A stretch of DNA of 64,000 bases, from assembly GCF_014697545.1 (NCBI RefSeq), contig NZ_JACJSA010000001.1:682001-746000 (forward strand), given 5' to 3'. A program made the translations under genes and the position numbers. Under the pieces are notes generated by a model. It did not search any database, was not told the DNA's origin, and saw only the letters and a list, made by a program, of their open reading frames with translations. Each line of letters starts with the position of its first letter. Within the stretch, counting starts at the first letter, position 1. Shown piece after piece: positions 1 to 64,000 of the stretch. This DNA comes from Oscillatoria sp. FACHB-1407 (GTDB lineage Bacteria > Cyanobacteriota > Cyanobacteriia > Elainellales > Elainellaceae).

Positions 1-379
1 TACCAATATACAACGTTCCTGGTGGATAGCGGTGTCGCAACACATACCTGAGAATGAGACGCCGCACCAGAGCTAACCAGAGCCGCTGCCAACCATTGAG
101 AACATCACGATAATCTGCGTCATCATGAAGACGCTCTGAGGGAACCAATACGGCAACTCCCACAACCTGATGATCTAGAACTGCAACACGAATGTATTGA
201 TGACTAAAGCGATTGTGCGATCGCTCCACCAATGCTGTGAGACAACAAACAGCTTGTGTTGCAAATATGAGATCAAACAGAGCCGGGGCTGACTCATAAA
301 TCAACTCCGCAACATCTCTAACGTTGTGATCAGCCAGAGACATCGGGAGATAACAAATTGGTTGAGTTGACTGCTCCAT
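1..379 (-). CDS. GNAT-like acetyltransferase, C-terminus cut by window edge
   Basis: An open frame starts at ATG 377-379 on the minus strand and runs without a stop off the left edge, giving 126 residues. It begins MEQSTQPICYLPMS. A central 'YIRVAVLDHQVVGVAVL' strand pair and a last visible 'GTLYIG' look like beta strands 2 to 4 of a GNAT acetyltransferase, just before the acetyl-CoA-binding RGxG loop, which would lie outside the window. The family acetylates amines using acetyl-CoA; the substrate cannot be told. The radical SAM gene ends up to its stop at 400 only 20 bases upstream on the same strand, so the two probably share a transcript. Family assignment is moderate because the diagnostic motif is missing. 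Confidence 0.6.
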   Translation of the reverse strand, partial: MEQSTQPICYLPMSLADHNVRDVAELIYESAPALFDLIFATQAVCCLTALVERSHNRFSHQYIRVAVLDHQVVGVAVLVPSERLHDDADYRDVLNGWQRLWLALVRRLILRYVLRHRYPPGTLYIG

Positions 380-399
380 CCTTCCAATCACCTCTGAAC

Positions 400-1980
400 T
401 TACACCGAGCTAGACACTGCCAAAGGTATATCGTTTGACTGTCGCAATGCGTATTCGGCTAACTCCGTTTCAACTTCATTCCAAATAATCTGACGATATT
501 CCAGGAAGTGTTCAAGATGTGCACAACTGGTTAAATAGTACGAAAAAAGGCTTGGATTTTTTCGCATGATTAGAAACAGTTGTTTCCAAAACTGCCAGCG
601 CGTGTTGCGTTTAATACCTTGTCGCCAAAAGATGATCAACAGTGCTCGAACTTCCGCCAGTTCTAGCTTTGCAGGTTCTTTCTTCTGATGCGGAATTGGA
701 GGCATGTTAATGTGATGGCGATACACCCGTGCTAGATAGCGATCTGGTTCATACAGCTGCCAGAAACAGTTGATATATTCCCGCGCAATTTCTTCAATCG
801 GGCGAGTTGGTACAAAATTCATCAGCGTGGTTTGTTTTCCACTAACGGCGGTTTGATCCGCTCGCAGACGCCCTTCTTTCTCCAGGCGATACCAGAGTGC
901 TGTTCCAGGGAGGGCTTGCAACATGCCCAGGAGAGCTTGGGGAATCGCGGTTGCTTCTACAAAGTCAATGATGCGATCGCCTGCTCCTGATTTCTCACCA
1001 TCAAATCCAATAATGAATCCTGCCATGACTCGCAGTCCTGAGCGATTGATGGTTTGCACCGCCTCAATTAACGAGTTGCGCGTGTTTTGGTGCTTTTGTG
1101 TCATCGAGAGACTGTCAGTGTCAGGCGTCTCAATGCCCAAAAAGACAGCATTAAAGTTAGCTGCGATCATCAAATCCATTAATTCCTGGTCTTGCGCCAG
1201 ATCGACCGAAGCCTCAGTTGCAAAGGTAAATGGATAGTCGTGTTCAGCCATCCAGGGTGCCAGTTCGCGCAGCATCACTTTGGCATTGCGCTTATTGCCG
1301 ATAAAGTTATCATCCACTACGAAGACCGATCGCCGCCAACCCAGGTCATACAACGTCTGTAGCTCTGCCAATAATTGAGCAGGAGTTTTCGTGCGGGGTT
1401 TGCGTCCATACAACACAATAATGTCGCAAAACTCACATTGATAGGGACATCCCCGTGAGAACTGAACCGACATATCGCTGTAAGCACTCAAATCGAGCAA
1501 ATCAAATCGAGGAATGGGAGTCGTCGTCACATCCGGTTTCTCCCCATTCGCCCGAAAGATCCCAGACGTTTCTCCACGCTCCAACGCTTCAACCAACATT
1601 GGTAAGGTAATCTCACCTTCATCCAACACCAGGAAATCGGCTCCTGCTTCCAACGCTGGGTCGGGCACCGAAGTCACATAGGGACCACCTACCGCAACTC
1701 GTTTGCCCCGTTGTTTAGCGGCTTTGATCAGGTCTAGCAGATCATCTTTTTGGACGATCATGCCTGAGAGAATGATCAGGTCTGCCCACTCCCAATCGGC
1801 TTCACTTTCATAGTTGACGTTGCGATCGACCAGGCGCAATTCCCAGGTTTGAGGCAGGATAGCAGCAACCGTAATTAACCCAAGCGGAGGAAGCGAAACC
1901 TTACGCCCAATCAGCTCCAGTGTCTTGTCAAATGACCAGAAAGACTTGGGAAAAAGTGGATACAGTAATAAAACTCGCAT
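400..1980 (-). CDS. B12-binding-domain radical SAM protein (DUF4070 type)
   Basis: Encodes 526 residues from ATG 1980; an in-frame GTG lies three codons upstream, but MRVLLLYPLFP is the usual family start. Residues 1-140 form a cobalamin-binding Rossmann-like domain. The radical SAM cluster motif CPYQCEFC lies at about residues 178-185 and would bind a [4Fe-4S] cluster and S-adenosylmethionine. The C-terminal third resembles the DUF4070 extension of cyanobacterial and hopanoid-methylase-like members. Such enzymes methylate or rearrange unactivated carbon centres; the substrate cannot be read from sequence. It sits just upstream of the acetyltransferase gene on the same strand. The family is clear and the reaction unknown. 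Confidence 0.88.
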   Translation of the reverse strand: MRVLLLYPLFPKSFWSFDKTLELIGRKVSLPPLGLITVAAILPQTWELRLVDRNVNYESEADWEWADLIILSGMIVQKDDLLDLIKAAKQRGKRVAVGGPYVTSVPDPALEAGADFLVLDEGEITLPMLVEALERGETSGIFRANGEKPDVTTTPIPRFDLLDLSAYSDMSVQFSRGCPYQCEFCDIIVLYGRKPRTKTPAQLLAELQTLYDLGWRRSVFVVDDNFIGNKRNAKVMLRELAPWMAEHDYPFTFATEASVDLAQDQELMDLMIAANFNAVFLGIETPDTDSLSMTQKHQNTRNSLIEAVQTINRSGLRVMAGFIIGFDGEKSGAGDRIIDFVEATAIPQALLGMLQALPGTALWYRLEKEGRLRADQTAVSGKQTTLMNFVPTRPIEEIAREYINCFWQLYEPDRYLARVYRHHINMPPIPHQKKEPAKLELAEVRALLIIFWRQGIKRNTRWQFWKQLFLIMRKNPSLFSYYLTSCAHLEHFLEYRQIIWNEVETELAEYALRQSNDIPLAVSSSV

Positions 1981-2615
1981 GATAATCACTGGCTTAGGTT
2001 AATCAACAGTTGGTGCTGCCTTAAAGGCTAAATCTATGGATAAATGAAGATTTTAATCAGTTAATTTGATTTGTGCAGTACCATTCCCTAACAGAATACA
2101 CTGCCTCAACCCTTTGGTCACTGTTGCCCAGTTTCCAGCCCATCAATACATCAAAATCATCTCACACACTTTCCTGAACCGGATCATTCCCACACCGATT
2201 GGGTTTTCGTAACTTCTCGACTATCACTGACTGTTTATCTTTATCAGTACTTTTCTATCTATAGATGCACACAGGACTATGAATGATTAAAAACTCTATG
2301 GTTTATAGCATTTTCTCTTGATTATCTCTACGTCGGATCTTCTATGGCTTACTTTTACTGTAGAAATTGTGTTGAACACTATTTCAAAGCCCTCTTTTAA
2401 AGCTTGTCGGGCTTCGCAACCTCAACAGCAAATATAGAAACTGACAAGTTACTCCTCACACATCTGTCTTTTAGCGGTATCTGCTTGGGTGAAGTACGGG
2501 CTTGGGGGTGGAACTCCACGCAGAGAGCAATGCTCCCTGTACTAAACCGACGTGCACACTGCTGTTTGATAGGATTGCCTCTGTTACCTTATCTTGTTCT
2601 TACAACAGAGCCCCA
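1981..2615. other. 635-bp spacer between divergent genes
   Basis: This AT-rich spacer separates the divergent radical SAM and PhzF-type genes and presumably holds both promoters, though none is clear. No convincing coding frame was found. It contains the 11-mer ACTCCTCACAC at 2451-2461, identical to the conserved unpaired core of the cyanobacterial small RNA Yfr1. It is preceded by a possible stem (AGCTTGTC 2401-2408 with GACAAGTT 2443-2450). No terminator hairpin follows it, so an RNA gene is not called here. Confidence 0.5.
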
Positions 2616-3506
2616 ATGCCTACTTATCCATTCATACAGGTTGATGCTTTCACGACTCGTCCTTTGGGTGGCAATCCCTGTGCGGTTGTGTTTGAGGCTG
2701 ATTCGTTGAGCCAAGACATGATGCAAGCGATCGCCCGTGAGCAAAATTTATCTGAAACTGCTTTTGTATTAAAGTCAGCGATCGCTGATGTGCGTGCTCG
2801 TTACTTCACCCCGTCTGAGGAGATCCCGTTGGCGGGTCATCCAACAATCGCGACCATCTTTGCTCTGATTGATTCAGGTCGCATTCAACTGACCCAATCC
2901 GTCACCCCGATCTCACTGGAGTTACAGGTGGGGGTCATTCCGATTGAGGTTTTTGCCCGTGATGGTAAGGTTGAGCGGATTGTCATGACGCAAAAACAAC
3001 CGCAGTTTCTGGCAACCTATTCACCAGAGGAGGTAATGCCTGCCTTTGGACTTACTGCTGAGGATACGCTACCCAACGCGCCCATTCAAACGGTCAGCAC
3101 AGGCACACCACAACTCATGATTCCGGTACGCGACCTGATGGTATTACAACGCGCTGTGCTGAATATTCCGCTGTACAACGATTTGCGAGCAAAAGGGGAT
3201 TTCTTTAGTCCTCATCTATTCTGTACCACAGGTGTAACAGAGGCAGGGCAAACCTTTGCTCGACAATTTGGTAGTCCTCCCGATCGCATTGAAGATCCAT
3301 TTACCGGATCTGCAACAGGAGGAATGGCGGCTTTCTTGTGGCGTTACGGCTTGATCGCGGAACCTTGCTTCGTTGCCGAACAAGGTCACTGGATGGAACG
3401 CCCCGGACAGGGATTTGTCGAAGTGGTCGGTCCCCGTGATCAGATTGAGACGGTGAAAGTAGGAGGCTCTGCGGTAGCGGTGTTAAAAGGAGAGTTGATA
3501 TTGTGA
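2616..3506 (+). CDS. PhzF family isomerase/epimerase-like protein
   Basis: A 296-residue protein starting at ATG 2616 (MPTYPFIQVDAFT). The frame is open further upstream, but those 38 residues match nothing in the family. PhzF-fold proteins have two similar hot-dog-like halves and a catalytic glutamate in an early N-terminal motif. Here 'NLSETAFV' near residue 43 supplies it, and 'DPFTGSATGG' near residue 230 is the typical C-terminal glycine-rich motif. Relatives isomerise small hydroxy or amino acids; the substrate here is unknown, and nothing nearby suggests phenazine synthesis. Length and motifs fit the family well. Confidence 0.88.
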   Translation: MPTYPFIQVDAFTTRPLGGNPCAVVFEADSLSQDMMQAIAREQNLSETAFVLKSAIADVRARYFTPSEEIPLAGHPTIATIFALIDSGRIQLTQSVTPISLELQVGVIPIEVFARDGKVERIVMTQKQPQFLATYSPEEVMPAFGLTAEDTLPNAPIQTVSTGTPQLMIPVRDLMVLQRAVLNIPLYNDLRAKGDFFSPHLFCTTGVTEAGQTFARQFGSPPDRIEDPFTGSATGGMAAFLWRYGLIAEPCFVAEQGHWMERPGQGFVEVVGPRDQIETVKVGGSAVAVLKGELIL

Positions 3507-3762
3507 GGCGATCGCCGGAACCTGAACGCAATTTATTGCGACATAAAATCTATTGCCACATAAAGATATTCCGCAAAATTGGAATCACGAATTGTGAGTT
3601 GATATACCCAGCATCAACCACCCCTGCCGAACTTTATTAAGAGCTTTTGCCTTTTGCCGTAACATGGCTTAATATCTCTATTTATCATATGTCCATCCAC
3701 TCTTAAATTGAATGGATCATCTATTCGTGCATCTTCCAAAAGCCACTCAAATCGACAGTTTT

Positions 3763-3768
3763 AAGGAG
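3763..3768 (+). promoter_or_regulatory. Ribosome binding site deciding the DUF3611 start
   Basis: AAGGAG lies five bases before ATG 3774. An in-frame GTG at 3768 overlaps this site and so cannot be its start, which fixes initiation at 3774. Confidence 0.7.
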
Positions 3769-3773
3769 TGACT

Positions 3774-4355
3774 ATGGAGACTCAATCAGCAATTAAACTT
3801 CCCGAATTCAAACTCCGCAAGTTTGCCAATCGTCTTAGGGTTACAGGATGGATTAGTTTTGTTATCCAATTGCTCTTGGCGATCGCCACGGGGTTATCTC
3901 TGATGCTTGCCATTCAGAACCCCAATCTCACGGAGGCAACTACCCCCGGCATTGCAGTTGGAGTGTTTTGGGCTATTTGTGGATTCATCACGCTACTGGG
4001 CGGCATCTATCTCGCTTTTCGTCTAATCTATCTATCTCGGCAGCTTCGGCTTGCGTCGTTGCGTTCGACTTCTGCTGTGCAACCCGGCAAGCCAGAAGTC
4101 ACTAAAGCCTTACGAACCGCAATTATTGTGGGCTTGGTTGGTATGCTCCTCATGATCTTAGGGGAAGGAATTACCTTGATTGCGTTGCTCGTCAAAGCGG
4201 CTACACAACCGCAACCGGGTTATATCTACGACGCCAATCAACTTATTCGTTCACTTGACATTCTTATAGCCGCTTCTAATATCAGCGGTATTGCTGCTCA
4301 CTTTACTGGAATGCTTGCTTCATTGAGTTTATTAGTTTGGTTGAGACAACAATAA
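3774..4355 (+). CDS. DUF3611 family membrane protein
   Basis: A 193-residue protein beginning METQSAIKLPEF. Four hydrophobic segments are visible, at about residues 28-50, 60-85, 113-138 and 160-188, with basic residues in the loop after the second. The layout and length match DUF3611, a family of cyanobacteria and plastids with no settled function; it would sit in a plasma or thylakoid membrane. The gene stands alone, with spacers on both sides, so context gives no hint of its role. The family call is by overall resemblance. Confidence 0.72.
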   Translation: METQSAIKLPEFKLRKFANRLRVTGWISFVIQLLLAIATGLSLMLAIQNPNLTEATTPGIAVGVFWAICGFITLLGGIYLAFRLIYLSRQLRLASLRSTSAVQPGKPEVTKALRTAIIVGLVGMLLMILGEGITLIALLVKAATQPQPGYIYDANQLIRSLDILIAASNISGIAAHFTGMLASLSLLVWLRQQ

Positions 4356-4763
4356 GCAGGGAGAGGCAGGAGAGGCTGTTATAGCCACAGCCACATTCAA
4401 TACAAAAAGGGCGTATTTAGTGTTTGGGCGACTGAACCCGGCAAATAAATTCGCGGCTATTGGGGCGAAATCCGCCTACGCGAACTGAGGTTTTGAACCT
4501 GCGTAGGCGTGTTTTGTTCTGGTAGCGTTCGGCTGAGGCTCACGCCGAAGTCTGCGGTTTTAACCGCCACTCCCCCAACTGCCAGATGCACCCATACAAA
4601 AAGTAATGGTGCGTTACATTGCGTCGTTTACAAGCAGAGCCAGTAACTTACGCGTTGCAACGCACCCTGATTGCCACTCACACTAAGGGTGATTGTTCAT
4701 GAGATTAGTACAAACGTATTTCCTTGTCAACTGTTTTCACTCGACATCTTCTACGAGCTTTAT
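4356..4763. repeat. Spacer with repeat family B copy 1 (4432-4569)
   Basis: This 408-bp spacer lies between convergent gene ends. About 4432-4569 is a copy of a dispersed repeat also found at about 31279-31456 (same orientation) and about 54253-54421 (inverted). Shared blocks are AATTCGCGGCT near its start and the palindrome GCGGTTTTAACCGC at 4554-4567. A fragment around 4378-4400 (TATAGCCACAGCCACATTC) matches one end of repeat family D. No coding frame is supported. Confidence 0.75.
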
Positions 4764-5786
4764 TTACAAGCTGTCGATAAACTTTTGCACCTTTTGAGCC
4801 AGGGGCATATAGTCAATCTGTTTGACGACGCCCTGAGCTTCCTCATAGAGAGCTTTTGCCAAACTGTTCAGGTCAGTTGCAGCGTATACACTACCCATAT
4901 TGAGCAGCGTCATCACCTCACCGGGGCGATCGCCCAATTTGCGGTAGATGGTAAGTGCCTGGTTGTAATATTCCAAAGCTTGAGCGTGGTTATCAAGCGC
5001 ATTGTAGGTAAATCCGATGTTATGTAGTGTTGTTGCTTCACCGGCGCGATCGCCCGTTGCACGACGATTCAAAAGTACCTGGTGATAGAGCAATAACGCT
5101 TGTTGTGGTTCGCCTAGATCACAGTAAACAGAGGCAATATTGTTCATGGTGATCGCCTCGCCTGTCACGTTTTTAACCACTCGCTGAATGGTCAACGCTT
5201 CCTGAAAAAACGCCAGTGCCTGTTCGGGTTGACCCAACGCATTATAGGTGTAACCAATACTGTTCAGCGTAGTCGCCTCACCTGAAAAATCACCCAGGGT
5301 GCGACGCATTGATAGAATCTGATGGTGAATCAATAGAGCGCGTTTTGGCTCCTCTAGCTTGGTATAAACTAGAGCCAAATTGTTGAGTGCAGATAACTCT
5401 CCAGAGGTGTCATTTAGCTCTCTAAAAATATCAATTGCTGCGTTTAAGTGTTCCATTGAACGCGACAATTGCCCCAGATGATTATAAGTGAAACCCAGAT
5501 TGCTACGAGCAGTGGCGATCGCCTGTTGATTCTCTATCTTTTCAGCAATAAATAGAGCTTGATGGAAAAACTTCAGTGCCTTTTGAGGTTGTTGACAACT
5601 GATATAAGCTAGACCGATATCGTTTAATACGTTCCCTTCTTTTGCAAAATCCTGAAGTTCTCTCGCTAACTTCAGATTCTCTCTAGAGAGAGTCAGATAT
5701 TGTTTGAATTCTCCCCGTCGGTAGTGATTTCTTGCCTCACTACGACGTTGATTCCATTCCTGCAAGGGGCTTGTAAGGTGAGTCAT
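4764..5786 (-). CDS. TPR-repeat protein (seven 40-residue units)
   Basis: A 340-residue protein with no signal peptide or membrane segment, so probably cytoplasmic. After about 50 charged N-terminal residues it is built almost wholly of seven 40-residue units of the NPHP3/kinesin-light-chain type, each ending near 'GD-R' and restarting with 'GEATTLN-IG-TYNALG'. Such arrays bind peptides or partner proteins. It is divergent from the TPR-CHAT gene across 457 bp, and the unit sequences of the two proteins are alike, so they may share ancestry or act together; that is inference. HIP1 octamers encode several of the GDR turns. Confidence 0.85.
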   Translation of the reverse strand: MTHLTSPLQEWNQRRSEARNHYRRGEFKQYLTLSRENLKLARELQDFAKEGNVLNDIGLAYISCQQPQKALKFFHQALFIAEKIENQQAIATARSNLGFTYNHLGQLSRSMEHLNAAIDIFRELNDTSGELSALNNLALVYTKLEEPKRALLIHHQILSMRRTLGDFSGEATTLNSIGYTYNALGQPEQALAFFQEALTIQRVVKNVTGEAITMNNIASVYCDLGEPQQALLLYHQVLLNRRATGDRAGEATTLHNIGFTYNALDNHAQALEYYNQALTIYRKLGDRPGEVMTLLNMGSVYAATDLNSLAKALYEEAQGVVKQIDYMPLAQKVQKFIDSL

Positions 5787-6243
5787 TGCTTGCTGAACTT
5801 TCTCTAGATTGCGTGATAGGTTGGAACTATGAATTAATGGCTAGCATACCCAAGACTCGACCCCATACATCAGGTTCTATCCTTAGGTACATGACTTCTG
5901 TTAAGAATACGCCAATTTATGACACAAATATCAAATCAGTGTCAAACTTCGTGGAATTATTATTTCTCTATTTGGAAACAAATCTAAAGAAAAATTGGCT
6001 GCAAAAACTAATTTTTTATGGGTGGTTTTATTCTCTAAAGAATTCAGTTGTAAGACTCTTTAGTTCCTTAGAACAGTAATTTATTTTTTGATAGTAATTA
6101 CAATATTGCCGCGCGGCTGCCAGTCAGATTTGCAACACCTAATTGAGCTAACCAGCAGAAATCGTTTTTATTCTCCTTGCATAACTCGTACGAGCCAGGA
6201 AGTATAGTACTGGCAAGAACCTTGCCGTGGAGAATCAGTACGC
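5787..6243. other. Divergent promoter region between TPR and TPR-CHAT genes
   Basis: This 457-bp AT-rich region must hold the promoters of both flanking genes. The ten-base palindrome CTCGTACGAG (6185-6194) lies 50 bases before the CHAT start, with TATAGT at 6203-6208 as a possible -10 box. Both are weak by themselves. A 97-codon frame on the plus strand (5786-6079) has no recognisable product and is not called. Confidence 0.4.
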
Positions 6244-9054
6244 ATGCGATCGCCCCTCTCCGCTTCATTCCTGATTTTGTTGACTAGTACCACTTCCATG
6301 GTGGGAGTGATGAGTGATTGGAGTAATGCTGTTGCACTTGCCCAAACAAACCTTGATGCCCAACCTACTTATCAAGTCGGTCAAGTTGTTGAGGTGCTAT
6401 GGGAGCAAAGTTGGTGGGTTGCCAGAGTACTGCGAATTGAAGGAAATCAATATTGCATTACCTATGAAGGATGGGATAGTGCCTGGGATGAGTGTGTAGG
6501 CTCTGAACGGATTCGGAGTGTGGCAGATGCGGAAACGTTGCAAGCTCTGGGTGCAGAAGCGGGTCGATTGCATGAGCAGAGCCTTGAGCAACTGAATCGG
6601 AGCGAGTTTCAAGCCGCGTTGCAATCGTCTCAACGAGCACTGGAGATTTATCGCCAGATCGGTAACCGCATGGGTGAAGGAATCATGCTCAGTAACCTGG
6701 GGCAGGTTTACGACACGATGGGTCAATATCCACAAGCATTAGAGTCTTACCAACAAGCTCTATCAACCCATCGCGATATTAGTAATCGTTCTGGAGAGAG
6801 TAATGCTTTGAATGGAATTGGTTTGGTGTATAGCAGCTTAGGGCAATATCCACAAGCATTAGAGTTTTATCAACAAGCATTGGTGATTAACCAACATCTG
6901 GGTAATCGCAGCGGTGAAGCAACCAATCTCAATAATATTGGTTCAGTGTATGACAACCTGGGGCAATATCCGCGAGCATTGGAATACTATCAACAGTCAT
7001 TGACGATTAGCTATGACCTAGGCGATCGCGAGAGTGAAGCTACTAGTCTCAACAATTTTGGTTTGTTATACAACAACTTAGGACAATCTGTACGGGCGTT
7101 GGATTATTATCAACAAGCGTTGACCATCAACCGAGATTTAGGCGATCGCACAAGTGAAGCAACTAACCTCAACAATATTGGAGCCGTCTACGCTGCTCTT
7201 GGTGACTACTCACAGGCACTAGAGCAATTTCAGCAGGTGCTGGTGATTCGGCAAGAGGTGGGCGATCGCGCCCAAGAAGGGACGGCACTCAATAACATTG
7301 GCTTTGTTTACCAGAAATTAAACCAGGAAGCACAAGCATTGGAGGTTTATCAACGTGCTTTAGCGATCGCGCGTGAGATTGGGAATCGCAGAGGAGAATC
7401 TATAACTCTTGGCAACATTGGCAAGCTTTACTTCAGCCAAGGGCAATATTCACAGGCACTTGAGGCTTATCAACAAGCACTACCGATAGCACAAGAAACG
7501 GGTTATCGAGTTGCAGAGGGACGCATTTTAGACAACTTAGGTGAGCTATTAGCGGCACAAAACCAACTGGAATTAGCGATTGTCTCTCTCAAACAGTCAG
7601 TCAATGTTTGGGAAACGATTCGAGGAGAGTTGCGATCGCTATCTACTGAGCAACAGCAAGCCTTTACCGATCAAGTTGCAGATACCTATCGTGAACTTGC
7701 TGCTTTGTTGTTACAGCAAGATCGGGTATTAGAAGCACAGGAAGTATTAGATTTACTCAAACTGCAAGAGTTAGAGGATTACCTTCACAATATCGAAAGG
7801 AATGAGCAGATCTCTCAAGGCATCTATTTGTGGGATGCGGAGGTTCAGATTATCGAGCAGTATCAACAAGCGATCGCACAAGGGCAAGCGATCGCTACGG
7901 TTGCAAACAGCATTGAAGTGGATTCTCGTGTCGCAGAGTTGCAGCGGATTGCACGAGAACAACGGGTTCCTGAAAACTTGCTGACTAAACTACAAGACAA
8001 TCTGCGTCAACTCGATCGCCCCGCGGCACTACTGTATCCGTTAATTCTAGAAGACCGTTTAGAGGTCGTTGTTGTTCTGCCCAACTCACCCCCTGTGCGT
8101 CACACGGTTGCTGTCACTCAACCGGAGTTAGAAACAGCGATTAGAGACTTTCGGCAATATTTGACCCAACGGACTAACAGACGCATGGCTCCTGCCCAAC
8201 AGCTTTACGACTGGTTGATTCGTCCTATTGCGGCAGATCTGCACCAAGCGGGAGTCGAGACCTTGTTGTATGCCGCAGATGGGCAGTTGCGTTACATTCC
8301 GTTAGCCGCTTTGCACGATGGAGAACAGTGGTTAGTCGAGCGATTTACCATCAATCAAATCACCGCTGCATCCTTGACCAACTTTGAGTCATCGCGTGAA
8401 CCTAATCTGCGGGTCTTGGCCGGAGCCTACAGCGATCGCCAACTCGTTTACGAGTTTGCCATTGGCGATCGGCAATTTGCGTTTAATGGTCTGGAGTTTG
8501 CTGGCTCTGAAGTGGAGGCGATCGCATCCACTATTCCTCAAACGACGACTTTTCTCAATCGTGACTTTAGCCGCGCCAAAGTCGAACCTCAACTGGAGGA
8601 TTACACAGTTATCCACCTTGCCACCCATGCTGAGTTTGTTAGGGGTGTTCCAGAGGAGTCCTTTATTTTGTTTGGCAATGGCGATCGCTTGTCGTTGCGT
8701 GAGTTATCAGGCTTATCGCTGCCCAACGTTGATTTAGTTGTTTTGAGTGCGTGTCGAACGGCAGTTAGTGGAGAGTTGGGTAATGGCGAAGAGCTCTTGG
8801 GATTTGGCTATCAGATGCAACAAACGGGGGCAGACGCGGCGATCGCCTCCCTCTGGTATGTCAACGATGGCGGAACTCAGATGCTAATGACAGCATTTTA
8901 TGCCGCGTTACAACAGGGAATGAGTGAGGCAGATGCTTTGCGACAGGCACAAATGACTTTAATTAATAGCGATTCTGAATCAGCATCAACAACTCAACGA
9001 TTAACCCATCCCTACTATTGGGCACCGTTTATCCTAATTGGCAATGGCTTATAA
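6244..9054 (+). CDS. Secreted Tudor-like/TPR/CHAT protein
   Basis: 936 residues; the start ATG overlaps a HIP1 octamer. A signal peptide (about 1-34, cleavage after VALAQ) directs export. Residues 40-95 form a Tudor/Agenet-like barrel (VGQVVEVLWEQSWWVARVL). About nine 40-residue TPR units follow to about 455, then a helical linker and a C-terminal CHAT domain. CHAT is a caspase-like peptidase fold; its histidine (HLATHAEF) and cysteine (VVLSACRTA) motifs are both intact, so it may be an active cysteine peptidase. Known CHAT proteins are often activated by partner binding to the TPRs. Its target is unknown. It ends two bases from the convergent gene for an unknown secreted protein. Confidence 0.88.
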   Translation: MRSPLSASFLILLTSTTSMVGVMSDWSNAVALAQTNLDAQPTYQVGQVVEVLWEQSWWVARVLRIEGNQYCITYEGWDSAWDECVGSERIRSVADAETLQALGAEAGRLHEQSLEQLNRSEFQAALQSSQRALEIYRQIGNRMGEGIMLSNLGQVYDTMGQYPQALESYQQALSTHRDISNRSGESNALNGIGLVYSSLGQYPQALEFYQQALVINQHLGNRSGEATNLNNIGSVYDNLGQYPRALEYYQQSLTISYDLGDRESEATSLNNFGLLYNNLGQSVRALDYYQQALTINRDLGDRTSEATNLNNIGAVYAALGDYSQALEQFQQVLVIRQEVGDRAQEGTALNNIGFVYQKLNQEAQALEVYQRALAIAREIGNRRGESITLGNIGKLYFSQGQYSQALEAYQQALPIAQETGYRVAEGRILDNLGELLAAQNQLELAIVSLKQSVNVWETIRGELRSLSTEQQQAFTDQVADTYRELAALLLQQDRVLEAQEVLDLLKLQELEDYLHNIERNEQISQGIYLWDAEVQIIEQYQQAIAQGQAIATVANSIEVDSRVAELQRIAREQRVPENLLTKLQDNLRQLDRPAALLYPLILEDRLEVVVVLPNSPPVRHTVAVTQPELETAIRDFRQYLTQRTNRRMAPAQQLYDWLIRPIAADLHQAGVETLLYAADGQLRYIPLAALHDGEQWLVERFTINQITAASLTNFESSREPNLRVLAGAYSDRQLVYEFAIGDRQFAFNGLEFAGSEVEAIASTIPQTTTFLNRDFSRAKVEPQLEDYTVIHLATHAEFVRGVPEESFILFGNGDRLSLRELSGLSLPNVDLVVLSACRTAVSGELGNGEELLGFGYQMQQTGADAAIASLWYVNDGGTQMLMTAFYAALQQGMSEADALRQAQMTLINSDSESASTTQRLTHPYYWAPFILIGNGL

Positions 9055-9056
9055 AT

Positions 9057-9839
9057 CTATTGCTGTCCACAATAGCGGACGGTTTCCTCAATCAACTGCT
9101 GTTCCCGCCCTGCTGCATTCACGATGGCATTGTAAGCGCGATCGGCAGCTTCAAAATCCTGTTCGCTTGCCGACTCAATTAAGTTGCGAGAGGCATCGCT
9201 CATCGTGGAATAGGTTGAGATGAATTGTTGTTTTAACCCCTGTAAACGTCCATCCGTGATGCGCAAGCGTTCCATTGTGGACGAGGTGCGATCGACAATG
9301 CTAAACAACTGCACAAAGGGAGCCGGATCACCGGGAGTCGCCGTTTGAGCAATCGCTTGTGCTTCAGTTCCAGCTTGGCTGATCAGACCAGCCAACATCA
9401 TACATTCGTCGGTTCGAGCAATACCAACGGGCATGTCGAGCAATTCTGGAAACGCCATAATTTCTCGTGACCAATCAAATCGGGGTTGATACCGACGAGT
9501 TGAGGTAGGAGTAGGAGTGGTATTTGCCACAGCACGTGCTGTTGAACAGTTGGCAATGTTGGGAGAGGCTCCCGTATCGCGCCAAATTTCAACCTGACGA
9601 CGAAAGCTGACTAATTCGCTGCGGTAGGCAGGTGAGGTTTGCGATGAGCCAATCAGGGGGTCGATCGCCTCTAATGCTTCGTTCCAGTTGTTTTGACAGA
9701 CGGCGTCTCGCAGGTTGGCTTGCAGTTCATTATCACTCACCTGCGTAGTAGTGGTTTGAGCATGAACGGGCACCGCTGCAAACGTGAGAGGCAGGGCCAG
9801 GGCGATCGCACGGAGGCTTTTAAGCATAGTAGTCAGCAT
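9057..9839 (-). CDS. Secreted protein of unknown function
   Basis: 260 residues. The first 28 form a signal peptide with a clear AxA site (VPVHAQ). The mature part has four cysteines (DAVCQNN, IANCST, DECMML, VRYCGQQ), which could form disulfides in the periplasm, a Thr/Pro-rich linker around residue 110 and long amphipathic helices at the end. No family was recognised. Start choice is open: ATG 9839 or ATG 9827, four codons in; neither has a clear ribosome site. It is convergent with the CHAT gene, stops two bases apart, and shares strand with the DUF2141 gene. Confidence 0.7.
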   Translation of the reverse strand: MLTTMLKSLRAIALALPLTFAAVPVHAQTTTTQVSDNELQANLRDAVCQNNWNEALEAIDPLIGSSQTSPAYRSELVSFRRQVEIWRDTGASPNIANCSTARAVANTTPTPTSTRRYQPRFDWSREIMAFPELLDMPVGIARTDECMMLAGLISQAGTEAQAIAQTATPGDPAPFVQLFSIVDRTSSTMERLRITDGRLQGLKQQFISTYSTMSDASRNLIESASEQDFEAADRAYNAIVNAAGREQQLIEETVRYCGQQ

Positions 9840-9894
9840 ATCGAGTTTTCAGGAAAAGTCGGTTAACCGCAGCCTTAGACAACAAATCGGACGA

Positions 9895-10401
9895 TTAATT
9901 TGGATATCGCATCTGAATTTGAACGGTCGTTTCTGGACCCGCTACTAAAAATATGGCATCTTCAAATCGGGCTGGTCCTATATCGGCAGGTGCATCATTG
10001 GAGAAACCATATCCTTCGGTAGGGGCACCAAAGGCACCCCGATTCAATACCTCATCGCTGTTGCGATCGTGATAAATCGCGACAGCATAAGTACCCGATG
10101 TTAGATTTTCAAAGGTATAGCGCAACGGATCGTCTGGATTTTCGGGTGAAATGGAGGCGATCGCGACACAGGTTCGTTCAACGGCACTGTCATTGTCGTT
10201 GGGAAAACCCCGGCTCGCCGAAAATACTTTGAGACAAAGATTGCCTTCCTGGTTTCTCAAATTCTCAACCTGCACGGTCAAATTGCCAGTTAACTGAGCA
10301 TGGGCGATTTCCTGCCAAAGACACCCTCCTAACACTGCCAATCCTAAAAGACCTATTCGTTTCACACAGGTATTCCTACTTGTCGTTTTATTTGCAATCA
10401 T
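9895..10401 (-). CDS. Secreted DUF2141 family protein
   Basis: 168 residues from ATG 10401. An N-terminal signal peptide ends at IAHAQ; an earlier LGGC could instead be a weak lipobox. The mature part is a compact beta-sandwich of the DUF2141 family, with typical strands 'GNLCLKVFSASRGFP' and 'GTYAVAIYHDRNSDEVLN' and the late 'YGFSNDAP'. The function of DUF2141 is unknown; it is usually periplasmic or on the cell surface. ATG 10416 and GTG 10422 are upstream in-frame alternatives, and any of these overlaps or abuts the start of the plus-strand hydrolase gene. Confidence 0.8.
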   Translation of the reverse strand: MIANKTTSRNTCVKRIGLLGLAVLGGCLWQEIAHAQLTGNLTVQVENLRNQEGNLCLKVFSASRGFPNDNDSAVERTCVAIASISPENPDDPLRYTFENLTSGTYAVAIYHDRNSDEVLNRGAFGAPTEGYGFSNDAPADIGPARFEDAIFLVAGPETTVQIQMRYPN

Positions 10402-11761
10402 GCGAGTTTTAACCATCGTCACACCAATATTAACTCTCGTATTTAGGGGATTGTTTGCGATCGCGTGCCTTGTTCTGTCAATTCAGTTACGTCATCCATT
10501 CATGGCTAATGTCCGATCGGGGTTATTTGGGCTGATGTTAATCGTGGCGGTTGGTCTGGTTGCATTCGAGATTTGGCAACTCAAGAAAAAACTATTCCTC
10601 TCAAAGATAATTAGCTTCTTTATTGTAGGGATAACGAGTGTGGCGATCGCAGTTCTTTTAGGCTCAGAGATAAAATTTAATCTGCTTAAACAGACTGTGA
10701 TGACTGCCAATCCATCTACATTGGAAACACTCGGTCAGCACTTCGTAGTGGGTTACAGAGACTTTGATGAGATTCAAACATTAGTGTCAAAAAGGGCGAT
10801 CGGCGGAGTTTTCATCACTCGAAGAAATATCGAGAACAAGACAAAAGCTGAGATTCAACAAGATCTTGCAACCCTGCAAGCAATGCGACGCGACCAGAAC
10901 CTGCCCCCTTTGTGGATTGCAACGGATCAAGAAGGAGGGATTGTTTCTCGCTTATCACCGCCTCTGACTCAGTTACCTCCGCTATCGAGTGTTATTACTA
11001 ATACTGTTAGTCTGGAACAGCAAAAAAATGAAGTATTACGATATGCCAGCACTCAGGCTCAAGAGTTATCAGAATTGGGGGTTAACCTGAATTTTGCTCC
11101 AGTTGTTGACTTAAATAAAGGCATTGTTAATCCAAACGACCGATATTCTCAAATTTATCAACGGGCTATTTCCTCAGAGGCAAGTGTTGTGCAGCAAGTA
11201 GCCCTCTGGTACTGTCAAACACTGGAAAAATATGGAGTCAACTGCACGCTCAAACACTTTCCAGGGTTGGGTGGAGTGTTTAATGACACCCACATAGAAG
11301 CAGCCGAACTCAATACTTCCGTTAATGAATTAGCCCAAGCAGACTGGTTACCATTTCAGTCTATTATTCGTCAATCAAATGCATTTCTGATGTTAGGACA
11401 TGTCAAATTGATGGCGATCGATTCTCAAGTTCCAGTTTCATTTTCCCAGCCAGTTATTACCAATATCATTCGCCAAGATTGGCAACATGATGGTGTTTTA
11501 ATCACCGATGATTTTTGTATGCAAGCAGTTTATGGCAGTCAAGCAGGTATAGAAAACGCTACCGTTCAAGCCTTAAATGCAAGTGTTGATTTAGTGCTCA
11601 TTTCGTTTGATCCAGATATTTATTACACAGCGATGGACTCCGTATTGCGTGCTTATTCATCCAATGGGTTAAACGTTAAAGTGTTAGAGGAGAGCGATCG
11701 CCGATTAAAACAAAAGTCAATCTTACTTAAGACAAGTTCGACCCAACTGCCGTATGATTAG
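10400..11761 (+). CDS. Membrane-anchored GH3 (NagZ-like) glycoside hydrolase
   Basis: 453 residues. Three hydrophobic segments fill the first 100, then comes a glycoside hydrolase family 3 domain: ATDQEGGIVSRL near residue 175, KHFPGLGGVFNDTHIE near 290 and LITDDFCM near 372, whose first aspartate is the expected nucleophile. In NagZ enzymes, which cut N-acetylglucosamine from cell wall fragments, the loop reads KHFPGHG followed by an Asp-Ser-His dyad; here the GHG histidine is leucine while Asp-Thr-His remains. The membrane anchor is unlike soluble NagZ. Its ATG shares the palindrome CATG with the divergent DUF2141 gene, so the true start may be later, for example ATG 10502. Confidence 0.8.
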   Translation: MRVLTIVTPILTLVFRGLFAIACLVLSIQLRHPFMANVRSGLFGLMLIVAVGLVAFEIWQLKKKLFLSKIISFFIVGITSVAIAVLLGSEIKFNLLKQTVMTANPSTLETLGQHFVVGYRDFDEIQTLVSKRAIGGVFITRRNIENKTKAEIQQDLATLQAMRRDQNLPPLWIATDQEGGIVSRLSPPLTQLPPLSSVITNTVSLEQQKNEVLRYASTQAQELSELGVNLNFAPVVDLNKGIVNPNDRYSQIYQRAISSEASVVQQVALWYCQTLEKYGVNCTLKHFPGLGGVFNDTHIEAAELNTSVNELAQADWLPFQSIIRQSNAFLMLGHVKLMAIDSQVPVSFSQPVITNIIRQDWQHDGVLITDDFCMQAVYGSQAGIENATVQALNASVDLVLISFDPDIYYTAMDSVLRAYSSNGLNVKVLEESDRRLKQKSILLKTSSTQLPYD

Positions 11762-11795
11762 AATCTGAAGCATCACAGGCAATTTCAATCGGGCT

Positions 11796-12260
11796 ATGTC
11801 ATTTATTTACCCTCGTTCTGTTCACTTTAAAGATACGGATGCGGCTGGAGTCGTTTACTTCGCCAACGTTATGTCGATGTGCCATGAAGCCTATGAGGCA
11901 TCCCTGGCTGCTTCAGGAATTGACCTAAACTCCTTCTTTTGTTATCCCAAAATTGCCATTCCAATTACGCATGTTACGGTTGATTTCATGCGTCCGATGT
12001 TTTGTGGAGATAACCTGCAAATTCATGTCAACCCTAAGCAGTTGAAAGGGGATGAATTTGAGATTCAGTATGAAGTTTACTCAGTTGAAAAAGTAGTTGA
12101 AGAAATCACCAGTGTTCAAGAAGTTTGTACAGCAAGAGCCTTTAGCAAACACGTCTGTATTGATGCAGTCAATCGAGTTCGTACAAACCTGCCGATTCAC
12201 GTTATGCAATGGTTAGAGCGATGGGGCAAGCCGTTGAATGAATCGGTTGAGTTACTTTAG
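11796..12260 (+). CDS. menI: 1,4-dihydroxy-2-naphthoyl-CoA thioesterase (hot-dog fold)
   Basis: 154 residues with the 4-hydroxybenzoyl-CoA-thioesterase-like signature 'FKDTDAAGVVYFANVMSM'; the aspartate of DAAG is the expected catalytic residue. In cyanobacteria this family (Slr0204 type) releases 1,4-dihydroxy-2-naphthoate from its CoA thioester in phylloquinone synthesis. Context supports that: menE, ten bases away on the other strand, and menC act earlier in the same pathway. The gene follows the GH3 gene by 34 bases. Confidence 0.88.
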   Translation: MSFIYPRSVHFKDTDAAGVVYFANVMSMCHEAYEASLAASGIDLNSFFCYPKIAIPITHVTVDFMRPMFCGDNLQIHVNPKQLKGDEFEIQYEVYSVEKVVEEITSVQEVCTARAFSKHVCIDAVNRVRTNLPIHVMQWLERWGKPLNESVELL

Positions 12261-12270
12261 AAAGATCAGG

Positions 12271-13740
12271 TTAAATGATTTGTGAGGCAAATTGCTGCCG
12301 ATTGATTTTTCCTTGAGGATTTCGTGGGATTTCGGACACCGCAATCCATTGTTTGGGATGTTTAAATCGGCTGAGTTGGTGGGCGATCGCCTCCTGAATT
12401 TCTGAGCTTTGAATCTCCGGATGCTGAGGGACATAAACCGCTACGATCACCTCTCCCCAATGAGGATTGGATATGCCAAACACACAAACATCGGTGACTA
12501 GCCCTGTTGCAAGGATTGCCGATTCAACTTCTACCGGAAATACATTCTCCCCACCTGTAATAATTTTTTCGCTGTTTCGCCCGACGATATGTAACTCACC
12601 TTGATCGTCAATAAAACCCAAATCATCTGTATTGAAGTATTCATTTGAATCAAATCGATTGGGATAGTAACCTAAAGCTAAAGATTCCGCTTGAATGGCG
12701 ACTATTCCAACCTCATTTGCCATTAAAACTTGATGAGTTGAATCGAGGATTGTAATTCGCGCATGAGGTAAGTGATGCCCCGAACTGCGATGTCCCTGCA
12801 AAAACTTTTCAGGGGTTAAAGTTGCAACCTGCGAAGCTGTTTCTGTCATGCCATAGGTGGGGGCTAATCGAATGCCTTTTTCCCTCGCTATTTCTAATAG
12901 TTGTTCGCTAGCTGGTGCCCCTCCCAACAACACAGTTTGAAACTGAATTAACCAATCTGTTAGATCAGCATTTTGCAGAATAAATTGCAACTGAGTCGGC
13001 ACCAATGATAGGAAAAAATTAGATGAATTCAAGCAGGGTTTGATGCCATTTTTCAAATCCTTAAATGGCAGAACGGCAAGTTGACCCCCAGATGTAAACG
13101 ACCGCAGGAATTGCATAAATCCGCTGACATGGTAAAGCGGCAACACACAACAGGAATTCACTCTCTCAACCTGAAAATGCTGCTGAAACCCTTGGACTGA
13201 AGCCATTAAGGTTTCCCAGGTGTGGATGACAAACCGAATTCTGCCTGACGAACCCCCCGTGGGAATCATGATCCACCCCGGTTTGGCACTGCTCTCAGCG
13301 AAGTGGTTGATCTGTCGCTCCAGATAGTTCTGGAAAGGGAACGGAGAGGATGAATGCGCTTGAAGCTGTATATCCTGATCCCCCTTAATCTCCGTTAAAG
13401 AGGAGGGAGTGTTAGAGGTTTTGTCTTCAGGTAGAGTTGTAGATTCTGACCAGACAATGTGAGGTTGGGTCATCTGCCAGACTTGTTGCCACTCTGTTTC
13501 TGCCCAGTGGGGATTACCCAAAAATACTGGAGATTCGGTAACACAAGCAGCTATACATCCAGCCAGAAATGCCACTGGATCAGACTCTACCAGTAAAACG
13601 CGAGGCAAGATTCCCTGATGCCGAAGCTGAGTGAGGAGCTGCGATCGCCTCTCCACCTCTTCCACAATCTGTTGAGGATCAACGCCCAGCAACCATTCCT
13701 CATGGCATCGCTGTTGCCAATGAACTAGAGGCTCTGCCAT
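12271..13740 (-). CDS. menE: 2-succinylbenzoate-CoA ligase
   Basis: 489 residues from ATG 13740 (MAEPLVHWQQ); the frame extends 14 codons upstream but that part lies inside menC. It is an adenylate-forming ligase: P-loop 'IPTGGSSGRIRFVIHTWET' near residue 155, 'APTYGMTETASQ' near 272, 'NTDDLGFIDDQGELHIVGR' near 370 and a C-terminal 'PRNPQGKINR'. It activates o-succinylbenzoate with ATP and CoA on the way to phylloquinone. The start overlaps the end of menC by 16 bases, indicating a coupled menC-menE unit. The neighbours make MenE far more likely than another acyl-CoA ligase. Confidence 0.92.
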   Translation of the reverse strand: MAEPLVHWQQRCHEEWLLGVDPQQIVEEVERRSQLLTQLRHQGILPRVLLVESDPVAFLAGCIAACVTESPVFLGNPHWAETEWQQVWQMTQPHIVWSESTTLPEDKTSNTPSSLTEIKGDQDIQLQAHSSSPFPFQNYLERQINHFAESSAKPGWIMIPTGGSSGRIRFVIHTWETLMASVQGFQQHFQVERVNSCCVLPLYHVSGFMQFLRSFTSGGQLAVLPFKDLKNGIKPCLNSSNFFLSLVPTQLQFILQNADLTDWLIQFQTVLLGGAPASEQLLEIAREKGIRLAPTYGMTETASQVATLTPEKFLQGHRSSGHHLPHARITILDSTHQVLMANEVGIVAIQAESLALGYYPNRFDSNEYFNTDDLGFIDDQGELHIVGRNSEKIITGGENVFPVEVESAILATGLVTDVCVFGISNPHWGEVIVAVYVPQHPEIQSSEIQEAIAHQLSRFKHPKQWIAVSEIPRNPQGKINRQQFASQII

Positions 13741-14672
13741 ATCGCTTTGCTCTCCAGTTGATTCAGTTTGTCGGTAAACCAATGATTGACCCCAAACCCG
13801 ATCGCCCGTTGTTGTTGAGATACAGAGGAAATCAGGCGATTCAGAATGAAGTCTTGGGCAACGCCTGTCTCAAAGACCGATGACCATACCACATCGACTT
13901 CTGGGTTTTGGCAAAACCGCCGCAACCGCTTCGGAGAACCTGCGATCGCCGCTTTGATCACAAACACACCTCGCCATCCTCGTTGATAGCAAGCCTCCAA
14001 TTGGCTGAAGGTAGCAACGGATTCATCAAGGGCGATCGGGGTTGAATAACGCTGGCTAAGCTGCACCATCCCATCAAACTGATCCACGGGCAACGGTTGT
14101 TCCAAAAATTCCACACGAGGATCATGCTGGCACTGGGCTAACCATTGATGTGCTTCAGCTTCAACGAGTCCTCCATTTGCATCTAACCGCAATTTGGTAC
14201 TCTGTGGTAGCTCTTGCAGCAATTGTTCAAATAAGGCGAGTTCTTCGACTAGGGGAGAAACGGCAATCTTCCACTTCAATGTGCATCCCGGTTGCCAGAG
14301 CGATCGCCACCCGTGCAAAGCTGCTTTCCCTGTCGGCAATAACCGACTGCATTCTAACGGGTAAGTTGCAGGAGGGGCAGGCTGAAGCGATTCCCATGCC
14401 GACTCGATGCCAAACTGACAGGCGGGTAGGTGGTCAGGAATAGAAAAAATGACCTTTGGTGTGATCTCAGCAGACAATGAATGGCAAAAGGCGATCGCCT
14501 CTGCCATCGTTTCACTGCCAAACCAATCGAGAGGGGCAATCTCACCAAAGCCAATCTGCCCAAATTCGTCAGTGAGTCGGATCAAGATACCCTGGCGATC
14601 GCGCCACACCCCATGACTCGTTGCCAGTGGAGGTTGAAATGGGCGACTATACTCGCGAAACTCAAACCGCAT
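13725..14672 (-). CDS. menC: o-succinylbenzoate synthase
   Basis: 315 residues of the enolase superfamily. The second half shows the barrel motifs 'LRLDANGGL' (metal ligand Asp), 'VEFLEQPLPVD' (Glu) and 'PIALDESVATF' (Asp-Glu), then the lysine in 'FVIKAAIAGS', which together bind Mg2+ and carry out dehydration of SHCHC to o-succinylbenzoate. The N-terminal capping domain has 'YSRPFQPPLATSHGVW'. Its 3' end overlaps menE, the next enzyme of the pathway. The length is typical. Confidence 0.93.
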   Translation of the reverse strand: MRFEFREYSRPFQPPLATSHGVWRDRQGILIRLTDEFGQIGFGEIAPLDWFGSETMAEAIAFCHSLSAEITPKVIFSIPDHLPACQFGIESAWESLQPAPPATYPLECSRLLPTGKAALHGWRSLWQPGCTLKWKIAVSPLVEELALFEQLLQELPQSTKLRLDANGGLVEAEAHQWLAQCQHDPRVEFLEQPLPVDQFDGMVQLSQRYSTPIALDESVATFSQLEACYQRGWRGVFVIKAAIAGSPKRLRRFCQNPEVDVVWSSVFETGVAQDFILNRLISSVSQQQRAIGFGVNHWFTDKLNQLESKAIWQSL

Positions 14673-14800
14673 TTAAGTACAGATGCGATGAATCACCGAT
14701 TGCTTGGAGAGGGACGCGATTAACTAATGCCTAATTACTTAATTAGGTACAGACGCGATTAATCCCGTCTCTCCAAAGACCAACGATTAATCACGTCTTT
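14673..14800. repeat. Short direct repeats between menC and the DUF3318 gene
   Basis: The motif TACAGAtGCGAT / TACAGACGCGAT followed by an AATC-type end recurs at about 14677 and 14749, and related GCGATTAA, GATTAATC and TCTCCAAAG pieces are scattered through these 128 bases. It looks like a degenerate small tandem spacer repeat. No coding role is seen. Confidence 0.45.
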
Positions 14801-15445
14801 CTAGCCCAATCCCGACCCTTCTGGTTTCGCCTTTGACTTGGCTCTAGCCGCACTCTTCTTCAACGCATCCAGACGCAATTCATACCGTCTGCGAATCCGC
14901 TTCTTGGGGGTTTGCTCGATCAACACTTTGAGCGCACTACCAAGGCTCTTGTATGCATTGGGCAACGTGTAGCCAAACCGAGTCGCAAGGCTGATGGCTT
15001 TGTCGTCAGCATCGATCGCCTCTCTCAGGGTCTTTTCGCCATTGTTGCGCTGGTATAAACGCCATCCCGACACGCCGCACAACGCCAGTGCCAGAACGAG
15101 CAACAACCCATCTTGTACCCACAGTTCGCCGACTGCGCCACCCAGACCGATCGCCAGAGCTGCCATCTCCCAACCATCTTTGGGAATCGTGTCATTCTGA
15201 ATCCGGGCGACCTCATGCCAGAACAGCAGGTTTCGCTGATCCAATGCCAGCATGTCCCACTTTGCCAGGTCAATCTGCACCTCAACCTGATCTTTGCCAA
15301 TCTCCTCAGAGGTGATGAGAGGCGGATTAACGGCGGTTGAAGCCTCAACCGAAACCCAACTTTTCAACTCTGGGGGCAGTAGGGTCTTAAGCCGCCGGAG
15401 TTCACTGAGATCAGCTCTGACAGAAGAGGTTGCGTATGAGGTCAT
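14801..15445 (-). CDS. DUF3318 family membrane protein
   Basis: 214 residues from ATG 15445 (MTSYATSSVRADLSEL); 23 in-frame upstream codons look non-coding. The N-terminal half is acidic and soluble. Two hydrophobic segments sit close together at about residues 97-135 (ALAIGLGGAVGEL, then LLLVLALALCGVSGW). The tail is strongly basic (RRRYELRLDALKKSAARAK). This plan matches DUF3318, a cyanobacterial family of unknown role. It has its own spacer upstream. Confidence 0.75.
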   Translation of the reverse strand: MTSYATSSVRADLSELRRLKTLLPPELKSWVSVEASTAVNPPLITSEEIGKDQVEVQIDLAKWDMLALDQRNLLFWHEVARIQNDTIPKDGWEMAALAIGLGGAVGELWVQDGLLLVLALALCGVSGWRLYQRNNGEKTLREAIDADDKAISLATRFGYTLPNAYKSLGSALKVLIEQTPKKRIRRRYELRLDALKKSAARAKSKAKPEGSGLG

Positions 15446-15694
15446 GGAGTCAGCCCTACAAAACTCGCTAAAAAAAATTGATCCATTAGAAGGAGTATAG
15501 CGGTCTTTTAACAAGAATCATTAACCCTAGCTAATGTAAAAAGATTGCATTAGCTGATGAGCTACATCACAAAACGTCAAAAAGATGCGATCGCCTACTC
15601 TTTTCCTATGTTAACGTGTCTATCTCCATCCCTACTAGGATTTGGGGTAGTCTAGTAAGGTTGTGACATTAGATATAGACAGAAGGCTTGAATC

Positions 15695-17245
15695 ATGGCG
15701 CGTCTGGCACTGCTAAGCACCTCGGACAAGACGGGGTTGGTGGATTTGGCAAAGAGTTTGGTTGAAGAATTTGGATTTGAGCTGATTAGCAGTGGTGGCA
15801 CGGCGCAAGCCTTAAAAGCAGCAGGCATCCCAGTTATTAAAGTGTCAGACTACACAGGTTCACCTGAGATCCTGGGAGGACGGGTCAAGACGCTGCATCC
15901 CAAAATTCACGGTGGTATTCTGGCACGGCAAGACTTGCCAGAGGATTTAGCTGATTTAGACGCAAACGGAATTCGTCCGATCGCTCTGGTCGTCGTCAAC
16001 CTCTATCCCTTTGAACAAACCATTGCTAAATCTGGAGTAACGCTGCCAGAGGCGATCGAGCAGATTGACATTGGCGGGCCAGCGATGTTGCGAGCATCCG
16101 CTAAAAACTTCGCTCACCTGACAGTGCTGTGTAACCCCGACCAATATCAGCCTTATTTAGAGGAATTGCGGCAACAAGGGGGCAATGCTTCTCTAGAATT
16201 TCGCCAGCAGTGCGCGCTACGGGCATTTGAACACACAGGAGCCTACGATCGGGCGATCGCTACTTATCTGAGCCAGCAGTCTTCTGAAACGACTTCAGTT
16301 CTACCCTCGTCCTACACTCTGAGCGGCAAAGTGCTTCAAGAGTTGCGCTATGGCGAAAATCCCCATCAACCTGCGGCCTGGTATCAGACCGGAAGCACGC
16401 CAACCGGATGGGCTGCCGCTGAAAAGCTGCAAGGCAAAGAACTGAGCTACAACAATTTGGTGGATTTAGAGGCCGCACGCCGGATTGTGGCGGAGTTTAA
16501 CGCCAACCAATCGGCAGCCGTGATTATCAAACACACCAATCCCTGTGGCGTGGCGTTGGGCAATAGTATTTCAGAGGCATACACCAAAGCCTTTGAAGCC
16601 GATTCAGTCTCCGCATTTGGGGGCATCGTAGCCCTCAACCAGGCGATCGATGCAGCCACCGCTACGGCTCTGACTAAAACCTTCCTGGAATGTGTGGTTG
16701 CGCCTGATTGCACGCCAGAGGCAAGAGAGATTTTGGCAGCAAAATCGAAGGTAAGAATCCTATTGTTGCCTGATCTCAAGTCGGGAGCCGCTGAAACCGT
16801 CCGTGTGATTGCAGGTGGTTTTTTGACGCAGACCAGCGATGATGCAGAGGTTGACCCAACCCAGTGGAAGGTGGTTACCGATCGCCAACCGACGACCGAT
16901 GAGTTGGAAGAGATGATCTTTGCCTGGAAAGTTTGCAAGCACGTTAAATCCAACGCTATCGTAGTGACGAGCGATCGCACCACATTAGGGGTGGGGGCAG
17001 GGCAAATGAATCGCATTGGCTCCGCCAAAATTGCGCTAGAGCAAGCAGGCGATCGCACCAGGGGTGCTATTCTCGCCAGTGATGGGTTCTTCCCGTTTGA
17101 TGACTCCGTTCGATTGGCAGCAGCGGCAGGCATTCGGGCGATCGTTCAACCGGGGGGTAGTTTGCGGGATCAAGACTCCATCACCGCTGCCAATGAACTG
17201 GGACTAACCATGATGTTGACTGGAGTCCGCCATTTCTTTCACTAA
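15695..17245 (+). CDS. purH: Bifunctional AICAR formyltransferase/IMP cyclohydrolase
   Basis: 516 residues, the normal length. The N-terminal MGS-like IMP cyclohydrolase domain starts MARLALLSTSDKTGLVDLA and includes 'SSGGTAQALKAAGI'. The C-terminal AICAR transformylase domain shows 'ELRYGENPHQPAAW', 'IIKHTNPCGVA' (catalytic Lys-His) and 'SDGFFPFDDSV'. It performs the last two steps of IMP synthesis. A 180-bp leader precedes it, containing the inverted pair AGCTAATG/CATTAGCT near 15531-15557. Other purine genes follow within 9 kb. Confidence 0.97.
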   Translation: MARLALLSTSDKTGLVDLAKSLVEEFGFELISSGGTAQALKAAGIPVIKVSDYTGSPEILGGRVKTLHPKIHGGILARQDLPEDLADLDANGIRPIALVVVNLYPFEQTIAKSGVTLPEAIEQIDIGGPAMLRASAKNFAHLTVLCNPDQYQPYLEELRQQGGNASLEFRQQCALRAFEHTGAYDRAIATYLSQQSSETTSVLPSSYTLSGKVLQELRYGENPHQPAAWYQTGSTPTGWAAAEKLQGKELSYNNLVDLEAARRIVAEFNANQSAAVIIKHTNPCGVALGNSISEAYTKAFEADSVSAFGGIVALNQAIDAATATALTKTFLECVVAPDCTPEAREILAAKSKVRILLLPDLKSGAAETVRVIAGGFLTQTSDDAEVDPTQWKVVTDRQPTTDELEEMIFAWKVCKHVKSNAIVVTSDRTTLGVGAGQMNRIGSAKIALEQAGDRTRGAILASDGFFPFDDSVRLAAAAGIRAIVQPGGSLRDQDSITAANELGLTMMLTGVRHFFH

Positions 17246-17259
17246 ATCTTTTTCTGTGA

Positions 17260-18195
17260 ATGTCGTCTAAATCTCAAGCCACTTCTAAGTCTCAAGCAGT
17301 ATCTTCCCAGGACATCAAAGTCACCATTCTGCTAACGGGGGGGCACGACTATACTGTCATGATGCCCCCCGATGCAGCCCTGCTGCGGCAACTGTTTGAA
17401 GTCGTGCTCGATCAAACCGGAAGCCGTTCTAAGATGGTGTTTCAGGTGCCAATTCAAAAGGGGCGATCGATGTTATGTTTTCCGGGCGATCGCCTCGTGG
17501 GGTTGGTGACCGAGCCACCTCTGGTAGTACAACAACAACCTCAACCGGAACTAACCCAGTCTCTCCAGACAACTCAGACATTTCAACCATCCCCTGCCCT
17601 GCCGTTGGATGTCTTGCCGTCTACCTACGTACAACTGGATCAGTTCCTGACGGCAGACGAGTTGAGTCGTCTGTTGGACTACACCTTTCAAAAAGAGGCA
17701 GAATTTGTTTCCACAAGCACTTCGACAGGTGATTCTGACTATCGCAAGTCAGTTGTGTTGCATTCGTTTCCCGAATTCTCGAATCTGATCACCCAACGGA
17801 TTCAGTCAATCATCCCCGATGTTTTGGCAAAGTTGAACATGCCACAATTTCCGGTGAGTCAGATCGAGTCGCAGCTTACGGGACACAATGATGGCAACTA
17901 TTACAAGATCCATAACGATAATGGCAGCCCTGACACCGCAACGCGGGAACTGACCTACGTGTATTACTTCCATCGGGAGCCAAAAGCATTTTCCGGGGGA
18001 GAGCTACTGATCTACGACAGCCGCATTGAGAATAACTTCTACGTGCAGGCGGAGTCATTCCACACGGTGGAACCGCGCAACAACAGCATCGTGTTCTTCC
18101 TCAGCCGCTATATGCATGAGGTGTTGCCGATCCAATGCCCCAGTCGTGCTTTTGCCGATAGTCGCTTTACGATTAACGGTTGGGTTCGACGATAG
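17260..18195 (+). CDS. 2OG-Fe(II) oxygenase
   Basis: 311 residues, 14 bases after purH and probably co-transcribed. Residues 1-100 are an extension rich in Gln and Ser with no known domain. From about 125 it is a prolyl-4-hydroxylase-like double-stranded beta helix. The iron ligands are His and Asp of 'YYKIHNDNGSP' and the distal His of 'SRYMHEVLPI'; the Arg of 'DSRFTINGWVRR' would bind 2-oxoglutarate. Such enzymes hydroxylate proteins or small molecules; the substrate is unknown. A strong hairpin follows the stop. Confidence 0.85.
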   Translation: MSSKSQATSKSQAVSSQDIKVTILLTGGHDYTVMMPPDAALLRQLFEVVLDQTGSRSKMVFQVPIQKGRSMLCFPGDRLVGLVTEPPLVVQQQPQPELTQSLQTTQTFQPSPALPLDVLPSTYVQLDQFLTADELSRLLDYTFQKEAEFVSTSTSTGDSDYRKSVVLHSFPEFSNLITQRIQSIIPDVLAKLNMPQFPVSQIESQLTGHNDGNYYKIHNDNGSPDTATRELTYVYYFHREPKAFSGGELLIYDSRIENNFYVQAESFHTVEPRNNSIVFFLSRYMHEVLPIQCPSRAFADSRFTINGWVRR

Positions 18196-18202
18196 ATACC
18201 TT

Positions 18203-18235
18203 AAAGCCCCGGTCTCTGGTAGAGACCGGGGCTTT
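18203..18235 (+). terminator. 15-bp perfect hairpin after the oxygenase gene
   Basis: A 15-base arm at 18203-18217 pairs perfectly with 18221-18235 around a three-base loop, seven bases after the stop at 18195. The arm ends in AAA/TTT and TTTT follows the stem, so it can work as a factor-independent terminator for purH and the oxygenase. Confidence 0.8.
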
Positions 18236-18277
18236 TGCAACAAGAGAATTTCAGTTTCAGGTATAACTAGTACAGCA

Positions 18278-18345
18278 AAAAATAAGTTTTGAAAGGGGTG
18301 AAGGGGTTTCACCCCTTCTTGGGGGCGAAGCCCCCAAACCCCCTA
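18278..18345. repeat. G/C-run inverted repeats before rplY end
   Basis: Two nested palindromes occur here: AAGGGGTGAA with TTTCACCCCTT, and TTGGGGGC GAA GCCCCCAA. The second kind of G5/C5 hairpin recurs in repeat families A and C elsewhere in the window. It lies beyond the 3' end of rplY on the minus strand and could also end that transcript. Confidence 0.5.
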
Positions 18346-18371
18346 CATTGCAGAACTTTGTATTCGCAACA

Positions 18372-18959
18372 CTAGCTTTGGTCTGCCTCAGCTTGCTGAG
18401 CAGTCTTGGACTGTAGAACTGAAACAACAACACGCTCACCCTCACCCAAAGCGACTACGCCTTCTGGTAAAGGGAGTTGATTCACATGTAGGGAGTCTCC
18501 GACATTTAATTCAGAGACATCGACTTCAATGCTTTCGGGGATACGATCTGGGGGACTTTGCACTTCTAGTTGCATAATCACCGTATCTAAGATCCCGCCA
18601 AACGTTTTGACTCCAACCGCCTCACCCGAAAAGTGAATCGGCACCGTAACGGTCAAGCTGCCTTGAGAGCCGATTGAGAAGAAGCTGAGGTGATACAGGT
18701 TGCCCTTCCAGGGGTGCGATTGCACCTCTTTGAGCAGGGTTTTACCACTCCAGGGAAGATCGGTGATATTTAGCTGAATCACCGTATTGTTGAGGGAGGC
18801 TTTCTTAACCAAAGATTCAGCCGTCTTGGAGTTTAACGCGAGTTCGACAGACTCTGCTCCATTGTGTCCATAGAGGACTGCCGGGATCAAACCACCTCGC
18901 CGCAGCGCATTGGGTTTGCTACCAGGAGCACGTTTTTGACATTCGATTGTGAGTTCCAT
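18372..18959 (-). CDS. rplY: 50S ribosomal protein L25/general stress protein Ctc
   Basis: 195 residues with the two-domain long form of L25 (TL5/Ctc type). The N-terminal RNA-binding domain begins MELTIECQKRAPGSKPNALR and contains 'RRGGLIPAVLYGHNG', which contacts 5S rRNA. The C-terminal beta domain has 'VTVPIHFSGEAVGVKTFGG' and 'IPESIEVDVSELNVGDSLHV', both typical. It lies 53 bases downstream of purA on the same strand and may share its transcript. Confidence 0.94.
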   Translation of the reverse strand: MELTIECQKRAPGSKPNALRRGGLIPAVLYGHNGAESVELALNSKTAESLVKKASLNNTVIQLNITDLPWSGKTLLKEVQSHPWKGNLYHLSFFSIGSQGSLTVTVPIHFSGEAVGVKTFGGILDTVIMQLEVQSPPDRIPESIEVDVSELNVGDSLHVNQLPLPEGVVALGEGERVVVSVLQSKTAQQAEADQS

Positions 18960-19012
18960 ACCAGTTACTAAGCAATTGCAAACGTGAATAAATCAGTGAA
19001 GTTGAACCTTGT

Positions 19013-20365
<1,353 letters not shown>

Positions 20366-20448
20366 TTACGCAAACTCTAATTATCGACATCGGATGCAAC
20401 TGATGTCAATGCTGATTCTCTCCATACTTTCTTATTAAAGAGGTTCCC

Positions 20449-21525
20449 GTGGCTCTATATGCTGAATTACACCGCCATCTTGGCGGATCGGTCGTGCCTC
20501 GTGTGTTATGGCGATATTTTCAACGCAATCGGACTGATTTAATTCAAAATTTTGCGGATTACGCAGATTTTGAAGCGTTTTACACTCGCCCCCGCAATAC
20601 GCTGGCTGAATATCTGGAGCTTCACACCCTCGTGGAGAGTGTCCAGACCGATGAGACGTTGCCCTATTTCATTTATCGATTGTTACGGGGGGCCTATATC
20701 TTTGAGAACTTGGCTTATCTGGAGTTGCGCTATACCCCTTATCTGCGGACTCCGGAACACCTCAGCCAACCGGAACGAATTGAACTTATGTCAAGCATTG
20801 TTGACGTTGTAGGGCAGGCGAGTCGAGCGCTGGAATACCCTATCGTCACCAGCCAAATTTTGTGTATGCATTCCCGGTTGCCCTATGAAGTCAATCGGGC
20901 GATCGTTGAACTGGCGGCAGAAAAGCGGCATTTTGTCTCTGGAATCGACCTGGCAGGGGGAGATGCCCACTATGCCGATCGCCTGGATGAGTACATTGAG
21001 TTGTATCAGTATGCGCGATCGCTGGGGTTGAACACGACAGGTCACCTCTATGAAACAACAGAGGGGTGCTATCCAGAGTTGCTGCCTCATCTCATGCGAA
21101 TTGGTCACGGCATTCAGATCCCGCTGCTGCACCCTGAACTGTTGCCTGAATTGGCAGCACGGGGGCAATGTCTGGAGGTGTGCCCGACCACCTATATCAA
21201 AACTGGGACGCTCAAAGACATCCGGCAGCTAAAGCTCGTGTTCGATCGCTGCTTTGAAGCCGGGGTTGATATCGCCATTTGTACGGATAACGCCGGATTA
21301 CATAACGTCCGTCTGCCGTTTGAGTACGAAAACCTGTTGACCTACGACATTATTGACTTTGAGCAGTTGCAGATCTGTCAGGAAGCCGCGTTTCGTCATG
21401 CCTTTGCGTGGCCCCACGGGGGTCGTCCAGCCGATCTCTTGACGGGCTTATTGAAGGTAGAAAGTGATTCCCCAGAGAATTCATCTGGCGATCGCAGCTT
21501 CGCTGAATTGTCCGTAGGACGATAG
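20449..21525 (+). CDS. Adenosine-deaminase-like metal-dependent hydrolase
   Basis: 358 residues from GTG 20449, eight bases after AAGAGG. It has the ADA-family barrel signature: 'ELHRHLGGS' (two metal histidines), 'DLAGGD', 'TTGHLYETTEG', 'RIGHGI' and 'CTDNAGLH'. Compared with true adenosine deaminase, HAGE is replaced by HLYE, the TDDP motif by TDNA, and the CPxSN motif by CPTTY. Metal ligands appear kept, but substrate pocket residues differ, so adenosine is not assured. The nearby purA and phosphoribosyltransferase genes fit a purine substrate. It is convergent with psb27. Confidence 0.78.
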   Translation: MALYAELHRHLGGSVVPRVLWRYFQRNRTDLIQNFADYADFEAFYTRPRNTLAEYLELHTLVESVQTDETLPYFIYRLLRGAYIFENLAYLELRYTPYLRTPEHLSQPERIELMSSIVDVVGQASRALEYPIVTSQILCMHSRLPYEVNRAIVELAAEKRHFVSGIDLAGGDAHYADRLDEYIELYQYARSLGLNTTGHLYETTEGCYPELLPHLMRIGHGIQIPLLHPELLPELAARGQCLEVCPTTYIKTGTLKDIRQLKLVFDRCFEAGVDIAICTDNAGLHNVRLPFEYENLLTYDIIDFEQLQICQEAAFRHAFAWPHGGRPADLLTGLLKVESDSPENSSGDRSFAELSVGR

Positions 21526-21560
21526 CTAAAGTTGCTATAAATCGAACTGACGTTAAACAC

Positions 21561-21667
21561 TAAGTACTGTTTTCACAGATAGGGTTTGGAAATAAAACCA
21601 GGGGCGTGTGGGGGCTGTGCCCCTGCACCCCAAATTCCCGTCCTTATTTACGACGAGCTGTACTAAG
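21561..21667. repeat. Repeat family C copy 1
   Basis: A dispersed spacer repeat whose inverted copy is at about 54602-54730. Shared blocks include CACAGATAGGGTTTGGAAAT, AATAAAACCAGGGG and TTTACGACGAGCTGTACTAAG (allowing a few changes). The middle is a G/C-run hairpin, GGGGCTGTGCCCC. Confidence 0.8.
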
Positions 21668-21699
21668 AAGCCGGAGTTCTTGCAAGAACTCCGGCTTCT
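21666..21699. terminator. Perfect 16-bp hairpin between convergent genes
   Basis: The 16 bases from 21666 (AGAAGCCGGAGTTCTT) are matched exactly by 21684-21699 around a GC centre. It sits between the convergent 3' ends of the deaminase-like gene (21525) and psb27 (21729) and can stop transcription from either side, although no long T tract follows. Confidence 0.7.
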
Positions 21700-21728
21700 C
21701 GTGTTGCTAACCTGTGCGCAACGGGGAT

Positions 21729-22133
21729 TTATGCTCCGCGCTGCAATGCTGTCTCAATCTGCTTAAACTCTTGTTCCAACCGTTGCTTGAGCTTATTGGG
21801 GACTGGACGATTGGGATAGGAGCTATAGTGACCCGCCAACGAGTTAAGAGCCGTCCGCATGGTGGTGAAGGACGCTAACTTGGTTACGGAAGGGTCGCGG
21901 CGATATTGCGAGGTGAATGCATTGATAAGCTGCTTTGCCTCTGCCTGGGCGGCTGATTTTTCGGGAGTGTTGTCCGGCAACTCCAGTGCAGTTCTAAGGC
22001 TGTTGACCACTGCCAATGTGTCCTGGCGGTAGTTTCCAGATAGTCCGGAGGGTGACGATGAGCAACCCATTAGACCAATCATGACGACAAAGGTTAAAGC
22101 CAGAGAAACCAGGCGAGATAAAAGTCGCTTCAT
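21729..22133 (-). CDS. psb27: Photosystem II lipoprotein Psb27
   Basis: 134 residues from ATG 22133; an in-frame extension of 25 codons upstream is not part of the family. A lipoprotein signal ends at the lipobox LMGC (residue 22 Cys), anchoring it on the lumenal side of the thylakoid membrane. The mature four-helix domain shows 'GNYRQDTLAVVNSLRTALEL' and 'YPNRPVPNKLKQRLEQEFKQ', typical of Psb27, which binds CP43 during photosystem II assembly and repair. The gene stands alone between spacers. Confidence 0.93.
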   Translation of the reverse strand: MKRLLSRLVSLALTFVVMIGLMGCSSSPSGLSGNYRQDTLAVVNSLRTALELPDNTPEKSAAQAEAKQLINAFTSQYRRDPSVTKLASFTTMRTALNSLAGHYSSYPNRPVPNKLKQRLEQEFKQIETALQRGA

Positions 22134-22263
22134 AAAACCTCGATTTGTAAAGAGCGTAACGGCAGCTTGATGTAACATTTTAATACAAGTTTTAACAAAA
22201 CTTGACAATTAATGGGGATCAAACTCCATTGCAATCTTACCACCGTATACTGTACTCCCTAAC

Positions 22264-23682
22264 TTATCCTTCAGAGGGAGTCTGTGCTTCTCGGCGTTGT
22301 CGTAATTTCAACAAGATCTCGGCATGAACTTCACGGGTGATGGGATAGAAGTATGCCAAGACCAAGCCCAGGATTAGAACCACCGTTGGAATGGGACCAA
22401 TCATCCAGCGAATAGCTTCAATGGCAGATTCGGGTTGTGGAGGTGGACTTTGACCGGGAGTTGCTTCAACAAAACCTGCCTGACCCAATGCTTGACCAAC
22501 AATAAACAACGCCAAGAACAAACTAATTTTTTGTAGAAATACTAGGAACGCATAGAAGATTCCTTCTCGGCGTTGCCCAGTTCGTAGCTCGTCCAGCTCA
22601 ATCACATCCGGCAACATCGACCAGGGCACCAGATAGGCAGTGGCAACTCCGACTCCTGCCATTGCCGCCAAGACGTATAACAGCAATGTTTGCCCCGGTT
22701 GCAGAAAAAATAGCCCTCCTTGAGCAATGATCCATAAGCTCATGCCCAAGAAATAAACGGTTCGTTTGCCCTGTCGCTTGCTCACCGCACTCCAAACAAA
22801 CAGCATGACGATCGCCACTCCCTGAACTGCGAGGGCGATCGGGAAGTAAGACCCCATCTCCATCCGGTTGACCACAAAGTAAGGCAGGATCGTGGCGGTC
22901 AGTTGAAACGCTAGCCACGAACAGAGATAGATGCCAATGACATACAGAAATGGTCGGTTACTGAGAACGATTTTGATCTGTTCCAGAATGGGCAAGCTGG
23001 GTTCGGCATCAACGGTATAGCGTTCCCTCGTGCCCCACACACACCAATAAATTGGAAAGACTGACAGAATGGCGCAAACGGCTCCCAACACGACATATTC
23101 CTGAATGGGGTCAGTGACGATGTTAAAAATCACCAATCCCAGTAACAAAGACAAAATGCTGCCACCAATGGAGAAAGCAAAGCGAAAGCTGTTGAGACTG
23201 GTACGCTCGTTGTAGTCTTTGGTTAACTCAGGCGTGAGAGCGGTGTAGGGTAAGTTGACCGCTGTGAAAGCCGTGTTAAACAGAATAGAAACGAGGACGT
23301 AATACCAAAACAGCCACACCTTATTTGCAGCAGGGTCACTGGTAAATTGTGGGACAAGCCACTGCAAAAAGAAGAACAGCCCAAAGGGAATGGCTCCAAA
23401 GATCATCCAGGGACGGCGGCGACCCCAACGGGACTGAGTGCGATCGCTCATGACCCCCACAATCGGGTCATTGATGGCATCCCATACCTTACCAATCGCC
23501 AAAATATTTCCAGCCGTTCGGGGGTCTAACCCCGCCACATTGGTAAAGAAGACCATTAGAGAAAACGTCAAAATTGTGACGGTAATTCCTGAGCCTGCAT
23601 CCCCTGCCCCATAGGCGAGTTTTGTACTCAAACTCAACTTTTCCGAGTCATCCGTTGAAGCAGCCACAGGAGGATTGGTCAT
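22264..23682 (-). CDS. MFS transporter of the GPH (glycoside-pentoside-hexuronide) type
   Basis: 472 residues with about twelve hydrophobic segments. The N-terminal 'LAYGAGDAGSGITVTILTF' and 'GKVWDAINDPIVGVMSDRTQ' followed by 'RWGRRRPWMIFGAIPFG' are hallmarks of the MelB/GPH family, which imports sugars with H+ or Na+. Cyanobacteria carry related proteins of unknown substrate. It is divergent from the phosphoribosyltransferase gene 73 bases away. The family is firm and the cargo unknown. Confidence 0.87.
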   Translation of the reverse strand: MTNPPVAASTDDSEKLSLSTKLAYGAGDAGSGITVTILTFSLMVFFTNVAGLDPRTAGNILAIGKVWDAINDPIVGVMSDRTQSRWGRRRPWMIFGAIPFGLFFFLQWLVPQFTSDPAANKVWLFWYYVLVSILFNTAFTAVNLPYTALTPELTKDYNERTSLNSFRFAFSIGGSILSLLLGLVIFNIVTDPIQEYVVLGAVCAILSVFPIYWCVWGTRERYTVDAEPSLPILEQIKIVLSNRPFLYVIGIYLCSWLAFQLTATILPYFVVNRMEMGSYFPIALAVQGVAIVMLFVWSAVSKRQGKRTVYFLGMSLWIIAQGGLFFLQPGQTLLLYVLAAMAGVGVATAYLVPWSMLPDVIELDELRTGQRREGIFYAFLVFLQKISLFLALFIVGQALGQAGFVEATPGQSPPPQPESAIEAIRWMIGPIPTVVLILGLVLAYFYPITREVHAEILLKLRQRREAQTPSEG

Positions 23683-23755
23683 AACTCTGACAAACGAAAC
23701 CTAGACAACAGTTGTATCATTCTTTTCATCTTTAAGTATTCGTGTTGCTGCTGTC

Positions 23756-24295
23756 ATGTCAGATCTCTACGTTTCCTGGTCAGATTATCACCACAACATT
23801 GAGCGGCTCGCTGCCAAAATTTATCAATCCGACTGGACCTTCAACCAAATTGTGTGTCTTGCCAAGGGAGGTTTGCGAGTAGGAGACATTCTCGCTCGCA
23901 TCTATGATGTTCCCCTGGCGATTTTAGCCGTGTCCTCCTATGGGGGAGCCAATAACCAGGTGCGTGGCTCCATCACGTTTTCGCATGATCTGACCATGAC
24001 CACCGCTAATCTGGGCAACCGAGTCTTATTAGTCGATGATTTAGTTGATTCAGGGATGTCATTAAAGCGAACCCTGACCTGGCTCGATCGCAAATATGGC
24101 TTCTATATCGATGAAATTCGCACAGCGGTGTTGTGGTACAAAGAATGCTCAATTATCGCCCCCGATTATTACGCTGATTATTTACCCGATAACCCCTGGA
24201 TTCATCAGCCATTTGAGAAATATGAACAGATGACTCCGGCTGATTTAGCAGCCAGTCTCAATCAACCGTCTAACGAGGTCAGTAGTGGCGTGTAA
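23756..24295 (+). CDS. Phosphoribosyltransferase, xanthine/guanine type
   Basis: 179 residues of the type I phosphoribosyltransferase fold. The PRPP-binding loop 'VLLVDDLVDSGMSLKRTL' is at about residues 89-106, after 'IVCLAKGGLRVGDILARIY' near 30. Such enzymes attach a purine base to PRPP to make GMP, XMP or IMP. The short form resembles xanthine-guanine phosphoribosyltransferases; similar genes can act in regulation. Proximity to purA and the deaminase-like gene suits purine salvage. Confidence 0.82.
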   Translation: MSDLYVSWSDYHHNIERLAAKIYQSDWTFNQIVCLAKGGLRVGDILARIYDVPLAILAVSSYGGANNQVRGSITFSHDLTMTTANLGNRVLLVDDLVDSGMSLKRTLTWLDRKYGFYIDEIRTAVLWYKECSIIAPDYYADYLPDNPWIHQPFEKYEQMTPADLAASLNQPSNEVSSGV

Positions 24296-24639
24296 GTCGG
24301 AACAGAGTAGTTCAGGAGAAGCCGTGCATCACGTCTCCTTTTCCTGACAAAATCATCCTGCTCTGCGACACAACCCGTGTAAGACTCTACTGGGGGTGTT
24401 TTCAATCGTCATCCTTGCCTCAAATCCTGCGGATTGGGGTTGCAATGTGTCCATTGTTAGAGGTATGCATGATGGGGCGATTTCCTTAAAGAGGAGGCTG
24501 CTTCATCTCGCTGTTTCGTGGCTCAACAAAGACACTTTCTAATTTGCAGTTGTGCAAAATGCAGCCAATCCTCTAGCGCAAGCGACCCACTTCATGTAGA
24601 CTCTGCCTGACACCCGTTTTGCTTAACCCCATTTCTCCA
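24296..24639. other. 344-bp spacer, no gene seen
   Basis: No frame with a recognisable product was found on either strand. The stretch holds a few imperfect hairpins, such as CCTCAAATCC TGC GGATTGGGG near 24417, and a purine-rich AAAGAGGAGG near 24489 that is not followed by a start codon in a useful frame. A structured RNA here cannot be excluded but is not supported. Confidence 0.3.
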
Positions 24640-25686
24640 ATGCCCTCCCACCTATATCATCTGATAGCGTTTATCGTTTCTGTAGCGGTTGTCCTAGTTA
24701 GTACACCGATCGTCAGATTTATTGGTCTTAAAAGCGGCTACTTCGACCCCCCTGGTGGACGCAAGATTCACCAACGACCCATGGTTCGTCTGGGTGGAGT
24801 TTCCATTTTTTTAGGCACTGTTATCTCTCTCCTGATTGTCTGGGGGATTGGTGGGTTTGGTATATTACCGCCAGATAAGGAATATGAGATTTGGGGAGTC
24901 ACCATTGGGGGATTAGCTTTCTTTCTGATTGGGTTAGCGGATGACCTGTTTAGCCTCCGGGCAATTACTCGACTATTTCTACAAGTGGTCGTTGCATCGG
25001 GAGCTTGGTGGGCGGGGGTTCACATTGATTTTCTAACCATTCCATTTGTGGGCTTAACTCAATTACCCCTGTGGATCAGCCTACCGATTACGGTGATCTG
25101 GTTGGTAGGGATGGCAAATGCCATTAACTGGATTGATGGACTAGATGGCTTAGCGGCGGGAGTTTCTGGCATCGCTGCAATGGTGATGTTAGTGGTGTGC
25201 CTGTTTATGAACCAACCTGCTGCCGGAATGATTGCGGCGGCATTAGCAGGTGGCGCATTGGGGTTCCTGCGCTATAACTTCAATCCGGCTCAAATCTTCA
25301 TGGGAGATGGAGGGGCTTACTTTATCGGGTTTACCCTGGCAGGGATCGGAGTCGTCGGGCTGGTCAAGAGTGTGACGACTGTGGCAGTGTTGTTGCCTTA
25401 CATCATTCTCGCAGTGCCGATCTTGGATATGTCAGCGGTGATTCTCGATCGCCTCCGTAATGGTAAATCTCCTTTTATCGCCGATAAGCGACATCTACAC
25501 CATCGGCTGTTGCAAGCGGGTCTTCCCCATCGCTTTGTTGTATTGTTCATCTATTCTCTGACGCTGTGGGTGGGTAGTCTGGCTTTAGCGTTTTCGGGCA
25601 TCCCCAGTGGCTTAGGATATGCGATCGGAGCTACGGTGCTGTTAAGCTATACAGGTTGGCAAGCTAGAAAGCACGCCCGTCAATAG
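24640..25686 (+). CDS. Polyprenyl-phosphate GlcNAc-1-phosphate transferase (WecA/TagO/MraY superfamily)
   Basis: 348 residues from ATG 24640; a TTG at 24619 is an in-frame alternative. About ten membrane segments. Motifs of the family are 'RKIHQRPMVRLGGVSIFLG', 'GLADDLFSL' (Mg2+-binding Asp pair), 'ANAINWIDGLDGLAAG', 'FNPAQIFMGDGGAYFIGF' and the cytoplasmic 'DKRHLHHRLLQAG'. It moves a sugar phosphate from a UDP-sugar to undecaprenyl phosphate, starting surface polysaccharide or wall polymer synthesis. The sugar is probably GlcNAc by resemblance to TagO/WecA rather than MraY. Confidence 0.88.
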   Translation: MPSHLYHLIAFIVSVAVVLVSTPIVRFIGLKSGYFDPPGGRKIHQRPMVRLGGVSIFLGTVISLLIVWGIGGFGILPPDKEYEIWGVTIGGLAFFLIGLADDLFSLRAITRLFLQVVVASGAWWAGVHIDFLTIPFVGLTQLPLWISLPITVIWLVGMANAINWIDGLDGLAAGVSGIAAMVMLVVCLFMNQPAAGMIAAALAGGALGFLRYNFNPAQIFMGDGGAYFIGFTLAGIGVVGLVKSVTTVAVLLPYIILAVPILDMSAVILDRLRNGKSPFIADKRHLHHRLLQAGLPHRFVVLFIYSLTLWVGSLALAFSGIPSGLGYAIGATVLLSYTGWQARKHARQ

Positions 25687-25757
25687 TTCTTTGAATTTTG
25701 CAGAACCTCTTTAAATCGCAATCAAGAGCAAGCCTCTCAGTTGCTAATAAATCACCC

Positions 25758-27035
25758 ATGAATGCATCTATTCCCAGTGCTGAGATTATTTGTGTCGGAA
25801 CCGAGTTGCTGTTAGGCGAGATTTTAAACAGCAACGCTCAATTTTTGGCGCAACAGCTAGCCGAACTGGGAATTCCCCATTATTACCAGACCGTTGTGGG
25901 TGATAACCCGATGCGATTGCAGAAGGTGCTGGCGATCGCCTGCGAACGCTCCCGTCTCCTGCTGTTTACGGGCGGATTGGGTCCTACTCCCGACGATCTG
26001 ACCACCGAGACTCTGGCAGATTTCTTTCAAGTGCCGTTGATTGAACGTGCCGATGTTTTAGAAGACATCACCCGCAAATTTACCCAACGGGGACGGGTCA
26101 TGTCCCCCAGCAACCGCAAACAAGCCCTGATCCCTGAAGGCGCAGAAGTACTACCCAACCCAACGGGCAGTGCCCCCGGTATTATCTGGGAACCTCGCCC
26201 TGGATTGACCCTGATGACCTTTCCGGGGGTGCCCAGTGAAATGAAGACGATGTGGCAGGAAACGGCTGTGCCCTATCTCCAGATCCAGGGGTGGGGACAG
26301 GGGGTGATTGTCAGCCGCACGTTGCGATATTGGGGCATTGCGGAATCGGCTCTAGCCGAAAAGATTGCTCCCTTTTTTGAGTTGCAAAATCCCACCGTCG
26401 CACCCTACGCCGATAACGGAGGAGTGCGCTTGCGCGTGTCTGCCCGTGCCGAAACACCCGAAGCAGCCCAACAGTTGATTGAGCCTGTGCAGCAACAACT
26501 TCAGCAGGTGAGCGGAGCCGACTTTTATGGAATGGATAGCGACACCCTGGCGATCGCGGTGGGTCGGTTATTGCTGGCGGCAAACCAGACCGTCTCAGTG
26601 GCGGAATCCTGCACGGGTGGTGGATTGGGGCATCTGCTCACGGCAGTACCGGGAAGCTCTGCCTATTTTTGGGGCGGAATTATCTCCTATGACAATCAGG
26701 TCAAGGTGAATTTGCTGGGCGTTAACACCGACGATCTGGCAGAACATGGAGCCGTCAGTGATGTTGTCGCCAAACAAATGGCAGCAGGCGTGCGCGATCG
26801 CCTCAACACCACCTGGGGACTAAGCATCACCGGCATTGCGGGACCCGATGGCGGTAGCGACGAAAAGCCTGTTGGCCTGGTCTACATCGGCATTGCTGGA
26901 CCGGATGAGTCTGTGGAAAGTGTGATGTACCGATTTGGCACAAACCGGGGTCGCGATTTTGTCCGTTGGTTGAGTGCTTGTAGTGCCTTGGATTTGTTGC
27001 GACGCAACCTGTTGAGCAACCGAAGGGTTGCTTAG
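25758..27035 (+). CDS. cinA: CinA-like protein with nicotinamide-nucleotide amidase domain
   Basis: 425 residues from ATG 25758 (MNASIPSAEIICVG); 20 upstream in-frame codons from a TTG are less likely. The N-terminal MoaB-like domain shows 'VGTELLLGEILNSNAQFLAQ' and 'LFTGGLGPTPDDLTTETLA', typical of COG1058 ADP-ribose pyrophosphatase. The C-terminal CinA domain has 'SVAESCTGGGLGHLLTAVPG' and 'GISGPDGG'-like 'GIAGPDGGSDEKPVGLVYIG', the NMN deamidase fold. It likely recycles pyridine nucleotides. It follows the polyprenyl transferase gene by 71 bases. Confidence 0.93.
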   Translation: MNASIPSAEIICVGTELLLGEILNSNAQFLAQQLAELGIPHYYQTVVGDNPMRLQKVLAIACERSRLLLFTGGLGPTPDDLTTETLADFFQVPLIERADVLEDITRKFTQRGRVMSPSNRKQALIPEGAEVLPNPTGSAPGIIWEPRPGLTLMTFPGVPSEMKTMWQETAVPYLQIQGWGQGVIVSRTLRYWGIAESALAEKIAPFFELQNPTVAPYADNGGVRLRVSARAETPEAAQQLIEPVQQQLQQVSGADFYGMDSDTLAIAVGRLLLAANQTVSVAESCTGGGLGHLLTAVPGSSAYFWGGIISYDNQVKVNLLGVNTDDLAEHGAVSDVVAKQMAAGVRDRLNTTWGLSITGIAGPDGGSDEKPVGLVYIGIAGPDESVESVMYRFGTNRGRDFVRWLSACSALDLLRRNLLSNRRVA

Positions 27036-27120
27036 GACGGGGTGCAGGGGTGAAACCGCTGACTGGGGCGCAGCCCCACTAACTGTCTCGCCACTAACTA
27101 TCTCGACAGTTGCTATAGCG
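27036..27120. repeat. Partial repeat of the family C type
   Basis: GGACGGGGTGCAGGGGTGAA and GGGGCGCAGCCCCAC resemble the G-rich centre of family C. A further TATCTCGACAGTTGCTATAG echoes 52240-52255. It fills the gap between convergent cinA and histidine kinase genes. Confidence 0.5.
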
Positions 27121-29148
27121 TTATTTTTTGGACTTGAGGGGGGCGCGTCCGTTGTAAGGAGTGTCATCAGAAATACGAGAGGGTAGGCGGGGAGCCACGC
27201 CCACCGTATCAGAACTGGAGCGAGCGATCGGTAAGGTGAAATGGAACTGACTACCGCGATCGCGCCCATCCGACTCTGCCCAAATCTGCCCCCCCAATCC
27301 CACGACGATCTGGCGACAGATTGCCAACCCCAGCCCTGTTCCACCCGTCGTGCGGCGCAGTGCTCCTTCTTCCTGGTAGAAGCGATCGAACACCGTCTCC
27401 AAGCGATTCGGTTCAATGCCGCGTCCTGTATCAGCGATCGTGACTTCCATCATGCGGCTGCTATTTAAATTGGTCAGGTTCGCATCGATCGTCACTCGTC
27501 CCTGCGGCTCTGTAAACTTGCAAGCATTGTCCAGCAATCGAGATAACACTTCGACCAACCATTCCCCGTCTGCCTCGACCAACGGCAAATCAAGCGACAC
27601 TTGAGAGGTCACCTGGGGCAACGGGGTATCAGAGCGGCGAGCTTGTAAACTACTCAATGCTAGTTCGACACACTCATCCAGGGATAAGGGTTCCACGTGC
27701 CACTCGACCCGACCACTTTCCAATCGCGAAAGGGTCAGGAAGTCGCGGATTAGCGTCCGCATTCGCTCAGCATCGGCTAAAGCGGTACTCAGCATGACCT
27801 GACGCAACTCCGGAGACATATCAGGCTCGCTGGCGAGGCTTTCGAGGCAGACCTGAATGGTTGACAGTGGCGTCCGCAGTTCATGCCCAGTGATGGCGAT
27901 CAAATTGCTGCGAGTCCGTTCCAGGGCTTCGAGTTGCTGATTGAGATCCTCCAGATTGGCGTAAGCCTCGGCTTGAATCACCGCAACCCCCAACTGAGTG
28001 GCGATCGCATCCACCATCCCAATTTCGTCATCTGACCAGGGGTGGGCCGTTGCCTGACAGTGATGTAGCTCGACCATCCCCAGCAATCGCCCCTGATAAA
28101 CCACAGGCACCATCAACCAGGAACGAATCTGCCCTTGTTCGATCACGCCCTTAAGGGCAGTCAAATCAAAGCGTTTTTCGGTATCAGTGTTAGAGATGGC
28201 AATCGGTTCCTGCGATTGCACCACGCTTTGAAATAGAGGATTATTTTGCAACGACCAGGATTGCCCCTGAAGTGAAGCGATCGCGCTACTTTTTCGCGAC
28301 TCGTAGGTAATCGTGGTGCTGCTATCGGTGGCTTTGCAGCGATAGAGAATGCAGCGGCATACCTGCATGGCTTGCCCTAGCTCTTGCACGGCTACCTTAA
28401 AGATTTCCTCTGGGTTGAGCGATCGCCGAATGGCAGCGGTGATCGAGTTGACCAATCGTTCTTTGCGTTCCTTAGCGGCGATCGAACGGTAGGCTTTGAG
28501 GAGTTTGTATTGTCCCGCCTGGAGATGGGTTACCAACCGTTGAGCAAACGGGTCAGGATCAATCTCCTGCTTCTGAGAAGGGATGGTTGTTAAAAATTCT
28601 GCCTTCGCCTGCTCGATTTTATCCGCCAGATCCGGTCGATAGAGCAAGATTCGATCTAACAGCAATTCTGCCGCTCGACAACTGACCTGTCGGTCAAACG
28701 TCCAGATGCCTTCAAAGCGACGAGTCTGATCCATTCCCATCGGCTCAGATTCCGTCTCTTTAGCCGTTTTGAGCCGTTCCCGACAGATCAGACAAGTAGC
28801 ATATTGTTTACCCAGAACGACCAAATGCCACTCCTGGCTGAGTTGATCACCCGGCTCAAAAGCGATCGTCTCATAGTGGTCTGAGCCATTCATAAAGCTG
28901 GTTTCCGGAGCCGCCAGGACGTAGACCTGGGAGGTTAGCTCCGAAATTCGCAGGTAACGATGTGCCTCCTGGCGATAAAACCGCTCTCGTTGAAAGCTGG
29001 CAATCACCAGGGGCTGTTCGCCAACCGCCAAAACTTGATCTTCCATGGCGTGAGACAACGCCGTTAAGGAAGATTTGAAGTAAAGCTGAGGTCGCAAATG
29101 AGGCAGGCTTTGCAGTAGCTCTTCCAGGATGGAAGTGGAAATGCTCAT
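27121..29148 (-). CDS. DICT-GAF sensor histidine kinase
   Basis: 675 residues, no membrane segment. Residues 1-200 match the cyanobacterial DICT sensory domain ('LPHLRPQLYFKSSLTALSHA', 'QVSCRAAELLLDRILLYRP'). A GAF domain spans about 235-390. A HisKA domain carries the phospho-acceptor in 'ITGHELRTPLSTIQ' (near 420) and the HATPase has 'LLDNACKFTE', 'IADTGRGIEP' and 'GGTGLGLAICRQIVVG'. It would phosphorylate a response regulator on an unknown cytoplasmic signal. No regulator gene is adjacent, so it is an orphan kinase. Confidence 0.9.
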   Translation of the reverse strand: MSISTSILEELLQSLPHLRPQLYFKSSLTALSHAMEDQVLAVGEQPLVIASFQRERFYRQEAHRYLRISELTSQVYVLAAPETSFMNGSDHYETIAFEPGDQLSQEWHLVVLGKQYATCLICRERLKTAKETESEPMGMDQTRRFEGIWTFDRQVSCRAAELLLDRILLYRPDLADKIEQAKAEFLTTIPSQKQEIDPDPFAQRLVTHLQAGQYKLLKAYRSIAAKERKERLVNSITAAIRRSLNPEEIFKVAVQELGQAMQVCRCILYRCKATDSSTTITYESRKSSAIASLQGQSWSLQNNPLFQSVVQSQEPIAISNTDTEKRFDLTALKGVIEQGQIRSWLMVPVVYQGRLLGMVELHHCQATAHPWSDDEIGMVDAIATQLGVAVIQAEAYANLEDLNQQLEALERTRSNLIAITGHELRTPLSTIQVCLESLASEPDMSPELRQVMLSTALADAERMRTLIRDFLTLSRLESGRVEWHVEPLSLDECVELALSSLQARRSDTPLPQVTSQVSLDLPLVEADGEWLVEVLSRLLDNACKFTEPQGRVTIDANLTNLNSSRMMEVTIADTGRGIEPNRLETVFDRFYQEEGALRRTTGGTGLGLAICRQIVVGLGGQIWAESDGRDRGSQFHFTLPIARSSSDTVGVAPRLPSRISDDTPYNGRAPLKSKK

Positions 29149-29309
29149 TCGACCTCAATTCCTTTTGGCGTGAAGTGACTCGTCACAAACGTTAGCAATC
29201 GTCTCACCGAACTTGCTGAAGTGCTCTCTAGTCCACTATATATTTTCTGCCAAAAGGGGAGGGTTGAGGCAACACTACTTCAGAGATGCTGCATTTTATG
29301 GCTAAAAGA

Positions 29310-30947
29310 TTACGAAATTGAAACAGTTTCAGACGTTTTAGGGTGGAGGAGAGGTTTACCTTCGCAATAGTCGGGCACCGGAGCATTTAACAGCGTCAGG
29401 ATGGTAGGAGCCAGATCGGTCAGATGACCCTGCTGCGCTAGACCTGCATTTGCCTCAATGCCGGGTCCTTTTGCCATGAGGAAGCCGACAGGTTTGTGTC
29501 CGCCCGTGTTGCAGTAAGGCACCGGACCGATACGTCCAAATTCAGGGCTATCCACCACATCAATGGGGCGATCGCGCCATTCCACAATCAGATCGGCAAC
29601 GGGCAAGCCAGGTTCAGAGTCCATCGCTGTCTGACGAGTGCGGACGACGCGCACTACCATCGGTTCACCCGTACGGGCATCCTTGAGCTGATAGAGCTTT
29701 TGTGTCAGGTCTTCACAGAGCGCGTCATACTCAGCCGGATCGACAATGCCATGAGCTTCCCGTCCTTTAACGTTGATCCGCACATGCCCATCCGAGAAAT
29801 TGGGCAGCGCGAACGCCTTCATCTTTGACCAGAGTGGGCGATACCACAGCGTTGGTTGCCAGAACAGCGAGGGATATTGTTTGAGCAGTTGATAGGGGGA
29901 AATCAGGCTGGGGGCATTAGACTTCCACACCTGGTCGAATTTGTCCTGATACTTACCGGGCAACCATTGTCGAATGAATCGCTTCAATGGATTGCGATCG
30001 TAGCGACGTTGCCACACCTCACCTGCCCAGCTTTGTCGCTTGGGGTTGCTGACCGGGGGAGGAGGTGGTGTGCCTGCGTTTCCTTTCATCAAGGCAAATT
30101 GCCCAGGAAAGCTGTAGCGGTAGAGAAACTCTGGCAAAAAGACCATTGTAGGAATATCAGTGGAGTTTGCCCCCATCCCATCAACCGAGAAGACCAAAAC
30201 GTAAGCATCTTCTGGAGCTTGAGCCGCAATTTCCCCAACGGCGTGATCGATCGCCTCATAGACTTCCAACAGTGGATCACCTTCAAACACATCTTTGGGG
30301 CGATAGGGATGGAGCGGGTGGTCGGGCTGGCTAATGTACCAGAAGTCGTGGCTGGCATAGTGTGCTTCATCAATCACCGTGAGAAACAGATCCCACTGAT
30401 CCTGCTTCATCATGTCGCGGCACATCTCAAGCTGACGTTTGATGCCTGCATGAACCGTCTTGTGCAAATACCGCAGGTTATTCTTATCCCAAAAACAACC
30501 GTACTCCTTGTAAATGGGTAGCTTACCGTATTGCTGATAAAGCTGTTCCAACAACTCTGGGGGGCGAGAGCGACGTACCCCCACCTGAGGTCCATTGACC
30601 TGCTCAGACATGGGAATTTGGGGAGTTCTCAAAACAGCTACTTTGTATGCTTCCCCCAGCGCATAAAAAGGTGGATGGCGATCGAAGTCGTAGACCCCCT
30701 CTTCGCCTACATCATAGGTGGTTTGATTAAAGGCTAATCGTCCCCAATACCCAGTTTTTTGAGGAGAGCAACCCGTCAAAAACGTCGTCCATTGCATTTC
30801 TTCGGGCGTGCTGCCGTAGGTCAATTGCCCATATGTCCCCTGCGATCGCAGCGCGTTCAAATTCTTAAGATGTCCCTGAGCCATCCAGCTTTCTAGCAAC
30901 TCTGGGTGAACGGTGTCGATTCCAATGGCGATAACAGGACGCTTCAT
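29310..30947 (-). CDS. Alkaline phosphatase superfamily phosphodiesterase/phosphatase
   Basis: 545 residues from ATG 30947, six bases after GGAGG (30954-30958). It matches the type I phosphodiesterase/nucleotide pyrophosphatase branch: 'GIDTVHPELLESWMAQG' (metal Asp), 'MQWTTFLTGCSPQKTGYWG' (candidate Thr nucleophile), 'VIDEAHYASHDFW', 'VFSVDGMGANSTD' and 'CNTGGHKPVGFLMAKG'. No signal peptide is visible, so it is probably cytoplasmic. The substrate is not known; relatives cleave phosphodiesters or phosphonates. Divergent spacers flank it. Confidence 0.83.
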   Translation of the reverse strand: MKRPVIAIGIDTVHPELLESWMAQGHLKNLNALRSQGTYGQLTYGSTPEEMQWTTFLTGCSPQKTGYWGRLAFNQTTYDVGEEGVYDFDRHPPFYALGEAYKVAVLRTPQIPMSEQVNGPQVGVRRSRPPELLEQLYQQYGKLPIYKEYGCFWDKNNLRYLHKTVHAGIKRQLEMCRDMMKQDQWDLFLTVIDEAHYASHDFWYISQPDHPLHPYRPKDVFEGDPLLEVYEAIDHAVGEIAAQAPEDAYVLVFSVDGMGANSTDIPTMVFLPEFLYRYSFPGQFALMKGNAGTPPPPPVSNPKRQSWAGEVWQRRYDRNPLKRFIRQWLPGKYQDKFDQVWKSNAPSLISPYQLLKQYPSLFWQPTLWYRPLWSKMKAFALPNFSDGHVRINVKGREAHGIVDPAEYDALCEDLTQKLYQLKDARTGEPMVVRVVRTRQTAMDSEPGLPVADLIVEWRDRPIDVVDSPEFGRIGPVPYCNTGGHKPVGFLMAKGPGIEANAGLAQQGHLTDLAPTILTLLNAPVPDYCEGKPLLHPKTSETVSIS

Positions 30948-31278
30948 GCATTTCCTCCGGGGAGTCAAACCTGGTTAAGATGGTTGCCTTTAATGTATAT
31001 ACTGCACCTTTTCGATGGTAGAGATCCCGATCCAATTCGGCTATTACCTCAAATCATCTTCATCGGTTCTTTTTAGAGAACCCATCTTCAGAATAACTGC
31101 ATGAAGTTTCCGTGAAATCTTGACCAGAGTGCGTAGGATAAGAACGTCAGGGTTTTCGCGGATGGAATGGGTTTGATATACCAGAGGAGTGGATCGGGAT
31201 TACCTCCCATGACCACTTCCAGGAAATTCAATGGTTCAATGCTATTTCCAAACCTTATCTGGGAATATCAACACTAAA
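30948..31278. other. Spacer upstream of repeat B copy 2
   Basis: This 331-bp stretch holds the phosphatase promoter region. A short fragment at about 31234-31262 (TATTTCCAAACCTTATCTGGGA) matches one edge of repeat family C, directly next to repeat family B. No gene is seen. Confidence 0.45.
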
Positions 31279-31456
31279 ATAGCGTCAGTTCGGTTTAAGA
31301 GCCCGGCGAATGAATTCGCGGCTACTAAAGCGAAGTCCGCCGACGCGGACTCCGGAAAATGCAGGATTTGACGAACCGACGCAGGTCGGTCTTGCCCCGA
31401 TAGCGGCGGTTTTAACCGCCGAAATCCTGATCCCGAATTCACGTTAAATAGCGTTA
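31279..31456. repeat. Repeat family B copy 2
   Basis: The best preserved copy of this spacer repeat. It contains GGCGAATGAATTCGCGGCTA, several small GC-rich hairpins (GTCCGCCGACGCGGAC) and the 16-base palindrome GGCGGTTTTAACCGCC at 31405-31420. AATAGCGT near the left edge is repeated as AATAGCGT at the right edge, possibly the ends of the unit. Other copies lie at about 4432-4569 and, inverted, 54253-54421. Confidence 0.8.
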
Positions 31457-31484
31457 CGATTGGCAAGGGCAGTGTGACTGGCGC

Positions 31485-31490
31485 AGGAGG
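31485..31490 (+). promoter_or_regulatory. Ribosome binding site of the glycosyltransferase gene
   Basis: AGGAGG ends nine bases before ATG 31500. A nearer ATG at 31493 is out of frame and soon closes. Confidence 0.6.
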
Positions 31491-31499
31491 AAATGCTGG

Positions 31500-32474
31500 A
31501 TGTCTGAGTGGAAGCTAAATACACCCGTCGCGATGCTGATCTTTAAGCGTCCCCAAACGACGGAAAAGGTGTTTGAAGCCGTCCGGCAAGCCAAGCCCCC
31601 CAAGTTACTTGTTGTCAGCAATACCCTGAGTAAAACCCCCGATGAGCCGCTCGAAGAAAAGTGTGCCGCGACCCGTGCCATTATCGAGCGCGTGGATTGG
31701 GATTGTGAGGTGCTGAAGAACTACGCTGACACCTACATGGGTTGCAAGCAGCGGATTTATAGCGGCTTAGATTGGGTGTTTCAACAGGTCGATCGCGCCA
31801 TTGTCTTAGAGGATGACTGTATCCCCCACCCCACTTTCTGGCGGTTTTGTGATGAGTTGCTCGATCGCTACCAGGACGACGATCGCATCGCCGCTATCAC
31901 CGGAGACAACTTCCAACTGGGGCGCAGACGCACCCCCGACAGCTATTACTTCTCTCGCTACACCCATTTCTGGGGATGGGCAACCTGGCGACGCGCCTGG
32001 AAAAACTACGATGTCAACATGAGTCGCTGGACTGAACTGCGCGATCAGGGTTGGCTGGAGCAGTATCTGGGCGAACCGGAAGCCGCTGAGTGGTGGAAGG
32101 ACACCTTCCAGCGAACCTACGATGAAAAGGTCGATACCTGGGATTGGCAGTGGATTCTCTCGTGCTGGGTGAATAACGGCTTGACAATCGTTCCCAACGT
32201 CAATCTGGTGTCTAACATTGGCTTCAATGCCGGGGCAACCCACACGGGAGATGCTAGCGATTGGCGAGCCAATATGGAGACGCAGGCGATCCAGTTTCCC
32301 CTGAAACACCCGACTACCGTAACTCGTCATGCGGAAGCCGATCGCTTTGAGCAGCACGAATACTACAACTTCTTGACTAACCAACGGAAGCTGGAATATC
32401 GGCTGAAACGACGGTTTCGAGTGGCAAAACGGGCATTACAAGACCAGCTTAAATCAGTCTTTGCAACTCACTAA
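31500..32474 (+). CDS. GT-A fold glycosyltransferase (HlpA-like/GNT-I related)
   Basis: 324 residues. The N-terminal 'TPVAMLIFKRPQTTEKVFEA' strand-helix and the 'IVLEDDCIPHPTFWRFC' motif (an Asp-Asp pair that would bind metal and sugar nucleotide) mark a GT-A glycosyltransferase. 'SRYTHFWGWATWRRAWKNYD' is a well conserved block of the bacterial HlpA-like group, related to eukaryotic N-acetylglucosaminyltransferase I. No membrane segment, so it acts in the cytoplasm. Acceptor and sugar are unknown; no polysaccharide cluster is adjacent. Confidence 0.8.
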   Translation: MSEWKLNTPVAMLIFKRPQTTEKVFEAVRQAKPPKLLVVSNTLSKTPDEPLEEKCAATRAIIERVDWDCEVLKNYADTYMGCKQRIYSGLDWVFQQVDRAIVLEDDCIPHPTFWRFCDELLDRYQDDDRIAAITGDNFQLGRRRTPDSYYFSRYTHFWGWATWRRAWKNYDVNMSRWTELRDQGWLEQYLGEPEAAEWWKDTFQRTYDEKVDTWDWQWILSCWVNNGLTIVPNVNLVSNIGFNAGATHTGDASDWRANMETQAIQFPLKHPTTVTRHAEADRFEQHEYYNFLTNQRKLEYRLKRRFRVAKRALQDQLKSVFATH

Positions 32475-32489
32475 CGTTCAGATTCCCGA

Positions 32490-32519
32490 AATCTTGAAGA
32501 TTCCGAGAATCTCAAGATT
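32490..32519 (+). terminator. Hairpin after the glycosyltransferase gene
   Basis: AATCTTGAAGATTC (32490-32503) pairs with GAATCTCAAGATT (32507-32519) with one bulged base and a three-base loop, 16 bases after the stop. No T tract follows, so function as a terminator is uncertain. Confidence 0.4.
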
Positions 32520-32585
32520 GCAGTATAGTACAGGTGACCTATGCTATTTTTACGGCACTATAGGGAAAGATTCATCTGAGCTATC

Positions 32586-34184
32586 ATGACTACCGCCGTG
32601 TTGCCCCCTTCTCACTTTCAATCTCTAGAACAAGCCCTCCAGCATTTCTTTGGGTACGATCGCTTCCGTCAGGGGCAACAAGAGGTGATCGAAGCGGCTT
32701 TAGAGAACCAGGATTTGCTGGTGGTGATGCCGACAGGACGGGGCAAGTCCCTTTGCTTCCAGTTACCTGCCCTGTTGAAACCGGGGATCACAGTCGTCGT
32801 CTCTCCCCTGATCGCGTTGATGCAGGATCAGGTGGAAGCTCTGCAAGCCAGAGGGATCGGCGCAACCTTCTTAAATAGCAGCCTCAAGGTAGCGGAGGTA
32901 CGTCAACGCGAAGCGGCTATTCTCAAGGGGCAGATCAAGCTCCTGTATGTGGCTCCAGAACGGTTGATGGCAGAGAGGTTTCAGCCATTTTTAGAGCGCA
33001 TTCATGCGGAAATTGGCATCGCTACGTTTGCGATTGATGAGGCACATTGTCTGTCGGAATGGGGACACGACTTTCGCCCGGAATACCGCCAATTGAAAGA
33101 GTTACGGCGACGTTATCCCGATGTGCCGTTTTTGGCGTTAACGGCTACTGCCACCGAGCGGGTACGACAGGATATTATTCATCAACTCCAGTTGCGATCG
33201 CCCGTCGTTCACGTTGCCAGTTTCAACCGCCAAAACCTCTACTACGAAGTTCGCCCCAAACACCGCTACGCCTACAAAGACCTGCTGAAGCTGATTTGCC
33301 AGAGTGAGGGAGCAGGTATTGTCTATTGCCTCAGCCGCAAAAAAGTGGATGAGATCACCTATCGTTTGCAGGAAGATGGGGTTGAAGCGTTGCCCTATCA
33401 CGCTGGGTTGAGCGATGCCGAGCGCACCCTGAACCAGACTCGCTTTATTCAGGGTGAGGTGCGGGTGATGGTGGCGACGATCGCCTTTGGTATGGGCATC
33501 GACAAACCTGATATCCGCTTTGTCATTCACTTTGATCTGCCCCGCAACATGGAGGGCTATTACCAGGAGTGCGGGCGAGCAGGACGGGACGGACAATCCA
33601 GTGCTTGCACCCTGTTTTTTAGCTATGGCGATATCAAAACTATCGAGTACCTGATTGCTCAAAAAGTTCACCCAATCACAGGTGACCCACTACAGGAAGA
33701 ACAGCAGATTGCCCGTCAACAACTGCGCCAGGTGCTCGATTATGCCGAAGGACTGGACTGCCGTCGCATCATTCAACTGGGCTACTTTGGTGAGCGGTTT
33801 GAAGGACACTGTGGCAACTGCGATAACTGCCTCAACCCCAAACCTGTAGAGGATTGGACGATTGAGGCACAAAAGTTTCTCTCCTGTGTTGCCCGCTGTG
33901 AGCAACGGTTTGGCATGAAGTACATCATTGATGTGCTGCGGGGGTCAAAAGACCAGCGCATCTTCAAGAATGGGCATCATCGCCTTTCGACCTACGGCAT
34001 TGGTCGCGACCAAAGTACGGAGGAATGGCGCATCCTGGGGCGATCGCTCCTGCATCAAGGGTTCCTGGAGGAAACCGATGACGGTTACTCTGTGCTCAAA
34101 CTCAACGCCGAAAGCTGGCAAATCATGCGAAAACAGCGATCGGTCTACGTGGCGATGCCAACTCTAGTCGGTCGGGATGATTAA
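32586..34184 (+). CDS. recQ: ATP-dependent DNA helicase RecQ, short form
   Basis: 532 residues. Helicase motifs are motif 0 'FGYDRFRQGQQEVIEAAL', Walker A 'MPTGRGKSLCFQLPAL', Walker B 'AIDEAHCLSEWGHDFRPEY' and motif VI 'YYQECGRAGRDGQ'. The zinc-binding region has the four cysteines (CRRIIQLGYF, CGNCDNC), followed by a winged-helix part. The C-terminal HRDC domain of E. coli RecQ is absent. It unwinds DNA 3' to 5' in repair and recombination. Its TAA overlaps the stop of the convergent cupin gene. Confidence 0.94.
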   Translation: MTTAVLPPSHFQSLEQALQHFFGYDRFRQGQQEVIEAALENQDLLVVMPTGRGKSLCFQLPALLKPGITVVVSPLIALMQDQVEALQARGIGATFLNSSLKVAEVRQREAAILKGQIKLLYVAPERLMAERFQPFLERIHAEIGIATFAIDEAHCLSEWGHDFRPEYRQLKELRRRYPDVPFLALTATATERVRQDIIHQLQLRSPVVHVASFNRQNLYYEVRPKHRYAYKDLLKLICQSEGAGIVYCLSRKKVDEITYRLQEDGVEALPYHAGLSDAERTLNQTRFIQGEVRVMVATIAFGMGIDKPDIRFVIHFDLPRNMEGYYQECGRAGRDGQSSACTLFFSYGDIKTIEYLIAQKVHPITGDPLQEEQQIARQQLRQVLDYAEGLDCRRIIQLGYFGERFEGHCGNCDNCLNPKPVEDWTIEAQKFLSCVARCEQRFGMKYIIDVLRGSKDQRIFKNGHHRLSTYGIGRDQSTEEWRILGRSLLHQGFLEETDDGYSVLKLNAESWQIMRKQRSVYVAMPTLVGRDD

Positions 34185-34468
34185 TCAAAGCAATAGTGCT
34201 TTTTGACGGGCTGAAGAATATTCCAGGTGCAACTCATCCCCGATGGAAAGGTAACTAAATCGCCCTTGCCCATTCGCACAGGTTCTCCACCTTGCGGAGT
34301 GACAATGACATCGCCTTCCAGAAAGTAACAGGTTTCCTGAGCGTCATACGACCAGGGGAACTCGGATACCTCTTTTGTCCAGATTGACCACTGCTTCACA
34401 CCCAACTCTGCCAAGCGTTCTGGAGTGGGTTCACGCTCAATTTGAATAGTCAATGGTTGAACCTGCAT
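34181..34468 (-). CDS. Cupin-domain protein (DUF861 type)
   Basis: 95 residues forming one small beta barrel. The double cupin signature is reduced: 'FPWSYDAQETCYFLEGDVIV' for motif 1 and 'GDLVTFPSGMSCTWNIL' for motif 2. The histidine pair usual in metal-binding cupins is not present in motif 1, as in many DUF861 members. The short form is common in cyanobacteria and plants; function is unknown. Its stop shares the palindrome TTAA with the recQ stop. Confidence 0.83.
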   Translation of the reverse strand: MQVQPLTIQIEREPTPERLAELGVKQWSIWTKEVSEFPWSYDAQETCYFLEGDVIVTPQGGEPVRMGKGDLVTFPSGMSCTWNILQPVKKHYCFD

Positions 34469-34542
34469 TTGAAAGCTCTCCTGACGTGTGCGGTTTTAAT
34501 GCTCCCATCTAGATTACCTGGAAACGTTGCTGTCAGGGCAGT

Positions 34543-35421
34543 TCACGAAATACCCTTACCGATTGAGGGAAGCATAGCCGCAAACAGAGCCGAATAATCA
34601 CTCTCGGCTAAGCCTGCATCACAGGCTGATTCTAGAATCTGACGGACTCCCTCCAGGCTATCGACTCGTAACTGGGATGCGATCGCCTCCTCTAAAAATA
34701 ACCGTGTGTCCTTCAACAAATGCTTAGTCGGGAAGTTGGGATTGGCAAAATTGCCTTCGATCATGCGCTGCAATTTCTTGTCAAACGTAGGCGCATAGAG
34801 CGCACTTTGCCGCAGGATCTGCATGAAGGTTTCCACCTCAACCCCCTGCTGTTGCACAAACCCCAGACTCAAAGCGAACCCAGTCGTGAGGGAGCTAATC
34901 AACTGGTTCAGGGCAAGTTTTAGAGCGGCAGCGGAACCGACCTCACCAATCAAACGGGGTTGTTCACCAAAGTTTTGAAAGAGGGGTAACCATTTCTGAA
35001 ATTGAGCTTCAGACGCGCCCACCATCACCAGCAATTTGCCTGACTCCACTTCGGGAATGCTGCCCAATACCGGAGCCTCCAGATAATCTCCACCCTGAGC
35101 CGCGATCGCCTGTTGTAGTTCTCGGCTCTGGCTAGGGGCGATCGTTCCCATCTGAATCACGGTGCGGTTTGTGAGGTGCGATCGCGTCTCATCCGATAAC
35201 AACACCTGCTGAATTGCCGGAGCATCACTCAGCATGAGAATTACAGCTTCACAGCGTTGCAACACCTCTGCTGGAGTATCGGCAACTTCAGCCCCCGCAG
35301 CCTTGAGGGGATCTAGCTTCGCGGTTGTGCGATTGTAGGCAATGACCCGATTTCCGGTATGTAGCAACCGCTTCGCCATTGGCAACCCCATCAATCCAAT
35401 GCCAATCAATCCAATATCCAC
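34543..35421 (-). CDS. NAD(P)-dependent beta-hydroxyacid dehydrogenase family protein
   Basis: 292 residues from GTG 35421, which has GGGGG eight bases ahead; a TTG five codons upstream is an alternative. The Rossmann motif 'IGLIGIGLMGLPMAKRLL' starts the protein. 'GTIAPSQSRELQQ' and 'YLEAPVLGSIPEVESGKLLV' are substrate-site blocks of the 3-hydroxyisobutyrate dehydrogenase family, and the catalytic lysine is in 'ALKLALNQLISS'. Members reduce or oxidise small hydroxy acids such as glyoxylate/glycolate or succinic semialdehyde. The precise substrate is not evident. Confidence 0.87.
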   Translation of the reverse strand: MDIGLIGIGLMGLPMAKRLLHTGNRVIAYNRTTAKLDPLKAAGAEVADTPAEVLQRCEAVILMLSDAPAIQQVLLSDETRSHLTNRTVIQMGTIAPSQSRELQQAIAAQGGDYLEAPVLGSIPEVESGKLLVMVGASEAQFQKWLPLFQNFGEQPRLIGEVGSAAALKLALNQLISSLTTGFALSLGFVQQQGVEVETFMQILRQSALYAPTFDKKLQRMIEGNFANPNFPTKHLLKDTRLFLEEAIASQLRVDSLEGVRQILESACDAGLAESDYSALFAAMLPSIGKGIS

Positions 35422-35577
35422 GCAATCTGCCCCCAACTGATGTAAATCCAGTCTCTTTAATTCAAGCGTATTCGAGTTCTACCTTTTGATTTTTTTCACC
35501 ATGCACTCTAGATAGAGCAAAGCAAGCGATCGCCTTCACTAGGATAAGGGCATGAAGTTCGTTAAGGAATGTGAATT

Positions 35578-35799
35578 ATGGCTGCACCTACGCCAACTGA
35601 AACTCGCCCTTCTACTGACCTGCCTCCTGTTGCACGGGAATACAACGGAGTCGATCGCAACGCTTTTCTCTTTGGCTGGAATCCTCAAGCTGAATTGTGG
35701 AACGGTCGCATAGCAATGATCGGTTTCCTGGCTTATCTGCTGTGGGATCTCGGTGGATTCAGCGTATTGCGCGATGTTCTTCATCTACTACCTTACTAA
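35578..35799 (+). CDS. hli: High-light-inducible (chlorophyll a/b-binding-like) protein
   Basis: 73 residues with one membrane helix. The chlorophyll-binding core 'AELWNGRIAMIGFLAYLLW' has the conserved Glu, Asn and Arg. The N-terminal 45 residues are hydrophilic and proline-rich. Such one-helix proteins bind chlorophyll and carotenoid, dimerise in the thylakoid and protect photosystem II assembly under strong light. No clear RpaB-type (HLR1) box was found upstream. Ycf35 follows on the same strand after 199 bases. Confidence 0.92.
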   Translation: MAAPTPTETRPSTDLPPVAREYNGVDRNAFLFGWNPQAELWNGRIAMIGFLAYLLWDLGGFSVLRDVLHLLPY

Positions 35800-35876
35800 C
35801 AGTCACTCATCTTCAAGACAATCACTCACCTTAAAGATTGTCTGACTCTCTAATAGCAACTCAACCACTTAAAAAC

Positions 35877-35938
35877 TAGCGTTGCTGAATCGGGGTGTGA
35901 ACGCTGTATTCACATTCAACCTCATATCAGCAACGCTA
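35877..35938. promoter_or_regulatory. Nested inverted repeat in the ycf35 leader
   Basis: TAGCGTTGCTGA (35877-35888) is exactly complementary to TCAGCAACGCTA (35927-35938), and inside the loop TGTGAA (35896-35901) pairs with TTCACA (35909-35914). Runs of A flank the outer stem on both sides (35871-35875, 35938-35944). On the minus strand the stem is followed by GTTTTT, so it may end an antisense transcript; on the plus strand it would fold in the ycf35 leader. Confidence 0.5.
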
Positions 35939-35998
35939 AAAAAACATTTGGATTTCTGCTTCACACACTTTTACTTAGGGAAATTAAGGGTAATTAAC

Positions 35999-36352
35999 AT
36001 GTCTCACTTTAGTACTTTGCGTAGCAAATTAACGGACGTTGAAATCTTAAAAGCTTCATTGCGTGAATTGGGTATTGAAGTTCAAACGAACACTAAAGTT
36101 CGCGGATCAGGTTGTCAGCGAGTACGCGCTGATGTTGTTGCCGTATTAGAAGGTGAATACGACTTGGGTTGGCAGCAAAACGCAGACGGCTCATTTGACC
36201 TAGTAGCGGATCTTTGGGGTGTTGCTAAGAAGCACAACATGGGACAGTTGTTATCCGCAATCAACCAAAAGTATGCCGTTAATAAAACACTGGCAGAAGT
36301 TAAGCGTCCTGGCTTACAAAACGCCAATGTTAAGTTGGTTCAACATTCATAG
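35999..36352 (+). CDS. ycf35: Ycf35 (DUF1257) protein
   Basis: 117 residues from ATG 35999 (MSHFSTLRSKLTDVEILKAS), the usual family start; in-frame codons further upstream overlap the leader hairpin. Conserved blocks are 'ASLRELGIEVQTNTKVRG', 'VLEGEYDLGWQQNADGSFDL' and the C-terminal 'VKLVQHS'. DUF1257 occurs in cyanobacteria and in red-lineage plastid genomes as ycf35; its role is not established. It stands between hli and the convergent cdsA. Confidence 0.9.
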   Translation: MSHFSTLRSKLTDVEILKASLRELGIEVQTNTKVRGSGCQRVRADVVAVLEGEYDLGWQQNADGSFDLVADLWGVAKKHNMGQLLSAINQKYAVNKTLAEVKRPGLQNANVKLVQHS

Positions 36353-36359
36353 TTGGAAA

Positions 36360-36392
36360 CTGAGAATAGGGAATTAGGAAGTAGGGAATGGG
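36360..36392. repeat. Degenerate heptamer tract (reverse orientation)
   Basis: The purine-rich stretch GAGAATAGGGAATTAGGAAG and onward reads, on the minus strand, as CCCYAYT-like heptamers similar to the tract at 42020-42068. Confidence 0.4.
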
Positions 36393-36466
36393 TTAGCTTG
36401 AAATACCCGATTGCCTGTATTCTCAATTCCCTCTTCTGTTTTCATGGTTCTATAGCAACCCTAAAT

Positions 36467-36511
36467 GATTTGTGAAAGTGCCCGCCCATCGGGCGGGCAC
36501 TTTCACAAATC
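36467..36511. terminator. Perfect 21-bp hairpin between ycf35 and cdsA
   Basis: A 21-base arm at 36467-36487 is matched without error by 36491-36511 around the loop ATC. The stem holds GATTTGTGAAAGTGCCCGCCC and its complement. It lies between convergent genes and can serve both directions; another TTTCACAAATC follows at 36517-36527, half of the same arm. The strength suggests a mobile hairpin element as much as a plain terminator. Confidence 0.6.
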
Positions 36512-36555
36512 ACCTTTTTCACAAATCAGATAGGACTGCTATAGTTTGTGGAATT

Positions 36556-37425
36556 TTAGTTGGGCAAGATTGGCAAGAGCAGCGTCACAAAGTAATAGAC
36601 CAACGGTGCGGTAAAGACATAGCTATCGGCTCGATCCAAAATACCACCATGCCCAGGAATAAGCTGTCCCGAATCTTTGACTCCTGCATCCCGCTTCATC
36701 ATCGACTCGGTCAGGTCACCTAAAAGACTGGCAATCCCAATGATTAAGCCCAACGCTAAACCAGTCAGAGGCCAGCCAGCCCAACCGAGATACCAGGTTC
36801 CAAAGATAGCGACGGCTACACTGGCTGCAACTCCAAACACGGCTCCCTCAACAGTCTTTTTGGGGCTAATGTCCGAGAGGCGCGTGCGACCAAAAAACTT
36901 GCCGACGACATACGCGCCAATATCTGCTGCCCAAATACACCCAAACGCCAATAGGGTCACGGTTAACCCCTGGGGCAAATCTTGAACCCCTGGAATGGGA
37001 AATGCCCAGAACCCTCCCAGGGGCAAATTGCTAAACTCTGCACTCTCTAGCGATCGCAACCGCACCCAATAACTGGGCAAATAGCCCCCATAAAACAGCC
37101 CCAAAATGGAAGCGGAGATATCAGCGATCGTGGCAAATTTGGGTTGAAACAGCAGGTAAAAGCAGATAAACGTGCCTGCAATGGGGACAACGGTATCTGC
37201 TAAAAAAGGGAATGCCGTACAGATAATTAATAAAACTTGAGTCGCTGCCAGGGTGGTTTTTGCAGCCGGGGCAATGCCTTTCGCTCGAACCAGTTGAAAA
37301 TATTCGAGCTGACCCAGGTAGACGATTACACCAAACGCCAGGGTGAAATACCACCCTCCTAGTAATGTCATCCCCAGGGCAAGGACGATCGCAACAATAG
37401 CACTGAGGATACGCGGCAACGGCAT
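36556..37425 (-). CDS. cdsA: Phosphatidate cytidylyltransferase
   Basis: 289 residues from ATG 37425 (MPLPRILSAIVAIVLALG), the form usual in cyanobacteria; 18 more in-frame codons exist upstream. About eight membrane segments. The C-terminal CdsA signature is complete: 'GDLTESMMKRDAGVKDSGQ' and 'IPGHGGILDRADSYVFTAP'. It makes CDP-diacylglycerol from phosphatidic acid and CTP for phosphatidylglycerol synthesis in the membrane. cbiT lies upstream on the same strand, separated by a long spacer. Confidence 0.94.
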   Translation of the reverse strand: MPLPRILSAIVAIVLALGMTLLGGWYFTLAFGVIVYLGQLEYFQLVRAKGIAPAAKTTLAATQVLLIICTAFPFLADTVVPIAGTFICFYLLFQPKFATIADISASILGLFYGGYLPSYWVRLRSLESAEFSNLPLGGFWAFPIPGVQDLPQGLTVTLLAFGCIWAADIGAYVVGKFFGRTRLSDISPKKTVEGAVFGVAASVAVAIFGTWYLGWAGWPLTGLALGLIIGIASLLGDLTESMMKRDAGVKDSGQLIPGHGGILDRADSYVFTAPLVYYFVTLLLPILPN

Positions 37426-37793
37426 AAATAACGAGTAAGCAAGGAAGTTAGCAATACCCCAATGGGGCACGTGAAGCAATGAACGGGATATTGGAGGTAA
37501 TCGTAAGCGGGCGATCGCAAACGGGACGTGACGCAGAGCAGGATGTCAAATCAGCGCAAACGGCTGTAGCCACAGGAATTACAAGAATCAGAGTAAAGAG
37601 TAATCAACGTCTGATCTCAAGCTCTGTGACTAACGTTGCACACGGATCAGGTTTAATCAAGTTAAACCGTAACAGCTTTCTACTTTGACCGTGAAATTTA
37701 TTAAATTCAGGTTAAAGATAAATGTTGCATACTTTAACGGGCATTCCAAGCGGTTTGAGACAGATTTGTATGCAAGGCTTGAATCTCGCTGAT
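37426..37793. other. 368-bp spacer upstream of cdsA
   Basis: This gap between cbiT (3' end) and cdsA (5' end) must hold the cdsA promoter unless it is read from cbiT. AT-rich boxes at 37690-37735 look promoter-like but no pair is convincing. No gene was recognised. Confidence 0.35.
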
Positions 37794-38396
37794 TCAGTCC
37801 AACTTTTCGCCGCTAAGGATAAAAATCGGGTCAACTGCCACAAATAGTTGATGGTTGCCACGCACCTCTAACCGATTGATAGCCGATTGCACCACTTCAA
37901 CATTGCGGGCTCGCAGTTCTGCCAGACTCTCAGAAATGGCGTAAAGCGTTTCCAGGCTCGTAGCCGTGGCGACAATGCGCCCTTCTGGTTGCAGACGTTG
38001 CCACACATCTTGCAGGATGGTTTTGATTGGTCGTCCACCCTCGATGCAAACGCAATCGGGGCGTTCAGTGAGTCCCTCCAGACAATCAGGCGCATTGCCT
38101 TCGATCACCTCAACGTTTTTCACAGCAAAGCGATCGCAATTTCGCCGAATCAAGCTAGCCACTTCTTCATCGCGTTCCACCGCAACGATTTTGCCTTCGG
38201 GACACAATAAACCCACCTCAACGGGAATCGTGCCCGTCCCTGCGCCGATATCCCAAAATACGGCATTTGCCTTCAACCGCAGATGCGACACGATCAACAG
38301 ACGTACTTCTCGTTTGCTCATGGGGATGCCTGGTAGCTGTTCAAAGAGTTCATCGGGAATACCAGGAGTCTTATACGACCAAAGGGAAGTAGGCAT
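37794..38396 (-). CDS. cbiT: Precorrin-6B/cobalt-precorrin C15-methyltransferase (decarboxylating), CbiT
   Basis: 200 residues from ATG 38396 (MPTSLWSYKTPGIPDELFE); the track beyond is a TTG three codons up. The class I methyltransferase motif 'FWDIGAGTGTIPVEVGLL' binds S-adenosylmethionine, and 'GIPMSKREVRLLIVSHL' plus 'VFEGNAP'-like 'VIEGNAPDCL' are typical of CbiT. It methylates C15 and decarboxylates the acetate side chain of ring C in cobalamin synthesis. No other cob/cbi gene is next to it. Confidence 0.9.
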   Translation of the reverse strand: MPTSLWSYKTPGIPDELFEQLPGIPMSKREVRLLIVSHLRLKANAVFWDIGAGTGTIPVEVGLLCPEGKIVAVERDEEVASLIRRNCDRFAVKNVEVIEGNAPDCLEGLTERPDCVCIEGGRPIKTILQDVWQRLQPEGRIVATATSLETLYAISESLAELRARNVEVVQSAINRLEVRGNHQLFVAVDPIFILSGEKLD

Positions 38397-38485
38397 GTGG
38401 GGCAAATCACAAAGTACAGATAGGACACCAGATGGCGGTGCTTTACTTCACAGCTTACAACTCAATCTTCAGCCCTTCCCACTTT

Positions 38486-38588
38486 TATAGCTTTGGTCAG
38501 AAAGCTGAGGATAAAGGCAATGGCTCAAACCCTGATGCTGGGAAAGCTTCCTGACTCACCTCCACCCCATCAAATGTCACTACGGCTA
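38486..38588. repeat. Repeat family D copy 1
   Basis: About 103 bases that recur in inverted orientation at 53382-53486. Shared blocks are TATAGCTTTGGTCAGAAAGC, AAAGGCAATGGCTCAAACCC and CTACGGCTA; about four fifths of positions agree by eye. It lies upstream of the broken TPR gene and downstream of nothing on its strand. Confidence 0.78.
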
Positions 38589-38709
38589 ATGTCCGAATCG
38601 GTTGCTCAAACGGTTTAGTGAGGGGTTGAGTAGATTTACCCTTGTTGAAAGGAATAGGCATCAGTTTAGATCCAGATGAAATATTTCTTGATTGTCTAGC
38701 TCAGTTGCT

Positions 38710-39194
38710 ATGTCTCAACCTGATCCTGGTTCAGAGTTATCCCTAGAAGAATTAAAGGCACAAATTGCCAGTACTGCACCAGATGATCCTGTCGGTGGTG
38801 TTCCAAACCTGTTGATAACCTCTGTAAGACCCCCTGTAGTCCCCCTTACCAAGGGGGACGGCGACAGCCGGGGGTTAGTAGCAACAGATCTGAAACACTA
38901 CCGGATGAATTTAGTGCGCTGTATCTCTTAGCCAACGTCTATGACGCTCGCCAGCAGCCTCAGTTGGCGATCGCCCATTGTGAGCAGGCGATCGGGGCAG
39001 CCCAACGGGCAAAAACCCCAGATTTAGAAGCCGATGCATGGGCGCGTTTGGGTTGCCTCCACGAAAATAGCCACAATATCTCAGCCGCAATTCAGAGTTA
39101 CCTGTCTGCCCAGCAGCGATATCGAGACATCAACAAGAATAGTGACGCGTTAGACCTCGCAGAACATATCCGGACTCTGGAAAAGCAGATCTAA
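38710..39194 (+). pseudogene. TPR protein gene broken by a small repeat insertion
   Basis: The frame from ATG 38710 reads MSQPDPGSELSLEELKAQ up to 'VPNLLIT' (about 38822), then enters a repeat-like block with CCCCCTTACCAAGGGGGA and drops out of frame, ending at 38931. From about 38889 a different frame reads 'SETLPDEFSALYLLANVYDA' and continues as a TPR domain to a stop at 39194. The roughly 65-base insertion between them (about 38824-38888) breaks a once continuous gene of about 140 residues. An in-frame ATG at 38964 could still produce the last 76 residues. Either a pseudogene or a split gene; the lost function is unknown. Confidence 0.7.
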
Positions 39195-39219
39195 ATGGAA
39201 ACCTTTTTTGCTTTCGTTT

Positions 39220-40722
39220 CTAAGCCTTGACGACCTTTAAGGTCAACAGATCCGCATCGGCACACCCCGTCACAATTCCACCCGCCTGAAGCACCTGCTG
39301 CAAATAGGCGATCGCCTCTAGTGTGATTGGCTCACCCGGCACCAATACTGGAATCCCTGGAGGGTAGGGGCACACGAGTTCTGCACTGATGCGACCAACG
39401 GACTGGGCGATCGCCACCGTTTCGGATGGGGCAAAGAATGCATCACGAGGCGACAGAACCTGACCCGGAGAGGGAGGAGCAACCGATATCAAAGGGAGGC
39501 TACCCTGCGATTGGTGTGTGAACTGCTGGCTTAACGTCTCAAATCCCTGTACCAGTTGCTCGATATCGTGGGCAGTGTTGCCAAGGCTGAGAATGAAAGT
39601 CAAATGGCGTAACGACGGTAACTCAGCCGTGACCCCCAGCGTTTCGTGCAAGATTTCGTCTGCCTCAAATCCAGTGATTCCCAATTCGGTGACGTTGACA
39701 GTTAGGCGGGTGCGATCCAGCCCGGTGGCTCCTGCGAACCCCTGAAGGTGAGTCGCATCCAGTACAGAGATCCCCGGAATTTGGCTGAGTTGAGTCCGGG
39801 CAGTTTCTGCCAAAGCCAGGGTTTGCGACAGGAGTTCATGCCCCTGCATTGCCATCTGATGCCGCGCCGCATCCAGCGATGCTAGCAGCACAAAGCTGGG
39901 ACTGGTGGATTGCACCAATTGCAGCGATCGCCGCAGTCGATCTCGATCAATGCGATGCGAAGCAGTTCCCTCTGGGGGGTAATCGCCCCGGACATGCAAC
40001 ATGGCAGCCTGGGTCATGGCTCCCAGGGTTTTGTGGGTCGATTGCACCGTCAGATCCGCACCACTCGCCAGGGCTGAGGGAGGCAAATCGGGATGAAACG
40101 CCAAATGGGCTCCGTGTGCCTCATCCACCAGCAGAGGAATGTGATAGCGATGGACAACTTGGGCGATCGCCTCCAGATCGCCACACACCCCATAGTAGGT
40201 GGGGCGCACCAACATTACTGCCCTGGCATCGGGATGTTGCTCTAATGCTGCCGCTACGGCTGCCGGAGAAACGCTATGAGCCACATCCCACACCGGGTCA
40301 TAGTCGGGTTGGACAAACACGGGAACCGCTCCAGACAGCACCAGAGCCGCGATCGCCGACTGATGCACATTGCGCGGCAGGATAATCTTGTCCCCTGGAT
40401 TGCACACCGCCAGAATCGCTGCCTCAATGCCACAGGTCGATCCATTCGCCAGAAACCACGTTTGCTCTGCCCCAAATGCCGTTGCTGCCAACTCCTGCGC
40501 CTGGAGAATCACTCCTTCAGGGGCAAACAAATTGTCCAGATCAGGCAACTCTGGCAAATCTGCCTGAAAGACGCGATCGCCCATCACCGCCGCCAATGAC
40601 GGAGAAATGCCCTGCCCCCGCTTGTGCCCCGGTGTGTAGAACGCCGCATGGGGACGCTGAGCACATTGACGCAGCGCATCTAGTAGAGGGGTTGTTGCCT
40701 GGAGGGGTTCACCAGATTGCAT
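39220..40722 (-). CDS. Orn/Lys/Arg decarboxylase family PLP enzyme
   Basis: 500 residues. This is the short form without the N-terminal receiver-like wing of E. coli enzymes. 'AFYTPGHKRGQGISP' starts the catalytic domain; 'LLVDEAHGAHLAFHPDLP' has the PLP-contacting aspartate and histidine and 'TVQSTHKTLGAMTQAAML' the PLP lysine. The C-terminal part has 'VCPYPPGIPVLVPGEPIT'. Members decarboxylate lysine, ornithine or arginine, giving polyamine precursors; the sequence alone does not tell which. It is flanked by the broken TPR gene and a long repeat-rich spacer. Confidence 0.9.
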   Translation of the reverse strand: MQSGEPLQATTPLLDALRQCAQRPHAAFYTPGHKRGQGISPSLAAVMGDRVFQADLPELPDLDNLFAPEGVILQAQELAATAFGAEQTWFLANGSTCGIEAAILAVCNPGDKIILPRNVHQSAIAALVLSGAVPVFVQPDYDPVWDVAHSVSPAAVAAALEQHPDARAVMLVRPTYYGVCGDLEAIAQVVHRYHIPLLVDEAHGAHLAFHPDLPPSALASGADLTVQSTHKTLGAMTQAAMLHVRGDYPPEGTASHRIDRDRLRRSLQLVQSTSPSFVLLASLDAARHQMAMQGHELLSQTLALAETARTQLSQIPGISVLDATHLQGFAGATGLDRTRLTVNVTELGITGFEADEILHETLGVTAELPSLRHLTFILSLGNTAHDIEQLVQGFETLSQQFTHQSQGSLPLISVAPPSPGQVLSPRDAFFAPSETVAIAQSVGRISAELVCPYPPGIPVLVPGEPITLEAIAYLQQVLQAGGIVTGCADADLLTLKVVKA

Positions 40723-40840
40723 AAGGATTTAGAAATGTAGCTTATACCGATTTGATTTGTGAATGCGACACATCAGATCCCCCTGATTCCGGTATTCCCC
40801 TCAATAAGCTACCGTGTACACACCAGTCCTCTCAGCTCCC
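40723..40840. other. Spacer before repeat A copy 1
   Basis: Upstream region of the decarboxylase gene on the minus strand. No gene is seen; CCCCTGATTCC and CCCCTC runs resemble the nearby repeats. The whole gap to the next gene (40723-41327) is 605 bases. Confidence 0.3.
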
Positions 40841-41021
40841 TAAATCCCCAATTCTGGGGGACTTTGAGTTCTCCCAAACATCTTGTCGCTACTAAAAGCA
40901 CCCGAACTTGGTACAGATGCGAAGCGCGCCTTTTGGTTAACTCAAACACCTTCTGCTAGGGGGTTTGGGGGAGGCAGTGGCGTCCCCCAATGGGGGTCTG
41001 GGGGAGACTCCCCCAATGCCT
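40841..41021. repeat. Repeat family A copy 1 (longest copy)
   Basis: About 180 bases with other copies at about 47547-47667 and, decayed, 59079-59210, all in the same orientation. Markers are GGGGGACTTTGAG, AAGCACCCGAACTTGG, GATGCGAAGCGCGCC, AACACCTTCTGCTAGGGGG and the run TGGCGTCCCCCAATGGGGGT. The right part folds into G5/C5 hairpins. No coding frame is preserved between copies, so it looks like a non-coding element. Confidence 0.82.
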
Positions 41022-41327
41022 GGTTTTCAAGCGATTGAAACAATCAAACCTCTGATTTAGATAGAAGCAGAGATTCTGTATACACAGTAGCCTTAACAAG
41101 AGGGATTGAGGGGGATCGGTTTGGGGCAATGATTCTATCGCAAAGATAGTTTCAATTGGTATTAGATCTCTAGAGTCTTAGAGATTCCATAGACCTGACG
41201 ATTTTAGAAGATTTTTAGTCAACAAAATACCCGCTGTCTTCAACTGCGCTCAACCAACTCATGCTTATGCCTTGAGCGCAGTCGAAGGGCACCCTCTCAA
41301 ACGGTCAAATCCTTTCTAGAAATCGCC
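41022..41327. other. Spacer after repeat A copy 1
   Basis: About 300 bases at the 3' side of the minus-strand oxygenase gene. CTTGAGCGCAGTCGAAGGGCA near 41272 is paired with CAACTGCGCTCAA near 41238, a hairpin that could end that gene's transcript. Nothing coding is visible. Confidence 0.35.
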
Positions 41328-41918
41328 TTAATGAAACAGCCAACTGGTGAAAGCGTACTTCTGCCCTTTAATGACAGGCAACGATTCATGGGGATGGGTG
41401 AAGTAAGACGGAAAGAGTAGCACTGCCCCCGCTTCTGGCTTGACTTTAACATTCTGGCGATCGAAGTAGGTTTCGCCCCCCTCAAAGTCGTCGTTGAGAT
41501 ACCCCACCACACTGATGTCTCGCGTCGGGATACCCTCCTGCACCTCTTGAAAGCGACTCGACAGCAACACATTATCCACATGACGGTGATAAAACTGCCC
41601 CTCTCGATAGCGTAAGACGGTACAGGGTTCCGCATAGGGAAATTTTAGACCAAACTCTTGATGGAGGAGATTTTGGGCGATCGCCACCCGCCCCAACAAC
41701 AACTGATTCGTCGATTGCAATAGCCCATCCTCACCGCCCAGTTGCAGCATGTCATTACTGCGAACCTGCGTATCCACTGCATCGATTAAAATTCCAGCTG
41801 ACTCAAACGGACGGCACTCTGCTACTTGAATGATGTGCTTACAGAGTGTGGGTTCGAGCAATCCTTTCACCAAAAAGATATCGCTCCCCAGTGGAGTGAG
41901 GGTGTGGGAAGTCATCAT
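41328..41918 (-). CDS. 2OG-Fe(II) oxygenase, prolyl-4-hydroxylase-like
   Basis: 196 residues from ATG 41918, eight bases after GAGG; in-frame starts at 41993 and 41996 exist, but the added segment is read from repeat-like DNA. Iron ligands: His and Asp of 'FYHRHVDNVLLSS' and the distal His in 'FTHPHESLPV'; 'KGQKYAFTSWLFH' supplies the basic residue for 2-oxoglutarate. 'LNDDFEGGETYFDRQ' is the usual family strand. The target is unknown. Unlike the oxygenase at 17.3 kb it has no long N-terminal extension. Confidence 0.84.
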   Translation of the reverse strand: MMTSHTLTPLGSDIFLVKGLLEPTLCKHIIQVAECRPFESAGILIDAVDTQVRSNDMLQLGGEDGLLQSTNQLLLGRVAIAQNLLHQEFGLKFPYAEPCTVLRYREGQFYHRHVDNVLLSSRFQEVQEGIPTRDISVVGYLNDDFEGGETYFDRQNVKVKPEAGAVLLFPSYFTHPHESLPVIKGQKYAFTSWLFH

Positions 41919-42019
41919 GGCATGAGCCTCAACCGTCTCATCCACCCTAACCCATTCCCAAAGAAGTGGGATCAGGGGGGAGTGAGTATCCATCACCCTA
42001 TTACCCCATCACCTATCTA

Positions 42020-42068
42020 CCCCACTCCCTATTCCCTACTCCCTGTTCCCCATTCCCCACTCCCTCCA
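42020..42068. repeat. Seven tandem degenerate heptamers (CCCYAYT type)
   Basis: Reads in exact seven-base phase as CCCCACT, CCCTATT, CCCTACT, CCCTGTT, CCCCATT, CCCCACT, CCCTCCA. This is the short tandem heptamer class (STRR) known from filamentous cyanobacteria. It lies just upstream of the Ig-like/propeller gene. Confidence 0.8.
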
Positions 42069-42111
42069 CCGAGGAATGATAACCTGGAACAATTGACTCC
42101 CGATCGCCTTT

Positions 42112-43662
42112 ATGATGAACCGCTCATCAAAAGCTCAATTTTTGTCCTACTTGTCCCAACCGATCGATCGCGTCGCGATCATCGTCATCGTGGTGTTGAG
42201 TGCGCTGATTGGCTTGCTGTTGCTGGGTGGAGGGCACACTGCCCCTCGTATCCGTGACTTTAGCTGGCAGAATAGACAAATTGGGGCGGAGGATACAGCA
42301 TTTTTGTTGACCTTTAGTCGCCCGATGAATCACTCCAGCGTGGAGAACAATCTGCGAATTGAGCCACCGCTGGCAGGCAAGTTTAGCTGGGCTGGACGAC
42401 GCATGGCCTACACGCTGGAGACTCCGGCTCCCTATGGCACTGAGTTTCAGCTTCAGCTTCAGGGGGCACGCGATCGCTTCAGTGAGGCAAACGACACAGA
42501 CGCCCAGATTCAGCCTTTTGCAGGAACGTTTCAGACCCGCGATCGCGCTTTTGTTTATCTCGGTGTTGAGGGCGAAGAAGCTGGACGACTGGTGCTCTAC
42601 AACTTGACCCATCAGCAGAAAAAACTGTTGACCCCCGCCAATCTGGTCGTGATGGATTTTGAGCCTTACCCCGATGGCGATCGCATCCTCTTTTCCGCTA
42701 GCGATCGCGCAACACAAGATCAGGGAATGCTCGACCAACGCCTCTACACCGTCACCACTGGCATTCAGGTCAAAGCTCCTGCTTTGTCTCCCTTTGAGCG
42801 GCAAAGTGCTCCTGCTCCCACTAGCTCTGGCTCACCCCAACCGCCAGGCGTCATCGAAGAAATCCTTGACAGCAAAGACTATCAAAATCTCAAATTTGAC
42901 CTATCACCCAATGGTCAAATCATCATCGTGCAACGGGTCAATCGCACCAATCCAGCTGATTTTGGGCTGTGGCAACTCAAGGCAAATCAACCTCCACAAC
43001 CGCTGCAAACTGAACCGGGAGGTGATTTTTTAATTGCCCCTGATAGCCAGGCACTGGCAATGGCGCAGGGTCAGGGGATGGCAATCCTGCCCCTGGAATC
43101 GGGAGCCGACCCGCTGGACTTTTTACCCAAGTTTGGCATGACGCTCAGCTTTGCCAGAGATGGCTCTGCCGCGGCGATGGTGCAATTTAGGGCAGACCCC
43201 GGTAACCCACTGCGATCGCTCTTTGTCGTCACCAACCAGGGCACCGAAAAAGAACTGCTAGAAACCAACGGTTCTATTCTCAATGCCCAGTTTGATCCCA
43301 CGAATCGCCTTCTCTATGGCTTGATTACTGAGCGCATCCCAGGCGAAGAATATTTAGAGCAACCCTATCTGAGTGTCATTAATTTAGAAACCACAAAACG
43401 GACTGACCTGCTCAAATTGCCCATTCAACGCGACATTCAAATGAGCCTTGCCCCCGATGGCTTAGGCATCCTATTTGACCAGATTGTCACTCGTTCCCCT
43501 GACGAAGCACCGGATAGTTTGTTGCAGAGCCAGGATGGAGGAGCGATCGCCACCAGTCGTTTGTGGTTCTTGCCCTTAGTGATGGATAAGGATGGCAACC
43601 CCACCAAACAAGAACCCCAGGAATTACCTTTGCCGGGACTGCGTCCTCGATGGTTGCCCTGA
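42112..43662 (+). CDS. Membrane-anchored Ig-like and beta-propeller-like protein
   Basis: 516 residues. One membrane helix at about 20-41 (VAIIVIVVLSALIGLLLLGG) puts the rest outside the cytoplasm. Residues 45-145 resemble the Big_5 bacterial Ig-like domain ('AFLLTFSRPMNHSSVENNLR'). The remainder has repeated strand patterns like a WD40/TolB-type propeller ('MDFEPYPDGDRILFSASD', 'LKFDLSPNGQIIIVQRV', 'LAPDGLGILFDQI'). No catalytic motif was seen, so it may bind protein or sugar at the envelope. The family is not named. ATG 42115 is an equal start. Confidence 0.6.
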   Translation: MMNRSSKAQFLSYLSQPIDRVAIIVIVVLSALIGLLLLGGGHTAPRIRDFSWQNRQIGAEDTAFLLTFSRPMNHSSVENNLRIEPPLAGKFSWAGRRMAYTLETPAPYGTEFQLQLQGARDRFSEANDTDAQIQPFAGTFQTRDRAFVYLGVEGEEAGRLVLYNLTHQQKKLLTPANLVVMDFEPYPDGDRILFSASDRATQDQGMLDQRLYTVTTGIQVKAPALSPFERQSAPAPTSSGSPQPPGVIEEILDSKDYQNLKFDLSPNGQIIIVQRVNRTNPADFGLWQLKANQPPQPLQTEPGGDFLIAPDSQALAMAQGQGMAILPLESGADPLDFLPKFGMTLSFARDGSAAAMVQFRADPGNPLRSLFVVTNQGTEKELLETNGSILNAQFDPTNRLLYGLITERIPGEEYLEQPYLSVINLETTKRTDLLKLPIQRDIQMSLAPDGLGILFDQIVTRSPDEAPDSLLQSQDGGAIATSRLWFLPLVMDKDGNPTKQEPQELPLPGLRPRWLP

Positions 43663-44002
43663 GGAGCAGCATGAAATTAAGGCAAAGGACTGAAGAGGTT
43701 AGAAGGGTAAAACGGTAAAGAAAAACTTACTCCTCCACTCCCCTACTCCCCCATTTCTGAATCCTCCATCCTTCGCACAGACAAGATAAATCGCGCCTCT
43801 TCCCTTTTATTCTTCATCGTTTATCCTTTTCTTTCTGCCTCTCCCCACTCCCCATTTCCCTTTGTTTGTATCTCAGTTAACGAAACCAAACTCAAATCAG
43901 TCCGGTATGATCTCTGATTAAGGCATATACAGCGTTTATACTTGCTGCTATTTGCTTGATTGTCGTGTGTTCATTAGCAACTTGTGATCCAAGGATTCCA
44001 TC
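43663..44002. other. 340-bp spacer with pyrimidine-rich tracts
   Basis: Between 43723 and 43866 the plus strand is strongly pyrimidine-rich (CTCCTCCACTCCCCTACTCC and, later, CTCCCCACTCCCCATTTCCC), a decayed form of the heptamer tracts. The AT-rich last 130 bases presumably hold the promoter of the ABC transporter genes. No gene is seen. Confidence 0.45.
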
Positions 44003-44926
44003 ATGAAGTCAATTCGTCGCCTGTTGATTTTGCCTTTAGTTGCTCTATTAACAGCCCTTACCGTCATTGCATGTGCGGGCGGTGGTCAACCTGAAAGCAA
44101 CGCTGGCAACTCTGGTACTCCCATTCGAGTTGGCTCAAAAGACTTTACTGAGCAATTCATCATTGGTGAGATGTATGCGCTTGTGCTAGAAAAAGCTGGG
44201 TTTCAAGTTGAGCGCAAACTAAACCTGGGCGGCACTCCCGTCGCACAAGCGGGGTTAATCAATGGCGAGATTGATCTCTATCCCGAATACACAGGCACAG
44301 GGCTCTTAACCGTGCTCAAACTGCCCGCCAGCACTGATCAGCAAGAAGTATTTCAGACCGTGTCTGACGAGTACAAAAAGCAATTTAACCTGGTGTGGCT
44401 AGACCCTGCCCCCATGAACAACACCCAGGCACTGGCAATGACCCAGGAAGGCTCGACCCAGTTTGGAGTTAAAACCATTTCGGACATGGCAGCCAAAGCC
44501 AGCGAACTGACCATGATTGGTCCTCCTGAGTTTGAAGTTCGAGAAGATGGCTTACCTGGCATCAAAGCAGCCTACGGGGATTTTGAATTAGAAGCTTACA
44601 AAGCAGTTGACCCTGGCTTACGCTACAAAGGCCTAGTTGATGGCGAAGCAGACGTTGCTGTTGCGTTTGGCACAGACGGAGAAATCAGCGCGTTTAATCT
44701 TGTCCTGCTGGAAGACGACAAAAATCTCTTCCCACCCTATCAAGTTGCGCCAGTGGTACGTCAGGAAACCCTTGATACAAACGCAGGCGTCGCAGATGCA
44801 CTGAATGCCCTGGCACCCAAGCTGACTGATGCGACGATGCAACGGCTCAACTATGAAGTGAGCGGCAATCAGCGGGAACCTGCGGAGGTGGCAAAAGAGT
44901 TTTTAACCCAGGAAGGATTGCTGTAA
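44003..44926 (+). CDS. Osmoprotectant-type ABC transporter substrate-binding lipoprotein
   Basis: 307 residues. The signal peptide ends in a lipobox-like VIAC (Cys near residue 24), so it is a membrane-tethered binding protein. 'IRVGSKDFTEQFIIGEMYAL', 'GEIDLYPEYTGTGLLTV' and 'VDGEADVAVAFGTDGEI' are standard for the OpuC/ProX-like quaternary-amine binding group (glycine betaine, choline, carnitine). The genes for an ATPase and permease follow on the same strand. Confidence 0.9.
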   Translation: MKSIRRLLILPLVALLTALTVIACAGGGQPESNAGNSGTPIRVGSKDFTEQFIIGEMYALVLEKAGFQVERKLNLGGTPVAQAGLINGEIDLYPEYTGTGLLTVLKLPASTDQQEVFQTVSDEYKKQFNLVWLDPAPMNNTQALAMTQEGSTQFGVKTISDMAAKASELTMIGPPEFEVREDGLPGIKAAYGDFELEAYKAVDPGLRYKGLVDGEADVAVAFGTDGEISAFNLVLLEDDKNLFPPYQVAPVVRQETLDTNAGVADALNALAPKLTDATMQRLNYEVSGNQREPAEVAKEFLTQEGLL

Positions 44927-45047
44927 CACAGTCAGTATGAAGGGGGCATGTTTGCATAGAGGCGGGTTTGGGTGCTAGAACCCAGTTCATTACCCAAACC
45001 ACCTCGTCGTCAGCCAATGTTCAACATTGGGAGAGGCATAGGGTATT

Positions 45048-46010
45048 GTGAGCACAATTCGTTTTGAAGACGTATCGCTGCGGTTTCCAGGAACACTGCA
45101 TTCAGCGGTCGATCGCTGCACTTGCACGATTGAAACCGGAAAGCTAGTCGTGATCTTGGGACCATCGGGTTGTGGCAAAACGACCCTGCTCAAGATGGTT
45201 AACCGCCTATACGAACCCACCTCTGGCAACATCTATATCGATGACATCAATATTCGGCGGGTCAAAGTTACAGCTTTGCGTCAAAAAATCGGTTATGTGA
45301 TTCAGCAATCGGGGCTGTTTCCTCACATGACGGTGGCACAAAACATCGCTGTTGTTCCTAAGTTATTGGGGTGGTCGCGATCGCGCATTCAAAGTCGGAT
45401 TGATGAATTGCTAGATTTGATTAAACTGCCTCCGGAGGAATATTGCGATCGCTTCCCCTCTCAGCTCTCTGGTGGACAACAACAACGGGTAGGGCTTGCC
45501 AGAGCACTCGCGGCTGATCCACAGGTGATGTTGATGGATGAACCGTTTGGGGCGATTGATGCCATCACACGAGCCACCCTGCAAGACGAGATCCTGCGAT
45601 TGCAGCGTCAGCTCAAAAAAACAATTCTCTTTGTTTCTCACGACGTTGAAGAGGCCCTGCGCTTAGCAGACTCTATCTTGGTGATGCGTGCAGGGCAAAT
45701 TGTGCAATACGATACGCCCTTCAACATTCTCGCCAAACCCGCTGACCAATTTGTGCATGACCTGATGGGAGCCGATGATATGGTGCGCCAACTTAGCCTG
45801 CTGCGGGTTGAAACGGTCATGACCCAGGCGATCGCTGATCAGCCACTAGACGGTAAACCGACGATCGCTTCCGATGACAGTCTTCGCAGTGCTCTTTCCT
45901 TGATCCTCCGCACAGGCGCATCTCAACTCACCGTTCTCGATAACGGTTCTGCGGTTGGGGTGCTTACCCTGGAGCACATCCGCGATTCTGCCAGTCTTGC
46001 AGGCGCGTGA
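45048..46010 (+). CDS. Osmoprotectant-type ABC transporter ATPase
   Basis: 320 residues from GTG 45048. Walker A 'GPSGCGKTTLLKMVNRL', signature 'LSGGQQQRVGLARAL', Walker B 'QVMLMDEPFGAID' and switch 'FVSHDVEEAL' are intact. Residues 260-320 form one CBS-like motif (VMTQAIADQP, 'ASQLTVLDNGSAVGVLT') typical of OpuA/ProV-like ATPases that sense ionic strength; the tandem pair is only partly present. It powers uptake with the permease gene that overlaps its end. Confidence 0.92.
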   Translation: MSTIRFEDVSLRFPGTLHSAVDRCTCTIETGKLVVILGPSGCGKTTLLKMVNRLYEPTSGNIYIDDINIRRVKVTALRQKIGYVIQQSGLFPHMTVAQNIAVVPKLLGWSRSRIQSRIDELLDLIKLPPEEYCDRFPSQLSGGQQQRVGLARALAADPQVMLMDEPFGAIDAITRATLQDEILRLQRQLKKTILFVSHDVEEALRLADSILVMRAGQIVQYDTPFNILAKPADQFVHDLMGADDMVRQLSLLRVETVMTQAIADQPLDGKPTIASDDSLRSALSLILRTGASQLTVLDNGSAVGVLTLEHIRDSASLAGA

Positions 46011-46687
46011 GCTTTATGAGCTACATTCTTGCCAACCCTGGTATTGTCTGGAGTTTGCTGCTAGAACACCTGCAAATGACAGGCATTACCCTGATGATGG
46101 CCGTGCTCATCGCCTTACCCCTGGCTTTGATAATTAGCCGCTACCGCTGGCTGAATATCCCAGTTTTAGGAACGCTGGGTATCCTGTATACCATTCCCAG
46201 TCTGGCATTGATCATTCTGCTGGTGCCGATCTTTGGACTCAATGCCCGTTCCGTGATTGTGGCAATGGTGGTTTATACCCAGGTGATTCTGGTTCGCAAC
46301 CTCGCTGTTGGGCTTATGTCTATCCAACCTGCCATTTTAGAAGCTGCCAAAGGCATGGGCATGAACCCGTGGCAACGCTGGTGGCAAGTTCAGGTGCCGC
46401 TGGTGTTACCCATCTTTTTGGCAGGGTTACGCTTAGCCGCAATTGTAGCGATCGCGATCGCCACTGTTGGTGCCAAGTTTGGAGCCGGAGGGTTAGGCAC
46501 CCTCCTGTTTGACGGCATTGCTCAAGCCGGACGGTACGACAAAATCTGGGCAGGGGCGATCGTCGTTTCACTGCTTGCCTTTGTTGTGAATGGCATGTTG
46601 CTCAGCCTACAGTGGGCAACAAATCCCATGCGACGAGTTCAGTTTAGAATTCGGCGATCGTCCTCAACTCAAACCAACGCGGGGTAG
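46007..46687 (+). CDS. Osmoprotectant-type ABC transporter permease (first)
   Basis: 226 residues with five to six membrane helices. The ATPase-docking EAA loop reads 'EAAKGMGMNPWQRWWQVQVP'. The GTG start at 46007 overlaps the ATPase stop by four bases, suggesting translational coupling; ATG 46016 is an alternative. It works with the binding protein and ATPase encoded upstream. A second permease gene follows on the opposite strand. Confidence 0.9.
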   Translation: MSFMSYILANPGIVWSLLLEHLQMTGITLMMAVLIALPLALIISRYRWLNIPVLGTLGILYTIPSLALIILLVPIFGLNARSVIVAMVVYTQVILVRNLAVGLMSIQPAILEAAKGMGMNPWQRWWQVQVPLVLPIFLAGLRLAAIVAIAIATVGAKFGAGGLGTLLFDGIAQAGRYDKIWAGAIVVSLLAFVVNGMLLSLQWATNPMRRVQFRIRRSSSTQTNAG

Positions 46688-46793
46688 AGGGAGTGGGATA
46701 AAAACGCAGGAGTGCAGCACTCGGTAGCGGGACACCTGCAAGTGAGACGCCCGCACTATGAATTGCCGAATGATTTCCCTACCCTACTCCCAT

Positions 46794-47435
46794 TCATCGC
46801 AATGGCGGTTGCACGGAGCGTTGCAATGCACTCAAACCCACCTCCGCTAACAACGCCAGCACTGCAACGGGAATCGCCCCCACCAACAGTACCGAATTGT
46901 CATACAGCGAAAATCCCAGAACAACAAAGGTTCCCAACCCCCCTGCCCCGATAAAAGCTGCAAGTGTAGCACTGGCAATCACTTCAACCGTAGCCGTTTT
47001 AATCCCTGCAAGCACAACAGGCAACGCCAGTGGAATTTCCACCAGCCGCAACACCTGCACAGGTGTCATCCCCATGCCAAATGCTGCCTCTCGAATCAAC
47101 GGGTCAACACTGCGAAAGGCGACATCTGTACTGATCAGAATGGGAGGCATAACTAACAGCGTCAGGGCGATCGCCGCTGACTGAAAACTCAACCCAAAAT
47201 AGGGAATCGCCAGAAACAAGACCGCCAGACTGGGAATCACCCGCAACGCATTAAAGCTATTGATCAACACCGTCGAAGCAAGGCGCGATCGCGCACTCCA
47301 CAAGCCCAACGGCAACCCCACAACTAACCCAACGACCAAAGGAATCAGCACCAACCACAGATGTTGTTGCAACGCCAGCAGCAAGTCTCCAGCGTTACTG
47401 GCTGCATAACGGTATGCCTTGATAAATACATCCAC
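46794..47435 (-). CDS. Osmoprotectant-type ABC transporter permease (second), inverted
   Basis: 213 residues, same family as the permease at 46.0 kb. 'REAAFGMGMTPVQVLRLVEI' is its EAA loop and 'ASATLAAFIGAGGLGTFVV' its last-helix block. In most osmoprotectant systems the two permeases lie in one operon; here this gene is on the minus strand, convergent with the rest, 106 bases away. It must therefore have its own promoter near 47436-47540. All expected features are intact, so it is likely functional. Confidence 0.88.
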   Translation of the reverse strand: MDVFIKAYRYAASNAGDLLLALQQHLWLVLIPLVVGLVVGLPLGLWSARSRLASTVLINSFNALRVIPSLAVLFLAIPYFGLSFQSAAIALTLLVMPPILISTDVAFRSVDPLIREAAFGMGMTPVQVLRLVEIPLALPVVLAGIKTATVEVIASATLAAFIGAGGLGTFVVLGFSLYDNSVLLVGAIPVAVLALLAEVGLSALQRSVQPPLR

Positions 47436-47546
47436 TGGCGATCGCCTTCCCGTGAGTGCTCTACTGCGAACCCTAACATAGAATCTACGGTAATTTTTAG
47501 GAGAATAGATAGCCGTGAAAAAATTTCCAATCTAAAACGCCAAGGA

Positions 47547-47667
47547 CACCCGAACTTGGCGTCAATGCGAAGCGCGTATTCGGATAGACTGAAACACCTT
47601 CTGCTAGGGGGTTGGGGGGAGGCAGTGGCGTCCCCCAATGGGGGTTTGGGGAAACTCCCCCAATGCC
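47547..47667. repeat. Repeat family A copy 2
   Basis: Matches 40897-41020 closely: CACCCGAACTTGG, AATGCGAAGCGCG, AACACCTTCTGCTAGGGGG, GGAGGCAGTGGCGTCCCCCA. It ends exactly where an acetyltransferase remnant begins in readable frame. Confidence 0.82.
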
Positions 47668-47912
47668 TAGTCAACCTGGAATTTCGAGGACGAGACGCCT
47701 TTATCGACGAGTTATTCGTACAGGCAGACTATCGTGGACGGGGCATCGGTACAGCCGCTCCTGAGCTTTTAGAAGCACAGTGTCGAGAATTAGAGGTTCG
47801 AGCATTGCACCTGGAGGTCGAACACGAAAACGCCAAAGCCCAGCAGTTTTACCGCAAAGTTGGCTTTGGCGATCGCCACTATTATCTCATGACCAAATGG
47901 ATTCAAGGCTGA
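47668..47912 (+). pseudogene. GNAT acetyltransferase, 5' half missing
   Basis: From about 47675 the frame reads 'LEFRGRDAFIDELFVQADYR' then 'GRGIGTAAPELLEAQC', which is the acetyl-CoA-binding motif A (RGRGIG) and the following helix of a GNAT acetyltransferase, continuing with 'AQQFYRKVGFGDRHYYLMTK' to a normal C-terminus at 47912. The first half of the domain is absent; repeat A directly precedes it, and the frame extends back into that repeat. No intact start is present, so it is most likely a remnant, formed by repeat-linked deletion or insertion. Confidence 0.78.
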
Positions 47913-47994
47913 TGCCATTCTGGTACGGGCGCAGTATTCGACAGATAGTCACTGTTCAGCAATTGACCCTTGATCGAAGGCTACGCCCTACAAC

Positions 47995-49419
47995 TCAGGC
48001 AATGCCCAATCCCAACAGGACAAAGCGCAATAGAAATACGCCTGCCAGAATCCATACCGCTGGACCCACCTCATGGGCTTTCCCTTGGAAGGACTTGATG
48101 ATGGGGTAAGTCACAAAACCTGCTGCCAATCCTTCTGCGATTGAGAAGGTCAGCGGCATCATGATGATAGTCAAGAAGCAGGGGATTGACTCCGCTGGAT
48201 CAGACCAGTTGATACCACCCACGCTGCCTGCCATCAAGACTCCTACAATCAACAAAGCAGCAGCCGTCGCAAAAGCAGGAATCGCCGAGAAGAGAGGAAT
48301 AAAGAACACGGCTAGTAAGAAAAAGCCAGCAACAACCACCGCTGTAAAGCCAGAGCGTCCCCCTTCAGAAACACCTGCCGCTGACTCGATGTAGGTTGTC
48401 ACTGTCGAGGTGCCCATGACTGCCCCAACTACGGTGCCTACTGAGTCCCCGACAAACGTGCGACCCGAACGAGGCAGTTCTCCTCTGTCGTTGATCATAC
48501 CTGCCTGCACACCCACCCCTGCCAGGGTGCCAACGGTATCAAACAGGTCAACAAACATAAAGACAAACACAACTGCCAAAAAGTTAGTGAGGTTGGCTCC
48601 ATTCAGTTGACCCAGACCCACAAACGCTTGACCGATTAAATCTAGAGGCAACTGAGGCACAGCTACAATGCCTTGGGGCCAGGGAGCAACGCCCAAAATC
48701 CAGCCCAACAGAGCCGTTGCCAACATTCCCCAGAGCAAAGCCCCCTTAATGCGACGGGCAATAAACGCTGAGGTGATCAAAATTCCGGCGATCGCCATCA
48801 GGGTTGCAGGGTTGCCCAATTCCCCTAGCGTAGTCTTAGTCGCCTCACTGGCTACGATTAAGCCTGCCCCCCCAACGGCCGGATCACCCGACAAGCCAAT
48901 GTAGGCGATGAACAAGCCAATCCCTACAGCGGTCGCATGTTTGAGACATTCGGGAATGGCTGTAATCATCCGGCTCCGAATGCTAGAAGCCGTTAGCAAG
49001 ACCAGCAGCACCCCTTCTACCAGGACAGCCGCTAACGCCAATCGCCAACTGATCCCCAATCCTAAAACAACCGAGAAAGCAAAAAAGGCGTTTAGCCCCA
49101 TCCCTGGAGCCATGGCAAAGGGATAGTTAGATAACAGCCCTAAAATCAGAGTTGCGATCGCAGCTGAGACAGCTGTTGCAATCACCAACTCTCCAAAGAG
49201 GTCGCCAGATTGTTGTAAAAAGATGGCATTCGAGAGAATGCTAGGGTTCACTACTAAGATGTATGCCATTGTGACAAACGTAGTGGCACCCGCAATCAGT
49301 TCAGTACGGAAATTAGTATTGAGTTCTGAAAATTTGAAGAAGCGAGCGATCGCCCCTTCGTCTTTAGGAAATCCTGGGTTTGGTGATGAATTCGGTTCTA
49401 CTTCAGTTGAGCGGCTCAT
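47995..49419 (-). CDS. NCS2 family purine permease (guanine/hypoxanthine, AzgA/PbuG type)
   Basis: 474 residues with about twelve to fourteen membrane segments. 'LIAGATTFVTMAYILVVNPS' and 'APGMGLNAFFAFSVVLG' are conserved N-terminal blocks, 'FVDLFDTVGTLAGVG' lies mid-protein and 'GTSTVTTYIESAAGVSEGGR' is the typical substrate-region motif of the AzgA-like branch, which imports hypoxanthine, guanine or adenine with protons. It would feed the purine salvage enzymes encoded at 20-24 kb. Confidence 0.9.
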   Translation of the reverse strand: MSRSTEVEPNSSPNPGFPKDEGAIARFFKFSELNTNFRTELIAGATTFVTMAYILVVNPSILSNAIFLQQSGDLFGELVIATAVSAAIATLILGLLSNYPFAMAPGMGLNAFFAFSVVLGLGISWRLALAAVLVEGVLLVLLTASSIRSRMITAIPECLKHATAVGIGLFIAYIGLSGDPAVGGAGLIVASEATKTTLGELGNPATLMAIAGILITSAFIARRIKGALLWGMLATALLGWILGVAPWPQGIVAVPQLPLDLIGQAFVGLGQLNGANLTNFLAVVFVFMFVDLFDTVGTLAGVGVQAGMINDRGELPRSGRTFVGDSVGTVVGAVMGTSTVTTYIESAAGVSEGGRSGFTAVVVAGFFLLAVFFIPLFSAIPAFATAAALLIVGVLMAGSVGGINWSDPAESIPCFLTIIMMPLTFSIAEGLAAGFVTYPIIKSFQGKAHEVGPAVWILAGVFLLRFVLLGLGIA

Positions 49420-49715
49420 GGCATCCCTGCAATCAACGTTTGCATATTAGGGCAAAATGCCATGGTAGACGATTGTAGGAGGTAACAAAAGATACTTTTC
49501 TGTTCGATTCGGAGTCTTGACCTCCCTATCCCTCCACCTCCTACCCTTTCCTCTCTCCATCCCTCCACCCTCCCACCTTTACGCCTCTACCCCTTCTCCT
49601 CTCCCCACCTCCGATTTCTTATTCCTATACAATTCTTAACGTACCCTTTACCGCTTCTCGGCAGGTTGCTTGATAAGGTTGAATTCGTCCGCACCCAGAG
49701 GTTTTGTTGCTGCCA
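49420..49715. other. Spacer with long polypyrimidine tract
   Basis: About 49523-49620 is nearly all C and T on the plus strand, with CCCTCCACC and CTCTCC pieces, like a decayed heptamer array. GTAGGAGGTAACAAAAG near 49475 looks like a ribosome site without a following start. It separates two divergent genes and must hold their promoters. Confidence 0.45.
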
Positions 49716-50423
49716 ATGAAGTCAAGGTTGATTCCTATTGTCTGCCTCGCTGCCGTGTTAGGCTGCACTCCGACTTTGAACAGTTCAGACATCGAAACTC
49801 AAATCCAGGCAGAACTGGGGCAAGAAGAGGTGCCCCTACGCGCTGTGTCCTGTCCTGATCGGGTTGCGATCGCCCCTGACAACACTTTCACCTGCATAGG
49901 AGAGCTAGAGTCTGCAACTACCTTTCCGATCGCGGTCACTCAAATGGACGACCAGGGCACGATCGAGTGGGAAGTACCGAACTCTAAAGGGCTATTAAAT
50001 CTGGAATTGATCGAAGCCGAAATTCGAGAGGCGATCGCTACGGAGAGCAACAGCAACGCACCCACTCTAGATTGTGGTGGAGCCTATCGCATTAACCAAC
50101 CCGGCAGCAGTTTTGAGTGCAAAGTTGCGAACGCTGCCCCCATCAAGCAAGGGCAGACTGAGACACTGCTGCTAAACATAGTTGTTCAGCTTGATCCCCA
50201 GGGAAATATCACCTGGCAACAGATTCGTCGTCAGCAGACCATTGCCAGTGCCGCAGTACCCGGAGCACGCCAAGCCGCAAGCCCGAATGCAGGTAACACG
50301 GCTACTCCTGCCTCTACCAACGAAACCGAGCCTGCCAGTGAACCTGCCACCACCACCGCTCCGGCAGCAGATCAGACGGCAGAAGATTTTCTCAATCAAC
50401 CAGGGGCACTTGACGATTTTTAA
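49716..50423 (+). CDS. Lipoprotein with two DUF4333-like domains
   Basis: 235 residues from ATG 49716. The signal peptide ends in lipobox VLGC. Two similar domains follow, each with a Cys pair: 'VSCPDRVAIAPDNTFTCIGE' (about 45-64) and 'LDCGGAYRINQPGSSFECKV' (about 120-139), the DUF4333 pattern. The last 55 residues are low-complexity Ala/Thr/Pro. It is tethered at the cell envelope; function unknown. Its stop codon shares the palindrome TTAA with the convergent transglutaminase gene. Confidence 0.78.
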   Translation: MKSRLIPIVCLAAVLGCTPTLNSSDIETQIQAELGQEEVPLRAVSCPDRVAIAPDNTFTCIGELESATTFPIAVTQMDDQGTIEWEVPNSKGLLNLELIEAEIREAIATESNSNAPTLDCGGAYRINQPGSSFECKVANAAPIKQGQTETLLLNIVVQLDPQGNITWQQIRRQQTIASAAVPGARQAASPNAGNTATPASTNETEPASEPATTTAPAADQTAEDFLNQPGALDDF

Positions 50424-52120
50424 TCGGTGGGCAATTCTCCCAAAATTGTGAATCGAACATGGTTAATCGCCAGGTCACCAATGGAGACATCTAACGACTG
50501 GTTAGGAGTTTGAATCGACTCAAACGTAATATCTTTACCCATCTCAACGTGATACCAGGGCAAGCCCATGAAGAAACGAGTGGGATAAGGACCATTCTCA
50601 ATCACGTCATCCACGTTGGACTCCATCGGCAACCACCCATACCCTGGCACAAAGAATTCAATCCACACATGGTTGAAGTCTGGTTCTAAGGGAATGTTTT
50701 GGCGATCGGCATAGGGTGGGCACTTGTAACGCCCCACAGTGCGGCAGGCGATCCCGTTCAAACGGGCTAATGCCAACAACACACCAACGTACTCTCCACA
50801 GGAACCTGTACCCCGCTCCCAGACAATTTCTGGCGTATCAATATGGGGTTTGATGGCATAGGACAGGCGATCGTACACATAATTGCGGATCTTCAAAATC
50901 TTGCGGAGCAGATTGGTTTCAGTCCCGATCGCCTCTTGAGCCGCCGCAGTAATCAGAGGAGTATCCATCGCCAGATCATCATCGTCTACCAGATATTTGC
51001 GCTGATACTCCAGCGACAACGCCGGAATCCTTTCCACATCAGTAGGCTTTAACTGATATTTGATCCCCCGCAACTCTAGCAACGCCTTCCAACCAAAGAG
51101 GAATCCCTGGTGAGAAGCAATATCAAACTTAAAGACCGCCACTCGCTGTCCATCTTTGATTCGTTCGGTAAAAGGGATACCGATCGCCTCCACACTTCTA
51201 ACGGTCTGACGGGGAGTGTCCGCAGGCAGCGCAATATGCCACTCCAAATCGGTAATGTCTACCTCTTCTAAGGGAGAAATTTCCTCCACATAGGACATCT
51301 CAATCAGATAGCCGTTCGATAAGGTGTATTGCTGTTCAGGCAGATAGCGGACGTGTAGCGGATGGATGAAGGTGCGATCGCGAAACGTCAACTGATAGGG
51401 AAATTCTGGGTTATTTGGGTCATCCCGGATATACGCCTCTTCCTGAGCATAGGAAACATACAACACCGATTCATCAGCATCCGTTCCGTTGTGAAACGCC
51501 ACTCCGCTGGGGCTAGCAAAAGGAGTCAGCACACTAAAGCGCACCTCTCCCGTCGCCCGATCCATACAATAAACTGTCTGTTCGACATCATCACTGACCC
51601 ACAGTTCTTCATCCTTGACAGTCAGATTTTCAGCCCCAACCCCAGGGGCAGGAAAACGGGTAATCTGTCGCCCAGACGTGCGATCAAAAATCAGAATATA
51701 ACCTGCCTTCTGACAACTCACATAGACCGTAGACTTCCAAACCGCAATGCCGTTAACGGGATAGGGCAAGGTGACAAAGTGCTGTGGGGTAAAGTCTGTG
51801 AAGCGACACCACAACACCTGATGTTCTCTAGCAAACCAGATTTCGTCCCCATCAACAGACAAGCCCACCGCATCCGTAAACTCCTGCACAAACGATGGAT
51901 TAACAACGGTTGTATTGTCAGTTTTAGGGTCGATTTCTAAAACGTAACCCCGAATCGAGTCGAGCGCAAAGAGGCGATCGCCAGTCGATGCGAGTCCCCG
52001 AAGGGCATACACTCCAATCGGTCGAATGGTTCTCCGTTGAGGGTCAAAGCGAGATGCAGCCACTGTGGAGTGGATATCAGAATCAACTGCCAACGGCACA
52101 GGTCTATAGTCGAGCGTCAT
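50420..52120 (-). CDS. Beta-propeller plus transglutaminase-like protein
   Basis: 566 residues without a signal peptide. Residues 1-240 show repeated 'DRLFALDSIRGYVLEIDPKT' / 'DEIWFAREHQVLWC' / 'STVYVSCQKAGYILIFDRTS' units of an NHL/SMP30-like propeller. A linker domain follows to about 390. The C-terminal part is a transglutaminase-like cysteine domain: 'RGTGSCGEYVGVLLALARLN' (Cys) and 'EPDFNHVWIEFFVPGYGWLP' (His) with the final Asp in 'MESNVDD'. The catalytic triad looks complete, so it may cut or cross-link peptides. This fusion is unusual; substrate unknown. Confidence 0.82.
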   Translation of the reverse strand: MTLDYRPVPLAVDSDIHSTVAASRFDPQRRTIRPIGVYALRGLASTGDRLFALDSIRGYVLEIDPKTDNTTVVNPSFVQEFTDAVGLSVDGDEIWFAREHQVLWCRFTDFTPQHFVTLPYPVNGIAVWKSTVYVSCQKAGYILIFDRTSGRQITRFPAPGVGAENLTVKDEELWVSDDVEQTVYCMDRATGEVRFSVLTPFASPSGVAFHNGTDADESVLYVSYAQEEAYIRDDPNNPEFPYQLTFRDRTFIHPLHVRYLPEQQYTLSNGYLIEMSYVEEISPLEEVDITDLEWHIALPADTPRQTVRSVEAIGIPFTERIKDGQRVAVFKFDIASHQGFLFGWKALLELRGIKYQLKPTDVERIPALSLEYQRKYLVDDDDLAMDTPLITAAAQEAIGTETNLLRKILKIRNYVYDRLSYAIKPHIDTPEIVWERGTGSCGEYVGVLLALARLNGIACRTVGRYKCPPYADRQNIPLEPDFNHVWIEFFVPGYGWLPMESNVDDVIENGPYPTRFFMGLPWYHVEMGKDITFESIQTPNQSLDVSIGDLAINHVRFTILGELPTD

Positions 52121-52239
52121 GATTTTGGCGTAATGAGCACTTTTTGATCATAGACAAAAGCCTGCCGCATGATTGTATAGCGAAAGGCAGAGGGCAGTAG
52201 GCAGCAGGAAAGAGGCACTAGGGAACGATGGTATAGCAC

Positions 52240-52302
52240 CTGTCGAGACAGTTCATACAAGGGGGTGTGGGGCTTACCTGCACCCCGTCCTAACTAACCC
52301 TT
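52240..52302. repeat. Small family C-like spacer element
   Basis: GGGGGTGTGGGGCTTACCTG followed by CACCCCGTCC resembles the centre of family C, and CTGTCGAGACAG (52250-52261) is a perfect 12-base palindrome. It lies between the sigF terminator and the transglutaminase gene's upstream side. Confidence 0.4.
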
Positions 52303-52319
52303 CGGCTTGTTATACAAAC

Positions 52320-52350
52320 AAAAAAAAGGGGATAAGCTTTGGCTTATCCC
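52320..52350 (-). terminator. Factor-independent terminator of sigF
   Basis: On the minus strand GGGATAAGC (52350-52342) pairs with GCTTATCCC (52337-52329) around a four-base loop, followed by eight or nine T residues. It lies 60 bases beyond the sigF stop and has every feature of an intrinsic terminator. Confidence 0.88.
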
Positions 52351-52410
52351 GCAGGAACAACACACGAGGAGATGACAACTTTAGAAATCTGTTGAAGCTT
52401 AGCCCTTAGC

Positions 52411-53196
52411 CTACGGTTCAGTGCCTAAGGTTTGAGGCTGCATAATCGCAACCATTTGTTCTAGCCCTCGTTGAATGCGACGGGTCACCGTCATCGGGCT
52501 TACCCCAATTCGCTCAGCTACCTCTTTGCGAGACAGGTCATTCAAAAACACAAACTCGATCGCTGCTCGTGTTTTGTCTTCCAACTGGTTCAATGCTCGT
52601 TGTAGTTGCTGCCGATCTTCCTCTAGCCGCTGTAGTGATTGATAGTGGCTATCGGGCAGGGTTTCACCCAACGTCACAGGTGAGTCAATCTGTTGGCTGA
52701 CCGTTGCATCGAGACTGAGGGGAAGACGATTCCGAGTAGCCAACCGGGCTTCACGCCATTCATCAACGGAGACGTTGAGGTATTCAGCAATTTCGTGGTC
52801 ATAGGGTGGACGACCCAAGGTTTTGATCAACTCAGCCCGTGCTCGTTGTCCTTCTTTTTGCAAATCTTGCCAGCGACGAGGAACTTTGATGGTGCTGCTG
52901 CGATCGCGCAGGAAGTGAAGCATTTCTCCCCGGATGTAGGGGACTGCAAAGGAACTGAAGGCACAACCCTGACTGGGGTTAAACCGCTCGATAGCGCGAA
53001 TCAAGCCCAGATATCCAATCTGCTCTAAGTCTTCATAGGGTTCAGCACATTGATGGCTAACTCGGTGAGCAATCTTACGGACTAAGCCTGCATTTAATCG
53101 AACAAGCTTATTACGGAGAGAAACTGAGGGATTTTGTTGATATGCCATCAACAATTCCATGCTGTTAGAGCGGATAGAAGATTGGGAAGCCGTCAT
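52411..53196 (-). CDS. sigF: RNA polymerase sigma factor SigF (group 3)
   Basis: 261 residues from ATG 53196, which has AAGG 11 bases ahead; ATG 53235 in frame lacks such a site. Region 2 reads 'DLEQIGYLGLIRAIERFNPS' and 'FSSFAVPYIRGEMLHFLRDR', region 3 'GRPPYDHEIAEYLNV' and region 4 'LSRKEVAERIGVSPMTVTRR'. This pattern is the SigB/SigF stress/sporulation class. In Synechocystis SigF controls motility and surface genes. No anti-sigma gene is adjacent. A clear terminator follows. Confidence 0.93.
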   Translation of the reverse strand: MTASQSSIRSNSMELLMAYQQNPSVSLRNKLVRLNAGLVRKIAHRVSHQCAEPYEDLEQIGYLGLIRAIERFNPSQGCAFSSFAVPYIRGEMLHFLRDRSSTIKVPRRWQDLQKEGQRARAELIKTLGRPPYDHEIAEYLNVSVDEWREARLATRNRLPLSLDATVSQQIDSPVTLGETLPDSHYQSLQRLEEDRQQLQRALNQLEDKTRAAIEFVFLNDLSRKEVAERIGVSPMTVTRRIQRGLEQMVAIMQPQTLGTEP

Positions 53197-53649
53197 CTGA
53201 GAAATACCTTGTGTCCGTTTTGAGATTATTTTCATCGCAGGACGCTGGGTAAACCATCGTTATTTTACGGGAATGGGAAAAGGCCCTTCTGAAAGTATCA
53301 GCAGAAACACGGATCGAAATTTTGGAAGTGTTGAGCGTGTTGAGATAGAGGCCTTTTTATCGCAGGAAGAAAAGCGGTTTCTATAGCCGTAGCCACATTC
53401 GATGGGGCGGAGGCGAGTCAGAAAGCCTCCCCAGCATCCGGGTTTGAGCCATTGCCTTTGCCTTAAGCTTTCTGACCAAAGCTATAGTCTGAACCGCATT
53501 ATTAGGACGAACCTCTACAGCTTCTCCACCTGCACCGAAATGGCGATCGCGATAGGAATTTAGATGCCGATAACGGAACGTCTCACCCTTCCGGTTGTGG
53601 TGTAGTCTGAAGAGAGATGACTCAATGTGTCTAAACGTTTCTAAAGGTT
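53197..53649. repeat. Spacer with repeat family D copy 2 (53382-53486)
   Basis: This 453-bp region separates the divergent sigF and ycf37 genes. At 53382-53486 it carries the inverted copy of the 38.5 kb family D repeat (CTATAGCCGTAGCCACATTC, then GGTTTGAGCCATTGCCTTTG, then TTTCTGACCAAAGCTATAG on the plus strand). The rest is ordinary spacer with no gene. Confidence 0.78.
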
Positions 53650-54183
53650 ATGGACGATAGCTCTCTCCCAATTGTCTATCTCGGGATATTAGTAGTGCTG
53701 CTGTTTGGAGCAGCGTGGTTTTTATTTCGGCAGATTCTCCGAACTCGGCGAGTTGAAGCGACTTTCTCTCGACTGCAAGCCAAACTCAACAAAGAGAAAG
53801 GCACGGCTCAAGAGTATTACGAGTTAGGCAGCATCCTGTTGGATAAGAAGTTATATTCCCAGGCGATCGCTCAGCTTCAAAAATCTTTAAAAGCCAAAGA
53901 TTTGTCTGGGGATGAAAACGTTGCTGTTATTTATAATGCCCTGGGGTTTGCTTATGCTGCACAAGAGCAATTTGACTTAGCAATTCGTCAATATAAAGAC
54001 GCTCTGGAAAAGCAGCCCGATTACGTAACGGCATGGAATAATTTGGGCTTTGCTTACGAAAAGAAGCAGTTAACGGCACAAGCATTTGAAGCCTACACAG
54101 AAGCTCTCAAGCGTGATCCCAAAAACTCCACCGCAAAACGCCGTTCTGCCTCGCTAGAAAAGCGGTTGTTGCCCTCAACTTAA
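53650..54183 (+). CDS. ycf37: Ycf37-like TPR protein (photosystem I assembly)
   Basis: 177 residues. One membrane helix (about 8-27, IVYLGILVVLLFGAAWFLFR) and then basic residues place the rest on the stromal/cytoplasmic face of the thylakoid. Three TPR units follow, including 'NALGFAYAAQEQFDLAIRQY' and 'AWNNLGFAYEKKQLTAQAFE'. Size, anchor and 'NKEKGTAQEYYELGSILLDK' match Ycf37, which helps assemble or stabilise photosystem I. The gene is single. Confidence 0.88.
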   Translation: MDDSSLPIVYLGILVVLLFGAAWFLFRQILRTRRVEATFSRLQAKLNKEKGTAQEYYELGSILLDKKLYSQAIAQLQKSLKAKDLSGDENVAVIYNALGFAYAAQEQFDLAIRQYKDALEKQPDYVTAWNNLGFAYEKKQLTAQAFEAYTEALKRDPKNSTAKRRSASLEKRLLPST

Positions 54184-54252
54184 TCTTTATAACCTTGGGT
54201 GATCTTATGCAAAATCTCCAGCGCAAGCGAGGTGATGGGATACCCAAAGTTA

Positions 54253-54421
54253 ATTTGAGTTTGAGATCAGGATTTTGGCGGTTGCAACCGTAGCTATAGG
54301 AACAAAGCCGTCCTGCGTTGGTTCATCTAACCGTTGATTTTCGGTAGTTGCGAAGGCAAACTTGGTCCGGTAGCTGCGAATTCATTCGTCAGGCTCTTAA
54401 ACCGCAATGATGTTATTTAAT
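54253..54421. repeat. Repeat family B copy 3 (inverted)
   Basis: Reverse complement of the 31.3 kb copy: GAGATCAGGATTTTGGCGGT, CGTCCTGCGTTGGTTC and AGCTGCGAATTCATTCG with CAGGCTCTTAAACCG. A change in the palindrome (GGCGGTTGCAACC instead of GGCGGTTTTAACC) keeps its symmetry, which suggests the hairpin is under selection or copied as one. Confidence 0.8.
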
Positions 54422-54433
54422 TTGTAAAAACGA

Positions 54434-54461
54434 GGGGTGCAGGGTAGAACCCCTGCACCCC
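54434..54461 (+). terminator. G/C hairpin of the family C type
   Basis: GGGGTGCAGGG (54434-54444) pairs exactly with CCCTGCACCCC (54451-54461) around six bases. It may end the ycf37 transcript, though 250 bases after its stop. The same GGGGTGCAGGG arm appears in several spacers of this window. Confidence 0.45.
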
Positions 54462-54601
54462 GTTTGACCATCAAGCAGGCTCTCTAAAGGAGAGCTATAT
54501 GAATAAATCTAGAAATCTGTTAGAACAGGGGAATTAAGAATAAACTTCTTTCATGTTGAGCTAGGATAGCTACTTTGCAATCATTTTCCCCAATTCAAAA
54601 A

Positions 54602-54730
54602 CTTAGTACAACTCGTCGTAAATCAGGGTAGGAATTTGGGGTGCAGGGGTGGAACCCCTGGCCGGGGACACGGCTCCCACACCCCCCTGGTTTTATTTCC
54701 AAACCCTATCTGTGAATAGCAGTACTTAGT
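54602..54730. repeat. Repeat family C copy 2 (inverted)
   Basis: Reverse complement of 21561-21667 with a longer centre: CTTAGTACAACTCGTCGTAA, TTTGGGGTGCAGGGG, GGTTTTATTTCCAAACCCTA, GAATAGCAGTACTTAG. It lies in the 680-bp gap between ycf37 and the kinase gene, which also holds copy 3 of family B and shows no gene. Confidence 0.82.
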
Positions 54731-54863
54731 TTGTCAACGATCTAATATAGTCAGAGCAGGTAGGTTAGTAATTGATTAGCGTAAAATCGGCTGAGATCTT
54801 ATCAGTAAGCAATCTTTAAAAGAAATACTCTGTCAAATTTAGACCACTTTTATTAGGACACTT

Positions 54864-55670
54864 ATGCCAGGGCAAATATTGGGCGATCGCTATGAAGTAG
54901 AGCAGCAACTCGGCAAAAAATCTGGTCGTTGGACACTGCTTGCCCGTGATCTCACAACTGAGACTCCTGTCATTCTCAAGCTTCTATTTATTGACGACCA
55001 AACCAGTCAGGATGACCTGAGGCTGTTTACACGAGAAGTCGATATCCTGCAAACGCTCTCTCACCCTGCCACTCCAAAATACCTGGGCTATTTTGAGATT
55101 GACCTGCCCCTCGATGGCAAAGCTCTTGCTTTGATTCAGAGCTACATTGAAGGAAAGTCGCTCGACCAATACTTGCAAGAAGGGCGGCAGTTAACCGAGG
55201 CTGAAGCTAAAACCATTGCCCGATCGGTACTCGAAATTTTGGAATACTTGCACGACCACACTCCACCGATCGTTCATCGAGATATCAAGCCCAGCAATAT
55301 TTTGCTGGCATCTGAAGGGAGTGACCTCACCTCACACGTTGCACTGGTTGATTTTGGATCTGTTAAATCCCTCTCGTCCAGTAGTGATATGACAACGTTC
55401 ACTCTGGTGGGAACAGATGGTTACCGTCCGCCTGAGCAGATCGGGCGAAGAGCAGTCAGAGCCTCTGATTTGTATAGTCTTGGGGCAACGTTAGTGACGG
55501 GTATTACTGGCATTCATGCGGATAAGTTGCCCCGACGAGGGTTACGTATCGATCTAGAAAATTGCCTCGAAACGAGCAGTGGATTTAACGGTTGGCTCCG
55601 TAAGATGATTGAACCGGAGTTGGAGAAGCGGTTTAAGTCTGCCCAGGAAGCCTATAGTGCGTTGCCTTGA
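54864..55670 (+). CDS. Ser/Thr protein kinase (SPK type)
   Basis: 268 residues, the kinase domain alone. Conserved motifs are 'VILKLLFIDD' (ATP lysine), 'IVHRDIKPSNILL' (catalytic loop) and 'LVDFGSVKS' (DFG). The glycine-rich loop is weak ('QLGKKSGRWTLLA', without the normal GxGxxG), as in several cyanobacterial SPKs. 'GTDGYRPPEQIGRRAVRASD' is the activation segment end. No sensor or membrane part follows, so it is likely cytoplasmic. Target unknown. Confidence 0.87.
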   Translation: MPGQILGDRYEVEQQLGKKSGRWTLLARDLTTETPVILKLLFIDDQTSQDDLRLFTREVDILQTLSHPATPKYLGYFEIDLPLDGKALALIQSYIEGKSLDQYLQEGRQLTEAEAKTIARSVLEILEYLHDHTPPIVHRDIKPSNILLASEGSDLTSHVALVDFGSVKSLSSSSDMTTFTLVGTDGYRPPEQIGRRAVRASDLYSLGATLVTGITGIHADKLPRRGLRIDLENCLETSSGFNGWLRKMIEPELEKRFKSAQEAYSALP

Positions 55671-55808
55671 GAAAGGTTAGGAACGCCATTGGGATGTGGC
55701 TACGGCTGCAAAATCCACGATTCTTAGTCGTCCATTGTTACAGGTCAGTGGTCATTCGTCATTCGCGGGTGATCACAGGTCAGTGTGACGAACCTTGACT
55801 GTGTAGGG

Positions 55809-56636
55809 TTACAAAATCTTTTCGAGTCCGTAGATCAGCGTTTTGAGTTGTAGCACTTTGCGGATGGCAAGCAAGACACCGGGCATATAAGCAGCGCGAT
55901 CGCTGGTATCATGGCGCAGAGTGTAAATCTGGCCAGGGGCACCAAAGATCACCTCTTGATGTGCCAGCAAACCCGGTAGACGAACACTGTGAATCCGAAT
56001 GCCGTCTTCGGTGACACTGCCTCTGGCACCGGGCAACTTTTCTGTTTCAGCCACTGTTGGTGGGTTATAGGGTTTGCCAAATTCACCTAACAATTGCGCG
56101 GTCTGAATCGCAGTGCCGCTGGGAGCATCGGCTTTTTGGTTGTGGTGTAATTCGATGATTTCGACATGGTCGAAGTATTGGGAAGCCTGCATGGCAGCTT
56201 GTTGCATCAAGACAACCCCAATCGAGAAGTTGGGGATGATTAAACACCCCAGACTGGCTTTGTCGGCAAACTCTTCCAGGTCTTGCAATTGATCTGAACT
56301 GAGTCCAGTGGTGCCCACAACAGGTCGAACCCCATAGGCGATCGCTGACCGTACATTCTCATACACTGCATCAGGATGAGTGAAATCGACCATAACAGCC
56401 GCTTGTTTCTCCTGGGCTGCCATTGCCAGTGTTGCTTGTAAATCAGCGATAACAGGCACCTCTAACGCGCCACAGCCGACGATTTCACCAATGTCTTGCC
56501 CCTGAACAGAGGGATTGCGGGCGATCGCTCCTACCAGGGTCATATCATTTGCTTGGGCAATGGCTTTGATCGCCTCGCGCCCCATTTTTCCGGTTGCACC
56601 ATTGACCACCACTGGGATTGGAGCTTGTATCGACAT
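55809..56636 (-). CDS. dapB: 4-Hydroxy-tetrahydrodipicolinate reductase
   Basis: 275 residues. The N-terminal '[18 protein letters not shown]' binds NAD(P)H, '[10 protein letters not shown]' is conserved, and '[18 protein letters not shown]' contains the catalytic His pair and substrate lysine. It makes tetrahydrodipicolinate for lysine and the diaminopimelate of the cell wall. The length is normal. It stands alone, convergent with the kinase gene. Confidence 0.96.
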
Positions 56637-57063
56637 AATTTTAGACAGCGTTACTCAACAAAGGCATTCTAGATTGTATCCCGCTTGCGAGGGGTGTCAT
56701 GCGGATGGGGGCATAAAAATAAAGTTGAAGAATTTACAAAAAACCTAAACTCCTGCAAAAAACCTTTACAACTCACTAAAATATCGCTGTTAGTTTAGAC
56801 GTTGTGTTCTTACGATATAAGTGCTTCTATAACCACCTCAATTGCCGTATGAGCAGGGTGCAGGAGTGAAAACCCCTTTAGCTAAGGGCAAAGGCTCCCC
56901 CTCCTTGTTCCCGAACCATGGGTGAACTCTGTTTCCCGTAGGAACTATTTTTCTTCCAATAACTTCAACACCAATAGGGGGACACAACCAATTGCTGAGT
57001 TACGCCTTAAAACTTAGTGTTATTTGAGAGTAGTTTGATTGTTCACGGTGCATTTTTATATTT
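56637..57063. other. 427-bp spacer between divergent dapB and GGDEF-EAL genes
   Basis: AT-rich, with a direct repeat CAAAAAACCT at 56737-56746 and 56756-56765 and a family C-like fragment GGGTGCAGGAGTGAAAACCC near 56849. No sign of a cyclic-di-GMP riboswitch core was found upstream of the GGDEF-EAL gene. No gene is seen. Confidence 0.4.
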
Positions 57064-58617
57064 GTGATTTCCAGACTTATCCCATTTGTGCAACGGGCTG
57101 TACCTCAATTGAGTAGCATCCGCAAGGTAACATCCGTTTTAAGTCAGCCCATTCTCTGGGCTGGGGCGATCGCGTTGCTGATCTGTCTCCTGACCGTCAA
57201 TCGGTGGACTCCCCTGGTGCGATCTAGCATTTTGCTCGTTGCCACCCTCAGTCTGTTGGGGGGATGGCGATTGCTCCACGATGCCTTCCACGACCGCCTC
57301 ACAGGTTTACCCAACCGTGCCTTATTTTTGAAACATCTGGAGCGTGTCCTTCGCCGCCAGCGGCATCACAAGCCCTTTGGCATTTTCTATCTTGATGTAG
57401 ACGAGTTTCGGGCACTCAATCAAACGCTCGGTCGTGCCGGGGGTGATCAGTTGCTAACGGCGATCGCTCGTCGTCTCCGCAGCTTTTTTGGGTCAGCAAC
57501 CACTCTGGCACGAGTTGGGGGCAATGAATTTGTTGTGCTTCAGAAAGGGGTCAGAACTGCGGACGAGGCAATGCAGCTTGCCGATCGCCTTCATGCTCAA
57601 ATCCTTGCACCATTTCACATCAACGGTCAGGATGTAGCCGCGACCGTTAGCATTGGCATTGCCCTGAGTTCCGACTATATCTGGGCACACGACCTGCTCA
57701 AAGATGCTCAACTGGCCATGTATCACGCTAAACGCCAGGGCAGAGCTTGCCATGCCGTGTTTGAGCCCCATATGCGGGTGCAGGTTGCCTCTTCAACCCA
57801 GTTGGCATCTGATCTGCGTTGGGCGATCGAACGGCAAGAGTTGCGCTTGTTTTATCAGGCACTGGTATCGCTGCAAACCAAGCAAATTATCGGGTTTGAG
57901 GCACTGGTACGGTGGCAACACCCCAAGCATGGGCTGATGGCTCCATCGGAGTTTATTCCCCTGGCAGAAACCACAGGGCTAATCGTGGCGATCGGGCGGT
58001 GGGCAATTCATCAGGCGTGTAACCAACTGCGGCGATGGCAGCAGGGATCACTGATTGAGTCATCCCTCCTGATGAGTGTCAACCTGTCAGCTCAAGAGTT
58101 TTCCCAACCCAATCTAATTGATTACATTCAGCAGGTCTTGAGGGATACGGGCATTGAGGGGCACCGCCTCAAGCTGGAGATCACCGAGAGCACGCTGATG
58201 GGTGACCTGGAGGGGGCGATCGCCACTCTCAATGAGATCAAATCACTGGGTATTCAGATCGGCATCGACGACTTTGGGACAGGCTATTCGTCCCTGAGTC
58301 ACCTGTATTACTTCCCAACAGATACCCTGAAAATTGACCAGTCCTTTGTGCGGCGGTTGGGCAACCACACCGAGAATGACGAAATTGTCCGCACCATCAT
58401 CACTCTGGCTCACAACCTGGGCATGAATGTAATTGCAGAAGGCATCGAAACGCGCCGACAACTCAACCTGTTGCGATCGCTGCGGTGTGAGTATGGACAG
58501 GGTTATCTGTTCTCAAAACCCCTGGATCGAGACGCAGCTACCCGACTGTTGACTGAGCAACTGACCGAGCAGTGGAATTCTGAGAATCTTTGCAACGATT
58601 TCCTAAGAAGCAGCTAG
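57064..58617 (+). CDS. GGDEF-EAL cyclic-di-GMP protein with degenerate GGDEF
   Basis: 517 residues from GTG 57064. Two hydrophobic helices (about 33-75) anchor it. The GGDEF domain reads 'RVGGNEFVVL': the third position Asp is Asn, so cyclase activity is doubtful and it may be regulatory. The EAL domain has all key blocks: 'FEALVRWQHP', 'MSVNLSAQEFSQPN', 'LEITESTLM', 'IDDFGTGYSSLSHL', 'LKIDQSFVRRL' and 'IAEGIETRRQL', so it probably breaks down cyclic di-GMP. No sensor domain is visible besides the membrane part. Confidence 0.9.
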   Translation: MISRLIPFVQRAVPQLSSIRKVTSVLSQPILWAGAIALLICLLTVNRWTPLVRSSILLVATLSLLGGWRLLHDAFHDRLTGLPNRALFLKHLERVLRRQRHHKPFGIFYLDVDEFRALNQTLGRAGGDQLLTAIARRLRSFFGSATTLARVGGNEFVVLQKGVRTADEAMQLADRLHAQILAPFHINGQDVAATVSIGIALSSDYIWAHDLLKDAQLAMYHAKRQGRACHAVFEPHMRVQVASSTQLASDLRWAIERQELRLFYQALVSLQTKQIIGFEALVRWQHPKHGLMAPSEFIPLAETTGLIVAIGRWAIHQACNQLRRWQQGSLIESSLLMSVNLSAQEFSQPNLIDYIQQVLRDTGIEGHRLKLEITESTLMGDLEGAIATLNEIKSLGIQIGIDDFGTGYSSLSHLYYFPTDTLKIDQSFVRRLGNHTENDEIVRTIITLAHNLGMNVIAEGIETRRQLNLLRSLRCEYGQGYLFSKPLDRDAATRLLTEQLTEQWNSENLCNDFLRSS

Positions 58618-58738
58618 AAAACAGCTCTAAACTGACCGAAAAAGCGGCTATTTCTGCCGCTCAAGGCTGCAATTGCGCGCGAATTGCAAGTTGACAAATT
58701 GACGATATCTGTACCGTGAACTTTAATCGTGGTGAAAG

Positions 58739-58778
58739 GGCGTTAGCGTATCCCCGCCAAGAGACTTCGCCAACGCCT
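58739..58778 (+). promoter_or_regulatory. Possible stem-loop ahead of the 82-residue gene
   Basis: GGCGTTAGCG (58739-58748) can pair with CGCCAACGCC (58769-58778) with one mismatch, about 27 bases before the ATG at 58805. It may be a leader structure; there is no further support. Confidence 0.35.
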
Positions 58779-58804
58779 GATGTCCTTACGGATGAGAGAT
58801 CATT

Positions 58805-59053
58805 ATGCCACAAAATACAGAATTGCAAGATGGGATAACTCACCTTTCCCTGGATCTGCCTCATACTAAACCAGCCTATCGAGAACGGTTAAATGCGTGG
58901 GCGATCGCTCGTCTCTTACCTAATTTGGAACCTCATGTGGTTGCCCGCTTTCGCAGTCGATCGGATGCCGATGGTTATCTCGATTCCCTACGGCAACGCA
59001 TGCCCAATGATCAATTTATTGTGACCTTTGCCCCTCAACACGCTGAAAGCTAA
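58805..59053 (+). CDS. Small conserved-looking protein, 82 residues
   Basis: MPQNTELQDGITHLSLDLPH begins a charged soluble protein of 82 residues with no signal or membrane segment. 'RLNAWAIARLLPNLEPHVVA' and 'RFRSRSDADGYLDSLRQRMP' form two helix-like amphipathic blocks. It has no cysteine or metal motif. Codon use and a HIP1 inside suggest a real gene. I do not recognise the family; similar short proteins are widespread in cyanobacteria. Confidence 0.65.
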   Translation: MPQNTELQDGITHLSLDLPHTKPAYRERLNAWAIARLLPNLEPHVVARFRSRSDADGYLDSLRQRMPNDQFIVTFAPQHAES

Positions 59054-59597
59054 TCGCCTTGATTTGCCACGTTGAAGCCTCAATCCCCCAAATTTGGGGG
59101 ACTTTGAGCTTTTGCCAAGGATTCTGACCCAATCAGCAGCACCCCTATTTGGAATCGATGCGCAGCGCGCCTACGAGTAAACCGAGACACCTTCTACCAG
59201 GGGCTTTGGCTTCACCAAGCTCATACCAAATCAAATGGTGTTCAAGACAGATATCGGTAGGGGCAGGTTTTGCAGATAAGTGCTTGGGTTTGCCGTTAGT
59301 AAACAGCTAAACCCGCCCCTACGAGCGTCCGCATTTGCACTGGAAACCATTTAAAGTGGTATCAGTTTAAGCCAGTGCCAGCATCCTGCTCGCCATTCAT
59401 CCCCAAGATCAGCAACGCCGATGGGGGTAAAACCCCTGCACCCCGCTCTAACCTTAGCTAGTACGACTCAATTTACGTTGTTGCGATATTTATCGTCAGC
59501 TAAAGAATTGTAAGTCAAGCGGTAGAACCTACCTTTTGGGGTGATGCTATAAGCAGAGGCTCTAACGATTCTAGAAGAAGAGCTTGGAGGCACCGTT
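59054..59597. repeat. Spacer with decayed repeat A copy 3 (59079-59210)
   Basis: AAATTTGGGGGACTTTGAGC, then AATCGATGCGCAGCGCGCC and GAGACACCTTCTACCAGGGG, align with family A in the same orientation but with more changes and without the right-hand G5/C5 hairpins. A family C-like fragment (AAAACCCCTGCACCCCGC) is near 59432. No gene was seen between the 82-residue gene and the microprotein. Confidence 0.65.
59586..59590 (+). promoter_or_regulatory. Strong ribosome binding site of the microprotein
   Basis: GGAGG lies seven bases before ATG 59598, an ideal distance, and no other gene starts after it. Confidence 0.7.
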
Positions 59598-59681
59598 ATG
59601 GATTTTGCCACTCTGATACTGGGTAGTTTGCTGGTTGCTTATCTGCTAGTTCTCCTAAAAGGAAATCACAACGAAGCTTAA
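59598..59681 (+). CDS. 27-residue single-helix membrane microprotein
   Basis: A complete small frame with a strong ribosome site: MDFATLILGSLLVAYLLVLL and then KGNHNEA. It is one membrane helix of about 20 residues with a short charged tail, so the N-terminus may be outside or lumenal by the positive-inside rule. It resembles the size and plan of small subunits such as KdpF, PetL-type or oxidase accessory peptides, but matches none that I can name. The next gene, 246 bases downstream, is a type II NADH dehydrogenase; a link is only inferred. Confidence 0.55.
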   Translation: MDFATLILGSLLVAYLLVLLKGNHNEA

Positions 59682-59927
59682 TCGACTCAAGCTAGATTGC
59701 TTTGCGTGAAATTAACTCATCCTTCTTCAAAGGGCTGTTCTCAGCAAGATGTCGTAAATCTATTGCAAACCTGGCTTGATGTAGAGATGCATTCAGCGAT
59801 CGATTGTTATAGTAGCCATTAACAAGTCTTTATAAACTTTGCTCCCCGTAGCACTTGCTACTCAGAGAAGTTTAGCTCCACTCTAAGCTTTTAGCGGTGG
59901 AACTCCTATAACAGTCGAGGATGGGTT

Positions 59928-61280
59928 ATGACTAAAACCACTGAACAACATCGAGTTGTTATTGTTGGAGGTGGCTTTGGAGGGTTATATGCCGCTAAAG
60001 CACTCGGTCGCGCTCCTGTGAATGTGACCCTGATCGACAAACGTAACTTCCACCTTTTTCAACCATTGCTCTATCAAGTTGCAACCGGAACGGTTTCTCC
60101 GGCTGATATTTCATCGCCGCTGCGTGCCATTTTGAGCAAACACAAAAACACGCAGGTGTTGATGGAAGAGGTCGTTGATATTGACCCAGAACAGCAACAA
60201 ATCATGATGAAGGGCAAAACGGTGCCCTATGACACGTTGGTGGTCGCCACAGGGGTCAGCCACCACTACTTTGGTAATGAGCAATGGAAGGAAACGGCTC
60301 CGGGATTAAAGACCGTTGAAGATGCGCTGGAGATGCGCCGACGCATCTTTATGGCGTTTGAAGCGGCTGAAAAAGAAACCGATGCCGAAAAGCGGCGTGC
60401 CTGGTTAACCTTTGTGATTGTGGGGGGTGGTCCCACGGGGGTTGAACTGGCAGGGGCGATCGCTGAACTGGCGTTTCACACATTGAGAGAAGATTTTCGC
60501 AGCATCGATACTACTGAGGCGCAGATTTTGCTGCTGGAGGGCATGGATCGCGTGCTGCCGCCCTATCCGGAGGATCTGTCGATTGAGGCCGCCGCTTCGC
60601 TCACTCGGTTAGGTGTGACGGTTAAAACCAAAACGTTGGTGACTAATATCACCGATAACGTGGTGACAACTCGTTGTGGTGAGCAGGTTGAGCAGATTGC
60701 CGCTCGCACGATTTTGTGGGCAGCAGGGGTCAAAGCCTCAGCGATGGGGCAAGTCTTAGCCGATCGCACCGGGGCACAACTCGATCGCGCCGGACGGGTC
60801 AGCGTTGGCTCTGACCTGAGCATTCCCAACTATCCCAACATCTTTGTCATTGGGGATCTGGCAAACTTTACTCAAGCGGATGGCAAACCGCTTCCGGGAG
60901 TGGCTCCGGTGGCCATTCAAGAAGGGGAGTATGTTGCCAAACTGATTCGGCAGCGACTCAAGGGGCAGACTCTTCCAGAATTTAGTTATGTCAATGCGGG
61001 TAGCCTAGCCGTAATCGGGCAGAACTCAGCGGTCGTCGATTTAGGTTTCATCAAGTTCACGGGCATTATTGCCTGGTTAATCTGGGTATTTGCTCACATC
61101 TATTACTTGATTGAGTTCGACAATAAGCTGATTGTCATGCTCCAGTGGGGATGGAGTTACTTCACCCGTAATCGGGGAGCACGACTGATCACGGGAGAGG
61201 AGGATTTACTGAAGGTTGAGATGGATAACAATGGAGAATTTCATGCTCCGTCGTCGTCAAAATCAACGGTTGAAGCCTAA
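59928..61280 (+). CDS. Type II NAD(P)H dehydrogenase (NDH-2, Ndb type)
   Basis: 450 residues with two Rossmann sites: 'RVVIVGGGFGGLYAAKALG' for FAD and 'FVIVGGGPTGVELAGAIAEL' for NAD(P)H. 'RNFHLFQPLLYQVATGTVSP' and 'FVIGDLANFTQADGKPLPG' are NDH-2 signatures. The C-terminal hydrophobic 'FTGIIAWLIWVFAHIYYLIE' binds the membrane. It moves electrons from NAD(P)H to quinone without pumping protons. A 246-bp leader with a stem (AGCTCCACT/AGCGGTGGAACT, near 59872-59905) precedes it. The GTPase gene follows 11 bases later. Confidence 0.93.
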   Translation: MTKTTEQHRVVIVGGGFGGLYAAKALGRAPVNVTLIDKRNFHLFQPLLYQVATGTVSPADISSPLRAILSKHKNTQVLMEEVVDIDPEQQQIMMKGKTVPYDTLVVATGVSHHYFGNEQWKETAPGLKTVEDALEMRRRIFMAFEAAEKETDAEKRRAWLTFVIVGGGPTGVELAGAIAELAFHTLREDFRSIDTTEAQILLLEGMDRVLPPYPEDLSIEAAASLTRLGVTVKTKTLVTNITDNVVTTRCGEQVEQIAARTILWAAGVKASAMGQVLADRTGAQLDRAGRVSVGSDLSIPNYPNIFVIGDLANFTQADGKPLPGVAPVAIQEGEYVAKLIRQRLKGQTLPEFSYVNAGSLAVIGQNSAVVDLGFIKFTGIIAWLIWVFAHIYYLIEFDNKLIVMLQWGWSYFTRNRGARLITGEEDLLKVEMDNNGEFHAPSSSKSTVEA

Positions 61281-61291
61281 TTTAGGAATGG

Positions 61292-62785
61292 TTGCGCGAA
61301 AATGGAATTGATGTCCATTCTTATTCCCTACTCTTGAGCCAATCTCCTCGCGATCGCGAATCCCCTCCGTCGAACCCTACAAAGGGCTTTGGTCCGACTG
61401 CTTTACAAGACTCCCACTTTAATCGGGCGCGGATCAGCTTGAAGCAGGCGATCAATCGCTACGCCCAACAGATTCGCTTACCCAGGCGCGGTGCCAACTC
61501 GATGGAGTTGCAGTCGGCACTCAAAAAGGAGTTAGACCAACTCTCGAATGCACTGGATAAGCTGAATCACAGCATCCTGCGGATTGCGGTGTTTGGTCTG
61601 GTCAGTCGCGGCAAGTCAGCAGTGATTAATGCTCTGTTGGGGCAAAAGATTTTGCAGACGGGTCCCTTGAATGGGGTAACACAATATCCGCGATCGGTCT
61701 ACTGGTCGCCTCAGGTGTCGGGCAGTGCCATGCAGGTAGAACTGATTGACACGCCTGGGTTGGATGAGGTGGATGGGCAATTGCGAGCAGCCATGGCACG
61801 GGATGTGGCACAGCAAGCCGACTTAATTCTGTTTGTGGTGGCAGGTGACATGACCCGCACCGAATATCGAGCACTGGCAGAGTTGCAATCGGCGCACAAA
61901 CCCTTGATTTTGGTGTTTAACAAAACGGATTTGTATCCCAATCAAGATCGGCAGGCGATTTATCAACGCTTACAAAAACTGTTTGCCCAAGGGGGTGAGT
62001 TTTCCCGGGGAGATGAAGGTTCGCCGCGTCAGCGTCCCTGGTTGTTGCCCAGTGATATTGTGTTGATTGCCGCAGAGCCAGCCCCCCTGCAAGTGCGGGT
62101 GGAATATCCCGATGGAACGGTGGACTATGAGTGGGAGTCGCCCCCAGCTCAGATCGATGAATTGCAGCAGAAGTTATTGGAGATTTTAGAGCAAGAAGGC
62201 AAGTCACTTCTGGCGTTGAATGCGTTGCGGCAAGCCCGAGAAACCGAAGAGTCGATCGCCCGCAAAACGGTGAAGCTGCACAAACCCGAAGCGGAGGATT
62301 TGATCTGGCAGTTCGCTAAGTGGAAGGCGATCGCGGTTGCGGTGAATCCGATCGCGGTGCTTGATCTGGTAGGAGCAACAGCGGCTGATCTGATTATGAT
62401 TCGCTCGTTGGCGCGGCTTTACGGCTTTCCCATGACCCATTACGAAGCGGGTAAGCTGTGGAACTCGATTGTGTGGAGTTCGGGGAGTCTGTTAGTCGGT
62501 GAGGTGGGCAGTGGTTTGTTGTTGGGTGTCGGTAAAAGTGCCTCGGCAGTGGCAACTGCCTTTGACAGCATTGGCGGTGTGATGGCCTATGGTACAGCGG
62601 CGATCGCCCAGGCAACACTGGCAGGGTATGGTTCCTATCGCGTAGGCAAAGCGGCACAGACCTACTTAGAGCAGGGCTGCACCTGGGGACCGCAAGGAGC
62701 GAATACAGTCATTCAAGACATTTTGAATCAAGTTGATTCCAACACCGTACTGTATCGGATGCGGCGCGAACTGGGGCAAGATTAA
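61292..62785 (+). CDS. Dynamin/Era-like GTPase with DUF697-type C-terminus
   Basis: 497 residues if the TTG at 61292 is used; TTG 61334 is an alternative and ATG 61502 is the first methionine. The G domain has G1 'FGLVSRGKSAVINALLG', G3 'IDTPGLDEV' and G4 'FNKTDLYP'. The C-terminal third has hydrophobic segments ('AVAVNPIAVLDLVGATAADL', 'GGVMAYGTAAIAQATLAGYG') of the DUF697 type, probably membrane associated. Function is unknown; relatives may remodel membranes or regulate assembly. It lies 11 bases after ndb and likely shares its transcript. Confidence 0.82.
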   Translation: MRENGIDVHSYSLLLSQSPRDRESPPSNPTKGFGPTALQDSHFNRARISLKQAINRYAQQIRLPRRGANSMELQSALKKELDQLSNALDKLNHSILRIAVFGLVSRGKSAVINALLGQKILQTGPLNGVTQYPRSVYWSPQVSGSAMQVELIDTPGLDEVDGQLRAAMARDVAQQADLILFVVAGDMTRTEYRALAELQSAHKPLILVFNKTDLYPNQDRQAIYQRLQKLFAQGGEFSRGDEGSPRQRPWLLPSDIVLIAAEPAPLQVRVEYPDGTVDYEWESPPAQIDELQQKLLEILEQEGKSLLALNALRQARETEESIARKTVKLHKPEAEDLIWQFAKWKAIAVAVNPIAVLDLVGATAADLIMIRSLARLYGFPMTHYEAGKLWNSIVWSSGSLLVGEVGSGLLLGVGKSASAVATAFDSIGGVMAYGTAAIAQATLAGYGSYRVGKAAQTYLEQGCTWGPQGANTVIQDILNQVDSNTVLYRMRRELGQD

Positions 62786-62791
62786 ACAAAC

Positions 62792-64000
62792 CTACTGCCA
62801 GTTGCCTACTAACACCACTGGACTCCAGAAATAGGGTCGGCGGTATTGCGGGTTTTGCAACAGAAACAGTTGCGCCTGACGCAGTGCTTCGGCTTTAGTT
62901 ACCTTTCCAGTTGCCAGTTCCTGGTAGAACCGCTCCATGATCAGTGAGGCTGCCTGGTCATCAAACGACCAGAGCGTTGCCACCGTGCTACGGGCACCTG
63001 CTCGTACAGCTACGCCTGCCAGACCTAACGCGGCGCGATCGTCCCCCTCAGCGGTTTTGCAGGCACTCAACACCAGCAACTCAATCGGGCGACGACGACT
63101 GACATCGGTGGCTTGTAGCAAGGTGCTCAACTGTTGGATATTGATGCGATTTTGCCAGGTGAGAATGAACGTTTCCTCTGGTTGAGAACTGAATTCACCA
63201 TGCGTTGCCAGATGCACGATGGGATAGGGCACCTGATTAATGGCAGTCTGAAAATTTTCGGTGGTAAAGTCCTGGTTGAGCAGGATTTGGGATTCTGGAA
63301 GTTTGGTGCTAATGGCTTGAAACTCAGTAATCACGCCTGGTAACTCTGGAAAATTTTGCTGTGCCTCACTCACCCCTGCCATCAAAACATTTAATTGCTG
63401 CGTCTGAATGGATTGTGCTTCGAGCAGTTGCAAGCCTGGAGTCAGGGCGATCGCGTAATCTTCAACCAGATATCGCTCGCCATCAAATAGGGCTGCCATC
63501 GGAATGTTTCGCAGTGCCCCATCTGGGACAAACACCAGCGTTTTAGCACCACTGGCTTTTAGCTCATCGGCAACCGGACGAATCAACCAGTCATAGACCT
63601 GCTGAGCCAAGGGTTGGGCACGGCGAGCCGCTGTTGCCTGTCGCAGATATTGCCGCAACTCATTGACAGTCGCTTCCACCTGACTGGATGGAATGGTCGT
63701 CGTATAGTGGCGCAAGGGCGTGACTGGAGCCTGTTCAACTTGCTGTTTAGGGTGGGCACTAACCAGAGCAGCCTGATCTGCCACTCCCGCAGGCAAACTG
63801 AGAATAACCTCCAGGCGATCGCTCAGAATAATCGGGTAGATCACTGCTGCTTGCCGATCAACCTCATCAATATCAACTTGTCGAGCATTCAGGCAGGCTT
63901 CTCGAAAGAAGTTGTCCAACTCTGCCAATTGCAGCGACTCAATCGTTTTACGGGCTTGTTCGAGTTCCGCCTGTGTCGGTTCCACGCCAGGTTGCAGCAA
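62792..64000 (-). CDS. CHAT-domain protein, N-terminus beyond window edge
   Basis: 402 residues of the C-terminal part; the frame is open through the right edge. It contains a helical linker and a complete CHAT peptidase-like domain with the histidine block 'PIVHLATHGEFSSQPEE' and the cysteine block 'LLVLSACKTAEGDDRAALG', then 'GARSTVATLWSFDDQAAS' and the normal end 'PYFWSPVVLVGNW'. The missing N-terminus probably holds TPRs like the 6.2 kb protein, with which it shares the linker words 'QQVYDWLIRPVADEL'. It is convergent with the GTPase gene, six bases apart. Confidence 0.88.
   Translation of the reverse strand: MLQPGVEPTQAELEQARKTIESLQLAELDNFFREACLNARQVDIDEVDRQAAVIYPIILSDRLEVILSLPAGVADQAALVSAHPKQQVEQAPVTPLRHYTTTIPSSQVEATVNELRQYLRQATAARRAQPLAQQVYDWLIRPVADELKASGAKTLVFVPDGALRNIPMAALFDGERYLVEDYAIALTPGLQLLEAQSIQTQQLNVLMAGVSEAQQNFPELPGVITEFQAISTKLPESQILLNQDFTTENFQTAINQVPYPIVHLATHGEFSSQPEETFILTWQNRINIQQLSTLLQATDVSRRRPIELLVLSACKTAEGDDRAALGLAGVAVRAGARSTVATLWSFDDQAASLIMERFYQELATGKVTKAEALRQAQLFLLQNPQYRRPYFWSPVVLVGNWQ

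Follow-up and report, generated by a model that had tools for sequence, protein, structure and literature searches.

A probably exported TPR-CHAT protein with an N-terminal chromo-barrel in Oscillatoria sp. FACHB-1407

What a Tudor-like barrel might do on a CHAT protein that appears to be exported, and whether the two genes lying beside it belong to the same system, are the questions raised by a locus in Oscillatoria sp. FACHB-1407. The window analysed here is a stretch of 64,000 nt from contig NZ_JACJSA010000001.1 (682,001-746,000), and all coordinates are positions within it. The three open reading frames originally predicted, with the TPR-only gene divergent from the CHAT gene and the other neighbour convergent two bases off, agree in coordinates and strands with the layout found: the first gap measures 457 bp and the second 2 bases (9055-9056). 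Scans for promoter-like sites (9 against 6.5 +/- 2.7 in shuffles) and terminator-like sites (2 against 4.3 +/- 2.4) were uninformative. The features are as follows.

4764-5786, minus strand: gene for the TPR-only protein (340 aa), an open reading frame
6244-9054, plus strand: gene for the CHAT protein (936 aa: signal-peptide-like N-terminus, predicted chromo-barrel, TPRs and CHAT), from the open reading frame, Pfam and CHAT relatives
6244-6342, plus strand: signal-peptide-like N-terminus, ending in ALA before Q at residue 33, the cleavage site judged by eye
6370-6522, plus strand: predicted chromo-barrel, residues 43-93, from the Eaf3 profile match, AlphaFold2 model and MRG2 superposition
6415-6417, 6463-6465, 6472-6474 and 6484-6486, plus strand: codons of the cage aromatics W58, Y74, W77 and W81, respectively
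6454-6456, plus strand: codon of Cys71, of the barrel pair; 4 of the 149 barrels have Cys here
6493-6495, plus strand: codon of Cys84, of the barrel pair; Trp there in 144 of 149 barrels
6547-7497, plus strand: TPR region, about residues 102-418, in 40-residue units, from Pfam TPR_12 (1.5e-76)
8188-9045, plus strand: CHAT domain, residues 649-934, from PF12770 (1.1e-67), the model and superpositions
8626-8628, plus strand: codon of the predicted catalytic His795 (HLATHA), kept in 29 of 29 CHAT domains
8752-8754, plus strand: codon of the predicted catalytic Cys837 (LSACRT), kept in 29 of 29 CHAT domains
9057-9839, minus strand: gene for the 260-aa protein, an open reading frame

The CHAT domain was matched by Pfam PF12770 at E 1.1e-67 (score 229 bits, cut-off 24), and both His795 and Cys837 were found to be invariant in all 29 aligned CHAT domains, as they were in 15 of 15 in a smaller alignment. 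The intact CHAT peptidase-like domain that had been proposed was thus confirmed, and close homologues, when inspected for loss of catalytic residues, had lost none. A model of residues 591-936 (pLDDT 90.5, pTM 0.91) was superposed on Csx29 with Z 25.5 (3.3 A over 303 residues, with 13% identity in the structural alignment), on separase with Z 24.0 over 294 residues, on DdvA with Z 20.1, on gingipains with Z about 18 and on caspases with Z about 11.7, and the domain has, as modelled, a caspase/separase-like fold. A single-sequence phmmer search with residues 520-936 gave no match in the PDB at E 10 or below; a profile built from the 29 CHAT rows had DdvA (8rot) as its best PDB match (E 1.9e-8) and also matched the Craspase TPR-CHAT (E 2.6e-5). 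The protein is therefore described here as a predicted CHAT (clan CD) cysteine peptidase with an intact dyad, which would act by proteolysis. CHAT matches were obtained in 56 of the 60 genomes searched, FACHB-1407 included, which itself has 24, and a further CHAT-like open reading frame lies at 62792-64000, running off the end of the 64-kb stretch.

In front of the CHAT domain the TPRs were matched by Pfam PF13424 (TPR_12) at E 1.5e-76, with a visible period of 40 residues, six TPR_12 and eight TPR_10 stretches, and a 120-bp tandem array in the coding DNA (6817-7181). By a crude home-made signal-peptide rule, which was also positive in 25 of 106 background open reading frames, some of them perhaps truly exported, the CHAT protein and the 260-aa protein were positive and the TPR-only protein was negative. 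Signal-peptide-like starts by this crude rule were found in eight of the 10 CHAT-bearing open reading frames at eight loci with close CHAT relatives; the two exceptions are L053, with an open reading frame of 461 aa, and L055, where the gene is split and the CHAT half has no such start but the TPR half does. Exported TPR-CHAT proteins are thus common among the close relatives, and the CHAT protein of the window is probably exported too, as far as its N-terminus and the crude rule allow us to infer.

The barrel that follows the N-terminus was originally called Tudor/Agenet-like. As a single sequence it matched PF22732 (MSL3_chromo-like) at E 0.004, below the Pfam cut-off, and a profile made from eight barrels of bacteria (A1) matched yeast Eaf3 at E 1e-10, followed by MBT, MRG and PHF20L1 readers. 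An AlphaFold2 model made from 149 barrels had a pLDDT of 83.9, with 90-94 in the core blocks; Foldseek placed it with the MRG701, MRG15 and MRG2 chromodomains (E from 3e-4), and it could be laid on MRG2 (4pl6, VIA) with Z 9.8 and an rmsd of 0.8 A over 53 residues. The Eaf3 profile match and the MRG superposition together assign residues 43-93, by profile and predicted structure, to the chromo-barrels of SH3-like fold, which we take to belong to the Royal family. The Tudor-family part of the first assignment was thus upheld (Eaf3 1e-10, MRG2 Z 9.8), while the label was not, chromo-barrel being the more precise name.

Four aromatics, W58, Y74, W77 and W81, are present in the barrel at the cage positions, a mapping that covers four positions and leaves out the fifth position of the Kaur 2018 scheme. 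In the HMMER alignment Eaf3 has Tyr, Trp and Trp at the last three of them; at the first it has Tyr, but in a very weak (2-bit) stretch of the alignment. The Eaf3 residues equivalent to these four are presumably those that form its own cage. Among the 149 barrel segments, a set cleared of copies more than 90% alike, of matches shorter than 39 residues, of any segment containing X or a stop and of duplicate loci of the window, 111 are aromatic at all four positions.

The same set brought out a pair of cysteines. A Cys at column 71 or 84 was found in four of the 149 barrels, namely that of the window and the three barrels of a protein from Okeania sp. SIO3B5; all four carry both residues, and the pair is absent from the other 145. 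Since column 84 is occupied by Trp in 144 of the 149 barrels and by Cys84 in the window, ligand binding may differ in the latter. The CHAT protein of the window has three cysteines in all (71, 84 and 837), and those of the Okeania barrel-TPR-CHAT protein are the six in its barrels and the catalytic Cys896. Past the first 20 residues, seven of eight barrel-less relatives have the catalytic Cys alone (the eighth, L050, has two more), which is what an oxidising compartment would predict for proteins of this exported type. Because of these inventories, a disulfide between Cys71 and Cys84 is likely, judging from the sequences.

The barrel seems to behave as a module. In three barrel-less relatives (L049, L052 and L054) homology to the CHAT protein begins at residue 104-105, just past the barrel, and elsewhere it begins later; a PPC domain stands in front in all three of those checked with Pfam (L049, L050 and L054), and the others have no domain evident by eye at the barrel position. 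Within the order, two of 36 genomes have the barrel and FACHB-1407 alone has it linked to CHAT; it was found in 22 of 386 genomes of a phylum sample and, with a narrower profile (A2), in 15 of 388 of a class sample. Among the places listed for the class sample the open frame of the window measures 948 aa and all the others 25-460 aa, lengths that were read from the table, CHAT content aside.

When the genomes of 84,980 species were scanned with one 10-residue pattern, by which divergent barrels can be missed, 76 loci encoding a barrel relative were obtained, and in the 75 with a readable barrel open reading frame (that of L105 being unreadable) Okeania provided the sole CHAT fusion. Taken together with those of the phylum sample, the 101 distinct barrel open reading frames comprise 37 of at most 210 aa, mostly tandem barrels, 30 that match a caspase profile, 32 others, the CHAT and TPR protein of Okeania, and that of the window, truncated by the boundary of its locus. 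Since the caspase profile was home-made from 10 of the same proteins, Pfam was rerun on the longer ones, and among 62 of the 63 longer barrel proteins besides the window's (one with X was excluded, and the 37 small ones stand outside the count) 29 had Peptidase_C14 and one had CHAT. Two or three barrels occur in 24 of the 30 caspase-type frames, and in 26 of them fewer than about 60 aa separate the last barrel from the C-terminus. The crude rule finds no signal peptide in the caspase fusions L035, L036, L123 and L156, nor is one evident by eye in a Nostoc-type family of 437 aa, so that not every such barrel of cyanobacteria need act extracellularly. Viral contigs and plasmids yielded no further barrel-CHAT protein, and plasmids gave one Deinococcus agenet protein. 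That a Tudor-like domain on an exported CHAT protein is unusual, as first remarked, agrees with the single other case found, and the barrel-CHAT fusion is rare.

That other case, the 983-aa Okeania protein (L062), combines three barrels with TPRs and a CHAT domain (2.1e-69); it fails the signal-peptide rule, having a Lys inside its hydrophobic stretch. In a tree of 29 CHAT rows the window and Okeania domains fell in different halves, supported at 100/100 each, and forcing them together was rejected (p-AU 2.95e-44). As the rows are near relatives of each of the two, the tree shows their mutual distance and not their place among all CHAT domains. Read from the sequences, the same barrel-TPR-CHAT combination stands on two CHAT backbones. 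A tree of the barrels set the four that are linked to CHAT apart by a single, unstarred branch (SH-aLRT 93); with the two Cys columns taken out, they were not grouped in a free search, and a tree that groups them was 25 log units better and was not rejected (p-AU 0.73). Shared descent of the CHAT-linked barrels thus leans on those columns, and they may have arisen by convergence.

The flanking genes were originally proposed to act together with the CHAT gene, the TPR-only protein as a regulator of the protease and the 260-aa protein as its target or inhibitor, and in favour of this the genes do adjoin in the 64-kb stretch, and CHAT proteases are said often to have their substrates encoded close by (PMC9729208). 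Orthologues of the TPR-only protein occur in 11 relatives, with 50-58% identity over nearly the full length, but in a profile search none of those 11 loci had a CHAT, barrel, pN or pC gene (the last two being the parts of the 260-aa protein described below), and the CHAT-protein matches in these neighbourhoods fell on the TPR-only genes themselves. Likewise, neither a TPR-only nor a 260-aa gene was present at the Okeania locus or at the eight close-CHAT loci, of which the FACHB-1407 genome itself contributes two. All these neighbourhoods, those of the TPR-only orthologues included, span 5.9-19 kb, and the test is limited by the closeness of some genes to the end of their contig. No CHAT gene was present at any of 36 loci with relatives of pN or pC, 29 of which are short (about 2-3.6 kb), three of the seven longer ones covering short ones again. 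Moreover, lacking a signal peptide by the crude rule, the TPR-only protein would occupy another compartment than the CHAT protein. The three-gene unit was rejected, since the neighbours are not co-conserved at the TPR-only, close-CHAT, Okeania and pN/pC loci; that the three genes act together is extremely improbable, and we judge the TPR-only gene, though conserved, and the 260-aa gene to be bystanders.

The 260-aa protein does have the four cysteines first noticed in it (C48, C98, C146 and C257). It was found to be a fusion of two orphan modules, pN (about residues 25-115, with C48 and C98) and a lipoprotein-type pC (about 140-258, with C146 and C257), which are separate proteins in the relatives read, pN being sometimes in tandem and pC often having a lipobox-like start; this speaks against the target or inhibitor proposed for it. 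Counted module by module, the Cys pair is kept in 12 of 12 pN and 23 of 23 pC segments, and matches to pN or pC occur in 58 of 98 genomes, FACHB-1407 included. Neither this protein nor six of its relatives had a Pfam or NCBIfam match above cut-off. Sub-threshold matches in the relatives include PPC and FDP_fam (L013) and LIC11966 (L230).

The eukaryotic chromo-barrels of MRG15, MRG2, Eaf3 and MSL3, which have a nuclear role, share the fold and the cage positions with the barrel described here, but they are histone readers with no protease, and Eaf3 keeps a Trp where the window has Cys84. To our knowledge, the ligands of bacterial secreted chromo-like domains have not been established. In 2018, Kaur and colleagues described such domains, which have an aromatic cage and are often joined to caspase-like peptidases, and also mentioned their linkage to TPRs and their presence in cyanobacteria (PMC5906684). 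In the same work a methylated-lysine-like group in murein or matrix was predicted as the ligand, and the chromatin-type reader barrels were thought to descend from bacterial secreted domains. The protein of the window shares with theirs the chromo-like barrel, the aromatic cage and the link to a clan-CD cysteine peptidase; its peptidase, however, is CHAT, which is absent from the main text of that paper, and its barrel, which carries a Cys pair of its own, is single and N-terminal, unlike the arrangement in most caspase-type proteins. Activation of Craspase exposes the dyad H585/C627 of its TPR-CHAT protein, which needs C627 to cleave Csx30, so that a TPR-CHAT protein can be a gated protease (PMC9729208). 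Csx29 resembles the present protein in having TPRs N-terminal to CHAT, a His-Cys dyad and the fold (Z 25.5), but it is the partner of a type III-E CRISPR effector (PMC9729208), and the window's protein adds a signal-peptide-like start and the barrel, at an identity of only 13%. HetF of Anabaena is likewise a cyanobacterial CHAT and TPR protein and a putative protease that depends on its active site to function, but its CHAT region is N-terminal (an antibody was raised to aa 1-555), it has a transmembrane segment besides its TPRs, and no barrel is mentioned in the account of it consulted (PMC8406250). Among titles and abstract openings in the literature, no CHAT joined to a chromo, Tudor or Agenet barrel was found. 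The union of a chromo-like domain with a caspase has thus been published (Kaur 2018), and what is new is CHAT as a second clan-CD protease with the same type of reader.

It might be argued that the CHAT domain serves in signalling or as a scaffold and not as a protease, as may hold for DdvA, which is named a transmembrane anti-sigma factor. The profile match to DdvA (E 1.9e-8), the superposition on it and the many paralogues per genome are consistent with such a role, but the dyad does not vary in any aligned domain, the catalytic Cys stands alone in nearly all the barrel-less relatives, and DdvA itself retains the His and the Cys in the alignment, as the window's protein does. The parallel, drawn for the CHAT domain, is weak, since no account of the function of the DdvA CHAT was found in the literature, and we regard a purely signalling CHAT as decidedly unlikely.

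The barrel, for its part, might be a structural SH3-like anchor, stapled by a disulfide or binding cell wall or polymer, that reads no methylated amine. The replacement of Trp84 by a Cys paired with Cys71, found in the two CHAT fusions only, suits this idea, as does the proposal that secreted bacterial relatives of SH3 likely bind peptidoglycan peptides (Kaur 2018, PMC5906684); against it, the four cage aromatics are kept in the window, as they are in most barrels, and a mere anchor seems rather unlikely. We consider it very unlikely that the barrel acts as a reader gated by redox state and in this way controls the protease, with the Cys71/Cys84 pair acting on the cage and able to exchange with Cys837. 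If this were true, the oxidised pair would shape or close the cage, periplasmic proteolysis would depend jointly on ligand and thiol state, and two unrelated CHAT backbones would have received the module whole.

The reading we prefer, to which we give an even chance, is that the barrel brings an exported protease of caspase fold to a modified amine of the envelope, or licenses it there. The architecture, folds, cage residues, intact dyad and modular swap from which it starts come from sequence and predicted structure, and to these we would add export, ligand, proteolysis and TPR gating as inferred steps. A chromo-barrel would have been inserted between the signal peptide and the TPRs of a multi-copy cyanobacterial type of TPR-CHAT protein. 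In the periplasm, cell wall or sheath its aromatic cage would most likely bind a peptide whose amino group is methylated or cationic in some other way, a ligand class taken from the eukaryotic readers and from the prediction of Kaur 2018. Ligand binding by the barrel would then tether or switch the enzyme, and binding of a partner might be needed to free the CHAT domain from inhibition by the TPRs.

Thus the protein would join two known themes, the secreted chromo-like domains of Kaur 2018 and the gated TPR-CHAT protease. With just three cysteines, it is an expressible object for direct tests of the ligand and of the link between reader and enzyme. The repeated pairing on two CHAT lineages suggests that reading of the methyl-amine type and extracellular proteolysis by a caspase fold may be functionally linked.

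A family of proteins of about 437 aa (sequence MDKSIIQLVDELP...) was seen in many cyanobacteria, at comparison loci L142-L148, L151, L153, L157 and L034, and its members carry tandem chromo-barrels at the C-terminus.

L142:1498-2805, an example of the family

When the proteins at these loci were judged by eye no signal peptide was seen, which is at odds with the published view that bacterial chromo-like domains are consistently found within secreted proteins (Kaur 2018, PMC5906684). Tandem C-terminal chromo-barrels were also present in caspase-type proteins (L035, L036, L123 and L156), none of which has a signal peptide by our crude home-made rule, and the GHG and DCC motifs are retained in L035 and L036.

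Two further CHAT-like loci were noted in the genome of FACHB-1407 itself.

L055:4400-7008, a CHAT paralogue that is either split or frame-shifted
Window 62792-64000, minus strand, another CHAT-like ORF, spotted by eye and extending past the window end

In the first, the TPR part (501 aa), which starts with a signal-peptide-like stretch, and the CHAT part (368 aa) are separate ORFs that overlap and are read in different frames; the second contains the motifs HLATHGEF and LSACKTA.

The modules fused in the 260-aa protein of the window (9057-9839, minus strand), pN and pC, are orphan secreted modules widespread among relatives (L002-L030). In the proteins that were scanned, neither Pfam nor NCBIfam gave them a match above cut-off. 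The pC module is of lipoprotein type, and its Cys pair is conserved.

Tandem DNA repeats were found at two loci with barrel-CHAT genes.

L062:7214-8107 (Okeania sp. SIO3B5), a 233-bp unit present four times in tandem, downstream of the gene for the barrel-CHAT protein
Window 6817-7181, an array inside the TPR coding region with 3 copies of a 120-bp unit in tandem (72% matches)

Three of the Okeania units are near-identical (0, 3 and 2 differences) and the fourth is more diverged (34), and every unit encodes a 64-aa ORF of one kind. Recombination at the 120-bp array could lead to expansion of the TPR units.
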